DNA of 54,669 nucleotides. Origin: Chloroflexota bacterium (lineage in GTDB: Bacteria; Chloroflexota; UBA6077; JACCZL01). Positions within the stretch are counted from its first letter, which is position 1. Each line of letters begins with the position of its first letter. Shown piece after piece: positions 1-54,669 of this stretch. Location: the NCBI GenBank assembly GCA_020850535.1, contig JADZEM010000003.1:1-54669 (forward strand), written 5' to 3'. The notes beneath the pieces are model-generated. The model was not told where the DNA came from. It did no database searches and saw only the letters and a program-made list of their open reading frames with translations. The position numbers were made by a program, and so were the translations under genes.

Positions 1-2
1 CC

Positions 3-1301
3 GGCCTGAGCACGCGCGCCTCGCAGGCGGCGAACGGCGACGCGGTCCTGGCCGGGCAGTCGGTGAGCGCGACTGCGCCGACCAGGATCAGCAACACCGT
101 CAGCCTCACGCCGGACTCCACGGCGGACGGGCTGCAGGGCTACGCCACCGGCGCCAACAACTCCGGGCTGTTCGGCCGCAACAACTCGACGGACGGCATT
201 GGTGTCTCGGGGGCGGCCCCCAGCGGGACCGGTGTGTTCGGCGAGAGCAGCAACGGCTTCGGGGTCGGCGGCAAGTCCGACGCGAAGTACGGCGTCTACG
301 GCAAGTCGAACAGCGCCGAGGGCGTCTACGCCGAGTCGACCTCCTCCACGGCTGCGCGGGGCGTCAGCACGAGCGGCGTTGGCGGCTCGTTCGCCGGCGG
401 GCTCTCGGCCATCCGCCTGGTGCCAGCGGCCAGCGGCACGGGCGCGCCGACCGCGGGCGCGCACCTGCAAGGCGAACTGTACGTCGACAGCGCCGGGACG
501 CTCTTCTACTGCACCACGGCAGGGACTCCCGGAACCTGGCAGCAAGTCGCCCTCGGGTCGGGTGGTGGGGGCGGGATGACCAACCCGATGACCACCCAGA
601 ACGACCTCATCATCGGGGGGACGTCCGGCGCGCCGGCCCGCCTGGCGAAGGGGTCGAACGGCCAGATCTTGACCGTCAACGGCTCCGGCAACGTCGCCTG
701 GGCCACGCCGTCCGGCGGCGGATCGGGCGACAGCTTCATGGCGCCGCTCACCGCGCCCCCGTCCAGTGGCTGGTCCTGGCTCAATCAGGGATCGTCAACT
801 ACCTCACGGGTCAACAGCGCCGAGGTGATCGAGGCACCGGCAGCAACCAGCCACCAGATCCGTGAACGCTACCGCTCGCTTGCGTCGGGCACCTACACCC
901 TGACAACCCTGATCGCGCCAACCATGCTCTATAAGAATTACGTCCTGGCCGGCATCTTCCTGCGCGAGTCGTCGAGCAGCAAGCTGATCTGCTTCGGCGC
1001 TGGCTACGCGACAGGGACCTTTGTCCAGGTGCTCAAATTCACCTCGGAGTCAGCGTTCAGCGCCAACTACGTGGCCCATGTCGCCGACGCCACGATCTGG
1101 TGGCTCCGCATCCAGGGCAACGGATCCAACCGGATCTGTTCGACAAGCAAGGACGGCCGGGCGTTCGTCGAGATCCACAGCGTCAGCCGGACCGACTTCA
1201 TCACCCCCGATCAGGTCGGGTTCTTCGTCAACGCCTACAACCAGACCACCCCCAACATCCCGGCCGCTGTTTCCCTGATCTCCTGGAACGGCGTGTCCTG
1301 A
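3..1301 (+). CDS. Secreted fibre-like surface protein, 5' end missing
   Basis: The reading frame is already open at the left edge (no stop from base 3), so the true start lies outside the window; the GTG at 63 is only the first in-frame start codon inside it. The N-terminal part is a run of short repeats built on G-V/L-F/Y-G (for example GVFGESSNGFGVGG near bases 230-270), a pattern seen in fibrous beta-solenoid or tail-fibre-like proteins. Around bases 580-715, after a poly-Gly linker, sits the tail-fibre-type motif DLIIGG..GAPARL..GSNGQIL......WA. The last 170 residues are rich in beta-type sequence and aromatic residues and could be a lectin-like (concanavalin-fold) domain; that is inference. 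Probable cell-surface or phage-fibre-derived adhesin. No phage genes are seen next to it. Confidence 0.7.
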   Translation, partial: GLSTRASQAANGDAVLAGQSVSATAPTRISNTVSLTPDSTADGLQGYATGANNSGLFGRNNSTDGIGVSGAAPSGTGVFGESSNGFGVGGKSDAKYGVYGKSNSAEGVYAESTSSTAARGVSTSGVGGSFAGGLSAIRLVPAASGTGAPTAGAHLQGELYVDSAGTLFYCTTAGTPGTWQQVALGSGGGGGMTNPMTTQNDLIIGGTSGAPARLAKGSNGQILTVNGSGNVAWATPSGGGSGDSFMAPLTAPPSSGWSWLNQGSSTTSRVNSAEVIEAPAATSHQIRERYRSLASGTYTLTTLIAPTMLYKNYVLAGIFLRESSSSKLICFGAGYATGTFVQVLKFTSESAFSANYVAHVADATIWWLRIQGNGSNRICSTSKDGRAFVEIHSVSRTDFITPDQVGFFVNAYNQTTPNIPAAVSLISWNGVS

Positions 1302-1447
1302 CGGTGCGCGTCCACTCTCATGCGCTTCCCACTTCAGCGGCGACAGCTTGTCCTGCCTCGTCGCCGTTTGCGTATGCCGATGTGCTGGGCCGACAGCCCC
1401 TCGACGACGACCTCTCGCCGGATCGCCGAGATTTCTCGCGGAGTCAC

Positions 1448-1483
1448 GTGAGGAGTGAGTGCGCCGGCGCACTCACTCCTCAC
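1448..1483. terminator. Perfect 36-bp palindrome between convergent genes
   Basis: The 18-base arm GTGAGGAGTGAGTGCGCC is followed directly by its exact reverse complement, with no loop bases between. It lies between the rightward fibre gene (ends 1301) and the leftward SelA-like gene (ends 1566), the right place for a bidirectional terminator. No T-tract follows on either strand. A second, weaker hairpin (CGGCGAC/GTCGCCG at 1338-1366, followed by TTTG) lies nearer the fibre gene. Apart from these hairpins, nothing else is seen in 1302-1565. Confidence 0.65.
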
Positions 1484-1565
1484 ATCGGGTAGGTCGCGAC
1501 GGCCACGGCGCAGCGGTCATTGCCGTACGCGCCGCGTGTGCGTGCGTCTCAACCCCAGCGCGGCA

Positions 1566-2690
1566 TCAGGCCGGTACCGGCACCGCGATCTTCGAGCACT
1601 CCTCGCGCAGCCGCCGCGCCACGATCGACGCCTCATCGCCCCGCAGGTTGTGGGGATCGACCAGCAGCTTGCCCTGGAACGCCCGCGTGAGGATCGGCGG
1701 ATCGCCGGCCCGCAGCCGCTCGACCACCTGATCGGGCGTGAGGCCGGTCTTCTCGTCAATCGAGACCAGGATCGTCGGCGTCGTCCAGATGGAGCTGTCC
1801 TCGTCGAGGACCGCTGAGATGCCGTGCAGCCCGTCGAGCGCGCCGACGATCTCCTTCGCCTCTTCGACGTGCTTCGCCCATTCGACCGTCCAATCGGTCT
1901 CCATGAACAGGTCGAACGCCGTCACCAGCCCGATGATGTCTTCCTTGGAGACCTTGGCCGGGCGGCCAATCGCCCCGTTCGGCGCGCCATTGAGGGCCAC
2001 GGCTCGGATCAGATCCTTTCGGCCGATCAGCAGGCCGCTGCCCTGCGGACCACGGATGCCCTTGCCGCCGCTGTAGATCACCAGGTCGGCGCCCATGTCG
2101 GTCCAGCGGGTGAGGTGTGCGACGGGTGGGAGGGTCGAGGCGCCGTCGACGATGATCGGGAGGCCGTTGCGGTGCGCGATGTCGATGGCGGTCTCGACGG
2201 GCACGCCGTTGTCGCCGAGGTACGGCGAGACGATGTACATGATCGCCGCCGTGCGGTCGTCGATGCCGGCCTCCATCTGCTCGGGCGTACAGCCATCCTC
2301 GTCGCCGACCTCGATCAGGCGGGCGCCGGCCTGCCGCAGCGCCTGGTCGTAGCGGATGCGGCGGCACTTCTCGATAACGATGCCGTCCTTCAAGCCGGTC
2401 GTGTCGGGGAGTTGGACGATGGCGGCAGGATTGTCGCCGGCGATGACGGCAGCGGCAGAGAGGAGCAGTCCGCCGGCCGATCCCGACGTGACGTGCGCCG
2501 CCTCGACGCCGATGCGGGCGGCGATGTGCTCCCCCGCCTTCCGATTCAGCTCTTCCATGTCCACGAACGCCGTCGCGGCCTCGGCCATGGCGTCAAGCAC
2601 CACCCGGGGCATCAGCGAACCACTCGCCATCGTGTTCATGCCGCGTGCGTTGATCACCGGTTGGACGCCGAGACGCTGGTAGACTCCCAT
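1566..2690 (-). CDS. SelA-fold PLP-dependent enzyme (COG1921-type)
   Basis: This 374-residue protein has the fold-type I PLP layout of the SelA/DgaE group. The Schiff-base lysine is K210 in SGGKGIRGPQGSG, the same setting as the SelA lysine. The PLP-phosphate region is HVTSGSAGGLLL (near residue 67) and the PLP-ring aspartate is in PIIVDGAS (near 180). Family members include selenocysteine synthase and D-glucosaminate-6-phosphate ammonia-lyase. No selA/selB/tRNA-Sec context is present here, so a lyase or racemase-like role on an amino acid or amino sugar is more likely than selenocysteine synthesis. The ATG at 2690 is chosen because AGGAGGTG sits 4 bases upstream; the frame stays open far upstream but that part overlaps plsC on the other strand. 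It is divergent from plsC. Confidence 0.8.
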   Translation of the reverse strand: MGVYQRLGVQPVINARGMNTMASGSLMPRVVLDAMAEAATAFVDMEELNRKAGEHIAARIGVEAAHVTSGSAGGLLLSAAAVIAGDNPAAIVQLPDTTGLKDGIVIEKCRRIRYDQALRQAGARLIEVGDEDGCTPEQMEAGIDDRTAAIMYIVSPYLGDNGVPVETAIDIAHRNGLPIIVDGASTLPPVAHLTRWTDMGADLVIYSGGKGIRGPQGSGLLIGRKDLIRAVALNGAPNGAIGRPAKVSKEDIIGLVTAFDLFMETDWTVEWAKHVEEAKEIVGALDGLHGISAVLDEDSSIWTTPTILVSIDEKTGLTPDQVVERLRAGDPPILTRAFQGKLLVDPHNLRGDEASIVARRLREECSKIAVPVPA

Positions 2691-2710
2691 GCGACACCTC
2701 CTGGCGGCCG

Positions 2711-2741
2711 ATTGTAGCCGGGCAGGAGTGGCGAGTGTAAA
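2711..2741 (-). promoter_or_regulatory. Candidate sigma-70 promoter for the SelA-like gene
   Basis: Read leftward: TTTACA (2741-2736), 19-base spacer, TACAAT (2716-2711). The predicted start point leaves a leader of about 14 bases that still contains the AGGAGG ribosome site. The spacer is at the long limit; shifting the -35 to TTACAC gives 18. Confidence 0.45.
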
Positions 2742-2840
2742 CAGTCTGCGAACCACCCTTCGGCCTGCCCTGCCGAGCCCGGCGATGCCCTCATACCCTG
2801 AACCCGGTTGACAAGCCCATCCTTCTGGAAGGAGCCGCAG

Positions 2841-3587
2841 ATGTCCGCCTCCCTCGACGATTCCCCCGCTCCCGTCAGCGGCGGAATGCCCTCTGAAACG
2901 CACCCCCGTCTGAAGTGGATCAGCAAGCTCATCGCCCGCATCTACCTCAAGCTCGTGCACCAGTATGAGGTGCTCGGGCAGGAGCACCTGCCGCCGCAGC
3001 CGCCCGTCCTGGCCATCACCAATCACGTCAGCAATCTCGACGTGCCAGCCTTCGCCCTGGCAGACCCGTACCCCGGCTCGGCGCTGGTCGCCAAGGAGGA
3101 GTTGACGAAGCCGCCGATCCTCAGGCAGATCATGGCCTCCTGGGGCGCGATCCCGGTCTCGCGGGATGGCCGCGACTCGTCGGCCCTGCGCGAGGTGCTC
3201 CGCAAGCTCAAGGAGGGCCGGCTGGTCGCCATCGCGTCCGAGGGCACGCGCAACCTGACCGGCGGCCTGGGAGAGACGAACCCGGTCCTGGCCCGTCTGG
3301 CGATCCAGGCCTCGAACCAGGGGGTTCCGCTGGTGCCGGTGGCCGCGGTCGGCACCTACGAGTGCATGCCGAAGGGCGCGAAGTTTCCGAAGCCCGGCAA
3401 AGTCAAGGTGCTGATCGGCCCGCGGTTCGACCTGCACCACCTGAAGTCGTTGCCGAAGGACGAGGCCGTCAAAGAAGCGCAGCGGATTCTGCACGAGCGG
3501 CTCTGGGTGATGATGCAGTCGGGATTGCCCATCGCGCCGAAGCCGAGCGCGCCCGAGCCGGCCGGTGCGGCCCCCTCGAAGGCCTGA
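2841..3587 (+). CDS. plsC: 1-acyl-sn-glycerol-3-phosphate acyltransferase (PlsC family)
   Basis: A 248-residue member of the PlsC/LPLAT family, which moves an acyl chain to lysophosphatidate in phospholipid synthesis at the inner membrane face. The catalytic HX4D box is NHVSNLD (near residue 58), motif II lies around AIPVSRDGRD (near 100), motif III is SEGTRN (near 132), and motif IV is VPLVPVAAVG (near 164). The ATG at 2841 is preferred over the in-frame TTG at 2808 because GGAAGGAG lies 7 bases before it. The C-terminus ends in an Ala/Pro tail with no obvious role. It is monocistronic in appearance, with a gap of about 260 bases before the next gene. The exact acyl acceptor cannot be read from the sequence. 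Confidence 0.88.
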   Translation: MSASLDDSPAPVSGGMPSETHPRLKWISKLIARIYLKLVHQYEVLGQEHLPPQPPVLAITNHVSNLDVPAFALADPYPGSALVAKEELTKPPILRQIMASWGAIPVSRDGRDSSALREVLRKLKEGRLVAIASEGTRNLTGGLGETNPVLARLAIQASNQGVPLVPVAAVGTYECMPKGAKFPKPGKVKVLIGPRFDLHHLKSLPKDEAVKEAQRILHERLWVMMQSGLPIAPKPSAPEPAGAAPSKA

Positions 3588-3689
3588 GGACGCGTTCGCC
3601 GCGCGAAAGCTGAGAAGCGTGCGGCCCAGAGAGATATCAAAAGGCTGAAAATCGCCATGCTTTCCGCAACGCCGTTCTGCTATCACTCG

Positions 3690-3705
3690 TCTCTTCATGA
3701 AGAGA
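3690..3705. promoter_or_regulatory. 16-bp perfect palindrome upstream of the Asn/Asp-repeat gene
   Basis: TCTCTTCATGAAGAGA is a perfect palindrome in an unusually A/T-rich patch (about 3630-3710) of the 259-base gap between plsC and the secreted protein gene. It could be an operator or an RNA stem; no matching second copy was noticed in the window. Nothing else is seen in the gap. Confidence 0.35.
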
Positions 3706-3846
3706 GGGTGAAGAACCGCGCGTTCGGACCGACTCAGCGGATGGCGCGAGTCTTGCATGGCTCGATTCACGCAGCTGAGGCTTCTGTTCGCCGTTGGCGC
3801 TCGCAGCCTCTCGCTCTCAACGCAATCGTGCGGAGTCGGAGGATTC

Positions 3847-4722
3847 ATGCGTATTGGACGGCTGGTGTTAGTCGTGGCGACCCTTGTCGCCATCCTGGTG
3901 TTCCCGCTGGTACTCAAAGACGCCGTGCAGGCACTCAAGCTCCCGTCTGCCTATGCAGCGCAGAGCATGGCCGATGCAGGAGGGCGGCTCTATCAGAACG
4001 GCAACAACAACGACAATGACGACGGCGACAACGACGATGGCGACAACGACGACGGCAACAACGACGGCGATGATGACAACGACAACAACAATGACGGCAG
4101 CGGCGACGGCGACGACAACGAGAGCAACGACAATGAAGGCGAAAGCGAAGACAACGACAACGCCGTCTGCTACGAGAGCCTGAACTCAAACGAAGAGGTC
4201 CCCTGCGACTTCGACGACAACGGCAACGACAACTACTACGCACCGGCTCCCGCCCCAGCCCCGGCAGCCCCGTCCGCGTCTGCGCCTGCGCCGCAGGCGA
4301 ACAACCGCTGCTTCGCGGCTGGTGAGACTGGCAACGTGACCCTCAACCTGAGCGGCGGCGCGGTCGCCGTGCGGGTGGTTGGCCCGGGCCTGCCCCAGAG
4401 TTCGTGGATCGAGCTGACCAACGTGAACGACCTCGGCAGCATCCCGGCTCCGCCATCTGGCGCAACCTTGCTTGACACGATGGTCTGGAACATCAACAGC
4501 GGCGCTGGCTGCTCCAGTGGCGCGGCCGGTCAGATCTCGGGCGATGTGAACCTGGGCATCACCTACAGCGTCTCGGCGAACAAGTCGAAGTTGCAGATCG
4601 TGATGCTCCAGAACGGCCAGTGGATGGAAGTCCCGACCGTCCCGGATCCGGACGCGAACAACCCGTACATCTCGGCGACGATCCGCAACACCGGCACCTA
4701 CGCGGTGATCCAGAAGCCGTAG
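3847..4722 (+). CDS. Secreted Asn/Asp-repeat protein of unknown function
   Basis: The protein is 291 residues. An N-terminal Sec signal or anchor (MRIGRLVLVV then a hydrophobic run to about residue 22, then AYAAQ as a likely cleavage site) is followed by about 55 residues made almost only of N, D and G. Next is a short acidic/cysteine piece (VCYES..., VPCDF), a Pro/Ala linker (about residues 135-155), and a C-terminal domain of about 130 residues with two further cysteines. The acidic repeat could bind divalent cations or act as a flexible spacer; that is inference. The C-terminal domain is not recognised. The ATG at 3847 follows GGAGG by 5 bases; upstream in-frame starts would spoil the signal peptide. 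It precedes the ligase-TPR gene after a hairpin, so an envelope role is plausible. Confidence 0.7.
   Translation: MRIGRLVLVVATLVAILVFPLVLKDAVQALKLPSAYAAQSMADAGGRLYQNGNNNDNDDGDNDDGDNDDGNNDGDDDNDNNNDGSGDGDDNESNDNEGESEDNDNAVCYESLNSNEEVPCDFDDNGNDNYYAPAPAPAPAAPSASAPAPQANNRCFAAGETGNVTLNLSGGAVAVRVVGPGLPQSSWIELTNVNDLGSIPAPPSGATLLDTMVWNINSGAGCSSGAAGQISGDVNLGITYSVSANKSKLQIVMLQNGQWMEVPTVPDPDANNPYISATIRNTGTYAVIQKP
3997..4161 (+). repeat. Low-complexity AAC/GAC/GGC codon repeat
   Basis: A tract of near-repeating GAC-AAC-GAC and GGC-GAC codons encodes the Asn/Asp-rich segment of the secreted protein. Synonymous GAT/AAT changes break perfect repetition. Such tracts can change length by slippage. Confidence 0.8.
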
Positions 4723-4736
4723 CGGTTCCAGCGACC

Positions 4737-4774
4737 AGGAAGCAGGTCTTCCCTTCTGGGGCGGCCTGCTTCCT
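4737..4774 (+). terminator. Hairpin after the Asn/Asp-repeat gene
   Basis: A perfect 10-base inverted repeat AGGAAGCAGG / CCTGCTTCCT with an 18-base loop starts 14 bases after the stop codon and ends 15 bases before the next ATG. No T-tract follows, so it may attenuate and not fully stop transcription into the ligase gene. Confidence 0.5.
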
Positions 4775-4789
4775 GCACACAGCAGGATC

Positions 4790-7279
4790 ATGAGCGCAGC
4801 TGCCGCACCACCACGGCACGTCCTGACTCGGCCCGCGGTCATCCACCTGATGACGCGGGCCGAGCCGTTGCTCGCGCCGATCTGCGCCACGGCGCTGCTG
4901 CTGCATCCGACGCCGCTGACCTGGCCGGCAGCGCTGCTGGGGCTGGCCCCAACCGCCACGCGGCTCATCGTGACGCGCCGGCCCTGGCAGCCAACTCCCG
5001 TGGACGCCCCGCTCTTGCTGCTGATGCTCGGCGGCCTGCTTGGCTACGCCTTCGCGCTGGACTCGCTGACCGCTGGCATTCGCCTGACCGGGCTGCTCGC
5101 CGCCGCGATCGTCTTCGCCTGGGTCCGCGAGCAGGTACTGACGCCTGCCCGCGCCGAGCGCGCGACCGTGCTGGTGGTCGGCCTGCTGGTGTTGGCGACG
5201 GTGCTGCTGGTACACATCGCCCAGCCGTTTCTGCGGCTGGACCGTGTGCCGCCCCTCGGGTGGCTGGCTGCGTTCCTGGAGCCGTGGGGCCTCTACCGCG
5301 TGCTGGTCGCGGACCCGGGCGCGTTGCAGCGCTACCGCTGGTACGCGTCAGGCGCCGGCGCACTGGCGGCAGTCGGCATCGGGACGGTCACCGGACTCGG
5401 GCTGGCCGGACTCGGGCTGATCGGGCGGCGGCGCGATTGGCTCGTCGGTCTGGTGGCAGCCGGGTTGCTCTTTGCCGGCTTGCTGGTCGCCGCCGACAAT
5501 CGCGGCTCGATGGTCGCCGCCGCCCTGACGGTGGGCCTGCTGATCGTCCTCTGGCGTCCGAAGCTTACGGTGGCCGCCCTGCTGGTCGTGTTCGGCGCGC
5601 TCGACCTGATCGCGCTCGGCGTCGTCCAGCGCGGCCTGAATCTCCGCACGGTGGTCGAGCGCCTCCAGTTCTGGGAGAACGGCCTGCGCCTCGCCTCCGA
5701 GGCCGTCTGGACCGGCGTCGGGTTGGGCACACGTTCTGTCGAACTGGCCTACCGCACGGCTTTTCAGCCGACCTATCCACCCTTCAGCCACACCCACAAT
5801 ATCTTCGTGCAGGGACTGCTGGAGCAGGGACTCCTGGGACTGCTCGGCCTGCTGTTCCTGGTGCCGGCCCTCGCCCGGCTGGCAGTGCGCGCCCGCCAGC
5901 TCCCCGACGAACGGCTGCGCACCACGGCGTTTGGGGCCATCGGGGCGATTCTGGCGCTGTTGCTGGCCGGCCTGACGGAGATCGTGGCGCTCACGACGCT
6001 GGGGGGCGTGCTGCTGTTCGCCCTGCTCGGCCTGCTGGTGGCCGCAACCGACGGCTCACCGCGGGCGGCCCCGTTGGGCCACCAGGGCGACCCGGTCCAG
6101 CACGGCTGGCACGCGAGCGTTCGTGTACGGGAGTGGCTCGCACGGGGGAGTCGACGCCCGTGGACCACCGGCCTGAGCGCCGGCGCGGTCGCGCTGATCC
6201 TCCTGCTGGCCGCCGGGGTGGCCCGGCCGCTCATCGCCTCGCCGTTCCTGAACGCCGGCTCCAGCGCACTCTATCGCGGCACGCTGGCCGGCGGCGTGTC
6301 GGCCGCCGAAAAGCGGTCCGCCCTGGCCGACGCCGACTACTGGCTCAACGTCGCGCAGGCCATCGATGCTGACAGCGTCGCGGCGGCGCGGAATCGGGCG
6401 CTGGCAGCGGCTGCCGCCGGCCAGCGTGACGCCGCCCGCACCCTGGCTGACCAGGCTCTTGCCCTGACGCCGCGCAGTGACCGTCATCAGCTGTTCGGCG
6501 TCGGGCGGGCCTTCGTCGCCAACGACGACTGGGATCACGCCATCACGGTCTGGGAACAGGCCGGCGCGGGTCCACAGTTGTATCGCCTGGGGCAGCGGCT
6601 GGTGGAGCGGCGGGACAACGCCGACCTGCAGCATGGACTCCGCGCCCTGGCGGCGGCTGCGCGGGCCGGCGCACCGGGCCGCATCGCGCAGGACACGATG
6701 GTGCAGGCACTGCTCGCACGAGGAGCGCCGCTGCCAGATGCGCTCGCGTCGATCTGGCCGCTGCTCTACTTCGGCGGCGACATCGAGTACCAGACTCGCC
6801 TGGAGATCGCGCGAATCTATCGCACCCAGGGCGACTTCGTACAGGCCGAAAGCTTCCTGACGTGGTTCAGCGACAGGCCGGCTGATTCACAACTGCCGCT
6901 CGAACGGGGTCTGCTCCTGCTGGCTCGCGGCGAGTCTGAGCGGGCAGAGACGCTCTTGCGGGAGGCCGTGGCCATGCGCGATCCGGCCCTGCCGCTCCCG
7001 GCGGGCGACGACCCCAGCTACTGGCTGGCGACGGCCCAGGCCCGTCTCGGGAAGCACCACGAGGCTGTCAGCACGGCCCGGGCGGGCCTGTCCGCCCTGC
7101 CGGCCGAGCAGGCGGACCTCGCCGGGCCGTTCCACCTGCTGATCGCCGACAGCCTCCTGGCCCTTGGCGATCCGTCCGAAGCCGTGCGCGTGCTCGAAGC
7201 GGGCCAGCGGGCCGCCCCCAACAACGCGGCAGTGCGGCAGGCGCTCGGCCGGGCGCGAGAGGCCGCGCGCAGCAAGTAG
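4790..7279 (+). CDS. O-antigen ligase/polymerase-like (Wzy_C) protein with TPR tail
   Basis: The protein is 829 residues. The first ~440 form about ten to twelve hydrophobic segments. A periplasmic Wzy_C signature, FSHTHNIFVQGLLEQG, starts near residue 332, preceded by ADNRGSM near 237. This is the pattern of the O-antigen ligase/polymerase family, which moves or joins lipid-linked glycans at the outer face of the inner membrane. After another membrane segment near residue 475, the remaining ~350 residues are helical Ala/Leu/Arg-rich units like tetratricopeptide repeats. It is a clear full-length paralogue of the protein at 44394-47480 (same order of WPAALLGL, GPLLLL-type, ADNRGSM, FWEN and YPPFSH motifs) but lacks that protein's C-terminal domain. 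No glycosyltransferase is adjacent. The glycan acceptor is unknown. Confidence 0.78.
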   Translation: MSAAAAPPRHVLTRPAVIHLMTRAEPLLAPICATALLLHPTPLTWPAALLGLAPTATRLIVTRRPWQPTPVDAPLLLLMLGGLLGYAFALDSLTAGIRLTGLLAAAIVFAWVREQVLTPARAERATVLVVGLLVLATVLLVHIAQPFLRLDRVPPLGWLAAFLEPWGLYRVLVADPGALQRYRWYASGAGALAAVGIGTVTGLGLAGLGLIGRRRDWLVGLVAAGLLFAGLLVAADNRGSMVAAALTVGLLIVLWRPKLTVAALLVVFGALDLIALGVVQRGLNLRTVVERLQFWENGLRLASEAVWTGVGLGTRSVELAYRTAFQPTYPPFSHTHNIFVQGLLEQGLLGLLGLLFLVPALARLAVRARQLPDERLRTTAFGAIGAILALLLAGLTEIVALTTLGGVLLFALLGLLVAATDGSPRAAPLGHQGDPVQHGWHASVRVREWLARGSRRPWTTGLSAGAVALILLLAAGVARPLIASPFLNAGSSALYRGTLAGGVSAAEKRSALADADYWLNVAQAIDADSVAAARNRALAAAAAGQRDAARTLADQALALTPRSDRHQLFGVGRAFVANDDWDHAITVWEQAGAGPQLYRLGQRLVERRDNADLQHGLRALAAAARAGAPGRIAQDTMVQALLARGAPLPDALASIWPLLYFGGDIEYQTRLEIARIYRTQGDFVQAESFLTWFSDRPADSQLPLERGLLLLARGESERAETLLREAVAMRDPALPLPAGDDPSYWLATAQARLGKHHEAVSTARAGLSALPAEQADLAGPFHLLIADSLLALGDPSEAVRVLEAGQRAAPNNAAVRQALGRAREAARSK

Positions 7280-7296
7280 GCGCACGGACCGACACC

Positions 7297-7320
7297 GCAA
7301 GCGCCCTGCAGGGCGCTTGC
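7297..7320. terminator. Perfect 24-bp palindrome
   Basis: The arm GCAAGCGCCCTG is followed directly by its exact reverse complement. It starts 18 bases after the ligase-TPR stop and lies about 55 bases before the regulator start. The likely role is terminator of the ligase transcript. No T-tract follows, so a recombination or protein-binding site is also possible. Confidence 0.55.
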
Positions 7321-7349
7321 ACGCCGGGGCCGCAGCGCGTATCCTCTCT

Positions 7350-7383
7350 TTCAGTATGCTGAACAGTCATTCACCATGCTGAA
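7350..7383 (+). promoter_or_regulatory. Two-copy 14-bp operator candidate over the regulator start
   Basis: TTCAGTATGCTGAA (7350-7363) and TTCACCATGCTGAA (7370-7383) are copies of one 14-mer, 12 of 14 matching, spaced exactly 20 bases apart (about two helical turns). The first is an inverted repeat (TTCAG/CTGAA). The start codon of the IclR-type gene (7376) lies inside the second copy, so a protein bound there would block its own gene. Autoregulation is inference. Confidence 0.5.
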
Positions 7384-8542
7384 AGATGAGTCGCCGGGCG
7401 CCCGGCGCTACCAGGACGAGGTGCCGGCCGTCGCGCGGGCTGTCCGGCTGCTCGAACGGCTGGCGTGCGATCCCCGGCCGCGTTCGCTCTCCGAGCTGGC
7501 GCGCGACCTGGAGGTCGGGCCAAGCTCGCTGTTGGCGATCCTTACGACCCTTCGCCACGCCGGACTGGTGGACCGCGATGGGGACGGTCAGTACTTCGTC
7601 GGCTCCGGGCTGGTGGCGCTCGGGAACGCCGCTGCCTGCCAGGTTCGGGCCTGCGAGCGTTTCGCCACGATCGCCGACCGGCTGGTCTCGACCGTTGGCG
7701 AGACCGCCCTGCTCTGGATGCGCCAGGGCGACAGCTTCGTGCTGGCGGCGGCCCGCGAAGGCACCCAGCCGCTCCGCTTCGTGCCGACGCCGGGGGTGCG
7801 CCTCTGCACGTCGGACACGGCCCTGAGCCTGCTGGCCGATGGCGTCGCGCCGCTGGTCGAAGAGGAACTGCTGCCGGGGGTCTGGACGGTCGGCGTGCCG
7901 CTCGCCACGAGCGTTGGCGAACACGCCTGCCTGGCGCTGGCTGGCCCGCGCGAGCGTCTCCAGCGGCCGGAGGTCCAGACGGCGCTGCTCGCCGTCGTCG
8001 GGCAGGACCCGGCCACCACCCGGCCGCCCCGCGCCGTCCCAGCGTCCCGCGAGGCCGCCACATCCGGCCCCATCGACGACGACGAGCTGAACGCGTTTCT
8101 GGCGCAGGGGCTGGTCGCCACGTTGAGCTACGTGGCCGACGATGGGTACCCGGCCACCGTCCCGCTCTGGTACGCCTGGGACGGCTCGGCGTTCTGGCTC
8201 ACCTCGCGGCCCGGATCGGAGTGGGCCGAGCACGTGCTGCTGGATCCGCGCGTGTCGCTGGCCGTGAGCGAGTCGGCCCCGCCGCTCCGTCGCGTCCTCG
8301 TGCGCGGCGAGCTGACCGAGATCGCCGATCCCGCCGGCGAGCGCTGGCGTGAGATCGAGGCGCAACTGGCCGGGCGCTACGCCGGCTTCGACGCCTCGCG
8401 CGAGCCGGCAGCGGCCGGTCGCGGACGGCTCCTCAAGCTGACGCCTGGGCGGCTCATCGCCTGGCGCGGTCTCCTTCGCTACCCCAGACCCACGCCCGAT
8501 CCGGAGCGGCCGGGCACGGCGAACTGGAGGCGCCTCGGATGA
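7376..8542 (+). CDS. IclR-type regulator fused to a PNPOx-like flavin domain
   Basis: A 388-residue fusion. Residues 15-75 are a winged helix of IclR type (AVRLLERLA, LSELARDLEVGPSSLLAILTTLRHAGLVDRD). Residues 75-190 look like a shortened IclR effector half, and a Pro/Ala linker follows. Residues ~238-370 match the pyridoxamine-phosphate-oxidase-like split barrel (LATLSYVADDGYPATVPLWYAWDGSAFWLTS, then RRVLVRGELTEI), a fold that binds FMN or F420. Known IclR proteins lack this extra domain, so DNA binding may respond to a flavin or a PLP/pyrimidine-like ligand; that is inference. It is first in a four-gene operon and overlaps the next gene by 4 bases (ATGA). Confidence 0.75.
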   Translation: MLKDESPGARRYQDEVPAVARAVRLLERLACDPRPRSLSELARDLEVGPSSLLAILTTLRHAGLVDRDGDGQYFVGSGLVALGNAAACQVRACERFATIADRLVSTVGETALLWMRQGDSFVLAAAREGTQPLRFVPTPGVRLCTSDTALSLLADGVAPLVEEELLPGVWTVGVPLATSVGEHACLALAGPRERLQRPEVQTALLAVVGQDPATTRPPRAVPASREAATSGPIDDDELNAFLAQGLVATLSYVADDGYPATVPLWYAWDGSAFWLTSRPGSEWAEHVLLDPRVSLAVSESAPPLRRVLVRGELTEIADPAGERWREIEAQLAGRYAGFDASREPAAAGRGRLLKLTPGRLIAWRGLLRYPRPTPDPERPGTANWRRLG

Positions 8543-9597
8543 GTCGCTTTGTTGACGGACGCTTCCGCCGCCGCGTGTCCCGCGGCATCGGCCTCGTGGC
8601 GGCGGCGCTGCTGATCGCCCTGGCCGTCTCCGGGTGCGGTATCTCGTTCGGGCGGCCGGCCACGCCGATGCGGACCTTTCACTTCATGGCCGGCTACAAG
8701 CCGCAGGCGAACCTGCCTTTCGTCGGCGTCTACCTGGCGCAGGAGAAGGGCTACTTCGCCGAGCAGGGCCTGAACGTCGAGATCGCGCACTCGGCCGGCC
8801 AGGGCGAGCACCTGAAACTGCTGCTGCAGGGCTCGGTCGACGTGACCACGGCGGACGCCGACTCGGTGCTGTCGCGGCGATCCGAGGGCCTGCCGGTGGT
8901 GTCCATCGCGGTGCTCGGTCAGCGCGGCCAGCGGGCGTTCGCCGTGCAGGACGGCTCGGAGATCCGCCAGCTCAAAGACTTTGAAGGCAAGCTGGTCGGC
9001 TACAAGGTCTACCAGACGCCGGACTACCTGGCGATGCTGGCGATGGCGGGCGTGGACCGCTCGAGGATTCAGGAAGTCCCAGTCGGCTTCGATCCGCGCC
9101 TGCTGGCCGCCGGCAAGGTTGACGTCTACCCGGTCTTCGAGTCGAACGAACCTGAGATTCTCAACCGCCTCGGCGTGCCGACTCGCCTCTTCCGCCCCAG
9201 CGACTACGGCGTCCCAAACCTGGGCCTGACCTACATCTCGCGCCAGCAGCTGGTGGATTCCGATCCCGCGGCCCTGGAACGGTTCCTCAAGGCGACGCTG
9301 CGCGGCATCGAGGATGCGCGCCGCGATCCGGAGGCGGCTACCGACATCATCATGAAGTTCGCGCCGAACGAGGAGCGCGCGCAGCAGCTGTACATGCTGA
9401 AGGTCGAGCTGGACATGGCCAACGGTCCGGCCGCGCAGCAGGGCGGCGTCGGCTGGTCCACCACCGAGCAGTGGCAGGCGTTCCACGACTCGCTGCTGAC
9501 GTACGGCGGCCTCAAGCAGGCGGTCCCCGTCGAGAGCGTCTTCACCAATACACTGCTGCAGGCCGTCTACAGGGACGGCAAGCTGGTCTGGCCGTGA
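8539..9597 (+). CDS. NMT1/THI5-type ABC substrate-binding lipoprotein
   Basis: The protein is 352 residues with an N-terminal arginine-rich stretch, a hydrophobic segment and a lipobox LAVSGC giving lipid-modified C33. The mature part is a type II periplasmic binding fold of the SsuA/THI5 group: FVGVYLAQEKGYFAEQGLNVEI, GSVDVTTADADSVL and the hinge-like VGYKVYQTPDYLAMLAMAGVD. Relatives bind thiamin-pyrimidine breakdown products (ThiY), aliphatic sulfonates or nitrate-like anions. The order of regulator, binding protein, ATPase and permease resembles thiXYZ-type salvage loci, but no thi enzyme is near, so the ligand is left open. It overlaps the gene before by 4 bases and the ATPase start after it by 4 (GTGA). 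Confidence 0.82.
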   Translation: MSRFVDGRFRRRVSRGIGLVAAALLIALAVSGCGISFGRPATPMRTFHFMAGYKPQANLPFVGVYLAQEKGYFAEQGLNVEIAHSAGQGEHLKLLLQGSVDVTTADADSVLSRRSEGLPVVSIAVLGQRGQRAFAVQDGSEIRQLKDFEGKLVGYKVYQTPDYLAMLAMAGVDRSRIQEVPVGFDPRLLAAGKVDVYPVFESNEPEILNRLGVPTRLFRPSDYGVPNLGLTYISRQQLVDSDPAALERFLKATLRGIEDARRDPEAATDIIMKFAPNEERAQQLYMLKVELDMANGPAAQQGGVGWSTTEQWQAFHDSLLTYGGLKQAVPVESVFTNTLLQAVYRDGKLVWP

Positions 9598-10406
9598 TCG
9601 CTCCGACGGTCGCGCGGCCGGTCGAGCCGCATGCGTCGCCCGCCGTGCCCGCAACGATGCTCGCGGTGCGGCAGATCTCCCACGTCTACCGGGGCCGGGA
9701 CGGCACGCCGGTGCCCGCCGTCGACGGTGTCTCGCTCACCATCGGCGACGGCGAGCTGGTCGCGTTTCTGGGGCCGAGCGGCTGCGGCAAGTCCACCCTG
9801 TTACGAATCCTCAGCGGCCTGATCCACCCAACCGGCGGCACGGTGTCCGTGGCCGGCGCCCGGCCGGCAGATGCCCGCTCGTCACACGGGATCGGCTGGT
9901 TGGCCCAGGATGACGGCCTGCTGCCCTGGCTGACCGTCGCGCAGAACGTCGGGCTGGCCGGCAAGGTCGGGAAGCGGAAGGCCGTCTTACAGCCCGGCGC
10001 GGTCGAGGCGATGCTGGTGCAGGTCGGTCTTGCGGAGAGCGGTCGGCAGTATCCACACGAGCTGTCGGGCGGGATGCGGCAGCGCGCCGCCCTGGCCCGG
10101 GCGCTGGTCTCGGAGCCGGCCCTGCTGTTCCTGGACGAGCCGTTCGCAAGCCTCGACGAGCTGACCCGCGAGCGGCTCGGAGACCTTCTGCTGGACGTGC
10201 GAGCTGCCCGGCGCCCGACCACCGTGCTGGTGACGCACAGCGTCGTCGAGGCGGTGCGGCTGGCGGACCGGGTGATGGTGTTCTCGCCACGGCCGGCCCG
10301 CATCGTGGCAGACGTGGCGATCGGCGAGCCGCGCCCCCGCCCGTACGACAGTCCGACGTTCGGGCGGCTGGTGCAGCAGTTGAAAGACACGCTGGCCGAC
10401 CGGTAG
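9594..10406 (+). CDS. ABC transporter ATPase (SsuB/TauB/ThiZ group)
   Basis: The protein is 270 residues. Walker A is GPSGCGKST (K66), the signature is LSGGMRQRAALARAL, Walker B is LLFLDEPF followed by ASLDELTRE, and the switch histidine is in VLVTHSVVEAV. It energises uptake by the neighbouring permease and binding protein at the inner membrane. The GTG at 9594 overlaps the upstream stop (GTGA) and is preferred; an in-frame ATG at 9657 is an alternative, and the open frame further upstream is only overlap with the binding-protein gene. The D-loop and Q-loop (WLAQDDGLLPWLTV) look intact. Confidence 0.9.
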   Translation: MIAPTVARPVEPHASPAVPATMLAVRQISHVYRGRDGTPVPAVDGVSLTIGDGELVAFLGPSGCGKSTLLRILSGLIHPTGGTVSVAGARPADARSSHGIGWLAQDDGLLPWLTVAQNVGLAGKVGKRKAVLQPGAVEAMLVQVGLAESGRQYPHELSGGMRQRAALARALVSEPALLFLDEPFASLDELTRERLGDLLLDVRAARRPTTVLVTHSVVEAVRLADRVMVFSPRPARIVADVAIGEPRPRPYDSPTFGRLVQQLKDTLADR

Positions 10407-10409
10407 TCG

Positions 10410-11180
10410 ATGCTGCCCGTCTCTCAGCTCCGGCAGGGTTTGCCGACCATCGCGCTGCTCGGGGCCGTCCTCCTGGTCTGGGAATCAGCCGTGCGCCTGC
10501 TCGGCGTACCGAGCTTTCTGCTGCCGGCACCGTCAGCCGTCGCCGCCCGGCTGCTCGGCGACCCGGTCTTCTTCGGGCGCGAGGGTTTGATCACCCTGGG
10601 CGAGGCGCTGGGCGGACTGCTCATCGGTGGTGTGTTGGCGTTCGGCGCGGGCCTGCTGATGGCCCGCTGGCGCTGGCTGGAACGGGCGCTGCTGCCCGTG
10701 GCCGTCGTGGCGAAGGTGACGCCCGTCGTGGTGGTCGCGCCGCTGTTCGTCCTCTGGTTCGGCTTCGGCGCGTGGCCCCGGTTGCTGATCGCCGCGCTGC
10801 TCGCCTTCTTCCCGATCCTGATCGGCGCGGTGGCCGGCCTGCGGGCCGTCCCGACTGCGGCCCAGGAAGTGCTGCTGACGCTGGACGCTTCGGCCGTCGA
10901 GGAGGCGTGGCTGCTGCGCGTGCCGGCCGCCCTGCCGCAGCTGTTCGCGGCCCTGAAGGTCGCGACGACCCTGGCGCTGCTCGGGGCGGTGGTGGCCGAA
11001 TGGGTCGGTGGGGACCGTGGCCTCGGCCGTGCGATCCTGCTCGCAAACTCGAACCTCGATACCACCACGGCCCTGGCTGGCGTCGCGACCATCGCCGCCA
11101 TCGGCATGGCCTTGATCGGCGCGATCACCCTGCTGGAGCGTCGGTACGCCTTCTGGCAGGCGCCGCTCGACCGCTCGTAG
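10410..11180 (+). CDS. ABC transporter permease (SsuC/TauC/ThiX group)
   Basis: The protein is 256 residues with about six membrane segments. The cytoplasmic EAA-type coupling loop is near residues 160-180 (EVLLTLDASAVEEAWLLRVPAALPQLFAAL). It starts 3 bases after the ATPase stop and closes the four-gene transport operon. It pairs with the ATPase and lipoprotein before it for import of a small organic molecule, possibly a thiamin precursor or sulfonate. No terminator hairpin with a T-tract is seen after it. Confidence 0.88.
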   Translation: MLPVSQLRQGLPTIALLGAVLLVWESAVRLLGVPSFLLPAPSAVAARLLGDPVFFGREGLITLGEALGGLLIGGVLAFGAGLLMARWRWLERALLPVAVVAKVTPVVVVAPLFVLWFGFGAWPRLLIAALLAFFPILIGAVAGLRAVPTAAQEVLLTLDASAVEEAWLLRVPAALPQLFAALKVATTLALLGAVVAEWVGGDRGLGRAILLANSNLDTTTALAGVATIAAIGMALIGAITLLERRYAFWQAPLDRS

Positions 11181-11219
11181 CATCTGGCCGCCCGGCGGCG
11201 AGCCTCGGCGGATGGATTC

Positions 11220-11250
11220 CAGACCGGTCTGAACGCCAGCCGAGTATCCT
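11220..11250 (+). promoter_or_regulatory. Palindrome and -10-like box upstream of the metE-like gene
   Basis: CAGACCGGTCTG (11220-11231) is a perfect 12-bp palindrome. A -10-like TATCCT follows at 11245-11250, placing the palindrome over the expected -35 region. A closely similar site lies upstream of alaS. The 120-base leader from here to the ATG at 11372 holds several short GC hairpins but matches no riboswitch class recognised by eye. Confidence 0.4.
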
Positions 11251-11371
11251 GACTGGAGTGGGATCGCTCGGGAGCGCCGACGCTCGGCCGAGGGGACGGC
11301 AGGCAGCCTGACCCGCTCGCCCGAACCTGGACGGCCGCGGCACCCCGAGCCGCATCGGGAGGTCACCTACG

Positions 11372-12526
11372 ATGGCAGCCAGCAAGACGCCGTATCGCGC
11401 CGACCATGTGGGAAGCCTGCTCCGGCCGCCGGAGGTGCTGGCCGCGCACGCCGAGCACGCGGACGGCCGCATCTCCACCGAACGGCTCCGCGAGATCGAG
11501 GACCGTGCCATCCTCACCGTGCTCGACGTACAACGACAGGCCGGCATCGACGTGCTCAGCGACGGCGAGTACCGCCGCTCGAACTGGGCCGGCGACTTCT
11601 CGGCGGCGGTGGACGGCTACGTCTCGGCCACCATGCCGATCAGCTTCGCCTGGAAGTTCGACGCCGACGTCGAGAACGCCAGCGAGGAGGAGCTGGCCGC
11701 CTCCCTGGCGATCATGCCCCAGCAGGCCGGGCGGGTCATCGGCGCGCGGCTCAAGCAGCTCCAGCGGCTGACCGGCCACGAAGCACCGTTCCTCAAGGAG
11801 CAGGCCGGCGGTGCGTACAAGATCACGATGCCGGCGCCGTCCTACGTGGTGGCGCGCGGCTACAAGCCCGGCATCACCACCGAGGTCTACGGCTCGCGCG
11901 CCGAGCTGATGGACGAGGTCGCCGGCATCTATCGTGGCGAGGTCCAGTGGCTGCTCGGCCAGGGCGTGCCGTACATCCAGCTCGACAACCCACACTACCC
12001 TGACTATATCGAGGAGAGCCGCCGGCAGCAGTGGCGCGACATCGGGATCGACCCGGCCGCCGCGATCCTCGAGGATATCGCCGGCGACAACGCCTGCCTC
12101 AGCGGCATCGACCGCTCCAACGTGACCATCGCCACGCACATCTGCCGGGGCAACGGCCGAAGCGCCTGGCACACCCAGGGCGGCTACGAGCCGATTGCCG
12201 AGGCGGTCTTCGGGGGCCTCAACGTCGACACGTTCTTGCTGGAGTATGACTCCGAGCGCTCAGGCGGCTTCGAGCCGCTGCGATTCATCCCCCAGGGCAA
12301 GAACGTCGTGCTGGGCCTGATCACCACCAAGACCGGGGCGCTGGAGTCGCAGGACGCGCTGCTCAGGCGCATCGACGAGGCCTCGAAGTACGTGCCACTG
12401 GACCGGCTGGCCCTCAGCCCGCAGTGCGGCTTCGCCTCGGTGGACGCCGGCAACCTGCTCTCCTGGGACGAGCAGAAGCGCAAGCTGGAGCTGGTGGCGG
12501 AGACGGCCCGGAAGGTCTGGGGCTGA
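11372..12526 (+). CDS. MetE-like cobalamin-independent methionine synthase family protein
   Basis: The protein is 384 residues, the length of the C-terminal catalytic barrel of MetE alone. The zinc ligands that bind homocysteine thiolate are in order: H256 and C258 (THICRGNG), E291 (LLEYDSE), C352 (SPQCGF). The N-terminal MetE domain is absent, as in the short archaeal-type and YxjG-like relatives that use other methyl donors or act on other thiols. RADHVGSLLRP at the start is typical of this short group. The ATG at 11372 has GGGAGGT upstream. It may make methionine or demethylate a sulfur compound; the substrate is not determined. A palindrome lies in its promoter region. Confidence 0.82.
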   Translation: MAASKTPYRADHVGSLLRPPEVLAAHAEHADGRISTERLREIEDRAILTVLDVQRQAGIDVLSDGEYRRSNWAGDFSAAVDGYVSATMPISFAWKFDADVENASEEELAASLAIMPQQAGRVIGARLKQLQRLTGHEAPFLKEQAGGAYKITMPAPSYVVARGYKPGITTEVYGSRAELMDEVAGIYRGEVQWLLGQGVPYIQLDNPHYPDYIEESRRQQWRDIGIDPAAAILEDIAGDNACLSGIDRSNVTIATHICRGNGRSAWHTQGGYEPIAEAVFGGLNVDTFLLEYDSERSGGFEPLRFIPQGKNVVLGLITTKTGALESQDALLRRIDEASKYVPLDRLALSPQCGFASVDAGNLLSWDEQKRKLELVAETARKVWG

Positions 12527-12578
12527 GCCAGGAACAGGCTCGCGGATAGGTGGCTGCCTGACAATTCTACGACTCCCC

Positions 12579-12720
12579 TTGTCGTCCTGAGCGCAGCGAA
12601 GGACCTCACCCGCTGACGCGAGCGTTGACGGTCAGCGGGTAGGGCGAGCGGTGACCATGACCGATACGGCGCGAGTTGACGGTCAGCGGGTGAGGTCCTT
12701 CACTGCGTTCAGGATGACAA
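12579..12720. repeat. Intergenic inverted-repeat element (39-base arms)
   Basis: Left arm 12579-12617 and right arm 12682-12720 are reverse complements at 36 of 39 positions, with a 64-base centre. Inside, GTTGACGGTCAGCGGGT occurs twice as a direct repeat (near 12625 and 12676), and AGGATGACAA recurs just outside the right arm near 12731. It looks like a non-coding dispersed repeat (MITE- or BIME-like) of the kind ending in CCTGAGCGCAGCGAAGGA. The rest of the 12527-12881 gap shows nothing else. Confidence 0.65.
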
Positions 12721-12881
12721 CCCGACATTGCAGGATGACAATTGGCAGTTGCAGAATGGCGTGGCACTGTTCGGGATGATCTGGTTTCTGCCGAGCGGCG
12801 CTCTGGCTCAGCACTCTGTTGCCACGTGGAGAGCGTCCGTTCGCGTCTTCGTACGGCGGTGCGGGGGCGGCCGTCCGCGAC

Positions 12882-14072
12882 CTACGCCCGGCCGAGCACC
12901 CCGGCCATCCGCTCGATCCCCTCGCGGAGATCGTCGTCCGAGGCGGCGTAGCTGAACCGCACGTGGCCGTCGCCGGCATCGCCGAAGGCGTTGCCCGCCA
13001 CCACCGCGATGCCCGCCTCCTCCAGCAGCAGCTCGCACAGCTCGGCGCTCGACTTGCCAGTGCCCGTGATGCTTGGGAAGGCGTAGAACGCCCCACGTGG
13101 CTCCGGGCAGGTGACCCCCTTGATACCGCGCAGCCCTTCGACCAGGATCTTCCGCCGCCGGTCGAACGAGGCCACCATGTCATCCACGACGCCCTGGTCG
13201 CCCGTGTACGCCTGGACCGCCCCGAACTGGGCGAAGGTCGTCGCGCCGGACACCGTGTACTGGTGCACCTTGACCATCAGGTCGCTGAGCGGCTTCGGCG
13301 CGGCGATGAACCCGAGCCGCCAGCCCGTCATCGAGTACGCCTTCGACAGCCCGTTGACCGTCATGGTCCGTTCCCACATGCCCGGCAGGCTGCCGAGACT
13401 CGTGTGGGTCGCGCCGCCGTAGACCATCCGCTCGTAGATCTCGTCTGAGAGCACCAGGAGATCGTGCTGCTGGGCCAGCTTCGCCAGCTCTTCGAGGACT
13501 GCCCTCGGGTAGACCGCGCCGGTCGGGTTGTTCGGCGTATTGATGACCAGCATCCGCGTCCGGGGCGTGATCAAGCTGGCGACCGTCGCCACGTCGGGCA
13601 CGAACTCGTTCTCGGCGTAGCACGGCACCGGCACGACCGTCGCGCCACACAACTGCGCGCACCACCGATAGTGCAGCCAGGCCGGATCGGGCACCAGCAC
13701 CTCGTCGCCGGGGTCGAGCAGGGCCAGGAACGCTGCGCCGACCGCCTCGTTCGCGCCGACCGTCACGATGACCTCGTCTTCGGGTCGGTAGTGGAGGCCG
13801 CTGTCTCGCTCCAGCTTCTCGGCGATGGCCGCCCGCAGCCGCGGGATGCCGTAGTTGGACGAGTAGTGCACCTGCCCGGCCCGCAGCGCATCGACGGCCG
13901 CCTCCTTGATCGGGGCCGGGGTGTCGAAGTCCGGACGCCCGATCTCGAAGTGCAGCACCTTCCGCCCGGCCTTCTCAAGCTGCGTCGCGCGCTCCAGCAC
14001 CCGGCGAATGTCGGAGAACGGGATGCCGTTCATGCGCGTTGCGCCGCGCACGGACGGGGGATACTCGGGCAT
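12882..14072 (-). CDS. Class I PLP aminotransferase (aspartate/aromatic type)
   Basis: The protein is 396 residues, standard for fold-type I aminotransferase subgroup I-gamma. K244 in NGLSKAYSMTGWRLGF forms the PLP aldimine; VINTPNNPTGAVY carries the conserved Asn, SDEIYERMVY the Asp and Tyr, and HVRFSYA the substrate-carboxylate Arg. It probably moves an amino group between a dicarboxylic or aromatic amino acid and 2-oxoglutarate. The ATG at 14072 has AGGAGGAG upstream; longer frames to 14486 run through the divergent gene. Its divergent neighbour is a DapA-like aldolase; the two share the 162-base region 14073-14234, which suggests common control. Confidence 0.85.
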   Translation of the reverse strand: MPEYPPSVRGATRMNGIPFSDIRRVLERATQLEKAGRKVLHFEIGRPDFDTPAPIKEAAVDALRAGQVHYSSNYGIPRLRAAIAEKLERDSGLHYRPEDEVIVTVGANEAVGAAFLALLDPGDEVLVPDPAWLHYRWCAQLCGATVVPVPCYAENEFVPDVATVASLITPRTRMLVINTPNNPTGAVYPRAVLEELAKLAQQHDLLVLSDEIYERMVYGGATHTSLGSLPGMWERTMTVNGLSKAYSMTGWRLGFIAAPKPLSDLMVKVHQYTVSGATTFAQFGAVQAYTGDQGVVDDMVASFDRRRKILVEGLRGIKGVTCPEPRGAFYAFPSITGTGKSSAELCELLLEEAGIAVVAGNAFGDAGDGHVRFSYAASDDDLREGIERMAGVLGRA

Positions 14073-14234
14073 AGTGCCTCTCCTCCTGGGCGGAACGGCG
14101 CGGTGCGCCCGGCGCCGACCGATCATCATGCTCGCCGCGGCAATGGTAGGCGCGGACCGACAGGCCGCGCACAGCGTCACCGTGTATCGTTGGCAGGGCA
14201 GTGCGCCGTGATCCGCGCTGAAGGGAGTCGTGCA

Positions 14235-15128
14235 ATGGTGGCGAAGCTGCTGACTGGCGTCTGGCCGATCCTGGTCACGCCGTTCACGGAGGACGGTCGC
14301 CTGGATCTCGCCAGCCTCAGGCGGCTGGTCGAAGGATCGCTGGGGGCGGGCGTCAACGGCGTCGTCGCGCTCGGCGTCAACGCCGAGGCCGCACGTCTCT
14401 CGGATGCCGAGCGCATTGTCATCGCGCAGACGGTGGCCGAGGTCTGCCGGGCGGCCAGCCGGCCGTTCCTGGTGACGGTCAGCCACCCGGGCACCGAGGT
14501 GGCGTGCCAGCGGGCCCGCGAGGCGGCCGACCTGGGAGCGGCCGGCGTCATGGCCGCCCCGCCCCCGTTCTCACGGTTCGGGCCGCCGATGCTGGCGCAC
14601 TACGCCGCGCTGCGCGAGGTCGGGCTGCCCATCGTGGTGCAGGACTACCCGCCCGAGACCGCCGTGACTCTGACACCCGAACACCTGGCCGAGATCCTGG
14701 CCGTCTGCGGCCCCGGCGCCGGCATCAAGGTCGAAGACGCGCCAACGCCCCCGAAGATCGGACGGCTGCGCGCGCTGGTCGGGCCAGACGTCGGCCTGGT
14801 CGGCGGACTCGGCGCGATGTACCTGTTGAGCGAGCTGCGGCGCGGCGGTGACGGCGCGATGACCGGCTTCCCGATGCACGACGTGATGCTGACCATCTGC
14901 CGCGCAATGGCCGCCGGCGACGAGGCCACGGCCGAGATGGCCTACCGGCGCTGGCTGCCGCTGATGGTGCTCGGGGCGCAGCCGGGGGTGGGCCTGACCA
15001 TCATGAAGGAGGTGCTGCGACGGCGCGGGCTGATCGCGCACGCTGGCCTGCGGAAGCCCGGCCCGGCCCTGGACGAGATCGGCCGGCGCGAGCTGGACCG
15101 AGTGCTGGCGGCGGCCTCGGAAGCCTGA
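14235..15128 (+). CDS. DapA/NanA-family class I aldolase
   Basis: The protein is 297 residues, normal for the dihydrodipicolinate synthase/N-acetylneuraminate lyase family. The Schiff-base lysine is K165 (GIKVEDAPTPPK) and the tyrosine is in VQDYPPETA. The usual GTTGE segment that binds the keto-acid carboxylate is replaced by GVNAEAARLS, so true DapA activity is doubtful and a relative acting on another pyruvate-derived or sugar acid is more likely. The start at ATG 14235 has AAGGGAG upstream; longer upstream frame is overlap with the divergent aminotransferase. A terminator follows. Confidence 0.8.
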   Translation: MVAKLLTGVWPILVTPFTEDGRLDLASLRRLVEGSLGAGVNGVVALGVNAEAARLSDAERIVIAQTVAEVCRAASRPFLVTVSHPGTEVACQRAREAADLGAAGVMAAPPPFSRFGPPMLAHYAALREVGLPIVVQDYPPETAVTLTPEHLAEILAVCGPGAGIKVEDAPTPPKIGRLRALVGPDVGLVGGLGAMYLLSELRRGGDGAMTGFPMHDVMLTICRAMAAGDEATAEMAYRRWLPLMVLGAQPGVGLTIMKEVLRRRGLIAHAGLRKPGPALDEIGRRELDRVLAAASEA

Positions 15129-15178
15129 CCGAGCCGGAGGCGAAGCTCGCCACCGGCAAGGAAGGCCAGGAAAACACA

Positions 15179-15212
15179 AAGGCCGAGCGTCCTCAACAGG
15201 ATGCTCGGCCTT
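15179..15212. terminator. Bidirectional intrinsic terminator
   Basis: The stem AAGGCCGAGCGTCCT (15179-15193) pairs with AGGATGCTCGGCCTT (15198-15212) with one G-U pair and a 4-base loop. An A-rich run lies to the left and TTCT to the right. It can stop both the rightward aldolase transcript and the leftward tRNA-Asp transcript. Confidence 0.85.
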
Positions 15213-15257
15213 CTCGCCGTTCGCGGCATGAGAGTTGCTCACTACCGCATGCGTGTG

Positions 15258-15334
15258 TGGCGGGCTCGAGGGGATTCGAACCCCCGGTCTCGGCCTTGAC
15301 AGGGCCGCATGTTAGGCCACTACACCACGAGCCC
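15258..15334 (-). tRNA. tRNA-Asp (GTC), CCA encoded
   Basis: The acceptor GGGCTCG pairs with CGAGCCC, followed by G73 and an encoded CCA (15260-15258). The anticodon loop CTGTCAA gives GTC for aspartate; the T arm is CGGGGG-TTCGAAT-CCCCTC-like. A standard-length elongator tRNA on the minus strand. It has its own promoter at 15361-15390 and a terminator at 15179-15212, so it is a single-tRNA transcript. Confidence 0.97.
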
Positions 15335-15335
15335 A

Positions 15336-15351
15336 TGCGCCGTACGGCGCA
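15336..15351. repeat. 16-bp perfect palindrome in the tRNA-Asp leader
   Basis: TGCGCCGTACGGCGCA lies between the tRNA-Asp promoter and the mature tRNA 5' end, so it would form a hairpin in the precursor 1 base before the RNase P cut site. Confidence 0.6.
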
Positions 15352-15360
15352 GCGAACGGG

Positions 15361-15390
15361 ATTCTAGCACGCCCCGCGCTGCACAGACAA
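15361..15390 (-). promoter_or_regulatory. Promoter of tRNA-Asp
   Basis: Read leftward: TTGTCT (15390-15385), 18-base spacer, TAGAAT (15366-15361). The mature tRNA starts 26 bases after the -10 box. The -10 hexamer is the same as at 15528 and 54581. Confidence 0.65.
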
Positions 15391-15504
15391 TGCTTCACGA
15401 GGCCAATCTCGCCAGATTCGGGAAGACCGCCCGGGTCGGTCAGCACCCAACCTGACGATCCACACGCAAGATCGTGCGAATCTGATCCTGTCGAACCGAC
15501 GCGC

Positions 15505-15533
15505 CTGACGGGCAGGCTTCGTTACACTAGAAT
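15505..15533 (+). promoter_or_regulatory. Promoter of the GH15-like gene
   Basis: CTGACG (15505-15510), 17-base spacer, TAGAAT (15528-15533). The predicted transcript starts near 15540, just at the GGAGG ribosome site, giving a leader of about 10 bases before GTG 15551. Confidence 0.6.
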
Positions 15534-15550
15534 GAGGACAGGAGGTACGT

Positions 15551-16792
15551 GTGACGCCGACGACGATCGCGCAGGACGAGCTTGAGGCATTTCTCCAGGT
15601 CACGCGCGACGTCTTCCGACGCGCTCAGGCGACATCTCCTCGGGGACGCGCCCTGCTGGCCACGCCGCTGACGGGCAAATACCCGTACGTGTACACGCGC
15701 GACCTCGCCATCACCATCGCGGCGCTCTGCGAGCTTGACTCCCTCGACCTCGCCCGCGAGTACTGCCGGTTCCTGCTGCGCGCCCAGGCGGCCGATGGAT
15801 CCTGGGTGCAGCGCTACGATCCGGACGGACGGCCAGCCCAGGCGGCCGAGCAGCAGGACGCGACGGCCCTGGCCGTCTGGGCCTTGCTGACCTACGTCAA
15901 GGCCGCCAACGACGACACCCTGGTGGAGGTCGCGCGGGAGCCCATCGAGCGGGCGACGGCGTACACCATCAACTGCACGCTCAACTCGTATCTGTACCTG
16001 GTCGAGACGACCAGCTCCATCCACGAGTCGGATGTCAGCCAGGGATACGAGATCTGGAACAACTGCGCCCACGCGGCGGCGTTCGCCCTGGCGCACCGAG
16101 TCTACGGCGGCGAGCAGTACCGGCGGCTGGCCCTGATGATCCGTCGCGCCATCGGGCTGCTGATGGTGCAGGACAACCGCTTCCTGCGCCGACTCGATCC
16201 GCACGGCTACCCCGATCCGCGCCCCGACGTGACGATGATGGCCCCGTTCTACTTCGCGCTCTGGTCGCCCACCGAGCGGGCCGTGCTCAACTCGGCGGAG
16301 GTCATCGAGCGGGCGCTCTGGAACGTCGAGATCGGCGGATATATCCGTTACCTGCCGTACTCGCCGGCCGAACGGCTGGCGCTGCCGGGGCCGTACCCCC
16401 ACTTCACCGCCTGGATGGCCCAGTACCACTACGCCATCGGCAACCAGGACCGCGCCGAGGCGATCATGCGCTGGCTCTTCGACAACTCGGAGCAGTACCG
16501 CCTGCCGGAGATCGTGGTGCCGGTCGCGTCGGTCCAGCGATTCAGCAGCGAACTGCGTCGGAACATCGACGAGGCGGCGCGGGCGTCACGGATGAGCCTC
16601 GGTCCGACCGAGGAGATTCGCACGCGCCGTCACGCCGAGCTTGACGGACTGGTCGCCGACGCCCGCGGCAACGAGGTGGTGCGGTCGAACCTGCCGTACG
16701 TGTGGGCGCACGTCGAGACGCTGCGCGCGCTGCGGCGCGGCGGCTACGTCGGACGGTGGGAAGTGGAGCCGAGCGCGCACCGGTCGCACTGA
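15551..16792 (+). CDS. GH15-like (alpha/alpha)6-barrel glycoside hydrolase family protein
   Basis: The protein is 413 residues and looks like the glucoamylase/trehalase type six-hairpin toroid. YPYVYTRDLAITIAAL near residue 40, the RYDPDGRPAQ....QQDATALAVWAL block near 90-115, and VETTSSIHESDVSQGYEIWNNCAHAAAFALA near 155-185 follow the GH15 order, where an acid residue in each of the last two blocks would act. It is shorter than full GH15 enzymes and lacks their N-terminal beta domain and a signal peptide, so it is probably cytoplasmic and may act on a trehalose-like or glucan substrate. The GTG start has GGAGG 5 bases before it. Activity is inferred from pattern only. Confidence 0.65.
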   Translation: MTPTTIAQDELEAFLQVTRDVFRRAQATSPRGRALLATPLTGKYPYVYTRDLAITIAALCELDSLDLAREYCRFLLRAQAADGSWVQRYDPDGRPAQAAEQQDATALAVWALLTYVKAANDDTLVEVAREPIERATAYTINCTLNSYLYLVETTSSIHESDVSQGYEIWNNCAHAAAFALAHRVYGGEQYRRLALMIRRAIGLLMVQDNRFLRRLDPHGYPDPRPDVTMMAPFYFALWSPTERAVLNSAEVIERALWNVEIGGYIRYLPYSPAERLALPGPYPHFTAWMAQYHYAIGNQDRAEAIMRWLFDNSEQYRLPEIVVPVASVQRFSSELRRNIDEAARASRMSLGPTEEIRTRRHAELDGLVADARGNEVVRSNLPYVWAHVETLRALRRGGYVGRWEVEPSAHRSH

Positions 16793-16816
16793 CGAGGAGT
16801 CGGGAGTCGGGAGCGA

Positions 16817-17203
16817 GTGTACGGTCTGGCGGCTGCTGACCACCTGGCGCACCCCCGCAATCTCGGCAAGCTGTCCGATGCCGATGGCGTCGGTCACGTC
16901 GACTGCCCCGAGACGGACACCCAGGTCACCATCTACGTGCGGCTCGGCCACACTGACGACGGTGTACCGCTCCTGCGCGCGGCGCGGTTTCGGGCGTTCG
17001 GCTGCGGCGGCTGCATCATCGCGGCCAGCATCGCGACGGACATGGCGACCGGTCAGCCGTTCGAGCAGGTTCGCGCCCTGACGGCCAGGGCGATCCTCGC
17101 CGCGCTGGACGGCGGTCTACCGGCCGAGCAGCGCTACTGCGCCGATCTGGTGGTCGAGGCCCTGCGGCTCGCACTCGAGAGCGCCGCGCCAGCGGCCACC
17201 TGA
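16817..17203 (+). CDS. NifU/IscU N-terminal-like iron-sulfur scaffold protein
   Basis: The protein is 128 residues. HPRNLGKL near residue 12 and the three expected cysteine positions match the IscU-like layout: VDCPETD (C30), FGCGGCIIAAS (near 61) and RYCADLVVEAL (near 107). The middle motif carries two cysteines, CGGC, where IscU usually has one. The conserved Asp after the first Cys is displaced (C-P-E-T-D). It probably holds or hands on an Fe-S cluster. GTG 16817 follows a GGGAG-type site. No cysteine desulfurase is next to it; a rhodanese lies beyond the repeat element on the other strand. Confidence 0.75.
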   Translation: MYGLAAADHLAHPRNLGKLSDADGVGHVDCPETDTQVTIYVRLGHTDDGVPLLRAARFRAFGCGGCIIAASIATDMATGQPFEQVRALTARAILAALDGGLPAEQRYCADLVVEALRLALESAAPAAT

Positions 17204-17270
17204 ACCTGGGGCGGTCCTACGTCGGCGATGTCAGGGGCGCGGGGCCAACGCCGCTCAGAGAGGACGCCAT

Positions 17271-17566
17271 CCGCACCGCGAGCGTCAGCGAGTCGGACCT
17301 TCGCCACTCCGGTCCACACGCTCAGGGCGATTGCATGTTCGTTGGTGTTCCCGCAACGCCATGGCGCGAGAAAGTCGGGGGTTGAAACCCCCGTCTACAG
17401 TCATTCCGTCGCTGCGCGACGGACGCCGGAAGCAGCATCGACAGGTCAAACAGGGGCGTCGCGAAGCGACTGCAGGATGGTAGGCGGGGCTTTCAAGCCC
17501 CGACCACCCTGCACGACCCGCTCAACGCGCAATCGCCCTGTCCACGCGCTGACGCTCGTGGTGCGG
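17271..17566. repeat. Nested inverted-repeat (MITE-like) intergenic element
   Basis: The outer arms CCGCACCGCGAGCGTCAGCG (17271-17290) and 17547-17566 are reverse complements at 19 of 20 bases. Next in, CAGGGCGATTGC (17323-17334) pairs exactly with 17529-17540. Inside are two inverted copies of a 48-base unit (17374-17421 and 17457-17504), each made of a GGGG.TTGAAA.CCCC hairpin, a CTAC box and a GTCGC/GCGAC hairpin. The whole element has no coding potential and fills the 392-base gap between the IscU-like and rhodanese genes. Confidence 0.7.
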
Positions 17567-17595
17567 AAGCGCGACGCCCTGATCGGCCGACCGCC

Positions 17596-17934
17596 CTACT
17601 TCTCGACCGGGTAGCCGTGGCCGCGCCAGGCGCTCATGCCGCCTTCGAGGTTGTAGAGGTTCTCGTAGCCCAGCGAGGCGGCCACCTCGGCGGCCACGCC
17701 GCTCCGCTGCCCGACCTCACAGACGAAGATCACATGATCGCTGGTGATCTGCGTCGGCGAGCCGATGATCCGGGCCAGCGGGATCAGCTTCGCGCCCGCG
17801 ATATGGTCGCGCTCGTACTCCCACGGCTCGCGGACGTCGACCACAGTGACCTGGCCGCTCTCGATCAGCGACCGGGCCTCCTCTGGCTGAATGCGTCGAA
17901 ACGGCTCGGCGAATGTCTGATCGTCGGCAGACAT
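17596..17934 (-). CDS. Single-domain rhodanese
   Basis: The protein is 112 residues, one rhodanese module (GlpE-like size). The active-site loop is C72-EVGQ-R77 (VCEVGQRSGVAAE), with VDVREPWEYERDHI near residue 33 and LEGGMSAWRGHGYPV at the end. It likely carries persulfide sulfur on C72 for transfer to cyanide, thiols or a cluster- or thiolation-related partner. It lies near, but not in an operon with, the IscU-like gene. The ATG at 17934 has GAGGTGGG upstream. Three 9-base tandem repeats lie in its promoter region. Confidence 0.92.
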   Translation of the reverse strand: MSADDQTFAEPFRRIQPEEARSLIESGQVTVVDVREPWEYERDHIAGAKLIPLARIIGSPTQITSDHVIFVCEVGQRSGVAAEVAASLGYENLYNLEGGMSAWRGHGYPVEK

Positions 17935-17954
17935 AGTCCCACCTCTGGCTCAAA

Positions 17955-17981
17955 TTGACGAAGTTGACTGAGTTGACTCAG
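17955..17981. repeat. Three tandem 9-bp repeats upstream of the rhodanese gene
   Basis: TTGACGAAG, TTGACTGAG and TTGACTCAG stand head to tail. Together with the next bases the last two units also form an inverted repeat (ACTGAG-TTGA-CTCAGT, 17967-17982). They start 21 bases upstream of the rhodanese start, so they may be a multi-site operator. Confidence 0.5.
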
Positions 17982-18117
17982 TAACGTCTGTTTCCTGGTC
18001 GAACGATACTGCCGCGCTCCGAACAGCGGCAATAGCCCGTCGAGCGTTGGGATGTCGGGCAAAGCGGTCGAGGCGCGGCGGCCGGGCGAGCGACGACCCG
18101 CGCGATGGTCCGTCAGC

Positions 18118-19242
18118 CTACCGACCGGCGGCCCGCTTGCGATTCTCCGCCTTGAGCTGCCCGCATGCCGCCGCGATGTCGCGGCCCCGGCTGGCCCGAA
18201 TCGTGGCCAACAACCCAAGCTCGGCCAGCCGGTCGCGGAACGCGCGGGCCAGGGCGGGCGGCGTCGGCTGATACTCGGCGTCGGTGGCGTTGTACGGGAT
18301 CAGGTTGACATGCGAGAGGCGGCGCGGCAACAGCTTCGCCAACTGCTCCGCGTGCGCGGGGCCGTCGTTGACGCCGCGCAGCAGGATGTACTCGAAGCTG
18401 ACCCGCCGACCCGTTCGCTCGGCGTAGGCGCGGGCCGCCGCCATCAGGTCGCGCAGTGGGAACCGCTGGTTGACCGGCATCAGCGAGTTCCGAAGCTCGT
18501 CGTTCGGGGCGTGCAGCGAGATCGCCAGGGTGATCTCCAGGCCCTCGTCGGCGAGGCGGCGCATCTGCGGCACCAGTCCGCTGGTCGAGACGGTGATCCG
18601 CCGCTGGCTCAGGTTCATGCCTTCGGGATCGGACAGCCGGCGGACCGCCGCCACCGTCGCCGCGTAGTTGGCCAGCGGCTCGCCCATCCCCATGAAGACG
18701 ACGTGCGTCGGGCGAGCGTCCGGCGCTTCCCGACCGAACCCGTACACCTGATCGACGATCTCGCCGGCGGTCAGGTTGCGGGCCAGTCCCATGCGGCCGG
18801 TGGCGCAGAAGGTGCAGGCCATCGCACAGCCGGCCTGCGTCGAGACGCACACCGAGAGCCGCTTCGCACCCTCCGGCGAGACGGCCGGAATGGCGACCGT
18901 CTCGATCTCCTGGCCCTCGGCCAGCCGGACCAGCCGCTTGCGGGTGCCGTCTTGCGAGACCGCCTGCACCACCAGCTCACCAGACTGCAGGCGATACTGT
19001 TCGGCCAGCGATGTCCGCAACCGAGCCGGCAGATCCGTGATCTCGTCCCACGAGCCGACCAGCCGACTGTGCAGCGCCTTGTACAACTGCTTCGCACGGA
19101 ACGACTTCTCGCCCAGCTCGACGAGGGCTGCCTGAAGCGCGCCCTGATCGAGATCGAGGACGCACGGCAACGCCGACGAGGCCGCGCCAGGGATCTGGAC
19201 GGCGTCCGGGGGCGTCGGGAGGAGCGGCAACGGCTGAGACAT
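18118..19242 (-). CDS. rlmN: RlmN: 23S rRNA/tRNA adenine-C2 methyltransferase
   Basis: The protein is 374 residues, a radical-SAM enzyme that methylates A2503 of 23S rRNA and A37 of some tRNAs. The CxxxCxxC cluster motif is C139, C143, C146 (AGCAMACTFCATG); VFMGMGEPLANY follows, then the SAM-binding SLHAPNDELR and a C-terminal catalytic cysteine in AAACGQL. The N-terminal RlmN accessory domain (KSFRAKQLYKALH) is present. The start is put at ATG 19242; no good ribosome site precedes it, so it may be leaderless or start elsewhere nearby. Frame extending to 19785 runs through the divergent Nudix gene and is not used. Confidence 0.95.
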   Translation of the reverse strand: MSQPLPLLPTPPDAVQIPGAASSALPCVLDLDQGALQAALVELGEKSFRAKQLYKALHSRLVGSWDEITDLPARLRTSLAEQYRLQSGELVVQAVSQDGTRKRLVRLAEGQEIETVAIPAVSPEGAKRLSVCVSTQAGCAMACTFCATGRMGLARNLTAGEIVDQVYGFGREAPDARPTHVVFMGMGEPLANYAATVAAVRRLSDPEGMNLSQRRITVSTSGLVPQMRRLADEGLEITLAISLHAPNDELRNSLMPVNQRFPLRDLMAAARAYAERTGRRVSFEYILLRGVNDGPAHAEQLAKLLPRRLSHVNLIPYNATDAEYQPTPPALARAFRDRLAELGLLATIRASRGRDIAAACGQLKAENRKRAAGR

Positions 19243-19365
19243 CAGGAGAAGTATGGGCGGGACCGTCAAGGTCACACCACAACGACGGCGCTGCCGCCGT
19301 GGTCTCGGGCGCGGAACGGTGGCCGGGAGTGAGGGCTTCGGTATCCTTTGGCGAGGGGGTGTGCA

Positions 19366-19845
19366 GTGGGATACGTCGAAGAGATGCGGCAGGCCATCGG
19401 CAGCCGTCCGATCATCCGCCCGGGCGTCCGCGCGATCATCCGCAACGAGGAGGGCAGCGTCCTGCTGCAGTTGCGGGGCGACTTCCACATCTGGGGTCTG
19501 CCAGCCGGCGGCATGGAGATCGGCGAGACGGTCGTCGAGGCAATGCGGCGCGAGGTCTTCGAGGAGACGGGCCTGACGGTGCTGCGCGCGCGGCCGTTCG
19601 GCATCTACTCGAACCCGGCCTACACCATCACCTACCCGAACGGCGATCAGGCCCAGCCCTACGCGACGGGCTTTCTGGTGGACGAGTGGACCGGCACGCT
19701 GACCGTCGACGGCGACGAAACCCTGGAGCTGCGCTGGTTCCCCCTGGACAGCCTGCCGCCGCCAGAGCAGATCCTTCCCGCCCACCGGCGCGTCTTTGGC
19801 GACCTACAGCGCTTCTTGAACAGCGGGGAGTTCACCGTCGATTAG
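19366..19845 (+). CDS. Nudix hydrolase
   Basis: The protein is 159 residues. A perfect Nudix box GX5EX7REUXEEXGU runs from GGMEIGETVVEAMRREVFEE to TGL (near residues 47-69), giving the metal-binding glutamates for hydrolysing a nucleoside diphosphate linked to another group. Substrate-side residues suggest an ADP-ribose or NTP-type enzyme but do not decide it. GTG 19366 has GAGGGGG upstream; an in-frame TTG at 19348 is possible. Divergent from rlmN. Confidence 0.92.
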   Translation: MGYVEEMRQAIGSRPIIRPGVRAIIRNEEGSVLLQLRGDFHIWGLPAGGMEIGETVVEAMRREVFEETGLTVLRARPFGIYSNPAYTITYPNGDQAQPYATGFLVDEWTGTLTVDGDETLELRWFPLDSLPPPEQILPAHRRVFGDLQRFLNSGEFTVD

Positions 19846-19878
19846 GTCACGCCATCACGCCGGTTGCTGAGCGGCCGG

Positions 19879-19908
19879 TTGACGTTCTGCAAGTGGCGTC
19901 CCTACCAT
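19879..19908 (+). promoter_or_regulatory. Candidate promoter upstream of ppdK
   Basis: TTGACG (19879-19884), 18-base spacer, TACCAT (19903-19908), about 200 bases before the ppdK start. An imperfect palindrome CTGAGGCGCGTCTCAG at 19981-19996 lies in the leader. The rest of the 260-base gap after the Nudix gene shows nothing recognisable. Confidence 0.35.
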
Positions 19909-20105
19909 TCCCGTATAAGCCGGACAGGCTGGCGATCGCAGAACGATTTATGGATCGGCCCTGACTCGCCGTGATGGGGGCTGAGGCGCGTCTCAGCGTT
20001 GTTTGCGCCTCCCCGCAAGGCCCGTTCACCCCGTGAATCACGCGACCTTCCGCACCGCACGTATCAGGTCACGGTACGCTACGTCACGCAAGGAGCATTG
20101 TCCGC

Positions 20106-22874
<2,769 letters not shown>

Positions 22875-22897
22875 TCTCGCTCGGTCGCCATAGACAA

Positions 22898-22929
22898 AGC
22901 CCCCGCGCTTCCTCGTGAGCGCGGGGGCT
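22898..22929 (+). terminator. Intrinsic terminator of ppdK
   Basis: A perfect 12-base stem AGCCCCCGCGCT/AGCGCGGGGGCT with an 8-base loop is followed by GTTCTGGTT, 23 bases after the stop codon. It also lies at the 3' side of the leftward PIN gene. Confidence 0.85.
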
Positions 22930-22981
22930 GTTCTGGTTCCACCATGTGTGGCCATCAGGATCGCGTGGGATGCGTCGGCTG

Positions 22982-23458
22982 TCAGTCCTCGGTTCTGGGT
23001 ACGGGCCGTGTCGACTCGACCCGCCGAAGAAGCTCCGCCAGGGATATGACGCCGACACCCTCATCGGCCAGATGCGCCATCAGGTCGGCATCTCGTTTGA
23101 TGTGGTCGTCTCGCGTAACCAAGTAGTCGGCCCGTCCTCGTACAGCCGTCTCAAGGATGGCATCGTCATCTGGATCTCGGCAGATCCGAAGCATCCCATC
23201 GGTGACCACGTACACGGAACTGAACAGGATCTCGTGCAAGACAATGTCGATGTGGGACGGTTCCAGTTTGAGTCGGCGGAGGATACGCGGTCTCCGCACG
23301 ACATCCTGAATCTCCTCGACAAGGTAGTCCGAGAGAACGAGCAGGATGGAGCGGTCACGGACCAGGGAGATCAGGCGCGCCGGCACGCCAACAGGGTTGA
23401 TGAACGCCGAGATCCAGACGTTGGTGTCAATGACGACACGAAGCAGCGCGTCACCCAC
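22982..23458 (-). CDS. PIN-domain protein (COG1569-type putative toxin)
   Basis: The protein is 158 residues. The PIN nuclease acid positions are seen: D11 in VVIDTNVWISAF, E48-E49 in YLVEEIQDVV, D95-D99 in CRDPDDDAILETA and the TRDDHI pair near 117. This is the layout of the putative toxin PilT-N group that cuts RNA in toxin-antitoxin pairs. The GTG start at 23458 has no clear ribosome site. No complete antitoxin gene with a normal start codon is seen directly upstream, only an open frame without ATG (see findings), so this may be an orphan. The lower strand here converges on ppdK. Confidence 0.8.
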   Translation of the reverse strand: MGDALLRVVIDTNVWISAFINPVGVPARLISLVRDRSILLVLSDYLVEEIQDVVRRPRILRRLKLEPSHIDIVLHEILFSSVYVVTDGMLRICRDPDDDAILETAVRGRADYLVTRDDHIKRDADLMAHLADEGVGVISLAELLRRVESTRPVPRTED

Positions 23459-23642
23459 GTGTCATTCGGCGCGCCCGTATCGTTGTCGAACCCACTGCGA
23501 GCCTCGCTGTACAGATCGCGCGGCACGTCGTTCTCATTGTGCCATGCCGTCGGCCAGGCCGGTAGGCGAAGTCCGAAGCGCTCTTGCCTTCGAGTGGTAC
23601 CCTTCTAACAGTACCTTGACGCTGCGTCCACGGGAGGTTCCG

Positions 23643-24740
23643 GTGCTCCACTTCACACCTCATCCCGAGGTCCGGTCCCGGCTTGAGGAACTGGAGGACC
23701 AGACCCTCTCCAGGTTCGCCGCGCGGAGCGTCGATGCCTCCGGCCGCCGCTGGCCCCAGGAGCCAGATCCGATCCGCGCGTCCTACCAGCGCGACCGCGA
23801 CCGCGTCATCCACAGCAAGGCGTTCCGCCGGCTGAAGCACAAGACCCAGGTCTTCATCGCGCCCAAGGGCGACCACTACCGCACTCGGCTGACCCACACG
23901 ATGGAGGTCACCCAGGTGGCCAGGACCATCGCGCGGGCGCTCCGGCTGAACGAGGATCTGACGGAGGCAACGGGCCTCGCGCATGACCTTGGGCACACGC
24001 CGTTCGGGCACGCCGGCGAGGACGCCATGGCCGAGATCCTCGGGCACTTCCGCCACAACGAGCAGAGCGTGCGGGTGGTCGAGTACCTGGAGCGGGAGGG
24101 GCGCGGCCTCAACCTCGCGGAGCAGGTCCGGGACGGCATCCTGCGGCACTCGAAGCTGCGCGAGAGCGTCGCCGCCGAAGGCTGGGGCGTCGCCAGTACC
24201 CTCGAAGGGCAGATCGTCAAGCTGGCCGACAGCATCGCCTACCTCGCCCACGACATCGACGACGCCATCCGAGCGGGCGTGATCACCACCGAGCGCATCC
24301 CGGTCGAGTTCCGTGAGGCGTTCGGCACGACCACCGGCGAGCGGATCGAGGCGCTCGTCAGCGACATCGTGGACTACAACTGGCGCGTCGCGACCGGCGA
24401 CGGCGCAACCTGGCACGATGCCGTCGGGAACGGCGTCGCTATCGGGATCAGCCCATCAACGCTGCAGCTGTTCAACGGCCTGCGCGAGTTCATGTTCAGC
24501 ACGGTCTACACGGCCTCCGACGCCAAGGCCGACAACCCGAAGACCGTCTTCGTGATCCACGCGCTGTTCGAGCACTTCTGTCGCCATCCCGAGCAGATGC
24601 CGGCCGAGTTCCGGGAGAACCCGCGCGACGAGCCGCTCGAGCGCCGCGTGGCCGACTACATCGCCGGCATGACCGACCGCTACGCCGTGAAGGTGTTCGA
24701 GCAGTTGTACGTGCCGCGCGAGTGGGCGGTCTTCTCCTGA
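23643..24740 (+). CDS. HD-domain deoxynucleoside triphosphate triphosphohydrolase (dGTPase-like)
   Basis: The protein is 365 residues. Metal ligands of the HD superfamily are H85 (RLTHTMEV), H114-D115 (LAHDLGHTPFGHAGED), and a later Asp in LADSIAYLAHDIDDAI. The N-terminal DRDRVIHSKAFRRLKHKTQV is the family's hallmark. It cleaves dNTPs to the nucleoside and triphosphate and so adjusts dNTP pools; class members of this shorter type often act on several dNTPs. GTG 23643 follows GGGAGG by 6 bases, so the longer frame to 23346 is not used. The next gene starts 63 bases on. Confidence 0.92.
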   Translation: MLHFTPHPEVRSRLEELEDQTLSRFAARSVDASGRRWPQEPDPIRASYQRDRDRVIHSKAFRRLKHKTQVFIAPKGDHYRTRLTHTMEVTQVARTIARALRLNEDLTEATGLAHDLGHTPFGHAGEDAMAEILGHFRHNEQSVRVVEYLEREGRGLNLAEQVRDGILRHSKLRESVAAEGWGVASTLEGQIVKLADSIAYLAHDIDDAIRAGVITTERIPVEFREAFGTTTGERIEALVSDIVDYNWRVATGDGATWHDAVGNGVAIGISPSTLQLFNGLREFMFSTVYTASDAKADNPKTVFVIHALFEHFCRHPEQMPAEFRENPRDEPLERRVADYIAGMTDRYAVKVFEQLYVPREWAVFS

Positions 24741-24803
24741 CGGCTGCCCACATCTGCCGACTGCCCACACCGCCGCGAATCCAGAATCCGACGAGAGGGA
24801 ACC

Positions 24804-26156
24804 ATGACCGGTGACGCGTTGAGGCCCTGGACTGAGCAGGCAGCCCTTGGGATGTTCCCGGCGCTGATCGAGGCGGCACGGCGCGGATCTGCTGACATCG
24901 GTCGATTGCTGACGGCGATCCTCGACGACGGCCTGAACGCGCCGCCGATGCTGCTGGCCCGATTCGGTCCCGTTGCCGTCTGGGGCCAGGAGTTCCTGTT
25001 CCTACTGGAAGCTGACCAATCAGCGGCGGTCGCCATCGACGGTGGCCCACCGCTCCCGATGGCGCGCATCGAGGGGACTCGGTTCTGGTACCGGCTGGAG
25101 ACGCTCCGGCTCGGGACCACCCACAACCTCATGCCCATCGTCGATGGGCAGAGCCAGGGCGGCTTCGGCGGCTCGATGCCACGCTCGGTGGCCGGCTACA
25201 ACCCGGAGAGCTATCCGCTGCCTGGCGCACCGCACGGCACGCTTTCGGACAAGCGCACGGTCACCAGCCGGATCTACGGCGGCGCGACAGCCGACTACTG
25301 GATCTACACCAATCCGGGCATCGACACGGCCCGAGGCGCGCCGGTCACGGTCTGGCTGGACGGCCGCAGCCACGTGGGCAGCTTCGGTCTGCTCGGGGTG
25401 CGGCTCCAGACGGTCACGGACAACCTCGTCCATCGCGGACTGATCCCGCCGATGGTTCACGTCCTCTTGCAGCCGGGGACCGGCGGCTCGCGCGTCCCAT
25501 CGCGCCTGCTCGCCGGCCAGACGCCCGAGCATGCCCTGCGGAGCGTCCAGTTCGACACGGTCTCGGACGAGTTCGGGCGGCACGTACTCACCGAGGTGCT
25601 TCCGGACGTGGAGGCCGTCGTCAAGCTGCGCCAGGACGGCTACTCGCGGGCCATCGCTGGGGAGTCGTCGGGCGGGATCGCAGCCTTCAAGACCTGCTGG
25701 TTCGCGCCGGACCAGTTCAGCCGCGCCATCTCGACCATCGCCAGCTACACGGCGCTCCAGTGGCATCCCGACCAGCACCTGGACGGCGGCTACATCTTCC
25801 CGTTCCTGGTGCGCCGCGAGCCTCGGCGCAACATCCGCGTCTGGCTCTCGGACGGCATCGAGGACATCGACGTCGAGAGCAGCGTCGATCTGATGGGCGT
25901 CTACGAGGCCGGCAGCTGGCCGCTCTCGAACATCCAGATGGCGCAGTCGCTCAAGACCCGCCTCTACGACTTTCACTTCAGGTACGGGACGGCGTCGCAC
26001 AACTCGGCGCAGTACGCGCTCGACCTGCCGGAGACGCTGCGGTGGCTCTGGCGGGGCTACGATCCGTCCACGACCTTCGAGACCTACGAGCAGGAGGCGT
26101 CCGAGCGCGCGAAGCCTCTGTACCGCGTCCAGATCGCCAACCGCGACGCCTGGTAA
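24804..26156 (+). CDS. Fes/IroE-like alpha/beta-hydrolase esterase
   Basis: The protein is 450 residues, of the putative esterase family that includes enterochelin esterase. An N-terminal ~150-residue immunoglobulin-like carbohydrate/CBM48-type region (FWYRLETLRLGTTHNLMPIVDG) precedes the hydrolase domain. The catalytic triad can be placed: S288 in GESSGG, D350 in VWLSDGIEDID, H399 in ASHNSAQY. No signal peptide is seen, so it is likely cytoplasmic. No siderophore genes are near, so the substrate may be another ester. ATG 24804 has GAGAGGGA upstream. It could be co-transcribed with the dNTPase gene before it. Confidence 0.82.
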   Translation: MTGDALRPWTEQAALGMFPALIEAARRGSADIGRLLTAILDDGLNAPPMLLARFGPVAVWGQEFLFLLEADQSAAVAIDGGPPLPMARIEGTRFWYRLETLRLGTTHNLMPIVDGQSQGGFGGSMPRSVAGYNPESYPLPGAPHGTLSDKRTVTSRIYGGATADYWIYTNPGIDTARGAPVTVWLDGRSHVGSFGLLGVRLQTVTDNLVHRGLIPPMVHVLLQPGTGGSRVPSRLLAGQTPEHALRSVQFDTVSDEFGRHVLTEVLPDVEAVVKLRQDGYSRAIAGESSGGIAAFKTCWFAPDQFSRAISTIASYTALQWHPDQHLDGGYIFPFLVRREPRRNIRVWLSDGIEDIDVESSVDLMGVYEAGSWPLSNIQMAQSLKTRLYDFHFRYGTASHNSAQYALDLPETLRWLWRGYDPSTTFETYEQEASERAKPLYRVQIANRDAW

Positions 26157-26343
26157 GGGCGTCTCCGAGTCGAGCCGACCATCAGGTCCACAACGATGCC
26201 CGACGCGTCTGTGATGGATGCGTGTTACCGTCAGGGCTGACAGGGGTTCCCTCCGTACCTTACGTCAGGGCATCATTCGGTCAAGCGAGGCCAGCCGATC
26301 TCGCCGATGTGACGCGCTGCACCCACCGACTACGAGGACGCCC

Positions 26344-28359
26344 GTGCCAGACTCGACGATTGACGAGATCAAGCGCCGCCTCGACGTGGTCGACGTCATC
26401 GGGCAGACCGTCCAGCTCAAGCGGGCTGGCAAGGGCTTCAAGGGCCTCTGCCCCTTCCACGGCGAGAAGACGCCGTCCTTCTGGGTCACGCCTGAGCGCG
26501 GCACCTGGCACTGCTTCGGCTGCGGCGAGGGCGGCGACATCTTCTCCTTCATCCAGAAGCGCGACAACCTCAGCTTCGTCGAGGCGCTGCGTTTTTTAGG
26601 CGAGCGAGCCGGCGTCGTAGTCGAGGAGCGGACCCGCCCTGACCCATCGGAGAAGCAGGAGCGCGAACGCCACTTCGCCATCCTCGACGCGATGGCCCTC
26701 TACTACCGGGGGGCGCTCACGGGCGAGGCCGGCGCGGCTGCTCGCGCGTACATCGAGAGTCGCGGCCTGACCGACCAGACCATCGACCGCTTCGGGCTGG
26801 GGTACGCCGACGCGCCAGGGCGCGGTCTCGAACGGCACCTGACCCGCAACGGCTACAGCATCGACGAGTGCGTGGCGGCCGGCGCGCTTGGCCGCTCCGA
26901 GGACGGCGCGCGCGTCTTCGACCGCTTCCGCGACCGCGTCATCTTCCCGATCCGCGACGTCGATGGCCACGTCATCGGTTTCGGCGGGCGCGCGATGCGC
27001 TCCGACCAGCAGCCGAAGTACCTCAACTCGCCCCAGACCGATATCTTCGACAAGGGCAGCCAGTTGTACGCCCTCGATGCCGCCCGCGACACGATCCGCA
27101 AGCAGGGCGCGGCCATCGTGGTCGAGGGGTACATGGACGCCCTGATGGCGCACCAGGCCGGCTTCTCGAACGTCGTGGCGACGCTGGGGACGGCCATCAC
27201 CGAGCGCCACGTCCAGGCCCTGCGCCGCCAGAGCGCCCGCGAGATCATCCTCTGCCTCGACAACGACGCGGCTGGCCTGCGCGCCGCCCTGCGCGGCTCG
27301 GGCGTGGCCCACGACAGCACCCGCGACGAGGCCCCTCGCATCGACTTCAGCCTGCTGAACGGCTCGGAACGCTCGCGGGGCCGGGACGGCACGCCGGCCA
27401 TCTTCGTCGAGCGCCGTACCATCCTCAAAGCGTTCTCGCTGACCGGCGGGAAAGACCCGGACGAGGTCATCAAGACCGATCCCGAAGCCTGGGTCCGCGA
27501 GTCCACCGCCGCGAAGCCGATTGTCGACTTCGTGTTCCAGAACCTGCCGCGCGTGTACGACCTCAGCACCACCGAGGGCCGCCGCGAGGCAGCGCGGGCG
27601 GCCGTCGGGCTGATCTACGACGTGTCCGACCCCATCGACCGCGACCAGTACCTGATGAAACTGGCGGGCATCATCGGCACCGGCGTCGATCTGCTGCGCG
27701 AGTTTGCGCGGCGCACCATGCACGTCGTGTCGCGGAACGAGGCGGCCCCGCAACGGCCAGCCAGCCCGCTGGGGCAGCCGACCGCTCCGACTGGGCCGGC
27801 GGCCCCCACCGCGCCGCCGACGCCTCCCGATCTGCCGACCTCGCTGGTCGATCCGGGCGAGCGGCTTCAAGACTTCGTGCTGGCGCTGCTGCTCAGGATC
27901 GGCATGGTCGAGATCTGGCCGGAGCCGAATGACTTCGAAACCGGCGTCCATCGGGCGATTCTCCAGCAGCTGCAAGACGGCCCGGCCTGGCCTGATCCTG
28001 AGACGGCACTGGCCCGACTCGAAGAGGCATTTGGGGAGGCGGCGGCTCCAACGCTCGATCGCGTGCGTTCTCGCGACGAACTCAACGCCGGAATCTCACT
28101 CGACGATCTGCGGCGGGAGTACGACGTACGCCGTCTGGAGTTGCGAAAGGGGCGTCTGTTCAGGCAACATGACGCACTCAAAGCGGCCCTGCTGGAGGAG
28201 GAATCGGGGCAGAGTGTTGCGGAACGGCAAGCGTCCATCGAATGGCTCAATCAGGTAGCCAGGAGCATTTACGAGACGTTCGCCGAACAGCGGCAGCTCG
28301 GGGTCGTGGGTACTGCGTCCTGGAGCATCCGGCGCGGGCAGGAGGTCCTTGGTGGTTGA
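26344..28359 (+). CDS. dnaG: DNA primase DnaG
   Basis: The protein is 671 residues. It makes RNA primers at the replication fork with DnaB. The N-terminal CHC2 zinc ribbon uses C36, H39, C57 and C60. The catalytic core with YLNSPQT and [12 protein letters not shown] leads to the TOPRIM domain: E261 in VEGYMD and D306/D308 in LCLDNDAAG. After this an extra ~30 residues are present before GGKDPDE compared with the usual spacing. A Pro/Ala linker (about residues 475-500) leads to the C-terminal helicase-binding part. GTG 26344 begins [19 protein letters not shown], the normal DnaG start; upstream frame to 26218 is not used. It overlaps rpoD, as in the macromolecular synthesis operon. Confidence 0.96.
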
Positions 28360-30055
28360 CGATCCGCACAACAGCCGAGTCTCGCGAGAGAGGTCGGCCA
28401 CAGAGACGCTCCAGCCGTTTGAATCGGACCAACTCGCAACGCTCCACGCCGGGGCGACCACCCTCGAGCCGCTCACCGACATCGAGGACGCCGACGACCT
28501 CGAAGTCTCCGACCTGGGGCCGGACGGCCTCGGCCCGAACGGGCTGAGCGCTGACGACCTCGAAGCCGAGACGCTCGTCATCGCCGGCGACGATCCATCG
28601 GTGACCGACACGCCGGTGCTGATCGGACCTGTCGCAGCCGAGGACAACGTCACCGGCATCGGCTGGATCAACCCGACCGACGCCGATCTCCTCCTCGAAG
28701 AGAGCGAGGCCGATCCGGTCATCGCGCTGGCCCTGGCGAACCGCTCGCAGACCGATGGCGAATCGACCCCCGAAGCGGTGGTCCGGCCGGAGGAGACGGA
28801 GGGTCTTGAAGACCACGTCCGCATGTACCTCCGCGAGATCGGGCTGGTCCCGCTGCTGTCCTGGAGCGGCGAGAAGCGTCTCGCGCGACGGATGGAAGAG
28901 GGCGCGCTGCTCGAACGGCTGGCCGGCGACGTCGAGGAGATCGGCGTCGAGTCGGTGGCCGTGGAGCTGATGGCCGAGCTGGAGCGCCGCTTCGAGGCCC
29001 ACTTCTCGCTGCTGGCGCACTGGTTCGCGGATCTCGTCCCAACCGGCTCCGGCTACCGCGCGGCGATGACCACCCTCAGCGAGACCGATGAGCTGCCCGC
29101 CGAGCGCTGCCAGGCGGTTGCACTGGTCTGCGGGCGTGCGGCGGACGAGCTGCGCGAGTCGCTGATCGAGCTGTCCACACTCTGCCGCATCCTGCCAGAC
29201 GATCTCCTGGACTGGGTGGCCGAGCGCCGGGCGGCCGGCGAGACCCGCACGCTCTGCCCGATTGTCGGGCGGGTGCTGACCGTCGATTCGCGCTCGCTGG
29301 CCGACCATTTCGGCTGGATCCAGTTCGAGGCCGAGCGCGCCCGCGCCGCCCTCACCGAGGCCAACCTGCGCCTCGTGGTGAGCGTCGCCAAAAAGTACAT
29401 CGGCCGGGGGATGTCGCTGCTGGACCTGATCCAGGAAGGCAACATCGGCCTGATTCGCGCGGTCGAGAAATTCGAGTATCGCAAGGGCTTCAAGTTCTCG
29501 ACCTATGCGACGTGGTGGATTCGGCAGGCGATCACCCGTGCCATCGCGGACCAGGCCCGCACGATCCGCATCCCCGTCCATATGGTCGAGACGATCAATC
29601 GGCTCAGCCGGCTGACTCGCCGGCTGGTCCAGGATCTCGGGCGCGAGCCGACCTCCGAGGAGCTCGGCGCTGAGATGGAGATCTCGCCGGACCGCGTGCG
29701 GGACATCCTCAAGGTGGCGCAGGATCCGGTCTCGCTCGAGACGCCGATTGGCGAGGAAGAGGACAGCCACCTCGGGGACTTCATCGAGGATCAGGGCGCG
29801 ATGGCCCCATCGGACGCGGCCTCGCACCAGCTGCTCAAGGAGCAAGTCGAGGACGTGCTCGACTCGCTGACTGGACGAGAGCGGCGGGTGCTGCAGCTGC
29901 GCTTCGGGCTGGACGACGGCCGCCAGCGGACGCTGGAGGAGGTCGGGCGCGAGTTCGGCGTCACGCGCGAGCGCATCCGGCAGATCGAGGCGAAGGCCCT
30001 GCGGAAACTGCGCCACCCGAGCCGCTCGAAGAAGCTGCGAGACTACCTCGAGTAG
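28352..30055 (+). CDS. rpoD: Primary sigma factor RpoD/SigA
   Basis: The protein is 567 residues. An acidic N-terminal part (about 1-145) with repeated [12 protein letters not shown]-type units is followed by region 1.2 ([17 protein letters not shown]), a ~160-residue non-conserved insert, region 2 ([38 protein letters not shown] then [13 protein letters not shown]), region 3 and region 4 ([35 protein letters not shown]). It is the housekeeping sigma factor and reads -10 boxes such as TAGAAT. GTG 28352 is chosen with AGGAGG upstream; TTG at 28349 is equally placed. It overlaps the dnaG stop by 8 bases, so the two are translated together. Confidence 0.95.
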
Positions 30056-30064
30056 GCAATAGGC

Positions 30065-30862
30065 GTGCACGTCTGGTCTATCGCGTCCGGCAGCTCTGGC
30101 AACGCCTACCTGCTGCGCTCCGAGAACACCACCCTGCTGGTCGAGTGCGGTATCCCGCTCGGCCGGATCAGGGCGTTTCTCAAGCAGCAGGGCATCTCGC
30201 CGTACGATCTCGACGGCATCCTGCTCACCCACGATCACACCGACCACACCCGCTCGGCACGGCAACTGTCGGACGCATACCGCGTGCCGATCTACGCCAC
30301 GGCCGGCACTTTTCGGCACACCCTTCTGAAGGACGCCGAGCATGCCCGGCCGCTGATCGCCGGCCGCACGCACGAGCTTGGCGACGTGGCCGTGTTGCCG
30401 TTCAGCGTGCCCCACGACGCCATCGAGCCGGTCGGCTTCAAGATCGCAGGGCACGCGGCCACCGTCACCGTCACCACCGATCTCGGACACGTCCCGGTCG
30501 AGGTGCAGCGTCAGCTATCGGACAACGATCTGCTGATCTTCGAGGCCAACCACGACGTGGACATGCTCCAGGCCGGACCGTACCCGTACTTCCTGAAGCG
30601 ACGCGTCCTCGGCGAGCACGGCCACCTCAGCAACCGCGCCACCGCCGAGGCCCTGGCCTCCTGCAAGGACCGCATCGCCCCAGAGATCTGGCTGGCGCAC
30701 CTGAGCCCCACCAACAACCTCCCGCACCTCGCGCAGGCCGTCATCTCCGAGCATCTCGCCAGCCGCGATCTCGGGCACGTGGCCGTGCGGGTCGCCGAGC
30801 GTCACCGGCCCAGCCTCTCCTGGGAAGCCACTCCGAGAGCCCGCCAGCTTATGATGTTCTGA
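30065..30862 (+). CDS. Metallo-beta-lactamase-fold hydrolase (YycJ/WalJ type)
   Basis: The protein is 265 residues. The di-metal motif HxHxDH is H56-DHTD-H61 (LLTHDHTDH); further ligands lie in FSVPHDA, TTDLGH and an AHLSPTNN segment near the end. The start HVWSIASGSSGNAYLL is the signature of the YycJ/WalJ group, exonuclease-like proteins tied to cell-wall and DNA-repair roles in Firmicutes. GTG 30065 follows rpoD by 9 bases, so it is likely the third gene of the dnaG-rpoD unit. Confidence 0.88.
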   Translation: MHVWSIASGSSGNAYLLRSENTTLLVECGIPLGRIRAFLKQQGISPYDLDGILLTHDHTDHTRSARQLSDAYRVPIYATAGTFRHTLLKDAEHARPLIAGRTHELGDVAVLPFSVPHDAIEPVGFKIAGHAATVTVTTDLGHVPVEVQRQLSDNDLLIFEANHDVDMLQAGPYPYFLKRRVLGEHGHLSNRATAEALASCKDRIAPEIWLAHLSPTNNLPHLAQAVISEHLASRDLGHVAVRVAERHRPSLSWEATPRARQLMMF

Positions 30863-30974
30863 CGGGACGTTGACCCAGCTTTCGCCCAGCGAACATCCCT
30901 AGATCGCTACGCTGTCCGTTTTTCAGGTGGCTGCACGATCTGACCGTCGTGCGCAGGGCGGCAGAGAGGGCTGT

Positions 30975-33900
30975 ATGTGGCGACAGGCGCAGGGCGATTC
31001 GCTTCGGCAGGCCATTGGCCTGTTCAGCGTGCTGCTCGGCGCGCTGCTGCTCGTTGCCCCGCATCAGTTCTCGGCGGCGGCCTTCGGCCTGCTTCGGCCG
31101 TACCATCCGCTGCTTGGCGCGTGGGTCATCGGCTCCGGCCTGCTGCTGATGGCGAGCACGTTCCTTCGCACGCCACGGTCGACGTTCGTCGCGACGCATC
31201 TGCTCGCCGCGGCTCCGCTGCTCGCCTTCGGGGCCGCCTTCGTGGCGTCTGGCAACTGGCACGGCGCGGTGATGTGTATCGTCACCGGCCTGACAACCGC
31301 CCTCCTCGCGAAGCTCCCCACGGACGAGTTTCCGGGGAGCGACCGGCCGATCACCGCACTGGCGCTCATGCTTGGCGCCGTCGCGATCGTCCTCGGCGGG
31401 GGCATGGCCATCAACGTGGCGATCGGCACTGCGCCGGCTCCGTTCCAGACACGCATCGGCTGGATGTCCGCGATCTTCCTGCTGACTGGCAGCATCACGC
31501 TCTTCACCCAGATCAGCCAGCCGATTGAGAACCCGGTTCGGAAGATCGCCAAAGCCGTCTTGGGCCTCGCGTTCCTCGCGCATGCCTGGCTGCTGGCCGG
31601 TCCCATCGGCGGCATGGTCGGCGCGCTCTACTTCCTGACGTTCGGGGCGACCCTCATCATCCTCCCGTGGGTGCGCCGCCATCGGTTCGTAAGCACGACG
31701 TCGCTCCAGGTACAGCTCGCCGTGGCGATGATCGCCATCACGGTCGTCGCCATCGCACTCACCGCTGGCATTCTCGGCGACCGCGAAGAGCGGAGCAGCG
31801 TCGCCGCCCAGCTCGAGGTGAACGCCCGGCTGGCCGATTCCCTGGCGTCAAGCGTGGACAGCTACCTTGCCATCCACAGCAGCACCATCGTCGCACTCGC
31901 CGCTGACCCCGCCCTGCGGTCCAGCTCGACAGACGGCCTGAACGCGATCCTTCGTTCGCACACGCGCGCGTTCGGCAGCGATGTCACCTACCTGATCTGG
32001 GACTACGACGGCCACCAGGTCGGTCGGGGCGACGACCGGCCGTTCACGTCGCTCGGCCCAGATGCCACAGGCCTCTCGCCAGCCGTCACCCAGCCGCTCA
32101 TCAGTCACGGCATGTCCCGCCTCCGCAACCGCCCGATCATCTTCATCAGGACGCCGATCCGCGACGAGTCGGGCGCGTCCTCGATGTACCTGAACGCCAC
32201 CATCGAATCGGCACAGCTTACGCGCCTGCTCCAGATCGCGAGCAGCGCCGACGCACAAGCGTACGTCATCGACGAGCTGGGCGAGCCGGTCGCTCACCCG
32301 GCCTTCGACCGAGAACCCGACGCCGCCCCCGGCGGACTCCGTCTCCGACCGGCGCTCCGGCCGGTCCTTGCGCGGCTGGAGCATGAGGGCGCGCTGGTGG
32401 ACGACGCCCCTGTTGGGCAATCGCTGGTCGGCTATGCGCGGCTCGACACCGTGCCATGGACGGTCATCGTCGAGCGTCCGGCCGCCCAGGCCCTCGCGGA
32501 GGCCCACCGATCCCGCGAGCTGGCCTACGGATTCCTGGTGGCCGCCATCGCCGTGGCCGCCGCCGCCGGAGTCGTCGTGTCGCGGAGGATCACCCGGCCC
32601 CTCGCGCACCTGAGCCGAGTCGTCGAGCAGCTGGCCGATGGCGACTCACACGCACCGATTCCGTCCGAGGGCGCATCCGAGATCCAGACGCTCGGCGGCG
32701 CCTTTACGTCCATGCGGGACCGCCTGGCGGAGCGCACCGCCGAACGCGAGGCCGCGCTGCAAACGGCCCGTGCCACCGAGGAGCTGCTGCGCCGGTTCGT
32801 CGAGCAGGCTCCCGTAGCGGTGGCGATGCTCGACCGCGATCTGCGCTACCTCGTGGTGAGCCGTCGCTGGATCAGCGACTACGGGCTGGACGGGCAGCAG
32901 CTGATCGGTCGGGGGCACTACGAGGTCTTTCCCGAGGTTCCCGACGACTGGAAGGCCATCCACCGGCAGTGTCTTGCTGGGACGGTGATCTCACGCACTG
33001 AAGATCGGTTCGTGCGCTCGGATGGCTCGGAGCAGTGGTTGCACTGGGAGGTGCAGCCGTGGCGCAACGCCGACGGAGAGATCGGCGGGCTGGTCCTCTT
33101 CAGCGAGGTCGTAACCGACCGCGTGCGGACCCGCGAAGAGCGCCGGAGCTTGATGATGCGCGAGCGAGTCCTCCAGTGGCGCACCGCCTTCCTGGCCGAC
33201 GCCAGCCGGCGGCTCGCCGAAAGCCTCGACCTCGACGCGGTGCTCGATCAGGCGACGCGCCTGCCCCTCCCACGCCTCGCCGATGTCTGCCTGATCGACC
33301 TGACGGACGAGGACGGATCGCTGGTCTGCCGCGTCGCCAACCACGCCGAGCCAGACTGCCAGCCGGAGATCCAGTCGTTGGTTGGACAGCGGGTCGCGCA
33401 AGACGAGCCAGAATCCATCCGGGCGGCCGTGCTGCGGACAGGGCAGCCGCGCCTGAGCCTGACCTGCGGCGCGCCGACATCCGCGGGCCGGGCCGGTGCG
33501 AGCGGCAGCTGGGCCGCGATCGCTGCGCCGCTCAACGTGCGAGGCCGCATGCTTGGCGTGATGACGCTCGGCGTCTCGCTCCAGAATCGCACCTACGACG
33601 AGGCCGACCTCGATCTCGCGACCGAGCTTGCCCAGCGCGTCGCCCTGGCCGTCGAGAACGCCCGCCTCTACCAGCAGATCGCCCGGTCGAATCACCAGCT
33701 GGCCGAGACGATCCACTCGCTGGAGGAGACTGCCGAGCAGGCGCGCGCGCTCGCCGTGGCGGCCCAGGCCGCCGACCGCGCCAAGAGCGACTTCCTGGCC
33801 GTCATGAGCCATGAGATCCGCACACCGATGAATGGCGTCATCGGGATGGCCGAGCTGCTCCTGGACTCTGGCCTGGACGACAACCAGCGCGAGCAGGCGC

Positions 33901-35807
33901 AGACCATCGCGTCAAGCGCGAACGCCCTGCTCACCATCATCAACGACATTCTCGACTTCTCGAAGATCGAAGCCGGGCGGCTGGAGCTGGAGCGGATCCC
34001 GTTTGACCTGCGCGAGACCGTCGAGGACGTGACGGAGCTGCTGGCGGCCAGTGCCTTTGGCAAGGGCATCGAGCTCCAGGTGGAGCTGCCCCCGTCCATC
34101 CCAGCCGACGTCCTCGGCGACCCGAACCGTCTGCGCCAGATCCTCACCAACCTGCTCGGCAACGCGGTCAAATTTACGACCGTCGGCTCGGTCTCCGTGC
34201 GTGTGAGCCTCGACACGCTGACCGACGACGAGGTCATGCCACGATTCGAGATCCGCGATACAGGCATCGGCATCGAGCACGAGGCGCTCCAGCAGCTCTT
34301 CCAGCCATTCACACAGGCCGACGCCGGCACCAGCCGCCGCTACGGTGGGACCGGGCTCGGGCTGGCGATCTGTAAGCGGCTCGCCGAGCTGATGGGCGGC
34401 CAGATCGGGGTCGGCTCGACGCCTGGGATCGGCAGCACGTTCTGGTTCACCTGCCGGCTCGGCATCGCGCCGGTCGCATCCACGGAGCGCACGCCTCTTG
34501 ACGGCGCCGAACCCGGCTGGCTGGCGCGGCAGCGCATCCTGGTGGTGGACGATCTGCCGACCAACCGCGCGACGGTCCAGGCCCAGCTGGGAGCGCTCGG
34601 CATCGAGTCATCCGCCGTCGAGGATCCGAGGATCGCCGTCGAGCTGCTGCGCGGCGCGGCCGCCGGCGGACATCCGTACACCTGCGTCCTGCTGGACTTT
34701 CAGATGCCTGGCCTGACTGGCCTGGAGGCCGCTGCCCTGATACGAGCCGAGGCGACGCTCGCACACGTGCCGCTCATGCTGCTCGGCTCGGGCCTGGACG
34801 ACCAGCGGCGGCGCGAGGCGCTGAGCGCCGGGTTCCTGGCCGTCATCGAGAAACCTGTTCGCCGCCGTCAGCTGATGCGGGCGCTGAGCCGGCTCGCCCC
34901 CACCGAACCGCCACCACGGGTCAACCTCGGGCACGATGCCGCCGGGCAGCGCCCGGCCCGCCCCGTGGTGCTGGTGGCGGAGGACTCGCTTGTCAACCAG
35001 CAGGTGGCCATCGGGCTGCTGGGCAAGCTCGGCGTCGATGCCGTCGTCGTCGGCAACGGCCGCGAGAGCATCACAGCGCTGGCCAACGGTCACTTCGATC
35101 TCGTCTTCATGGACTGCCTGATGCCCGAGATGGATGGCTACATGGCGGCAGCGGAGATTCGTCGCCTGGAACAGCAGGAGGGACGGCGGCGCGTTCCGAT
35201 CGTGGCCCTCACTGCGAGCGCGCGCCAGGAGGACCGGGACCAGTGCCTCGCATCCGGCATGGACGACTTTGTCTCGAAGCCGATCCGAGGGGCCGGCCTG
35301 GAGACCATCCTGCGCCGCTGGCTGCCGGCCGCGGGCAAGACACCTGGGAGCGAACCGGCCCGAGGCCGCGAAGACGCCGCCACGGGCAACGCGCCGGAGG
35401 CCGGCGCTGCCCGCCGCCCGACCGTCAGCTTCGATCCGGACGCGCTGGAGCCGATCCGCGAACTGGAAGGGGAAGGCTCATCCGCCCTGTTCGACGAGAT
35501 GCTCGCGCACTTCCGCGTCGACGGATCCGAGCGACTGGCCGCCCTGCGCGCGGCGCTGGCAGCGGCGGACTGCGACCAGCTGCATCGGTTGGCGCACACG
35601 ATGAAGGGCGAGGCGATGGCGTGGGGCGCCCGTGAGCTGGTCGAGGCGGCGATCCGGGTCGAGACGCTGGCGTACGATGGCCAGTTGCTTGAGGTGCCAG
35701 TCGCCCTGATTCGGCTGGACGCCTACTTCTGGGCAACGGTCGCGGAACTGGAAGCGATCCGCCCCTCGATGGCCGGCCGAGCGAGCGCGCCGCGGCGGTC
35801 CGTGTAG
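30975..35807 (+). CDS. Hybrid sensor histidine kinase with two receivers and HPt
   Basis: The protein is 1610 residues. Order: seven or so hydrophobic segments (to ~230), another membrane helix near 250, an extracellular Cache-like region (~270-515), a membrane helix, HAMP (near 540-595), PAS (~610-720), GAF (~750-900), coiled coil, HisKA with phospho-acceptor H946 ([10 protein letters not shown]), HATPase ([20 protein letters not shown]), receiver 1 with D1241 (LLDFQMPG), receiver 2 with D1380 ([10 protein letters not shown]), and an HPt domain with H1541 (HTMKGEAM). All phospho-sites are intact, so a full internal phosphorelay is possible. No response regulator with an output domain is next to it. 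ATG 30975 with AGAGAGGG upstream is chosen over GTG 30927. Confidence 0.92.
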
Positions 35808-35821
35808 GGCATCTGGGCCCG

Positions 35822-35842
35822 GCGGCCGGAGCGACCGGCCGC
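35822..35842 (+). terminator. Intrinsic terminator of the hybrid kinase gene
   Basis: The stem GCGGCCGG/CCGGCCGC with a 5-base loop is followed by GAGTTCTTGTCT, 14 bases after the stop codon. Confidence 0.7.
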
Positions 35843-35911
35843 GAGTTCTTGTCTGACAACCTTCTGACGAGTTACGGTGTCGAATCAACGGCGAGCGTCC
35901 GGACGGAAGAT

Positions 35912-35931
35912 TCAGACCCGTCTGATACAAT
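35912..35931 (+). promoter_or_regulatory. Palindrome and -10 box upstream of alaS
   Basis: TCAGACCCGTCTGA (35912-35925) has 6-base perfect arms around CC, followed at once by a -10-like TACAAT (35926-35931). It agrees at 12 of 14 positions with the site upstream of the metE-like gene. The leader to the alaS ATG is about 100 bases; no T-box features were recognised. Confidence 0.45.
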
Positions 35932-36036
35932 CCCTCCGAGTCGGCCCGTCGCGCACCATCGCGGCCTCTCCCTGGGAGCGCGTGAGAGCGGTCAGTATCG
36001 AGCCGCGAGTATCCGACATCGGCGGGTGAGTCCAGT

Positions 36037-38706
36037 ATGCCCTCGCGTCCGCGCCCTGGTACCAGCGACGAAGTTCGTCGCGCATTCATCGAGTTCTTTG
36101 CCGAGCGCGGCCACGTCCACCAGGCGAGTTCCAGCCTCGTCCCGTTCAACGATCCCAGCGTGCTGCTCACCACGGCCGGCATGCAGCAGATGATCCCGTA
36201 CATGCTCGGGCGTGAAGTGCCGCCGGCCATCCGCATGACCTCGATTCAGAAGTGCTTCCGCACCGGCGACATCGACGAGGTCGGCAACCCGCGCAACCTG
36301 ACCTTCTTCGAGATGCTCGGGAACTTCTCCATTGGAGACTACTTCAAGGAGAGCATCATCCCGTGGTCGTGGGAGTTCATCACCGAGCGGCTCCAGCTTC
36401 CCGCGGAGCGGGTGTACGTCACCATCCACCCGACCGACGACGAGGCCCGACAGCTCTGGCTGAAGATCGTCCCGCCCGAGAAGATCACCGATCTGGAAGA
36501 CAACTGGTGGGGCCCGCCAGGGGCCGAGGGGCCGTGCGGCCCCGACTCTGAACTCTACTACGACATGGGCGAGGAGCTGGGCTGCGGCAGCGCCGACTGC
36601 GCGCCCGGCTGCGACTGCGACCGCTACCTGGAGTTCTGGAACCTCGTGTTCATGCAGTTCTTCCAGGATCGGCAGGGCAACCGCACGCCGCTCCCCAAGA
36701 CGAACATCGACACCGGCTCCGGCCTCGAACGCGTCACCGCGATCATGCAGGGCGTCACGACGGTCTACGAGACGGACCTCTTCCGCCCGATCATCGACGA
36801 CGTGGCGGCCATCGCCGGCACCTCGTTCGGGCGCGACGAGCACACCGACTACGCCCTGCGGGTCGTCGCGGATCATGCGCGCGGCGTGACGTTCCTGGCC
36901 TCAGACGGCGTGGTCCCCGGCAACGAGGGGCGCGGCTACGTCATGCGGCGGATCGTGCGGCGAGCCGTGCGTTACGGACGGACCCTCGGCATCGAGCGGC
37001 CGTTCCTGGAGTCCATCGTCGGGAAGGTCATCAGCCGGATGGCGGCGGCCTATCCCGAGCTGGAAGCGGGCCGCGCCGGCATCATCGAGACGATCACCCT
37101 CGAAGAGGCCCGCTTCGCGGAGACGCTGGCGGCCGGCACCGAGCGGCTGAACGAGTGGATCGCCCAGGCGAAGGCCGCCGGTCGGTCCGCCGTGGATGGG
37201 CGGCTGCTGTTCCAGCTTCACGACACGTTCGGCTTCCCGTTCGAGCTGTCCGAGGAGATGATCGCGGAGGCCGGTCTCTCCGCCGACCGCCCGGGCTTCG
37301 ACGCCGCGATGGAGGAGCAGCGCACCCGCAGCCGGGCCGGCGCGCGGTTCAAGTCGATGGCCGAAGTCCTGGCCAGCGAGGGGCCGGGCGGCGCGCCCGA
37401 GAGCCAGTTCCAGTGGGAGCGCCCGCTGACCCTGCCCGGCGAGATCGTCGCGATCGGCGTCCATGAAGACACTGTCGGGCTGCGCTGGGATCTGGACGAG
37501 ATCAAGCAGGGCCAGCACGGGCAGATCCTGCTGCACGGCGTGACCCCGTTCTACCCTGAAGCCGGCGGCCAGGTCGGCGACCGGGGCGTGATCCGCAACG
37601 AGCACGGCATCTTCCGGGTCACCGACACGCGCAAGCTGGACGGGGCACACGTTGTGCACATCGGCCACCTCGAATCTGGAACGCTGAGCCGCACGGTGAA
37701 CCCCCAGGTGATCGCCGAGGTCGACCCTGTCCACCGCGCCCCGACGGCGCGGCACCACACGATCACGCACGTCCTCCACCGCACGCTCAAGGACGTGCTC
37801 GGCGAGAACACGTCGCAGCGCGGCTCGCTGGTTGCCCCACACGTCGCCCGCTTCGACTTCAACTACCCCCGTCCGGTCTCTCGTCAGCAGCTGGAGGAGA
37901 TCAACGCCCGCATGAACCACCACATCCTGGCCGACGAGCCGGTGACGTGGTCGATCATGCAGATCGACGACGCGCGCAAGTCGGGCGCGATGGCGATCTT
38001 CGGCGAGAAGTACGGCAACGAGGTCCGCGTGGTGGACATCGGCGGCTGGAGCCGCGAGCTGTGCGGCGGCACCCACGTCCACCGCGCGGGCGAGGTCGGG
38101 CCGGCCTTCCTGCTTCGCGAGTCCGGTCTCGCGAGCGGCATCCGGCGCGTCGAGGTGCTGGCGGGTGAGGCCGCGTTCACGCACGCCTGGAACCAGCAGG
38201 AGCGGCTGCTCTCGCTGGCACGGACGGTCGGCGCGCCCGTCGATCAGCTCGAGGCGAAGCTCACCTCGCTGGTCGAGGAGCTGGATCAGGCGAAGCGCGA
38301 CGCCGCGAAGCTCGAAGCGCAACTGGCGGCCGGCCGGGCTGCAAATCTCGTGGACACCGCCGTCAAGGTGGGTGAGGTCAACGTGCTGGCGGCGAAGGTC
38401 GAGGCGTCGAGCCGGGACGGCCTGCGCGACATGGCCGATCAGCTCCGGGCAAAGCTCGGCACCTCAGTGGTGGCGCTCGGCGCGAGCTTCGACGGCCAGC
38501 AGGCGTTCGTCGTCGGGGCCAGCCGCGACGCGATCGAGCGCGGCATCAACGCTGGCGACATCCTCCGGCAGGCCCTGGCCGCCGCTGGCGGCAAGGGCGG
38601 TGGCCGCCCTGACTTTGCCCAGGGCGGTGTGAAAGAAGCGGACCAGCTCTCTGTGGCGCTTGCCCAGGTAGTGCCGCTTGTCGAGCGTGCGGTTGGAGGG
38701 GCCTAG
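36037..38706 (+). CDS. alaS: Alanyl-tRNA synthetase
   Basis: The protein is 889 residues, full length. The class II catalytic core starts RRAFIEFFAERGH and holds the TSIQKCFRTGDID and FFEMLGNFSIGDYFK motifs. The editing domain carries the HxxxH motif in HHTITHVLH and CxxxH in CGGTHVHRAGEVG, so mis-charged Ser/Gly-tRNA-Ala can be cleared. The C-terminal coiled coil and C-Ala domain end in GGKGGGRPDFAQGG. Cysteine-rich CGSADCAPGCDCDRY near residue 185 is a zinc-binding-like insert. A palindrome with a -10 box sits upstream. It is followed after 4 bases by the baseplate-J-like gene. Confidence 0.98.
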   Translation: MPSRPRPGTSDEVRRAFIEFFAERGHVHQASSSLVPFNDPSVLLTTAGMQQMIPYMLGREVPPAIRMTSIQKCFRTGDIDEVGNPRNLTFFEMLGNFSIGDYFKESIIPWSWEFITERLQLPAERVYVTIHPTDDEARQLWLKIVPPEKITDLEDNWWGPPGAEGPCGPDSELYYDMGEELGCGSADCAPGCDCDRYLEFWNLVFMQFFQDRQGNRTPLPKTNIDTGSGLERVTAIMQGVTTVYETDLFRPIIDDVAAIAGTSFGRDEHTDYALRVVADHARGVTFLASDGVVPGNEGRGYVMRRIVRRAVRYGRTLGIERPFLESIVGKVISRMAAAYPELEAGRAGIIETITLEEARFAETLAAGTERLNEWIAQAKAAGRSAVDGRLLFQLHDTFGFPFELSEEMIAEAGLSADRPGFDAAMEEQRTRSRAGARFKSMAEVLASEGPGGAPESQFQWERPLTLPGEIVAIGVHEDTVGLRWDLDEIKQGQHGQILLHGVTPFYPEAGGQVGDRGVIRNEHGIFRVTDTRKLDGAHVVHIGHLESGTLSRTVNPQVIAEVDPVHRAPTARHHTITHVLHRTLKDVLGENTSQRGSLVAPHVARFDFNYPRPVSRQQLEEINARMNHHILADEPVTWSIMQIDDARKSGAMAIFGEKYGNEVRVVDIGGWSRELCGGTHVHRAGEVGPAFLLRESGLASGIRRVEVLAGEAAFTHAWNQQERLLSLARTVGAPVDQLEAKLTSLVEELDQAKRDAAKLEAQLAAGRAANLVDTAVKVGEVNVLAAKVEASSRDGLRDMADQLRAKLGTSVVALGASFDGQQAFVVGASRDAIERGINAGDILRQALAAAGGKGGGRPDFAQGGVKEADQLSVALAQVVPLVERAVGGA

Positions 38707-38710
38707 ACCC

Positions 38711-40180
38711 GTGGCGACAGCATCCGCGACACCTCCGGGAGCAGCCCAGGAGGTGATCTTTCTGGACCTTGACGACGACCTCGGAACGGTCAGGGCAAAG
38801 CTTGAGTCCTCCGCCGCCGACGAGGTCTACGTCGTCATCCCCAAGAGATCGCCGATCCTCCGGACGCCGCTTGAGTTCCGGATCCTCGCCCGCCTGACGC
38901 ATCAGCTCTCCTCGGAGACGATCATCGTCACGGGCGACGGTGGACGGCGCTCGCTGGCCCGCCAGGAGGGGCTGCGGACCCGCCGGTCCGTCAACTCGCT
39001 GCGGCACCTGTCACGGCCGCCGGGCACGCGCTCGTGGGGCCTCCCGAGCCTGCCGGACTGGATTCCGCTGCCGTCGTTCGCGGGGCTGATCCTGACGGCG
39101 CTCGTCGGCGCTATCGCGGCGGTCGTCGTGTTCGGCGTCGTGCCGGTCATGAAGGTGACGGTCTCGCCCCAGATCGTGCCGCAGCAGCAAGAGATCGAGA
39201 TCATGGTTGACCCGAACGTCAAGACGGTCGATCTCTCGCGGCGGCTGGTGCCCGGCGAGATCCTCCAGCAGCGCGTCGAGGTCGTCGGTTCGATGCCGGC
39301 CAGCGGCGCCAAGAAGGTCGGGCGGGACAAGGCGCGCGGCGAAGTGATGTTCATCAGCCAGAACAACCAGCCGGTAACCATCCCGCGTGGAACAAACCTC
39401 TTCGCGACCAACGGCGTCCGCTTCGTGACGGATCAGGATGTCCAGGTGCCGGCGCTCAGCCTTGGGACCGCGCGCGTGGGCATCACGGCGGCGGATGCCG
39501 GCCCGGCCGGCAACGTGGACGCGCGGGCCATCGTGCGGGTCGAGGGCAACGGCATCGCGAACATCACGCCGCGCAATGACCGGCCCGTCGCCGGCGGCAC
39601 CGACCGCGACGGCCGGGTCATCACCACGGACGACGTGGCCAAGCTGCGTGAGCAACTGCAGAACCGCGCCCGCGAACAGGCCCTGGCCGAGTTGTACGCC
39701 CGCGCCGGCAGCGAGAAGTCGCTGGTGCAGCAGAGCGTCCGGCTCCAGCCGGAGGGCGAGTCGTTTGAGCCGGCTGTGGACACCGAGGGCGACCAGGTCA
39801 ATGGCCGAGTGACGATGCTGGCGAAGGCGGTGATCTTCGCGAACGCCGATTTCAACGGGCTGGTGCAGAAGACCTTCCTGGCGATGGCTGGCCCCGGCTT
39901 CGACCTGCCGCTGAGCCAGCTTGGCGTCGGCACGCCCGAGGTGCTGGGCGTGGACGACACGAAGGTCCGCATCAAGACGCGCTCGCAGGCCGGGCTGGTG
40001 CGCCAGGTCAACGGCGAGGATCTGGTGGAGCAGCTGCGCTGGAAGAGTCCATCCGAAGCCCGCGCCATCCTCTCACGGATCGACGGTCTGAGCCCCAGCA
40101 ACGCCCCGAGGGTTGACCTCTCGCCGGACTGGGCGCCGCGCGCCTACCGCGTCGAGGTGACCGTGCAGGCGCCTCGGTGA
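38711..40180 (+). CDS. Membrane-anchored baseplate J/gp47-like protein
   Basis: The protein is 489 residues. The first ~85 residues form a compact cytoplasmic domain (EVIFLDLDDDLGTVRAKLESS, VYVVIPKRSPILRTPLEFRILARLT, IIVTGDG). A basic stretch and one membrane helix (about residues 121-146) follow. The large outer part shows the baseplate-J-like pattern: FISQNNQPVTIPRGTNLFATNGVRFVTDQDVQVPA then AGPAGNVDARAIVRVEG. In phages this family builds the tail baseplate; single-pass chromosomal copies are of unknown role. No phage genes surround it; it is packed between alaS and ruvX (4 and 1 bases), so it is co-transcribed with housekeeping genes. GTG 38711 avoids overlap with alaS. Confidence 0.7.
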   Translation: MATASATPPGAAQEVIFLDLDDDLGTVRAKLESSAADEVYVVIPKRSPILRTPLEFRILARLTHQLSSETIIVTGDGGRRSLARQEGLRTRRSVNSLRHLSRPPGTRSWGLPSLPDWIPLPSFAGLILTALVGAIAAVVVFGVVPVMKVTVSPQIVPQQQEIEIMVDPNVKTVDLSRRLVPGEILQQRVEVVGSMPASGAKKVGRDKARGEVMFISQNNQPVTIPRGTNLFATNGVRFVTDQDVQVPALSLGTARVGITAADAGPAGNVDARAIVRVEGNGIANITPRNDRPVAGGTDRDGRVITTDDVAKLREQLQNRAREQALAELYARAGSEKSLVQQSVRLQPEGESFEPAVDTEGDQVNGRVTMLAKAVIFANADFNGLVQKTFLAMAGPGFDLPLSQLGVGTPEVLGVDDTKVRIKTRSQAGLVRQVNGEDLVEQLRWKSPSEARAILSRIDGLSPSNAPRVDLSPDWAPRAYRVEVTVQAPR

Positions 40181-40181
40181 G

Positions 40182-40646
40182 GTGACGACGCCTCCGGGCC
40201 GGATCCTGGCCATCGACCACGGCACGAAGCGGATCGGCGTCGCCATGAGCGACGAGCTTGGCATGCTGGCGACGCCCCTCTGTATCCTCCAGCCGCGCGC
40301 GGCTGACCGCGCCGAAGCGGTGGCCGCGCTGGTCCGCGAGCACAGCGCCGTAGAGATCCTGGTAGGCTACCCGCGCACCCTGCGCGGCGAGGCCGGGCCA
40401 CAGGCGCGACGGGTGGAGCGGTTCGTGCAAGCGCTGCAAGCGGTCGTCAATGCACCGGTGAGGTTATGGGACGAAGGGTACTCGACGGCCGAGGCGACGG
40501 CCCGAATGGCCGCCGGCCGCAAGCCGTCCGCTGGACGCCAGCAGCCGAGGCGTCAGCAACCGATTCACGTGGACGCCGTGGCCGCGGCGGTCCTCTTGCA
40601 GGAGTATCTGGACTGGCGACGCTCTTCAAGCTCCTCTTCGCGCTGA
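40182..40646 (+). CDS. ruvX: RuvX/YqgF Holliday-junction-resolvase-like nuclease
   Basis: The protein is 154 residues, RNase H fold. ILAIDHGTKRIGVAMSD holds the first catalytic Asp, VEILVGYPRTLRGEAGPQARRVERF the conserved middle block, and WDEGYSTAEA plus HVDAVAAAVLLQEYLD the later acid residues. YqgF proteins act in pre-16S rRNA 5' end maturation and are related to resolvases. The position after alaS and before mltG matches a widespread gene order. GTG 40182 starts one base after the previous stop codon. The C-terminal SSSSSSR tail overlaps the mltG frame. Confidence 0.92.
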   Translation: MTTPPGRILAIDHGTKRIGVAMSDELGMLATPLCILQPRAADRAEAVAALVREHSAVEILVGYPRTLRGEAGPQARRVERFVQALQAVVNAPVRLWDEGYSTAEATARMAAGRKPSAGRQQPRRQQPIHVDAVAAAVLLQEYLDWRRSSSSSSR

Positions 40647-41704
40647 TCGCGGTCGGCCTGATCGCGGCGGCTGGTGTCCTGGTCTACGGGATGCTCGGCG
40701 GGATCGGCAGCCTGCCGGGCCTCGTTCGCGGCGGCATCAGCCAGCTTGACACGCCGGTCAGCAGCGACTCGCGCCTGGTCACGTTCACCGTCAAGCCGGG
40801 TCAGTCTGCCATCGACATCGGCGAGGCGCTGCAGCAGGCCGGGCTGATTCGCTCGCCGATCACCTTCCGGGCCGCCGTCGAGGCGCGCGGCGTCGGCGCG
40901 AAGATCGAGTCTGGCGACTATCAGCTCAGCCCCTCGATGACGACCGCCGAGATCGTGGCGGTGCTCTCGAAGGGCGCGAGCCGCACCGGTATCCTCGTCA
41001 CCATCCCCGAAGGCTGGCGCGCCGAGCAGGCGGCACAGAAGGCCGAGGCCGTGGGCGTCGGACGCGCGGACGACGTGCTGACCCTGGTGCGGGCGGGCGC
41101 GGGGGCGGGGCTGCCGCTTGCCGAGCAGCCGCCGTCTGGCGCGTCGCTGGAAGGCTACCTCTTCCCGGACACCTACGAGGTGGCGAAGGGGGCCACGCCG
41201 CGCGCCCTCGTCGAGATGATGGCGAAGCAGTTCGACAAGTCGGTGACACCGGCGCTGCGCCAGCGCCTGCAGAATCGTGGCCTGTCGCTGCACCAGGGCA
41301 TCACGCTGGCCAGCATCGTGGAGCGCGAGGCGGCGATCCAGGCCGAGCAGCCGGTCATCGCCAGCGTCTACCTGAACCGGCTGAAGCGGAACATGCCACT
41401 CCAGGCCGACCCGACCGTGCAGTTCGCGGTGGCCTCTGGCAATCTCGCGGAGGCCGTCGGCTTCGGCTTCTGGAAGCGCGAGCTGACTCGGGACGATCTC
41501 CGCAACCCCTCGCCGTACAACACCTACGTGCAGCGCGGCCTCCCGCCTGGGCCGATCTGCAGCCCGGGTCTGGCCGCCCTCGAGGCCGTCGCCAACGCCG
41601 CCGACACCGAGTACCTGTTCTTCGTGGCGAAGGGCGACGGCAGCCACGTCTTCGCGAAGACCGACACCGAGCACGCGGCGAACGTTGAGCGCTACCAGCG
41701 GTGA
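40613..41704 (+). CDS. mltG: Endolytic murein transglycosylase MltG
   Basis: The protein is about 363 residues. One N-terminal membrane helix (LLFALIAVGLIAAAGVLVYG) is followed by a LysM-like region (VTFTVKPGQSAIDIGEALQQAGLI) and the YceG catalytic domain: LASIVEREA carries the catalytic Glu, and SPYNTYVQRGLPPGPICSPG the conserved Asn and Pro-rich block. It cuts nascent peptidoglycan strands outside the membrane. The start is unclear: ATG 40466 would give 49 extra Arg/Gly-rich residues overlapping ruvX by 181 bases; CTG 40613, with GGAG 8 bases upstream, gives a typical short cytoplasmic end and is used here; ATG 40691 would lose the helix. The next gene overlaps its stop by 4 bases. Confidence 0.85.
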   Translation: MATLFKLLFALIAVGLIAAAGVLVYGMLGGIGSLPGLVRGGISQLDTPVSSDSRLVTFTVKPGQSAIDIGEALQQAGLIRSPITFRAAVEARGVGAKIESGDYQLSPSMTTAEIVAVLSKGASRTGILVTIPEGWRAEQAAQKAEAVGVGRADDVLTLVRAGAGAGLPLAEQPPSGASLEGYLFPDTYEVAKGATPRALVEMMAKQFDKSVTPALRQRLQNRGLSLHQGITLASIVEREAAIQAEQPVIASVYLNRLKRNMPLQADPTVQFAVASGNLAEAVGFGFWKRELTRDDLRNPSPYNTYVQRGLPPGPICSPGLAALEAVANAADTEYLFFVAKGDGSHVFAKTDTEHAANVERYQR

Positions 41705-42396
41705 CGTCTCAGGGCGAGCAGGCGCGCATCGCCGCCTACTACCAGGAGCGCGAGGCGGCCGGCATGGCCGCCCGCTACTCGCTCTTTCAGCCGGGCAGCC
41801 TCTTCCGGATGCAGAGCTTCGAACGGGATCTGCTGGCAGCGCTCACCCGCCACGGGCGGACGGCGCTCCGGCAGTATCGGATGCTCGACGTGGGCTGTGG
41901 CGACGGCGCATTCCTGCGGCGGCTGGTCAGCTGGGGCGCAGACCCGGGGCTGCTCAACGGCGTGGATCTGCTGCCGGAGCGCGTGGCGGCGGCTCAGCGG
42001 GTCGATCCGGGCATCGACGTGCAGCAGGCCGACGCCAGCGCGCTGCCCTTCGAGCCGGCCGCGTTCGACCTCGTTTTTCAGCACACCGCCTTCTCGTCGA
42101 TCCTTGACGACGGGATGCGCCGGGCGGTGGCCCGTGAGATCGAAAGAGTGCTGCGGCCCGGCGGCCTCATGGTATCCTACGACTTCCGTGTGGCACGGGA
42201 TCGGCGGAACACCCGTCCGCTGCGAGCAGCCGACCTTGCGGCCCTGTTTCCTGGGTACGCTGCGGACGTTCGCCGCGTGACGCTCGTCCCACCGCTCACC
42301 CGGGCGCTGGCCGGTCGGAGCTGGCTGTTGTGTGAGATCCTCGAAGCGATCCCGCTGCTGCGGACGCACGAGCTGGTCGTCCTCACGAAGCCGTAG
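41701..42396 (+). CDS. Class I SAM-dependent methyltransferase
   Basis: The protein is 231 residues. Motif I is MLDVGCGDGAFLRRL (near residue 61), the acidic loop is NGVDLLPERV, motif IV DLVFQHTAFSSI, and VLRPGGLMVSYDF follows. It transfers a methyl group from S-adenosylmethionine. Its place between mltG and sugar-pathway genes suggests it modifies a glycan, lipid or aminosugar intermediate; this is inference. GTG 41701 overlaps the mltG stop (GTGA). Confidence 0.85.
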   Translation: MTSQGEQARIAAYYQEREAAGMAARYSLFQPGSLFRMQSFERDLLAALTRHGRTALRQYRMLDVGCGDGAFLRRLVSWGADPGLLNGVDLLPERVAAAQRVDPGIDVQQADASALPFEPAAFDLVFQHTAFSSILDDGMRRAVAREIERVLRPGGLMVSYDFRVARDRRNTRPLRAADLAALFPGYAADVRRVTLVPPLTRALAGRSWLLCEILEAIPLLRTHELVVLTKP

Positions 42397-42417
42397 CCGC
42401 GAGCGGCAGGAGGATGC

Positions 42418-43617
42418 ATGATCGCCCAAGGTCTGGCGCTGGATGGCGGCTCGCCGATCCGCGCAAGCTGGCTGCCGTTCCACCGTCCGCGCATCGAAGA
42501 GGACGAGATCGCCGAGGTGGTGGACACCCTGCGCGGCGGCTGGCTGACCACCGGCCCGCGCGCCAAGCGCTTCGAGCGCGAGTTCGCGGACTACGTGGGC
42601 GCGCAGTACGGCGTGGCGGTCAACTCCGCGACCGCCGCCATGCACCTGGGCCTGGAGGCCATCGGCATCCGCCCCGGCGACGAGGTGATCGTCCCATCGT
42701 ACACGTTCACCGCGACGGCCGAGGTCGTGCTCTACTTCGAGGCCCGCCCGGTGATCGTGGACGTAGACCCGGTCACCCTGAACATCGACCCGGCCGCCGT
42801 CGAAGCTGCCATCACCCCGCGCACGAAGGCGATCATGCCGGTCGATATGGCGGGCGTCCCCTGCGAGTACGACGCCCTTCGCGACATCGCAAAGCGCCAC
42901 AACCTCGTGCTGCTGGGCGATGCCGCCCACTCGCTGCCAGCCTACTACAAGGATGAGATGGTCGGGACGCTCTGCGACCTGACGGCGTTCAGCTTCTATG
43001 TCACCAAGCCGCTGGCGACGGGCGAGGGCGGCATCCTGGTGACCAACAATCAGCAGTGGGCCGAGCGCGCCCAGGTCATGAGCCTGCACGGGATGAGCCG
43101 CGACGCCTGGAAGCGCCACACCAGCGAAGGCTCGTGGTACTACGAGGTGGTGGCCCCCGGCTTCAAGTACAACCTGACGGATGTCGCGGCGGCCATCGGC
43201 CTGCGCCAGTTGACCAAGCAGCAGCGCTTCCTCGACGAGCGGCGCGCCATCGCCAGCCGCTACACGGCAGCATTCAGTGCCATGCCCGAGCTGGAGCCGC
43301 CGACCGAGCCAGCGCACGTGCAGTCGTCGTGGCACCTGTACATGCTGCGCCTGAACCTCGACTTGCTGCGGGTGGACCGCGCCGAGGTCATCCGGGCCAT
43401 CAACGCCGAGAACATCGGCACCAGCGTCCACTTCATTCCCTTGCACCTGCACCCCGCGTACCACGAGCGGTACGGCCACACGCCGGAGTCGTTCCCCGTC
43501 GCCTACCAGCAGTACCAGCGGGTGATCTCGCTGCCGTTGTTCCCCGGCATGACGGACCAGGACATCGAGGACGTGATCGCCGCCGTGACGCGGGTGGTGC
43601 GCCATTACCGGCGCTGA
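42418..43617 (+). CDS. DegT/DnrJ/EryC1-family sugar aminotransferase
   Basis: The protein is 399 residues. PLP lysine K197 is in SFYVTKPLATGEGG; other family marks are GGWLTTGPRAKRFE (near 40), VNSATAAMHLGLEA (near 68), and GFKYNLTDVAAAIG (near 245). The family aminates keto-sugar nucleotides to make amino sugars for surface polysaccharides. The closest look is to PseC/ArnB-like members. AGGAGG lies upstream of ATG 42418. It follows the methyltransferase by 21 bases and precedes the sugar phosphotransferase by 12, forming one glycan operon. Confidence 0.93.
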   Translation: MIAQGLALDGGSPIRASWLPFHRPRIEEDEIAEVVDTLRGGWLTTGPRAKRFEREFADYVGAQYGVAVNSATAAMHLGLEAIGIRPGDEVIVPSYTFTATAEVVLYFEARPVIVDVDPVTLNIDPAAVEAAITPRTKAIMPVDMAGVPCEYDALRDIAKRHNLVLLGDAAHSLPAYYKDEMVGTLCDLTAFSFYVTKPLATGEGGILVTNNQQWAERAQVMSLHGMSRDAWKRHTSEGSWYYEVVAPGFKYNLTDVAAAIGLRQLTKQQRFLDERRAIASRYTAAFSAMPELEPPTEPAHVQSSWHLYMLRLNLDLLRVDRAEVIRAINAENIGTSVHFIPLHLHPAYHERYGHTPESFPVAYQQYQRVISLPLFPGMTDQDIEDVIAAVTRVVRHYRR

Positions 43618-43629
43618 ATCAGTTCCTCG

Positions 43630-44397
43630 ATGGTCGTCTGCGGTGCTCCGATTGGACTCGGTCTCACTGTGACGGCGCACACGCCGTCATCCTGGGACGG
43701 CACGGCCGTTCCCGAGCCGGCGCTCAAGCGCCCGCTGGATCTGCTGGCGGCCGGCCTCGGCCTGCTCGCGCTCGGGCCGGTCCTGGCCGGCATCGCCGCC
43801 GCCATCAAGCTGGACTCGCCCGGCCCGGTCCTCTACCGCGCGACTCGCACCGGCCGGTTCGGCCAACCGTTCACCATGTACAAGTTTCGGACGATGCAGA
43901 CGCGCCAGGATCACACCGCGACCCGTATCACCACCCACGGCGACCGCCGTATCACGCGGGTCGGCCGCCTGCTGCGTTCGGCGCGCCTGGACGAGCTGCC
44001 GCAGCTCTGGAACGTCCTGACCGGCGACATGAGCCTGGTCGGGCCGCGCCCAGAAGACCCGCGGTACACGGCCCTCTACACGGGGGCAGACCGGCGGGCG
44101 CTCGCCGTGCGGCCAGGGATCACCAGCCTCGCGGCCCTGCTCTACCGCGACGAGGATCGCCTGCTGGTGGGCGCGGACTGGGAGCGCGTCTACGTGGGCG
44201 AGGTGATGCCGGCCAAGCTTGCCATCGACAACGCCTACGTCGAGCGACAGTCGGTCTGGCTGGACGTGAAGATCCTCCTGGCGACGGCCCTGGCCCCGCT
44301 GCGCCTCGAAGGCTTCATCGACCTCAAGGGCGAAGTCGAACGGCTGCGCGGCCGGCAGCCTGTGCGGCAGACCGGCCAGGAACCGGCGACGGCGTGA
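43630..44397 (+). CDS. Initiating sugar-phosphate transferase (WcaJ/PglC type)
   Basis: The protein is 255 residues. The short-form bacterial sugar transferase domain: [20 protein letters not shown] (membrane re-entrant hairpin), [54 protein letters not shown] and the RPGITSLA block. The D-E pair in LDELPQ is the catalytic dyad. It loads the first sugar phosphate onto undecaprenyl phosphate to start a surface glycan. It lacks the N-terminal multi-helix part of WcaJ. Its stop overlaps the ligase GTG by 4 bases. Confidence 0.93.
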
Positions 44398-47300
44398 ACG
44401 TCCAGTCCTGGTGGCGACGCGGCCAGCCAGCGAGCCGGGGTCCGGAATCTGGCCAGGGCGGCGCCAGCCCGGCTCTTGCCGGCGGCGAGGACCGCACGGC
44501 GGCCAGCACTGACAACGGCGGGGCGTCGCTGGATGGACCGCCGCTGACGGGCTTCCGCCGCGCAGCGGCGCGGCTGGTGGCGCTTGAGCCGTGGCTCGCC
44601 CCCATCTGCGCGCTGATCCTGCTGCTGGCCCCCAATCCGCTGATCTGGCCAGCCGCCCTGGTCGGGCTGCTCCCGAGCGCGGCCCGGCTGGCGACCACGG
44701 GCCGTCCCTGGCGCGCCTCGGCCTTCGATGGACCGCTGCTCCTGCTGGCAATCGGCGCGCTGCTCGGCGGTTGGGCCAGCCTCAGCCGCGACGGCGCACT
44801 GATCCGCCTGACGGGCATGCTCGGCGCGTTCTTCCTCTTCGCCGCCGCCCGCGAGCACCTGCGAGGGGCAGGCACGCTGCGCTGGCTCGTGCCGGGGCTG
44901 CTGGCGAGCGCCGTCGTGAGCAGCCTGGCGCTGATGGTGCTGGTCGGGCCGTTCCTGCTGCTCGATCACGTGCCGCCGGTCGCCTGGATCGTCAACGCGG
45001 TGGATCGCTGGCAGCTCGGCGCGTGGTTCGTGGATCAGGATTGGCTGCTCCAGCGGTATCGCTTCCGGGCGTCGGGCGTCGGTGCGCTCGGCGTGATGGG
45101 GCTGGCGCTCGCCTTCGCCATGTTCGTCGGGCAGGGCGGCTGGCGCGCACGCACCATCACCCTGCTCACCGTTCCCGTCTTCCTGATCATGCTGGTGGTG
45201 GCGGACAATCGCGGCTCGATGCTGGCCGGCGCGATGACCGTCGGCGCGATGGCGACCGTCTGGCGGCTCCGGCTGCTGCCGCTGGTTCCGCTGGCGAGCC
45301 TGTTGACCGTCCTCTTCCTGGCGTTCGGCCCCAACGACCGCGGCCTCAGCCTCAAGACGCTGGCCCAGCGATTCTGGTTCTGGGAGAACAGCGTCTACCT
45401 CGCCCGCGAGGTGCCGCTGACGGGCGCTGGGCTGGGGCTGGAGTCCGTCCAGCTGGTCTACCGCGCCTACTTCCTGCCAGCCTACCCGCCGTTCAGCCAC
45501 GCCCACAACATCTACCTGCAGGGGCTGCTGGAGTACGGGGTATTCGGGCTGCTCGGCCTGCTCTGGTTCGGACTGGCGACCCTCTGGGTCGGGTGGCGCG
45601 CCCCGGCCGCCGGCGACCGCTGGACCATGGCCGGCCGGCTGGCCGGCTTCGGCCTGTCGGCGACGATGCTGACCACGGGCCTCAGCGAGATCGTGATGCT
45701 GACGACGTTCGGCAACGCGCTGGCGTTCGGGGCGTTCGGCCTGCTGGCGGCCACCTCGGACCGGCCACCGGCGACGGCTGCGGCTTCGATCCCCCGAAGG
45801 CGCGCCGCCAGACTGCCGCGCTGGCAGCGCGTCGGCGCGGCAGCCGCCGCCGCGCTGGCCCTGGCGGCCATCCTGGCGGTGACACCCCTCGGCCCCGCGC
45901 TGGCGGCGCGGGTGTTGCTGAACGCCGGGACGGCCGATCTGAATCGCGCCACGCTCTCCGAGAGCATCGACAAACGCGCCCGGGACCAGGCCCTGGACCG
46001 GGCCACCGAGACGCTTCGGCTGGTCACCACGCTGAACCCGGACGACCTGGCCGGGCAGCGCAACCTGGCATTGGCGCTTGCCGCCAACGACGACAGCCGG
46101 CGCGGGCGGGCCGCAGCCGACCGTGCCCGCGCCCTCACGCCGGCGAACAGCCGCGCCGACCAGTTCCAGCTGGGCCGGATGTACACCAGCCTGAACGCCT
46201 GGGGTGACGCCATCCGAGCCTACCAGGCGGCCGAGGCCGCGCCGCAGCTCATCCAGCTTGGGAATCGGCTCCTGCGCCTCCGCAACTTCGACCAGGCGAC
46301 GAACGCCTTCATCGCGACGGCGCGGGTGGACCCGACCAGCCGTGGCGCGTACGAGGGCGTCACGCGGGCCGTGCGCGACCGCAAGGGCTCCGCCGACGAC
46401 GCTGTCGCGGCACTCGGTCCGCTGCTGGAGCGGGACTCGAAGACTGAGTATAGCGCGCATCTCCAGGCGGCCCAGATCTACCGCGAGGCCGGCCGGCTCC
46501 ACGAGGCCGCCGACCAGCTGGTCCGCGCCGAGGAGCTGTACGGCGGCCCGGAGCTGGCTTTCGAGCTGGGGCGGCTGATGCTCACGGGCGGCCTTCCCGA
46601 ACGGGCCGAGCCGCTCCTGCGACGCCCGGTCAAGGAACAGCCGTACGAGCCAGACAACTGGCTCTGGCTGGCTCGGGCGCTGGCCGCGCTCGGGCGGGAC
46701 GAGGAGGCCATCGACGCAATCCGCCAGGGACTCTCGAAGGTGGATACGTCGGGGCAGTTCGCGCCGCCGGCTGAGAAGCTCCCGGAGACGGCCGCCGTCC
46801 GGGCCGCCGAGATCAAGCGGTCGGAGCGCGCCCCGATGCTTGGCGTCATGGCCGAGAGCATGCTGCGCCTGGGGCGGGCCGCCGACGCCCTGCCAGCCCT
46901 CGACGAGGCCGTTGCCGCCGTCCCGAAAGATGCCTGGCTGACGGGATTGCGCGCACAGGCGCAGGCGGCCGAACAGGGCGGCCAGGTCAATCTCGCGCTC
47001 AACCCGTCGTTTGACCGCGACGGCTCCTGGACGCTGCGAACGGGGGAGTGGTGGCTGCGCCCCGGTCCCCGCAACCTCGTGAACGAGTTGCCGGCCATCG
47101 CCGACGGCGTCGCGGCGATCGCGCAGCCGGAGACCGGCACTCGAACGCTGGTGCAGGAGGTTCTGGGGCTGGAGCCGGGGCGGCGCTATCGGCTGACCGT
47201 CCGCCTGCGCGGGCAGGGGCTCACCAGCGACTCAGTCCGCGTCTCGATGGTCAATCACCGCACGACCCGCGAGGTCGTGCGGATCGTGGAGCAGCCGCAG

Positions 47301-47480
47301 ACGCCGGGGGCATGGCAGACCGTCTCTCTGGACAGCGCCGTCTCGGAGGACAACCTGACCGTGATGATCGGCTTCGGGCCGCACGCGCCGGCCGGCGCGC
47401 AGATCTTCGTGGACGAGGTGACCCTGACGCCGGCCGACGGTCCACGTTCGGCGACGGCCCCGAGCCGCCCAGGTGGGTAA
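44394..47480 (+). CDS. O-antigen ligase-like (Wzy_C) protein with TPR and carbohydrate-binding-like domain
   Basis: The protein is 1028 residues. A ~50-residue cytoplasmic Ser/Gly-rich head is followed by about twelve membrane segments holding ADNRGSM, FWEN and the Wzy_C block YPPFSHAHNIYLQGLLEYG (FSH near 367). After a last helix near 490 come TPR-like helical repeats (~520-855). From ~865 to 1010 sits a beta-rich domain (ALNPSFDRDGSWTL, RRYRLTVRLRG, FVDEVTLTP) of the galactose-binding/CBM4_9 type. It probably joins or transfers the glycan made by the genes just before it; the extra domain may hold the sugar chain. Paralogue of the protein at 4790-7279. GTG 44394 overlaps the previous stop. 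Confidence 0.82.
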   Translation: MNVQSWWRRGQPASRGPESGQGGASPALAGGEDRTAASTDNGGASLDGPPLTGFRRAAARLVALEPWLAPICALILLLAPNPLIWPAALVGLLPSAARLATTGRPWRASAFDGPLLLLAIGALLGGWASLSRDGALIRLTGMLGAFFLFAAAREHLRGAGTLRWLVPGLLASAVVSSLALMVLVGPFLLLDHVPPVAWIVNAVDRWQLGAWFVDQDWLLQRYRFRASGVGALGVMGLALAFAMFVGQGGWRARTITLLTVPVFLIMLVVADNRGSMLAGAMTVGAMATVWRLRLLPLVPLASLLTVLFLAFGPNDRGLSLKTLAQRFWFWENSVYLAREVPLTGAGLGLESVQLVYRAYFLPAYPPFSHAHNIYLQGLLEYGVFGLLGLLWFGLATLWVGWRAPAAGDRWTMAGRLAGFGLSATMLTTGLSEIVMLTTFGNALAFGAFGLLAATSDRPPATAAASIPRRRAARLPRWQRVGAAAAAALALAAILAVTPLGPALAARVLLNAGTADLNRATLSESIDKRARDQALDRATETLRLVTTLNPDDLAGQRNLALALAANDDSRRGRAAADRARALTPANSRADQFQLGRMYTSLNAWGDAIRAYQAAEAAPQLIQLGNRLLRLRNFDQATNAFIATARVDPTSRGAYEGVTRAVRDRKGSADDAVAALGPLLERDSKTEYSAHLQAAQIYREAGRLHEAADQLVRAEELYGGPELAFELGRLMLTGGLPERAEPLLRRPVKEQPYEPDNWLWLARALAALGRDEEAIDAIRQGLSKVDTSGQFAPPAEKLPETAAVRAAEIKRSERAPMLGVMAESMLRLGRAADALPALDEAVAAVPKDAWLTGLRAQAQAAEQGGQVNLALNPSFDRDGSWTLRTGEWWLRPGPRNLVNELPAIADGVAAIAQPETGTRTLVQEVLGLEPGRRYRLTVRLRGQGLTSDSVRVSMVNHRTTREVVRIVEQPQTPGAWQTVSLDSAVSEDNLTVMIGFGPHAPAGAQIFVDEVTLTPADGPRSATAPSRPGG

Positions 47481-47639
47481 GCCGGTCGCCAGCCGATAGC
47501 CCGTTCGGGGAAAACTGCCAGATGTGCGACCGGAGTGTCGCAAGAAACCAGCCCTCTCGGCCGTTCCGTCGCGTTGTTCATGATGAGGGTGACGGGGTGT
47601 CCGGTCAGGTCGCCTGCCCTCCAGGGAGCGCTCGCGACA

Positions 47640-48998
47640 ATGAGTCTGACCATGCAGCCCGGCAACGGCCTCGCCAATGGTGCGTTCAACGGGTCGTACG
47701 ATACGCCGATTGACACGACCGACTTCTGGCCGAAGCCGCCGGAGACGATCGAAGAGACCGGGCTGGTCGTCCCGATGGTCGAGGATCACCTCGTCCGCCT
47801 GCTCTACTTCAGCCAGCAGGCCACGGGCGCCGAGCTTGCGGGGCTGTGCGGCATTCCGTACGTGGCGCTCCAGGGTCTCATCCACGGGCTGGTGCGCGAC
47901 CACGTGTTTGAGATCGTCGGGCAGAAGACGCTGGTCGAGGCTGGCTACCGCTACCAGCTCGCGCCGAACGGCCGCTCTCGCGCCGACGAGTCGCTCCGCC
48001 GGACGTGGTATCGCGGACCGCTGCCGGTCCCACTGGAGCGGTACGTAGAAGCGATCCGCGAGCAGTCCATCGGCGAGGTCGTGATCCGCCGGGACGCCCT
48101 CCGCACGGCGTTCTCGGACCTGGTCATCAGCGAGGCGTTCCTGGACCGCATCGGTCCAGCCGTCAACGCGGCGCAGTCGATCTTTCTCTACGGCGCGCCG
48201 GGCAACGGGAAGACGGCCATCGCCGAACGGATCACGGCGATGATCGGCGGCGCGATCTTCATCCCGCACGCGGTGGAGGTAGACGGCTCCATCGTCATGC
48301 TCTACGACGAGCTGAATCACCACGCCGTCAGCGACGAAGGCTCTCGCCGCTACGACCGCCGCTGGCAGCGTATCAAGCGACCCGTGGTGATGGCTGGTGG
48401 CGAGCTGACACTGGCTTCGCTCGACTTGATCTGGAACGACATCGGTCGGTTCTACGAAGCGCCGCTCCAGATGAAGGCGACCGGCGGCACGTTCCTGATC
48501 GACGACTTCGGTCGGCAACTGGTCCGGCCGGTCGATCTGCTCAACCGGTGGATCGTGCCGCTGGAGCGCCGTATCGACTACCTCACGCTGATGACCGGCA
48601 AGAAGCTGGAGATCCCGTTCGACCAGCTCCTGATCTTCTCGACCAACCTGAACCCGGCCGACCTCACGGACGAAGCGTTCCAGCGGCGCGTCCGGTTCCG
48701 GATCCCCGTGGACGATCCGACGATGGATCAGTTCGCGGAGGTCTTCCAGGCGGTCTGCAAGGCGAAGCGCGTCCCCTTTGACTTCGAGACCTTCGAGTGG
48801 CTGGTGGAGACGTGGTGGAGGCCGTACGAGCGCCCGTTCCGGATGGTGCAGCCCCGCGATCTGGTCAACCAGCTGATCGCCATCGCCAAGTACCTGGGCG
48901 AGCCACCGGCGATGGCGCCCGAGCTGCTGAACCGCGCCTGCCGCAGCTACTTCGTCGTGGACACGACGCACGCGAAGACGGCGGCGCACGGCGTCTGA
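47640..48998 (+). CDS. AAA-type ATPase with N-terminal winged-helix-like region, function unknown
   Basis: The protein is 452 residues. Residues ~45-95 (VRLLYFSQQATGAELAGLCGIPYVALQGLIHGLVRDHVFEIVG) look like a winged helix. The ATPase core has Walker A GAPGNGKT (K191), Walker B TFLIDDFG, sensor 1 IFSTNLNP and basic residues in FQRRVRFRIP as possible arginine-finger or sensor 2. The arrangement is like MoxR/ORC-type AAA modules. Starts at GTG 47535 and ATG 47583 are in frame, but ATG 47640 has GGGAG upstream and removes a poor N-terminus. It lies 159 bases after the ligase gene and may be separate from it. No partner gene shows its task. Confidence 0.72.
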   Translation: MSLTMQPGNGLANGAFNGSYDTPIDTTDFWPKPPETIEETGLVVPMVEDHLVRLLYFSQQATGAELAGLCGIPYVALQGLIHGLVRDHVFEIVGQKTLVEAGYRYQLAPNGRSRADESLRRTWYRGPLPVPLERYVEAIREQSIGEVVIRRDALRTAFSDLVISEAFLDRIGPAVNAAQSIFLYGAPGNGKTAIAERITAMIGGAIFIPHAVEVDGSIVMLYDELNHHAVSDEGSRRYDRRWQRIKRPVVMAGGELTLASLDLIWNDIGRFYEAPLQMKATGGTFLIDDFGRQLVRPVDLLNRWIVPLERRIDYLTLMTGKKLEIPFDQLLIFSTNLNPADLTDEAFQRRVRFRIPVDDPTMDQFAEVFQAVCKAKRVPFDFETFEWLVETWWRPYERPFRMVQPRDLVNQLIAIAKYLGEPPAMAPELLNRACRSYFVVDTTHAKTAAHGV

Positions 48999-49114
48999 CC
49001 TGCCGCCGACGCCCCACCCTGATGCTGTCCCAACGAACGTGTCTGGAACGCCCCCATGATTCCCGGACACGTCGAATGATGCTGCACGAGGGCGAGCGGC
49101 ACGCCATCCGACCA

Positions 49115-49150
49115 CCTGGCTCGTCGCGTAGGGGCGCGCGACGGGCCAGG
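49115..49150. terminator. Hairpin between convergent genes
   Basis: CCTGGCTCGTCGCG pairs with CGCGACGGGCCAGG (one G-U pair) around an 8-base loop. It lies between the rightward ATPase gene and the leftward CitE-like gene and can serve both. TTCCCCC follows on the plus strand; the T-tract is weak. Confidence 0.6.
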
Positions 49151-49178
49151 TTCCCCCGTCGCTGGAACAGGCCGCGGC

Positions 49179-50039
49179 TCAGCCGGCGAGGCCGGCCCGC
49201 TCCAGCACCCGCTGCGCCCGCGCGACCATCGGCACGTCGATCAGCTTGCCGTCGAGATTGATCGCCCCGGTGCCGCCGGCTACGGCGTCGTCATACGCCT
49301 GGATCACCCGCTGCGCCCAGGCGACCTCGGCATCGGTTGGCTTGAAGACCGCGTGAATGGTGGCGATCTGCGATGGGTGGATCGCCTGCTTGGCGGTGTA
49401 GCCGAACTGCCGCCCCTCGACCGTCTCCCGTTCGAGCCCCTGGGGATCGTCGATAGCCGTCCAGGGCGTGTCGATGGCGAGGCGGCCGGCCCCGTGCGCC
49501 ACCAACGCCACCTGTGCGCGGGGGTAGCGCGTCTCGATGCCGTCGCGCGTCCGCTCCACACCGAGATCGAGGGTGAAATCCTCAGCGCCGAACGCCAGCC
49601 CCAGCACGCGGGGCGAGGCCGAGACGATCTCCGCCGCGCGCAGCGATCCCAGGACCGTCTCGACGATGGGCACGATCCTGATGCCGCCCATCGGCAGCCC
49701 GAGGCGCAACTCACACTGGGCCAGCAGCATGTTGGCGACCTGAATCTGCCCGATGCTTTCGGCCTTCGGCAGGAAGATGCCGTCGAGACCGGGCGCAACG
49801 ACCCCCTGCACGTCGGCGGCAAAGAACGCTGAGCCGACGGCGTTGACGCGCACGAAGACCTGAAGCCCGCGCAGCAGCGGCCCGTCCAGCCGCTCGCGGA
49901 CCGTTGTGCGCGCGAGCGGCTTCTCGGCCGGCGGGACGGCGTCTTCCAGATCGACGATGACCGCATCCGGGCGGAACTCGGCGAGCTTCTCGTAGAAGCG
50001 CGCACGGTGCCCAGGCACAAAGAGCAGTGAGCGTAGCAC
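49179..50039 (-). CDS. HpcH/HpaI-type aldolase, CitE-like lyase
   Basis: The protein is 286 residues. SLLFVPGHRARFYEKL, VIVDLEDAVPPAEK, FVRVN, IVPIVETVLG (metal Glu), LGLAFGAEDFTLDLG (metal Asp) and GYTAKQAIHPSQI are the ordered marks of the citrate lyase beta/malyl-CoA lyase family, which cleaves or forms C-C bonds in CoA thioesters of hydroxy-diacids. No citrate lyase alpha or gamma subunit is present, so a stand-alone (S)-citramalyl- or malyl-CoA-type lyase is likely. GTG 50039 is the start. It follows the FmdE-like gene by 63 bases and is probably in its operon. Confidence 0.88.
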   Translation of the reverse strand: MLRSLLFVPGHRARFYEKLAEFRPDAVIVDLEDAVPPAEKPLARTTVRERLDGPLLRGLQVFVRVNAVGSAFFAADVQGVVAPGLDGIFLPKAESIGQIQVANMLLAQCELRLGLPMGGIRIVPIVETVLGSLRAAEIVSASPRVLGLAFGAEDFTLDLGVERTRDGIETRYPRAQVALVAHGAGRLAIDTPWTAIDDPQGLERETVEGRQFGYTAKQAIHPSQIATIHAVFKPTDAEVAWAQRVIQAYDDAVAGGTGAINLDGKLIDVPMVARAQRVLERAGLAG

Positions 50040-50102
50040 AAGGGCATTATGGCGAGGGCCGGCCGTGCGCGGCCAGACGCGTTCTGTCCAGCCGTGGGCA
50101 GA

Positions 50103-50639
50103 TCAGGCCGGCGTGGCCGCCCGCACCTCGAACAGCGTGTCGAGCGGCAGCGTGAGCGCGTGGTCGGCCAGCGACCGCTTGACCTGGATCAGCTCCTGCC
50201 AGTCGGCCGGCGTCGCCACGCCCTGCCCCACCACCTGCCACAGCTCGAAGAACCGGAATGGGATCAGGCCGGGCCGCAGCTCAAGCTCGACCCGCCGGCC
50301 GTGCGCGCCGGTGACCTCCCAGCTGTACGCATGCGCAGCGAGCGGATTGTGCCGTCCGCCGGGCCGGCTGGTATCCACCGTATACGCGCCACGACTGACT
50401 GCCCGCGTGACCATCTCGAAGGCGTCGCGGAAACCGTTCCCTGGATGCCCCGACACGATGGCGATGTCAGCCCGTCGGGGCGTGATCGACGGATAGAGCG
50501 CCCCGAGGGCCGCCCGCAGCACCTGGAAACCGAGCGCGGCCCCGCCGATGGAGTGCTGGCCATGATACTTTTCGACATCGGCGAAGCTCAGGGTGATGAG
50601 ATCGTCAGCGTCCATGATCTGAATGGTCGGACCGCTCAC
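50103..50639 (-). CDS. FmdE-like protein of unknown function
   Basis: The protein is 178 residues. FADVEKYHGQHSIGGAALGFQVLRAALG near residue 20 resembles the HGH..PG...G opening of FmdE (formylmethanofuran dehydrogenase subunit E)-type proteins, and DIAIVSGHPGNGFRDAFEMVTRAV follows. The cysteines of true metal-binding FmdE are missing. No methanofuran pathway is expected here, so the function is unknown. GTG 50639 has GAGGAG 8 bases before it. It is the first gene of a leftward pair with the CitE-like lyase, divergent from the ABC importer. Confidence 0.55.
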   Translation of the reverse strand: MSGPTIQIMDADDLITLSFADVEKYHGQHSIGGAALGFQVLRAALGALYPSITPRRADIAIVSGHPGNGFRDAFEMVTRAVSRGAYTVDTSRPGGRHNPLAAHAYSWEVTGAHGRRVELELRPGLIPFRFFELWQVVGQGVATPADWQELIQVKRSLADHALTLPLDTLFEVRAATPA

Positions 50640-50688
50640 CGGACATGCTCCTCGTGGAATGACTTGCAGGGGATGACGGATGGCGCGT

Positions 50689-50717
50689 ATCTTAGCACAC
50701 GGTAATAGTCATCATAA
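50689..50717 (-). promoter_or_regulatory. Candidate promoter for the FmdE-like/CitE-like pair
   Basis: Read leftward: TTATGA (50717-50712), 17-base spacer, TAAGAT (50694-50689), in an A/T-rich patch of the 138-base divergent region. The rightward importer promoter must lie in the same patch. Confidence 0.5.
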
Positions 50718-50777
50718 GAACATGCTACGGTCAGATGGGGCGCAGCGCCGCGTGACGCCTGATCGCGGGAGTCGACC

Positions 50778-52583
50778 GTGTTTCGCGTCTCGTCCACATC
50801 GATAAGCCGCCGCGCGCTCCTGGGCCGACTGGCTGGCGGCAGCGTACTGCTGCTGGCCGGTTGCCAGTCTGCGCCGCCTGCCACGCCGCCACCGGCTGCG
50901 CCGGCCTCGCCGTTGCCCGCCGCGCCGGCCGCTGCCAGCCCGGCCTCGGGCAGTCCAGCCCCGGCTGGCCCGCCAGCGGCCGGAGCCGCTGTCCCCTCGC
51001 CGGCGAGCGCGCCATCACCGTCTGTCGGCGGCTCCCCGGCCGCGGCTGCCTCGCCGTCGCCAGCCGCCTCGCCGGCCGCCGCGTCCGCGGGTGCGGCGGC
51101 CCCTGCCGCGTCCTCGGCCCAGGCCCGCCCGAATCTGCCGCCGGCCGACGTGGTCAGGATCGCCTGGCAGGACGTTGGCGCGCCGACCCCGTTCCGCATC
51201 ACGGTGGCCGGCCCGGGCGGCGCGGTCCTGCTGACCTACCTCTACGACACGTTGACCTGGAAGGATGAGCGCGGCATCATCCCGTGGCTGGCGGCCTCGT
51301 GGACGATCTCGCAGGATGCTCGCGAGTACCTGTTCACGCTCGCGCCCAACGTGCTGTGGCATGACGGCAAGCCGCTCACAGCCGAGGATGTCGCGTTCTC
51401 GTTCGAGTACTTCGGCAAGACGCCGTACCGCTGGATGACCACGGGGATGGTGGAGCGGGCCGAGCTGCGGGGTACAGACAAGGTGCTGATCCAGCTGCGC
51501 CAGCCGTACGCCCCATTCCTGGAGGATGTCGCCGGCATCGTGCCGATCATCCCCCGCCACGTCTGGGCCGCGGTGACCGATCCGGTGGCGTTCGACGGGC
51601 CAGACGCGTCCGTCGGCAGCGGGCCGTACCGGCTGGCCGAGTACCGAGGGGGGCAGGGCGCCTACCGGCTGGTGGCGAATCCGGCGTACTTCAAGGGCGC
51701 GCCGCGCGTCGCCGAGATCCAGCAGTTGAACGTCCCGCCCGAGACGCGCATGCAGGCGACCCTGCAAGGGCAGTTGGAGCTTGCCCAGAGCCTGGACCGC
51801 GCGGCCGTCCGCCTCTTCGACGGCAACCCCCGCTTCCGCGCCCACCTGACCCCGCCACAGTCCATCGTCCGGCTGGTGGTCAACACGAAGAAGGCCCCGC
51901 TCGACCGCGTCGAGGTGCGGCAGGCCATCGTCCACGCCCTCGACCGTGCGAAGATCGCGGAGGCGGCCACGGGCGGCGAGCCGATTGTCGGCTACGACGG
52001 CGTGATCCCGCCCGGCTCGCCGTGGCACAACCCGAAGGCGCGCAGCTACGCATTCGACGTGAGCAAGGCCCGCGAGCTGCTCAAGGGTCAGGCGATCGCG
52101 CTCGATCTGCTGGCCGATCCACCCTCGCGCGAGCCGGACCTGATGGTCCCGATGCTGGCAGCGGCCGGCATCACGCTGAACGTCAAGCGCGTCGACGCCA
52201 AGACCCGCACCGACCTCCAGCGTGAAGGTCAGTTCGACCTGGCGCTGACCGGGCACATCGGCGTGGCCGGCGACCCTGATTTCCTGCGCCGGTGGTACTC
52301 TGGCGAGGAGACGAACGACTTCGCCCTGGGAACGGCGTTCTCCGACCCGGAGTTCGACCGTCTTGGGAAGCAGCAGGCGGCCACGCCGGGCATCGAGCAG
52401 CGGCGGCCGCTGGTGGACCGCATGCAGGAGATCATGGCCGAGCAGCTGCCGACCATCGTCATGTACCACCGGGTGTTCATCTGGGCCTACGACAGCGCCA
52501 GGATCGCGCCCATCGACACCTGGGGCGGCCTGATCAACGGCGTGCCGTTTCCCCACAACAAGCTCGCCTTCCTCAACCGCTGA
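50778..52583 (+). CDS. ABC importer substrate-binding lipoprotein, family 5
   Basis: The protein is 601 residues. The N-terminus has a Tat-like SRRALLGRLAGG and lipobox LLAGC (C29), so export folded and lipid anchoring are both suggested. A very long Ala/Pro/Ser linker runs from ~32 to ~115. The binding domain is of the dipeptide/nickel type: YLFTLAPNVLWHDGKPLTAEDVAFSFEYF is the family signature, with ALDRAKIAEAATGG and the C-terminal SDPEFDRL. It binds a peptide, nickel chelate or oligosaccharide outside the membrane for the two permeases that follow. GTG 50778; gap to the next gene 3 bases. Confidence 0.9.
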   Translation: MFRVSSTSISRRALLGRLAGGSVLLLAGCQSAPPATPPPAAPASPLPAAPAAASPASGSPAPAGPPAAGAAVPSPASAPSPSVGGSPAAAASPSPAASPAAASAGAAAPAASSAQARPNLPPADVVRIAWQDVGAPTPFRITVAGPGGAVLLTYLYDTLTWKDERGIIPWLAASWTISQDAREYLFTLAPNVLWHDGKPLTAEDVAFSFEYFGKTPYRWMTTGMVERAELRGTDKVLIQLRQPYAPFLEDVAGIVPIIPRHVWAAVTDPVAFDGPDASVGSGPYRLAEYRGGQGAYRLVANPAYFKGAPRVAEIQQLNVPPETRMQATLQGQLELAQSLDRAAVRLFDGNPRFRAHLTPPQSIVRLVVNTKKAPLDRVEVRQAIVHALDRAKIAEAATGGEPIVGYDGVIPPGSPWHNPKARSYAFDVSKARELLKGQAIALDLLADPPSREPDLMVPMLAAAGITLNVKRVDAKTRTDLQREGQFDLALTGHIGVAGDPDFLRRWYSGEETNDFALGTAFSDPEFDRLGKQQAATPGIEQRRPLVDRMQEIMAEQLPTIVMYHRVFIWAYDSARIAPIDTWGGLINGVPFPHNKLAFLNR

Positions 52584-52586
52584 CGG

Positions 52587-53642
52587 ATGGCAGGGCTGCT
52601 GGCCCGGTACGTCGTGCTGGCTGGGGCGGTCGTCCTCCTCAACTTCCTGCTGCCGCGCTTTCTGCCGGGCGATCCGCTGGATTTCGGGACAGATGAGGGC
52701 GTAGACCCCAGCCGCCTCACGCTGACAGCCGAGGGGCGCGCCAGGATGGTGGAGGTCTACCGCCTCGATCAGCCATTGCCGCGGCAGTTTGTCGGCTATC
52801 TGAGCGATCTGGGGCGGCTCGACTTCGGGCGGTCTATCGGGCGCGGGACGCGGGTGGCTGACCTGATCGCCCAGCGGTTGCCCTGGACGCTGGGGCTGAT
52901 GGGCGTGACGGCAGTTCTGTCGAGCCTGCTTGGACTGGTGCTCGGGCTGGTGGCGGCGTGGCGTGGTGGCCGGATCGACGCGACGATTGTCGGGGTCGCG
53001 ACCAGCCTCGCAGCCCTGCCCGAGCTGCTGGTGGCACTCGGGCTGCTGGTGACGCTGGCCGTCGGCGCTGGCTGGTTCCCGCTGTACGGCGGCCAGACGC
53101 CGTTCGCGGGTGCAGCCGCCAGCAGCCTCGGCGGGACGGCTGCCGTGGCGAACCCGTTCGCGACGCCGGAGACCGTGACGGCGACGGTGACCTCGGCCGG
53201 ACCCGGCCTGCTGGCGACGGCCCTCGACATCCTCTGGCACCTGACCCTGCCGGCCCTGGCCCTGCTGATCTCGACGACGGCCGCCTTCGTGCTGGTGGCG
53301 CGTGGCACGGTTCGCGCTGAGCTTGCCCAGCCGTACCTGACGGTCGCTCGCTCAAAGGGTCTGGACGAGTGGCGCATCCTGCGGACCCACCTGCTGCCGA
53401 ACGCCGCGCTGCCGCTGGTGACGCTCTTCGGTCTGCGTGTCGGCCAGATCCTCGGCGGGGCGGTGGTGGTGGAGCGGGTGTTCGCCATCCCGGGCCTGGG
53501 CCTGTTCGCCTACGAGGCGATCCGCGCCCGGGACTACCCGATCCTTCAGGCCGTCTTTCTGATCGCGAGCCTGTTCGTGCTGGCCGTGCAGCTGACGCTC
53601 GACCTGATCTCCCGTGCCCTCGCATCGCGTCATGCCGGCTGA
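52587..53642 (+). CDS. ABC permease, DppB/OppB type
   Basis: The protein is 351 residues with about six membrane segments. The N-terminal NFLLPRFLPGDPLDFG mark and the coupling loop ARSKGLDEWRILRTHLLPNAALPLVT with the EAA-type Gly are typical of DppB. ERVFAIPGLGLFAYEAIRARDYP follows. Pairs with the DppC-type permease. Overlaps it by 11 bases. Confidence 0.92.
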   Translation: MAGLLARYVVLAGAVVLLNFLLPRFLPGDPLDFGTDEGVDPSRLTLTAEGRARMVEVYRLDQPLPRQFVGYLSDLGRLDFGRSIGRGTRVADLIAQRLPWTLGLMGVTAVLSSLLGLVLGLVAAWRGGRIDATIVGVATSLAALPELLVALGLLVTLAVGAGWFPLYGGQTPFAGAAASSLGGTAAVANPFATPETVTATVTSAGPGLLATALDILWHLTLPALALLISTTAAFVLVARGTVRAELAQPYLTVARSKGLDEWRILRTHLLPNAALPLVTLFGLRVGQILGGAVVVERVFAIPGLGLFAYEAIRARDYPILQAVFLIASLFVLAVQLTLDLISRALASRHAG

Positions 53643-54537
53643 GCGCCGAGGAGCCCGCCGGCCGGTCGTGGGCGGACGCGGGCAGATAGTCGCAGGCGCA
53701 ACGGTGCTGCTGACCCTCACCGTACTGGCGCTGCTGGCCCCGCTCGTCGCGCCGTACGATCCACGTCTGCCCATCGGCCGGCCGTTCGAGCCGCCGAGCG
53801 CCACCCATCTGCTCGGCACCACCGACATCGGGCAGGATGTCCTGAGTCAGTGCATCTGGGCGGCTCGCTGGACGCTGACCATCGCGCTGGCGACGACGCT
53901 GATCTCGACGGTCCTTTCCTGGTCGGCAGGGGTCACGGCGGGCTTCTGGCCGCGCCTGGACGGCCCGGTCACCGGCCTTGCCGATCTGCTGCTGGCGCTC
54001 CCGGGCGTGCCACTGGCGATGCTGGTGGTGACGCTGGTCGGTCCGAGCCTCGCGGCCATCGTGGCAACGCTGGGCGCGCTGTCCTGGCCGGGCTTCGCGC
54101 GGATCGTCCGATCCCAGGTGCTGGTGCTTCGTGGGCGGCCGTACGTCACGGCCAGTCGGGCGCTCGGCGCAACCGACGTTCGCCTCGCGATGCGGCACAT
54201 CGTGCCCGGCACGTTCGAGCTGCTGCCGGCCAAGATCGTGCTGACGGTCAGGTTCGCGGTGTTCGGCGAGGCGACGCTGGCGTTCCTGGGCCTGGGCGAC
54301 CCGGCGACGCCAAGCTGGGGCGGCATGCTCGGCTGGGCGTTCAACGATCCGCTCCTGTTCACACGCCCGACGTGGGGCTGGCTGGTAGCGCCGCCGGCCG
54401 TGCTGATCACCCTCACGGTGCTGGCGGCGACCTGGATCGCGACAGGCGTCGAGGCGGGCGGCATCCAGACGCATGCGACCGGTCGCGCACGACAGCGGTC
54501 GGACGCAGCCGCCGGCCGGCCCAGGCGAACGGCCTGA
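53632..54537 (+). CDS. ABC permease, DppC/OppC type
   Basis: The protein is 301 residues. HLLGTTDIGQDVLSQCIWAARWTL is the DppC signature, SRALGATDVRLAMRHIVPGTFELL the coupling loop, and GEATLAFLGLGDPATPSWGGML closes the domain. ATG 53632 (11-base overlap) or GTG 53614 (29-base overlap) may be used. No ATPase gene is seen before the window ends in a tRNA, so the ATPase is missing here or lies elsewhere. The C-terminus is an Arg/Ala tail. Confidence 0.9.
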   Translation: MPAERRGARRPVVGGRGQIVAGATVLLTLTVLALLAPLVAPYDPRLPIGRPFEPPSATHLLGTTDIGQDVLSQCIWAARWTLTIALATTLISTVLSWSAGVTAGFWPRLDGPVTGLADLLLALPGVPLAMLVVTLVGPSLAAIVATLGALSWPGFARIVRSQVLVLRGRPYVTASRALGATDVRLAMRHIVPGTFELLPAKIVLTVRFAVFGEATLAFLGLGDPATPSWGGMLGWAFNDPLLFTRPTWGWLVAPPAVLITLTVLAATWIATGVEAGGIQTHATGRARQRSDAAAGRPRRTA

Positions 54538-54555
54538 TAGTCGCCAGCGCGGGTG

Positions 54556-54586
54556 TTGCTATGGCCCCCTTCAGGTCGGATAGAAT
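54556..54586 (+). promoter_or_regulatory. Candidate promoter of tRNA-Met
   Basis: TTGCTA (54556-54561), 19-base spacer, TAGAAT (54581-54586); the tRNA body begins 9 bases after the -10 box. The -10 box is identical to that of tRNA-Asp. Confidence 0.5.
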
Positions 54587-54595
54587 TCGTGGCGC

Positions 54596-54669
54596 GGCGA
54601 GGTAGCTCAGCGGTAGAGCAGGGGACTCATAAGCCCTTGGTCGGGAGTTCGAATCTCCCCCTCGCCACC
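54596..54669 (+). tRNA. tRNA-Met (CAT), elongator type, 3' end cut by window edge
   Basis: The acceptor GGCGAGG pairs with CCTCGCC; A73 at 54667 is followed by CC, so the last A of an encoded CCA would be the next base. The anticodon loop CTCATAA gives CAT. A first G-C pair marks an elongator and not an initiator; a lysidine-modified tRNA-Ile(CAT) cannot be fully ruled out by eye. Confidence 0.9.

What the first reader, a model, noticed from the sequence alone, without database searches (positions are those of the whole stretch)
17271..17566. Nested inverted-repeat element with two mirrored 48-base double-hairpin units
Outer arms (19 of 20), middle arms (12 of 12) and two inner 48-base copies (each two hairpins plus a CTAC box) form one extended palindrome-like structure of about 296 bases. 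It could be a miniature transposable element or a structured RNA, and it is unlike simple REP sequences.
Basis: seen in the sequence. Interest (0 to 1): 0.55.

Follow-up and report, generated by a model that had tools for sequence, protein, structure and literature searches.

The report
Jumping element carrying two mirrored hairpins
The structure is a small non-coding jumping element that landed inside an older palindromic repeat between two genes; it belongs to a known transposon family and matters mainly because it carries a pair of bacterial hairpin repeats as passengers, as a different element in a distant relative also does.

Summary
The inner part (17323-17540, 218 bp) is a miniature inverted-repeat transposable element (MITE). 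Its ends (CAGGGCGATTGCAYGTT) and its 10-bp target duplication (TCCACACGCT / TCCACGCGCT, 9 of 10) are those of the ISAs1 transposon family. The genome holds 446 exact copies of the 12-bp end and 95 elements of this size with both ends. Of 46 solitary copies examined, 28 have perfect 10-bp flank duplications. The outer arms belong to a separate palindromic repeat (about 17249-17588), aligned with 15 other copies that lack the insertion. Inside the MITE lie two inverted 48-nt units, each a hairpin with a GTAG/CTAC tag plus a second hairpin. This is the layout of a GTAG-type REP tail-to-tail dimer, so 'unlike REP' is not right. A few such dimers also lie outside MITEs. No RAYT (the usual REP mobiliser) was found in the genome, and the two ISAs1 transposase genes found are disrupted. 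In a distant genus of the phylum, ISAs1-ended MITEs carry a different GTAG hairpin pair in the same layout. MITEs with a GTAG REP are already published (QMITE2 of Coxiella). It most likely spread by trans-mobilisation, without a shown host function.

The parts
17249..17588 (.). Outer palindromic repeat (about 112 bp without the insertion; TGCCGTTCAG...CTGAACGGCA-like ends, the right one degenerate), interrupted by the MITE
   Evidence: 15 other copies aligned, none with the MITE at this point; copy search; empty-site alignment to C81 copy
17271..17290 (+).
   Evidence: 19 of 20 complementary to 17547-17566
17547..17566 (-). Outer arm, right
17313..17322 (+). Target-site duplication, left copy TCCACACGCT
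   Evidence: 9 of 10 identical to 17541-17550
17323..17540 (.). ISAs1-type MITE, 218 bp (217 in most copies)
   Evidence: copies; TSDs
17323..17339 (+). Left terminal inverted repeat CAGGGCGATTGCATGTT
   Evidence: equals the left end of an ISAs1 element in a relative (L071)
17524..17540 (-). Right terminal inverted repeat (15 of 17 to the left one)
17374..17421 (+). 48-nt unit 1: hairpin A 17376-17393, CTAC tag 17395-17398, hairpin B 17407-17421
17457..17504 (-). 48-nt unit 2, inverted: hairpin B 17457-17471, GTAG tag 17480-17483, hairpin A 17485-17502
17541..17550 (+). Target-site duplication, right copy TCCACGCGCT
16817..17203 (+). Neighbouring gene, NifU-like N-terminal domain protein (context only)
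   Evidence: PF01592, 65.6 bits
17596..17934 (-). Neighbouring gene, rhodanese-domain protein, convergent (context only)
   Evidence: PF00581, 71.7 bits

Best explanation
A non-autonomous DNA transposon (MITE) of the ISAs1 family, carrying as its interior an inverted (tail-to-tail) dimer of a GTAG-type REP unit, inserted into the 3' half of an older palindromic intergenic repeat. SHOWN: the copies, ends, 10-bp duplications, empty sites, the ISAs1 transposase family having the same ends and duplication length, and unit conservation inside and outside MITEs. INFERRED: an ISAs1-family DDE transposase supplied in trans bound the CAGGGCGATTGCAYGTT ends and moved the element, amplifying the REP dimer as passenger. 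In the genome as held no intact transposase was found, so the copies may now be immobile. Between the convergent NifU-like and rhodanese genes the hairpins may stop or stabilise transcripts from either side (inferred, untested).
For: Copy number: 43 places, window included, at E below 1e-39 (only 40 of 521 first-look candidates scored); end 12-mer 237+209 exact, backward control 0; 95 elements with both ends at this size, control 0. Target duplications: of 63 distinct 195-225-bp elements, 17 are in tandem and 46 solitary; 28 of 46 have perfect 10-bp flanks and 35 of 46 at most 2 mismatches; non-self flank pairs with at most 2 mismatches: 2 of 1122. Tandem composites share outer duplications: 4 of 5 with 0-1 mismatches, 4 of 9 (two elements in both lists). 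Parent family: NCBIfam ISAs1 model 396.7 bits, cut-off 70, for the relative's transposase, 258 bits for the own-genome fragment; that relative's element has both ends CAGGGCGATTGCATG; of 50 ISAs1 loci from named genomes, 25 gave ends plus duplication, 24 of them 10 bp. Empty sites: 15 other outer-repeat copies lack the insertion. REP nature: GTAG tag, hairpin, inverted dimer; hairpin A covaries (25 both-side changes vs 6.8 shuffled); 3 dimers and 1 single unit outside MITEs in 1.64 Mb, with different spacers and flanks.
Against: No intact ISAs1 transposase found in the own genome (2 copies, both cut short); those two copies match the MITE ends only in part (longest exact prefix 5 and 11). The relative's element lacks a matching duplication and its C-terminal tail is out of frame. 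11 of 46 solitary copies have no 10-bp duplication with at most 2 mismatches (one of them, L060, has a perfect 9-bp one there, and L024 shows an identical 12-bp stretch on both sides). The REP label is weaker: 144 of 151 units lie near MITE arms and no RAYT is present, so the units may be simply MITE interior. Placement gives no sign of a terminator role: 7 convergent, 18 same-direction, 8 divergent of 33, close to the shares of intergenic length.
Confidence: 0.85

Rival explanations
1. A REPIN-like element: the REP dimer itself is the mobile unit, moved by a RAYT (Y1 tyrosine transposase), and the ISAs1-like ends are incidental.
For: GTAG-tagged hairpins in an inverted dimer; solitary dimers exist outside MITEs; relatives have Y1 transposases (43 of 101 genomes).
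Against: The duplicated flanks abut the CAGGG ends, not the hairpins; no PF01797 match in this genome; 144 of 151 units lie near MITE arms; solitary dimers show no shared flanks.
Confidence: 0.08
2. A structured non-coding RNA gene (or RNA motif like Rfam Acido-Lenti-1) that happens to be repeated.
For: Strong fold; covariation in hairpin A; whole-model match to RF01687 at 25 bits with the same hairpin-CUA-linker-hairpin layout.
Against: Below the gathering score of 37 here and 0 of 3 genome matches over it; hundreds of copies with target duplications fit a transposon; covariation also follows from palindrome-templated repair; no expression data.
Confidence: 0.07
3. A host-selected bidirectional terminator or mRNA-stabilising repeat kept between convergent genes.
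For: The window copy sits between convergent genes; 36 of 36 MITE loci of at least 90 bp are mostly outside called genes and 0 of 34 emptied sites lie inside coding frames, against 233 of 300 random points.
Against: No enrichment between convergent genes; absence from genes is expected from selection against gene disruption alone; the mobility marks suggest a selfish element.
Confidence: 0.15

Closest known systems
QMITE2 of Coxiella burnetii (PMC5896051, passages read; review PMC10969869, passages)
   Same: MITE of similar size (150-190 bp) with a GTAG REP inside, variable 7-11-nt direct repeats, mostly intergenic or 3' UTR; truncated copies look like bare REPs
   Different: 'ISAs1' does not occur in that paper's text; it describes a GTAG REP, whereas here there is an inverted pair of double-hairpin units, ISAs1 ends and 10-bp duplications
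ISAs1-family insertion sequences (NCBIfam NF033564)
   Same: CAGGGC-type ends, 10-bp duplications in 24 of the 25 resolved copies
   Different: No transposase gene in the 218-bp element; similarity stops after about 17-18 bp of the ends
GTAG-REP tail-to-tail dimers / BIMEs / REPINs (PMC3733652, sections 5, 7, 14 and passages; PMC3116915, passages)
   Same: GTAG tag, short hairpin with compensatory stem changes, inverted dimer, structured spacer (second hairpin at each spacer end); A. variabilis GTAG-15 dimers are reported inside long palindromes
   Different: Here nearly all dimers ride in a DDE-transposon MITE with target duplications, and no RAYT was found
Rfam RF01687 Acido-Lenti-1
   Same: Hairpin, CUA, linker of similar length, second hairpin; full-length alignment
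   Different: 25 bits, below its 37-bit gathering score

Membership tests
MITE (non-autonomous DNA transposon) | Short, non-coding, terminal inverted repeats | tested here: met
   217-218 bp, TIR 12 of 12 and 15 of 17; the ORF that spans it in the list is mechanical and has no transposase
MITE (non-autonomous DNA transposon) | Target-site duplications | tested here: met
   28 of 46 solitary copies perfect, 35 of 46 at most 2 mismatches in 10 bp; window copy 9 of 10
MITE (non-autonomous DNA transposon) | Dispersed multicopy with empty sites | tested here: met
   15 outer-repeat copies without insertion
ISAs1 family | CAGGG-type ends as in elements with an ISAs1 transposase | tested here: met
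   L071 ends share up to 18 nt with MITE ends; 28 of 80 MITE ends share at least 15 nt with each L071 end; 25 of 50 ISAs1 loci with such ends plus duplication
ISAs1 family | Target duplication of the family's length | tested here: met
   10 bp in 24 of 25 resolved ISAs1 copies and in the MITE; '8-10 bp' for the family is recalled
ISAs1 family | Intact transposase with the same ends in the same genome | tested here: not met
   Two disrupted copies only; draft genome, 96% complete. Lowers 'currently mobile', not the origin
GTAG-type REP dimer | GTAG tetranucleotide at the foot of a short palindrome | tested here: met
   CTAC invariant after hairpin A in the 34-row alignment; rows had been picked with a pattern that asked for [CG]TAC
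GTAG-type REP dimer | Inverted dimer with tags inside (TT) | tested here: met
   window units; 3 solitary dimers
GTAG-type REP dimer | RAYT in the genome | tested here: not met
   No PF01797 match; [quoted passage not shown]
RF01687 Acido-Lenti-1 RNA | Gathering score 37 bits | tested here: not met
   25 bits in the window; best in genome 28.2
Structured RNA | Expressed transcript | not testable with these tools
   No expression data

The most novel reading that the evidence does not exclude
Vehicle switch: in Chloroflexota lineages, REP dimers cut off from a RAYT have hitched onto ISAs1 DDE transposons and been amplified as MITE cargo, more than once. Evidence: among 400 genomes of the phylum only four have ISAs1-ended elements of this size, falling into two MITE families alike only at their ends (own genus; genus g149 of another family, 10 elements), and both carry GTAG-tagged hairpin pairs in the tail-to-tail layout although the hairpin sequences differ. 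The dimer may help the MITE, for example as a two-way transcription barrier protecting its ends.
Probability: 0.3. Interest if true: 0.5.

Novelty: new member of a known kind. Interest (0 to 1): 0.33.

Why it matters
It turns an odd palindrome into a readable history: an old repeat, then an insertion by a named transposon family. It adds a high-copy ISAs1 MITE from Chloroflexota and a further case, after QMITE2, of REP hairpins carried inside a MITE. If the double occurrence in two lineages is not chance, it makes testable whether REP hairpins help small transposons survive or move, and warns that REP abundance need not mean RAYT activity.

Tried and rejected
RAYT in the own genome: none. MITE in 60 relatives by DNA: none beyond the own genome. 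MITE in 72,556 plasmid records: no match. Unit model R1 in 101 genomes: 17 genomes besides the own match, but only at 24-37 bits against 70-78 in the own genome, so no claim of homology is made. In the own genome only 60 of 10,511 first-look candidates were scored there. Rfam: nothing over threshold. A generic scan for GTAG next to perfect 9-bp stems was uninformative because hairpin A has a 7-bp perfect stem. Orientation of neighbouring genes: no bias. The rough hexamer gene caller is my own and was not benchmarked. The shuffle control was flawed (it allowed self-pairing), so one search replaced it. Two papers holding both 'ISAs1' and 'MITE' were checked for passages (PMC3542288, PMC5756416); those passages do not describe this.

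Literature: searches listed no paper on an ISAs1 MITE with a REP dimer that I could recognise from titles and abstracts; the library lacks most subscription journals. Papers: PMC3733652 abstract, sections 5, 7, 14 and passages; PMC5896051, PMC10969869, PMC3116915, PMC2864571, PMC3542288, PMC5756416 passages only; others seen in listings.

Full report
WHAT IS THERE. Its parts belong to two different repeats.

THE INNER ELEMENT. A search of the window's own genome (G000, 7.65 Mb, 227 contigs) with the 296-bp stretch shows that only the core 17323-17540 recurs at high copy; the outer arms appear elsewhere separately. The 12-bp end CAGGGCGATTGC occurs 237 times forward and 209 reverse, with 0 for the backward control. 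A two-ended pattern (R/Y allowed in the ends, total length 197-227) finds 95 elements, control 0. Copies are 217 bp as a rule (40 extracted). Among 63 distinct 195-225-bp elements held at that point, 17 were next to another end and 46 solitary; of these 28 have perfect 10-bp flanking repeats and 35 at most two mismatches. Among non-self flank pairs, 2 of 1122 reach that level. The window copy has TCCACACGCT and TCCACGCGCT. Tandem pairs with short spacers, often exactly 10 bp, can share an outer duplication (4 of 5; 4 of 9, two elements being in both lists), which suggests that M-10bp-M composites moved as one unit.

THE PARENT FAMILY. Two ISAs1-type transposase genes were found in the genome, both cut short. 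The best relative is in another genus of the same family (G001, L071): its transposase matches NCBIfam's ISAs1 model at 396.7 bits (cut-off 70) and its two ends are CAGGGCGATTGCATGTT and CAGGGCGATTGCATGAT. That copy has no matching duplication and its C-terminal tail is out of frame. From 80 ISAs1 loci in named genomes I took 50; 25 gave paired ends plus a duplication, which is 10 bp in 24 and 9 bp in 1. So ends and duplication length both place the MITE with ISAs1. The MITE shares only about 17-18 bp with the IS ends; beyond that no similarity to the IS was seen.

THE INTERIOR. The two 48-nt units are inverted copies. Each has hairpin A, a CTAC tag (GTAG on the other strand), about 8 nt, then hairpin B. 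In an alignment of 34 distinct units, 30 of 48 columns are invariant, and hairpin A varies by paired changes: 25 both-side cells against 6.8 in shuffles, though relatedness inflates this. The pattern used to collect units demanded part of this layout, so invariance is partly by construction; a profile search built on the same rows is. In 1,636,299 bases of the genome (13 other contigs, some incomplete, plus the window) it found 151 units, 144 near a MITE arm and 7 not: three inverted dimers (C13, C41, C43) and one single unit. The three dimers have different spacers and flanks. Di Nocera et al. (PMC3733652) describe GTAG REPs as such dimers, with structured spacers and paired stem changes, also in Chloroflexi. 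I read the units as a GTAG-type REP tail-to-tail dimer. Against this, no RAYT (PF01797) match exists in the genome, although 43 of 101 searched genomes have one.

THE OUTER REPEAT. None has the MITE at the corresponding place, and joining the window's flanks with one 10-bp copy removed restores a continuous match, apart from an expansion in the C81 copy. The window copy's right end is degenerate and some 8 bp shorter. Whether this repeat is itself a MITE was not settled.

PLACE AND FUNCTION. The structure fills the gap between a NifU-like gene and a convergent rhodanese gene. In 787 kb, 36 of 36 MITE loci of at least 90 bp lie mostly between genes called by a rough script, and 0 of 34 emptied sites lie within a coding frame, against 233 of 300 random points. 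Orientation of neighbours is not skewed. So there is no positive evidence for a host function; selection against gene disruption suffices.

ELSEWHERE. The MITE itself was not found in 60 relatives or in plasmids. Of 400 genomes of the phylum, 4 have ISAs1-ended elements of this size: the own genome and three genomes of one genus (g149) in another family, with 10 elements. Of these 10, 7 have 10-bp flanks with at most one mismatch, and 8 have a tagged hairpin on both sides, tags inside (GTAG/CTAC, with GTAC variants), around a different hairpin, GGGCACCC-loop-GGGTGCCC. BLAST links them to the own MITEs only through the ends. In 400 kb of one of these genomes, 5 of 6 such hairpins were near an ISAs1-type end. 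Two families out of two carrying REP-like pairs is suggestive, not proof of a rule.

KNOWN OR NEW. A MITE with a GTAG REP inside is already published (QMITE2, PMC5896051, passages). What is new here is the ISAs1 assignment, the dimer of double-hairpin units, the nested position and the second lineage. I file it as a new member of a known kind. Host lineage: kinship and a contig shared in length, ends and duplication with DIXP01000084.1 'Chloroflexi bacterium UBA6077' put the genome in Chloroflexota, same order as that MAG (inference).

Noticed in passing
window 17375-17421 and Rfam RF01687: Acido-Lenti-1, filed in Rfam as an sRNA, has the same layout (hairpin, CUA, linker, hairpin) as these repeat units and aligns over its full length at 25 bits; it may itself be a REP-like repeat.
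   Followed up: partly
L287-L298 (genomes G224, G259, G266): ISAs1-ended MITEs with 10-bp duplications and a different GTAG-tagged hairpin pair, in a distant genus of the phylum.
   Followed up: partly
G000 C143:79606-79713, C135:70124-70231, C123:10372-10476: About 105-108-bp forms with MITE-like ends and a single central hairpin, as if the dimer had collapsed by deletion between its palindromes.
   Followed up: partly
L096-L110 flanks: Several copies of the outer repeat seem to sit between inverted hairpin sequences such as GTCGGGGCGTGAAACCCC and GGGCATAGCACGCCCGAC, as if it had a taste for hairpins.
   Followed up: no
L131 (G086:C1:233801-234238): Seven tandem copies, period about 65 bp, of a double-hairpin weakly matching the unit model (31 bits each).
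   Followed up: no
G000 contigs C83, C189, C220, C201 ends: Units or MITE pieces lie at or near several contig ends, so the element probably breaks the assembly and is undercounted.
   Followed up: no
L031/L070 (C136) and L032/L086 (C187): Two disrupted ISAs1 transposase genes sharing a subterminal TTTTGTCAAGTA motif not seen in the MITE ends.
   Followed up: partly
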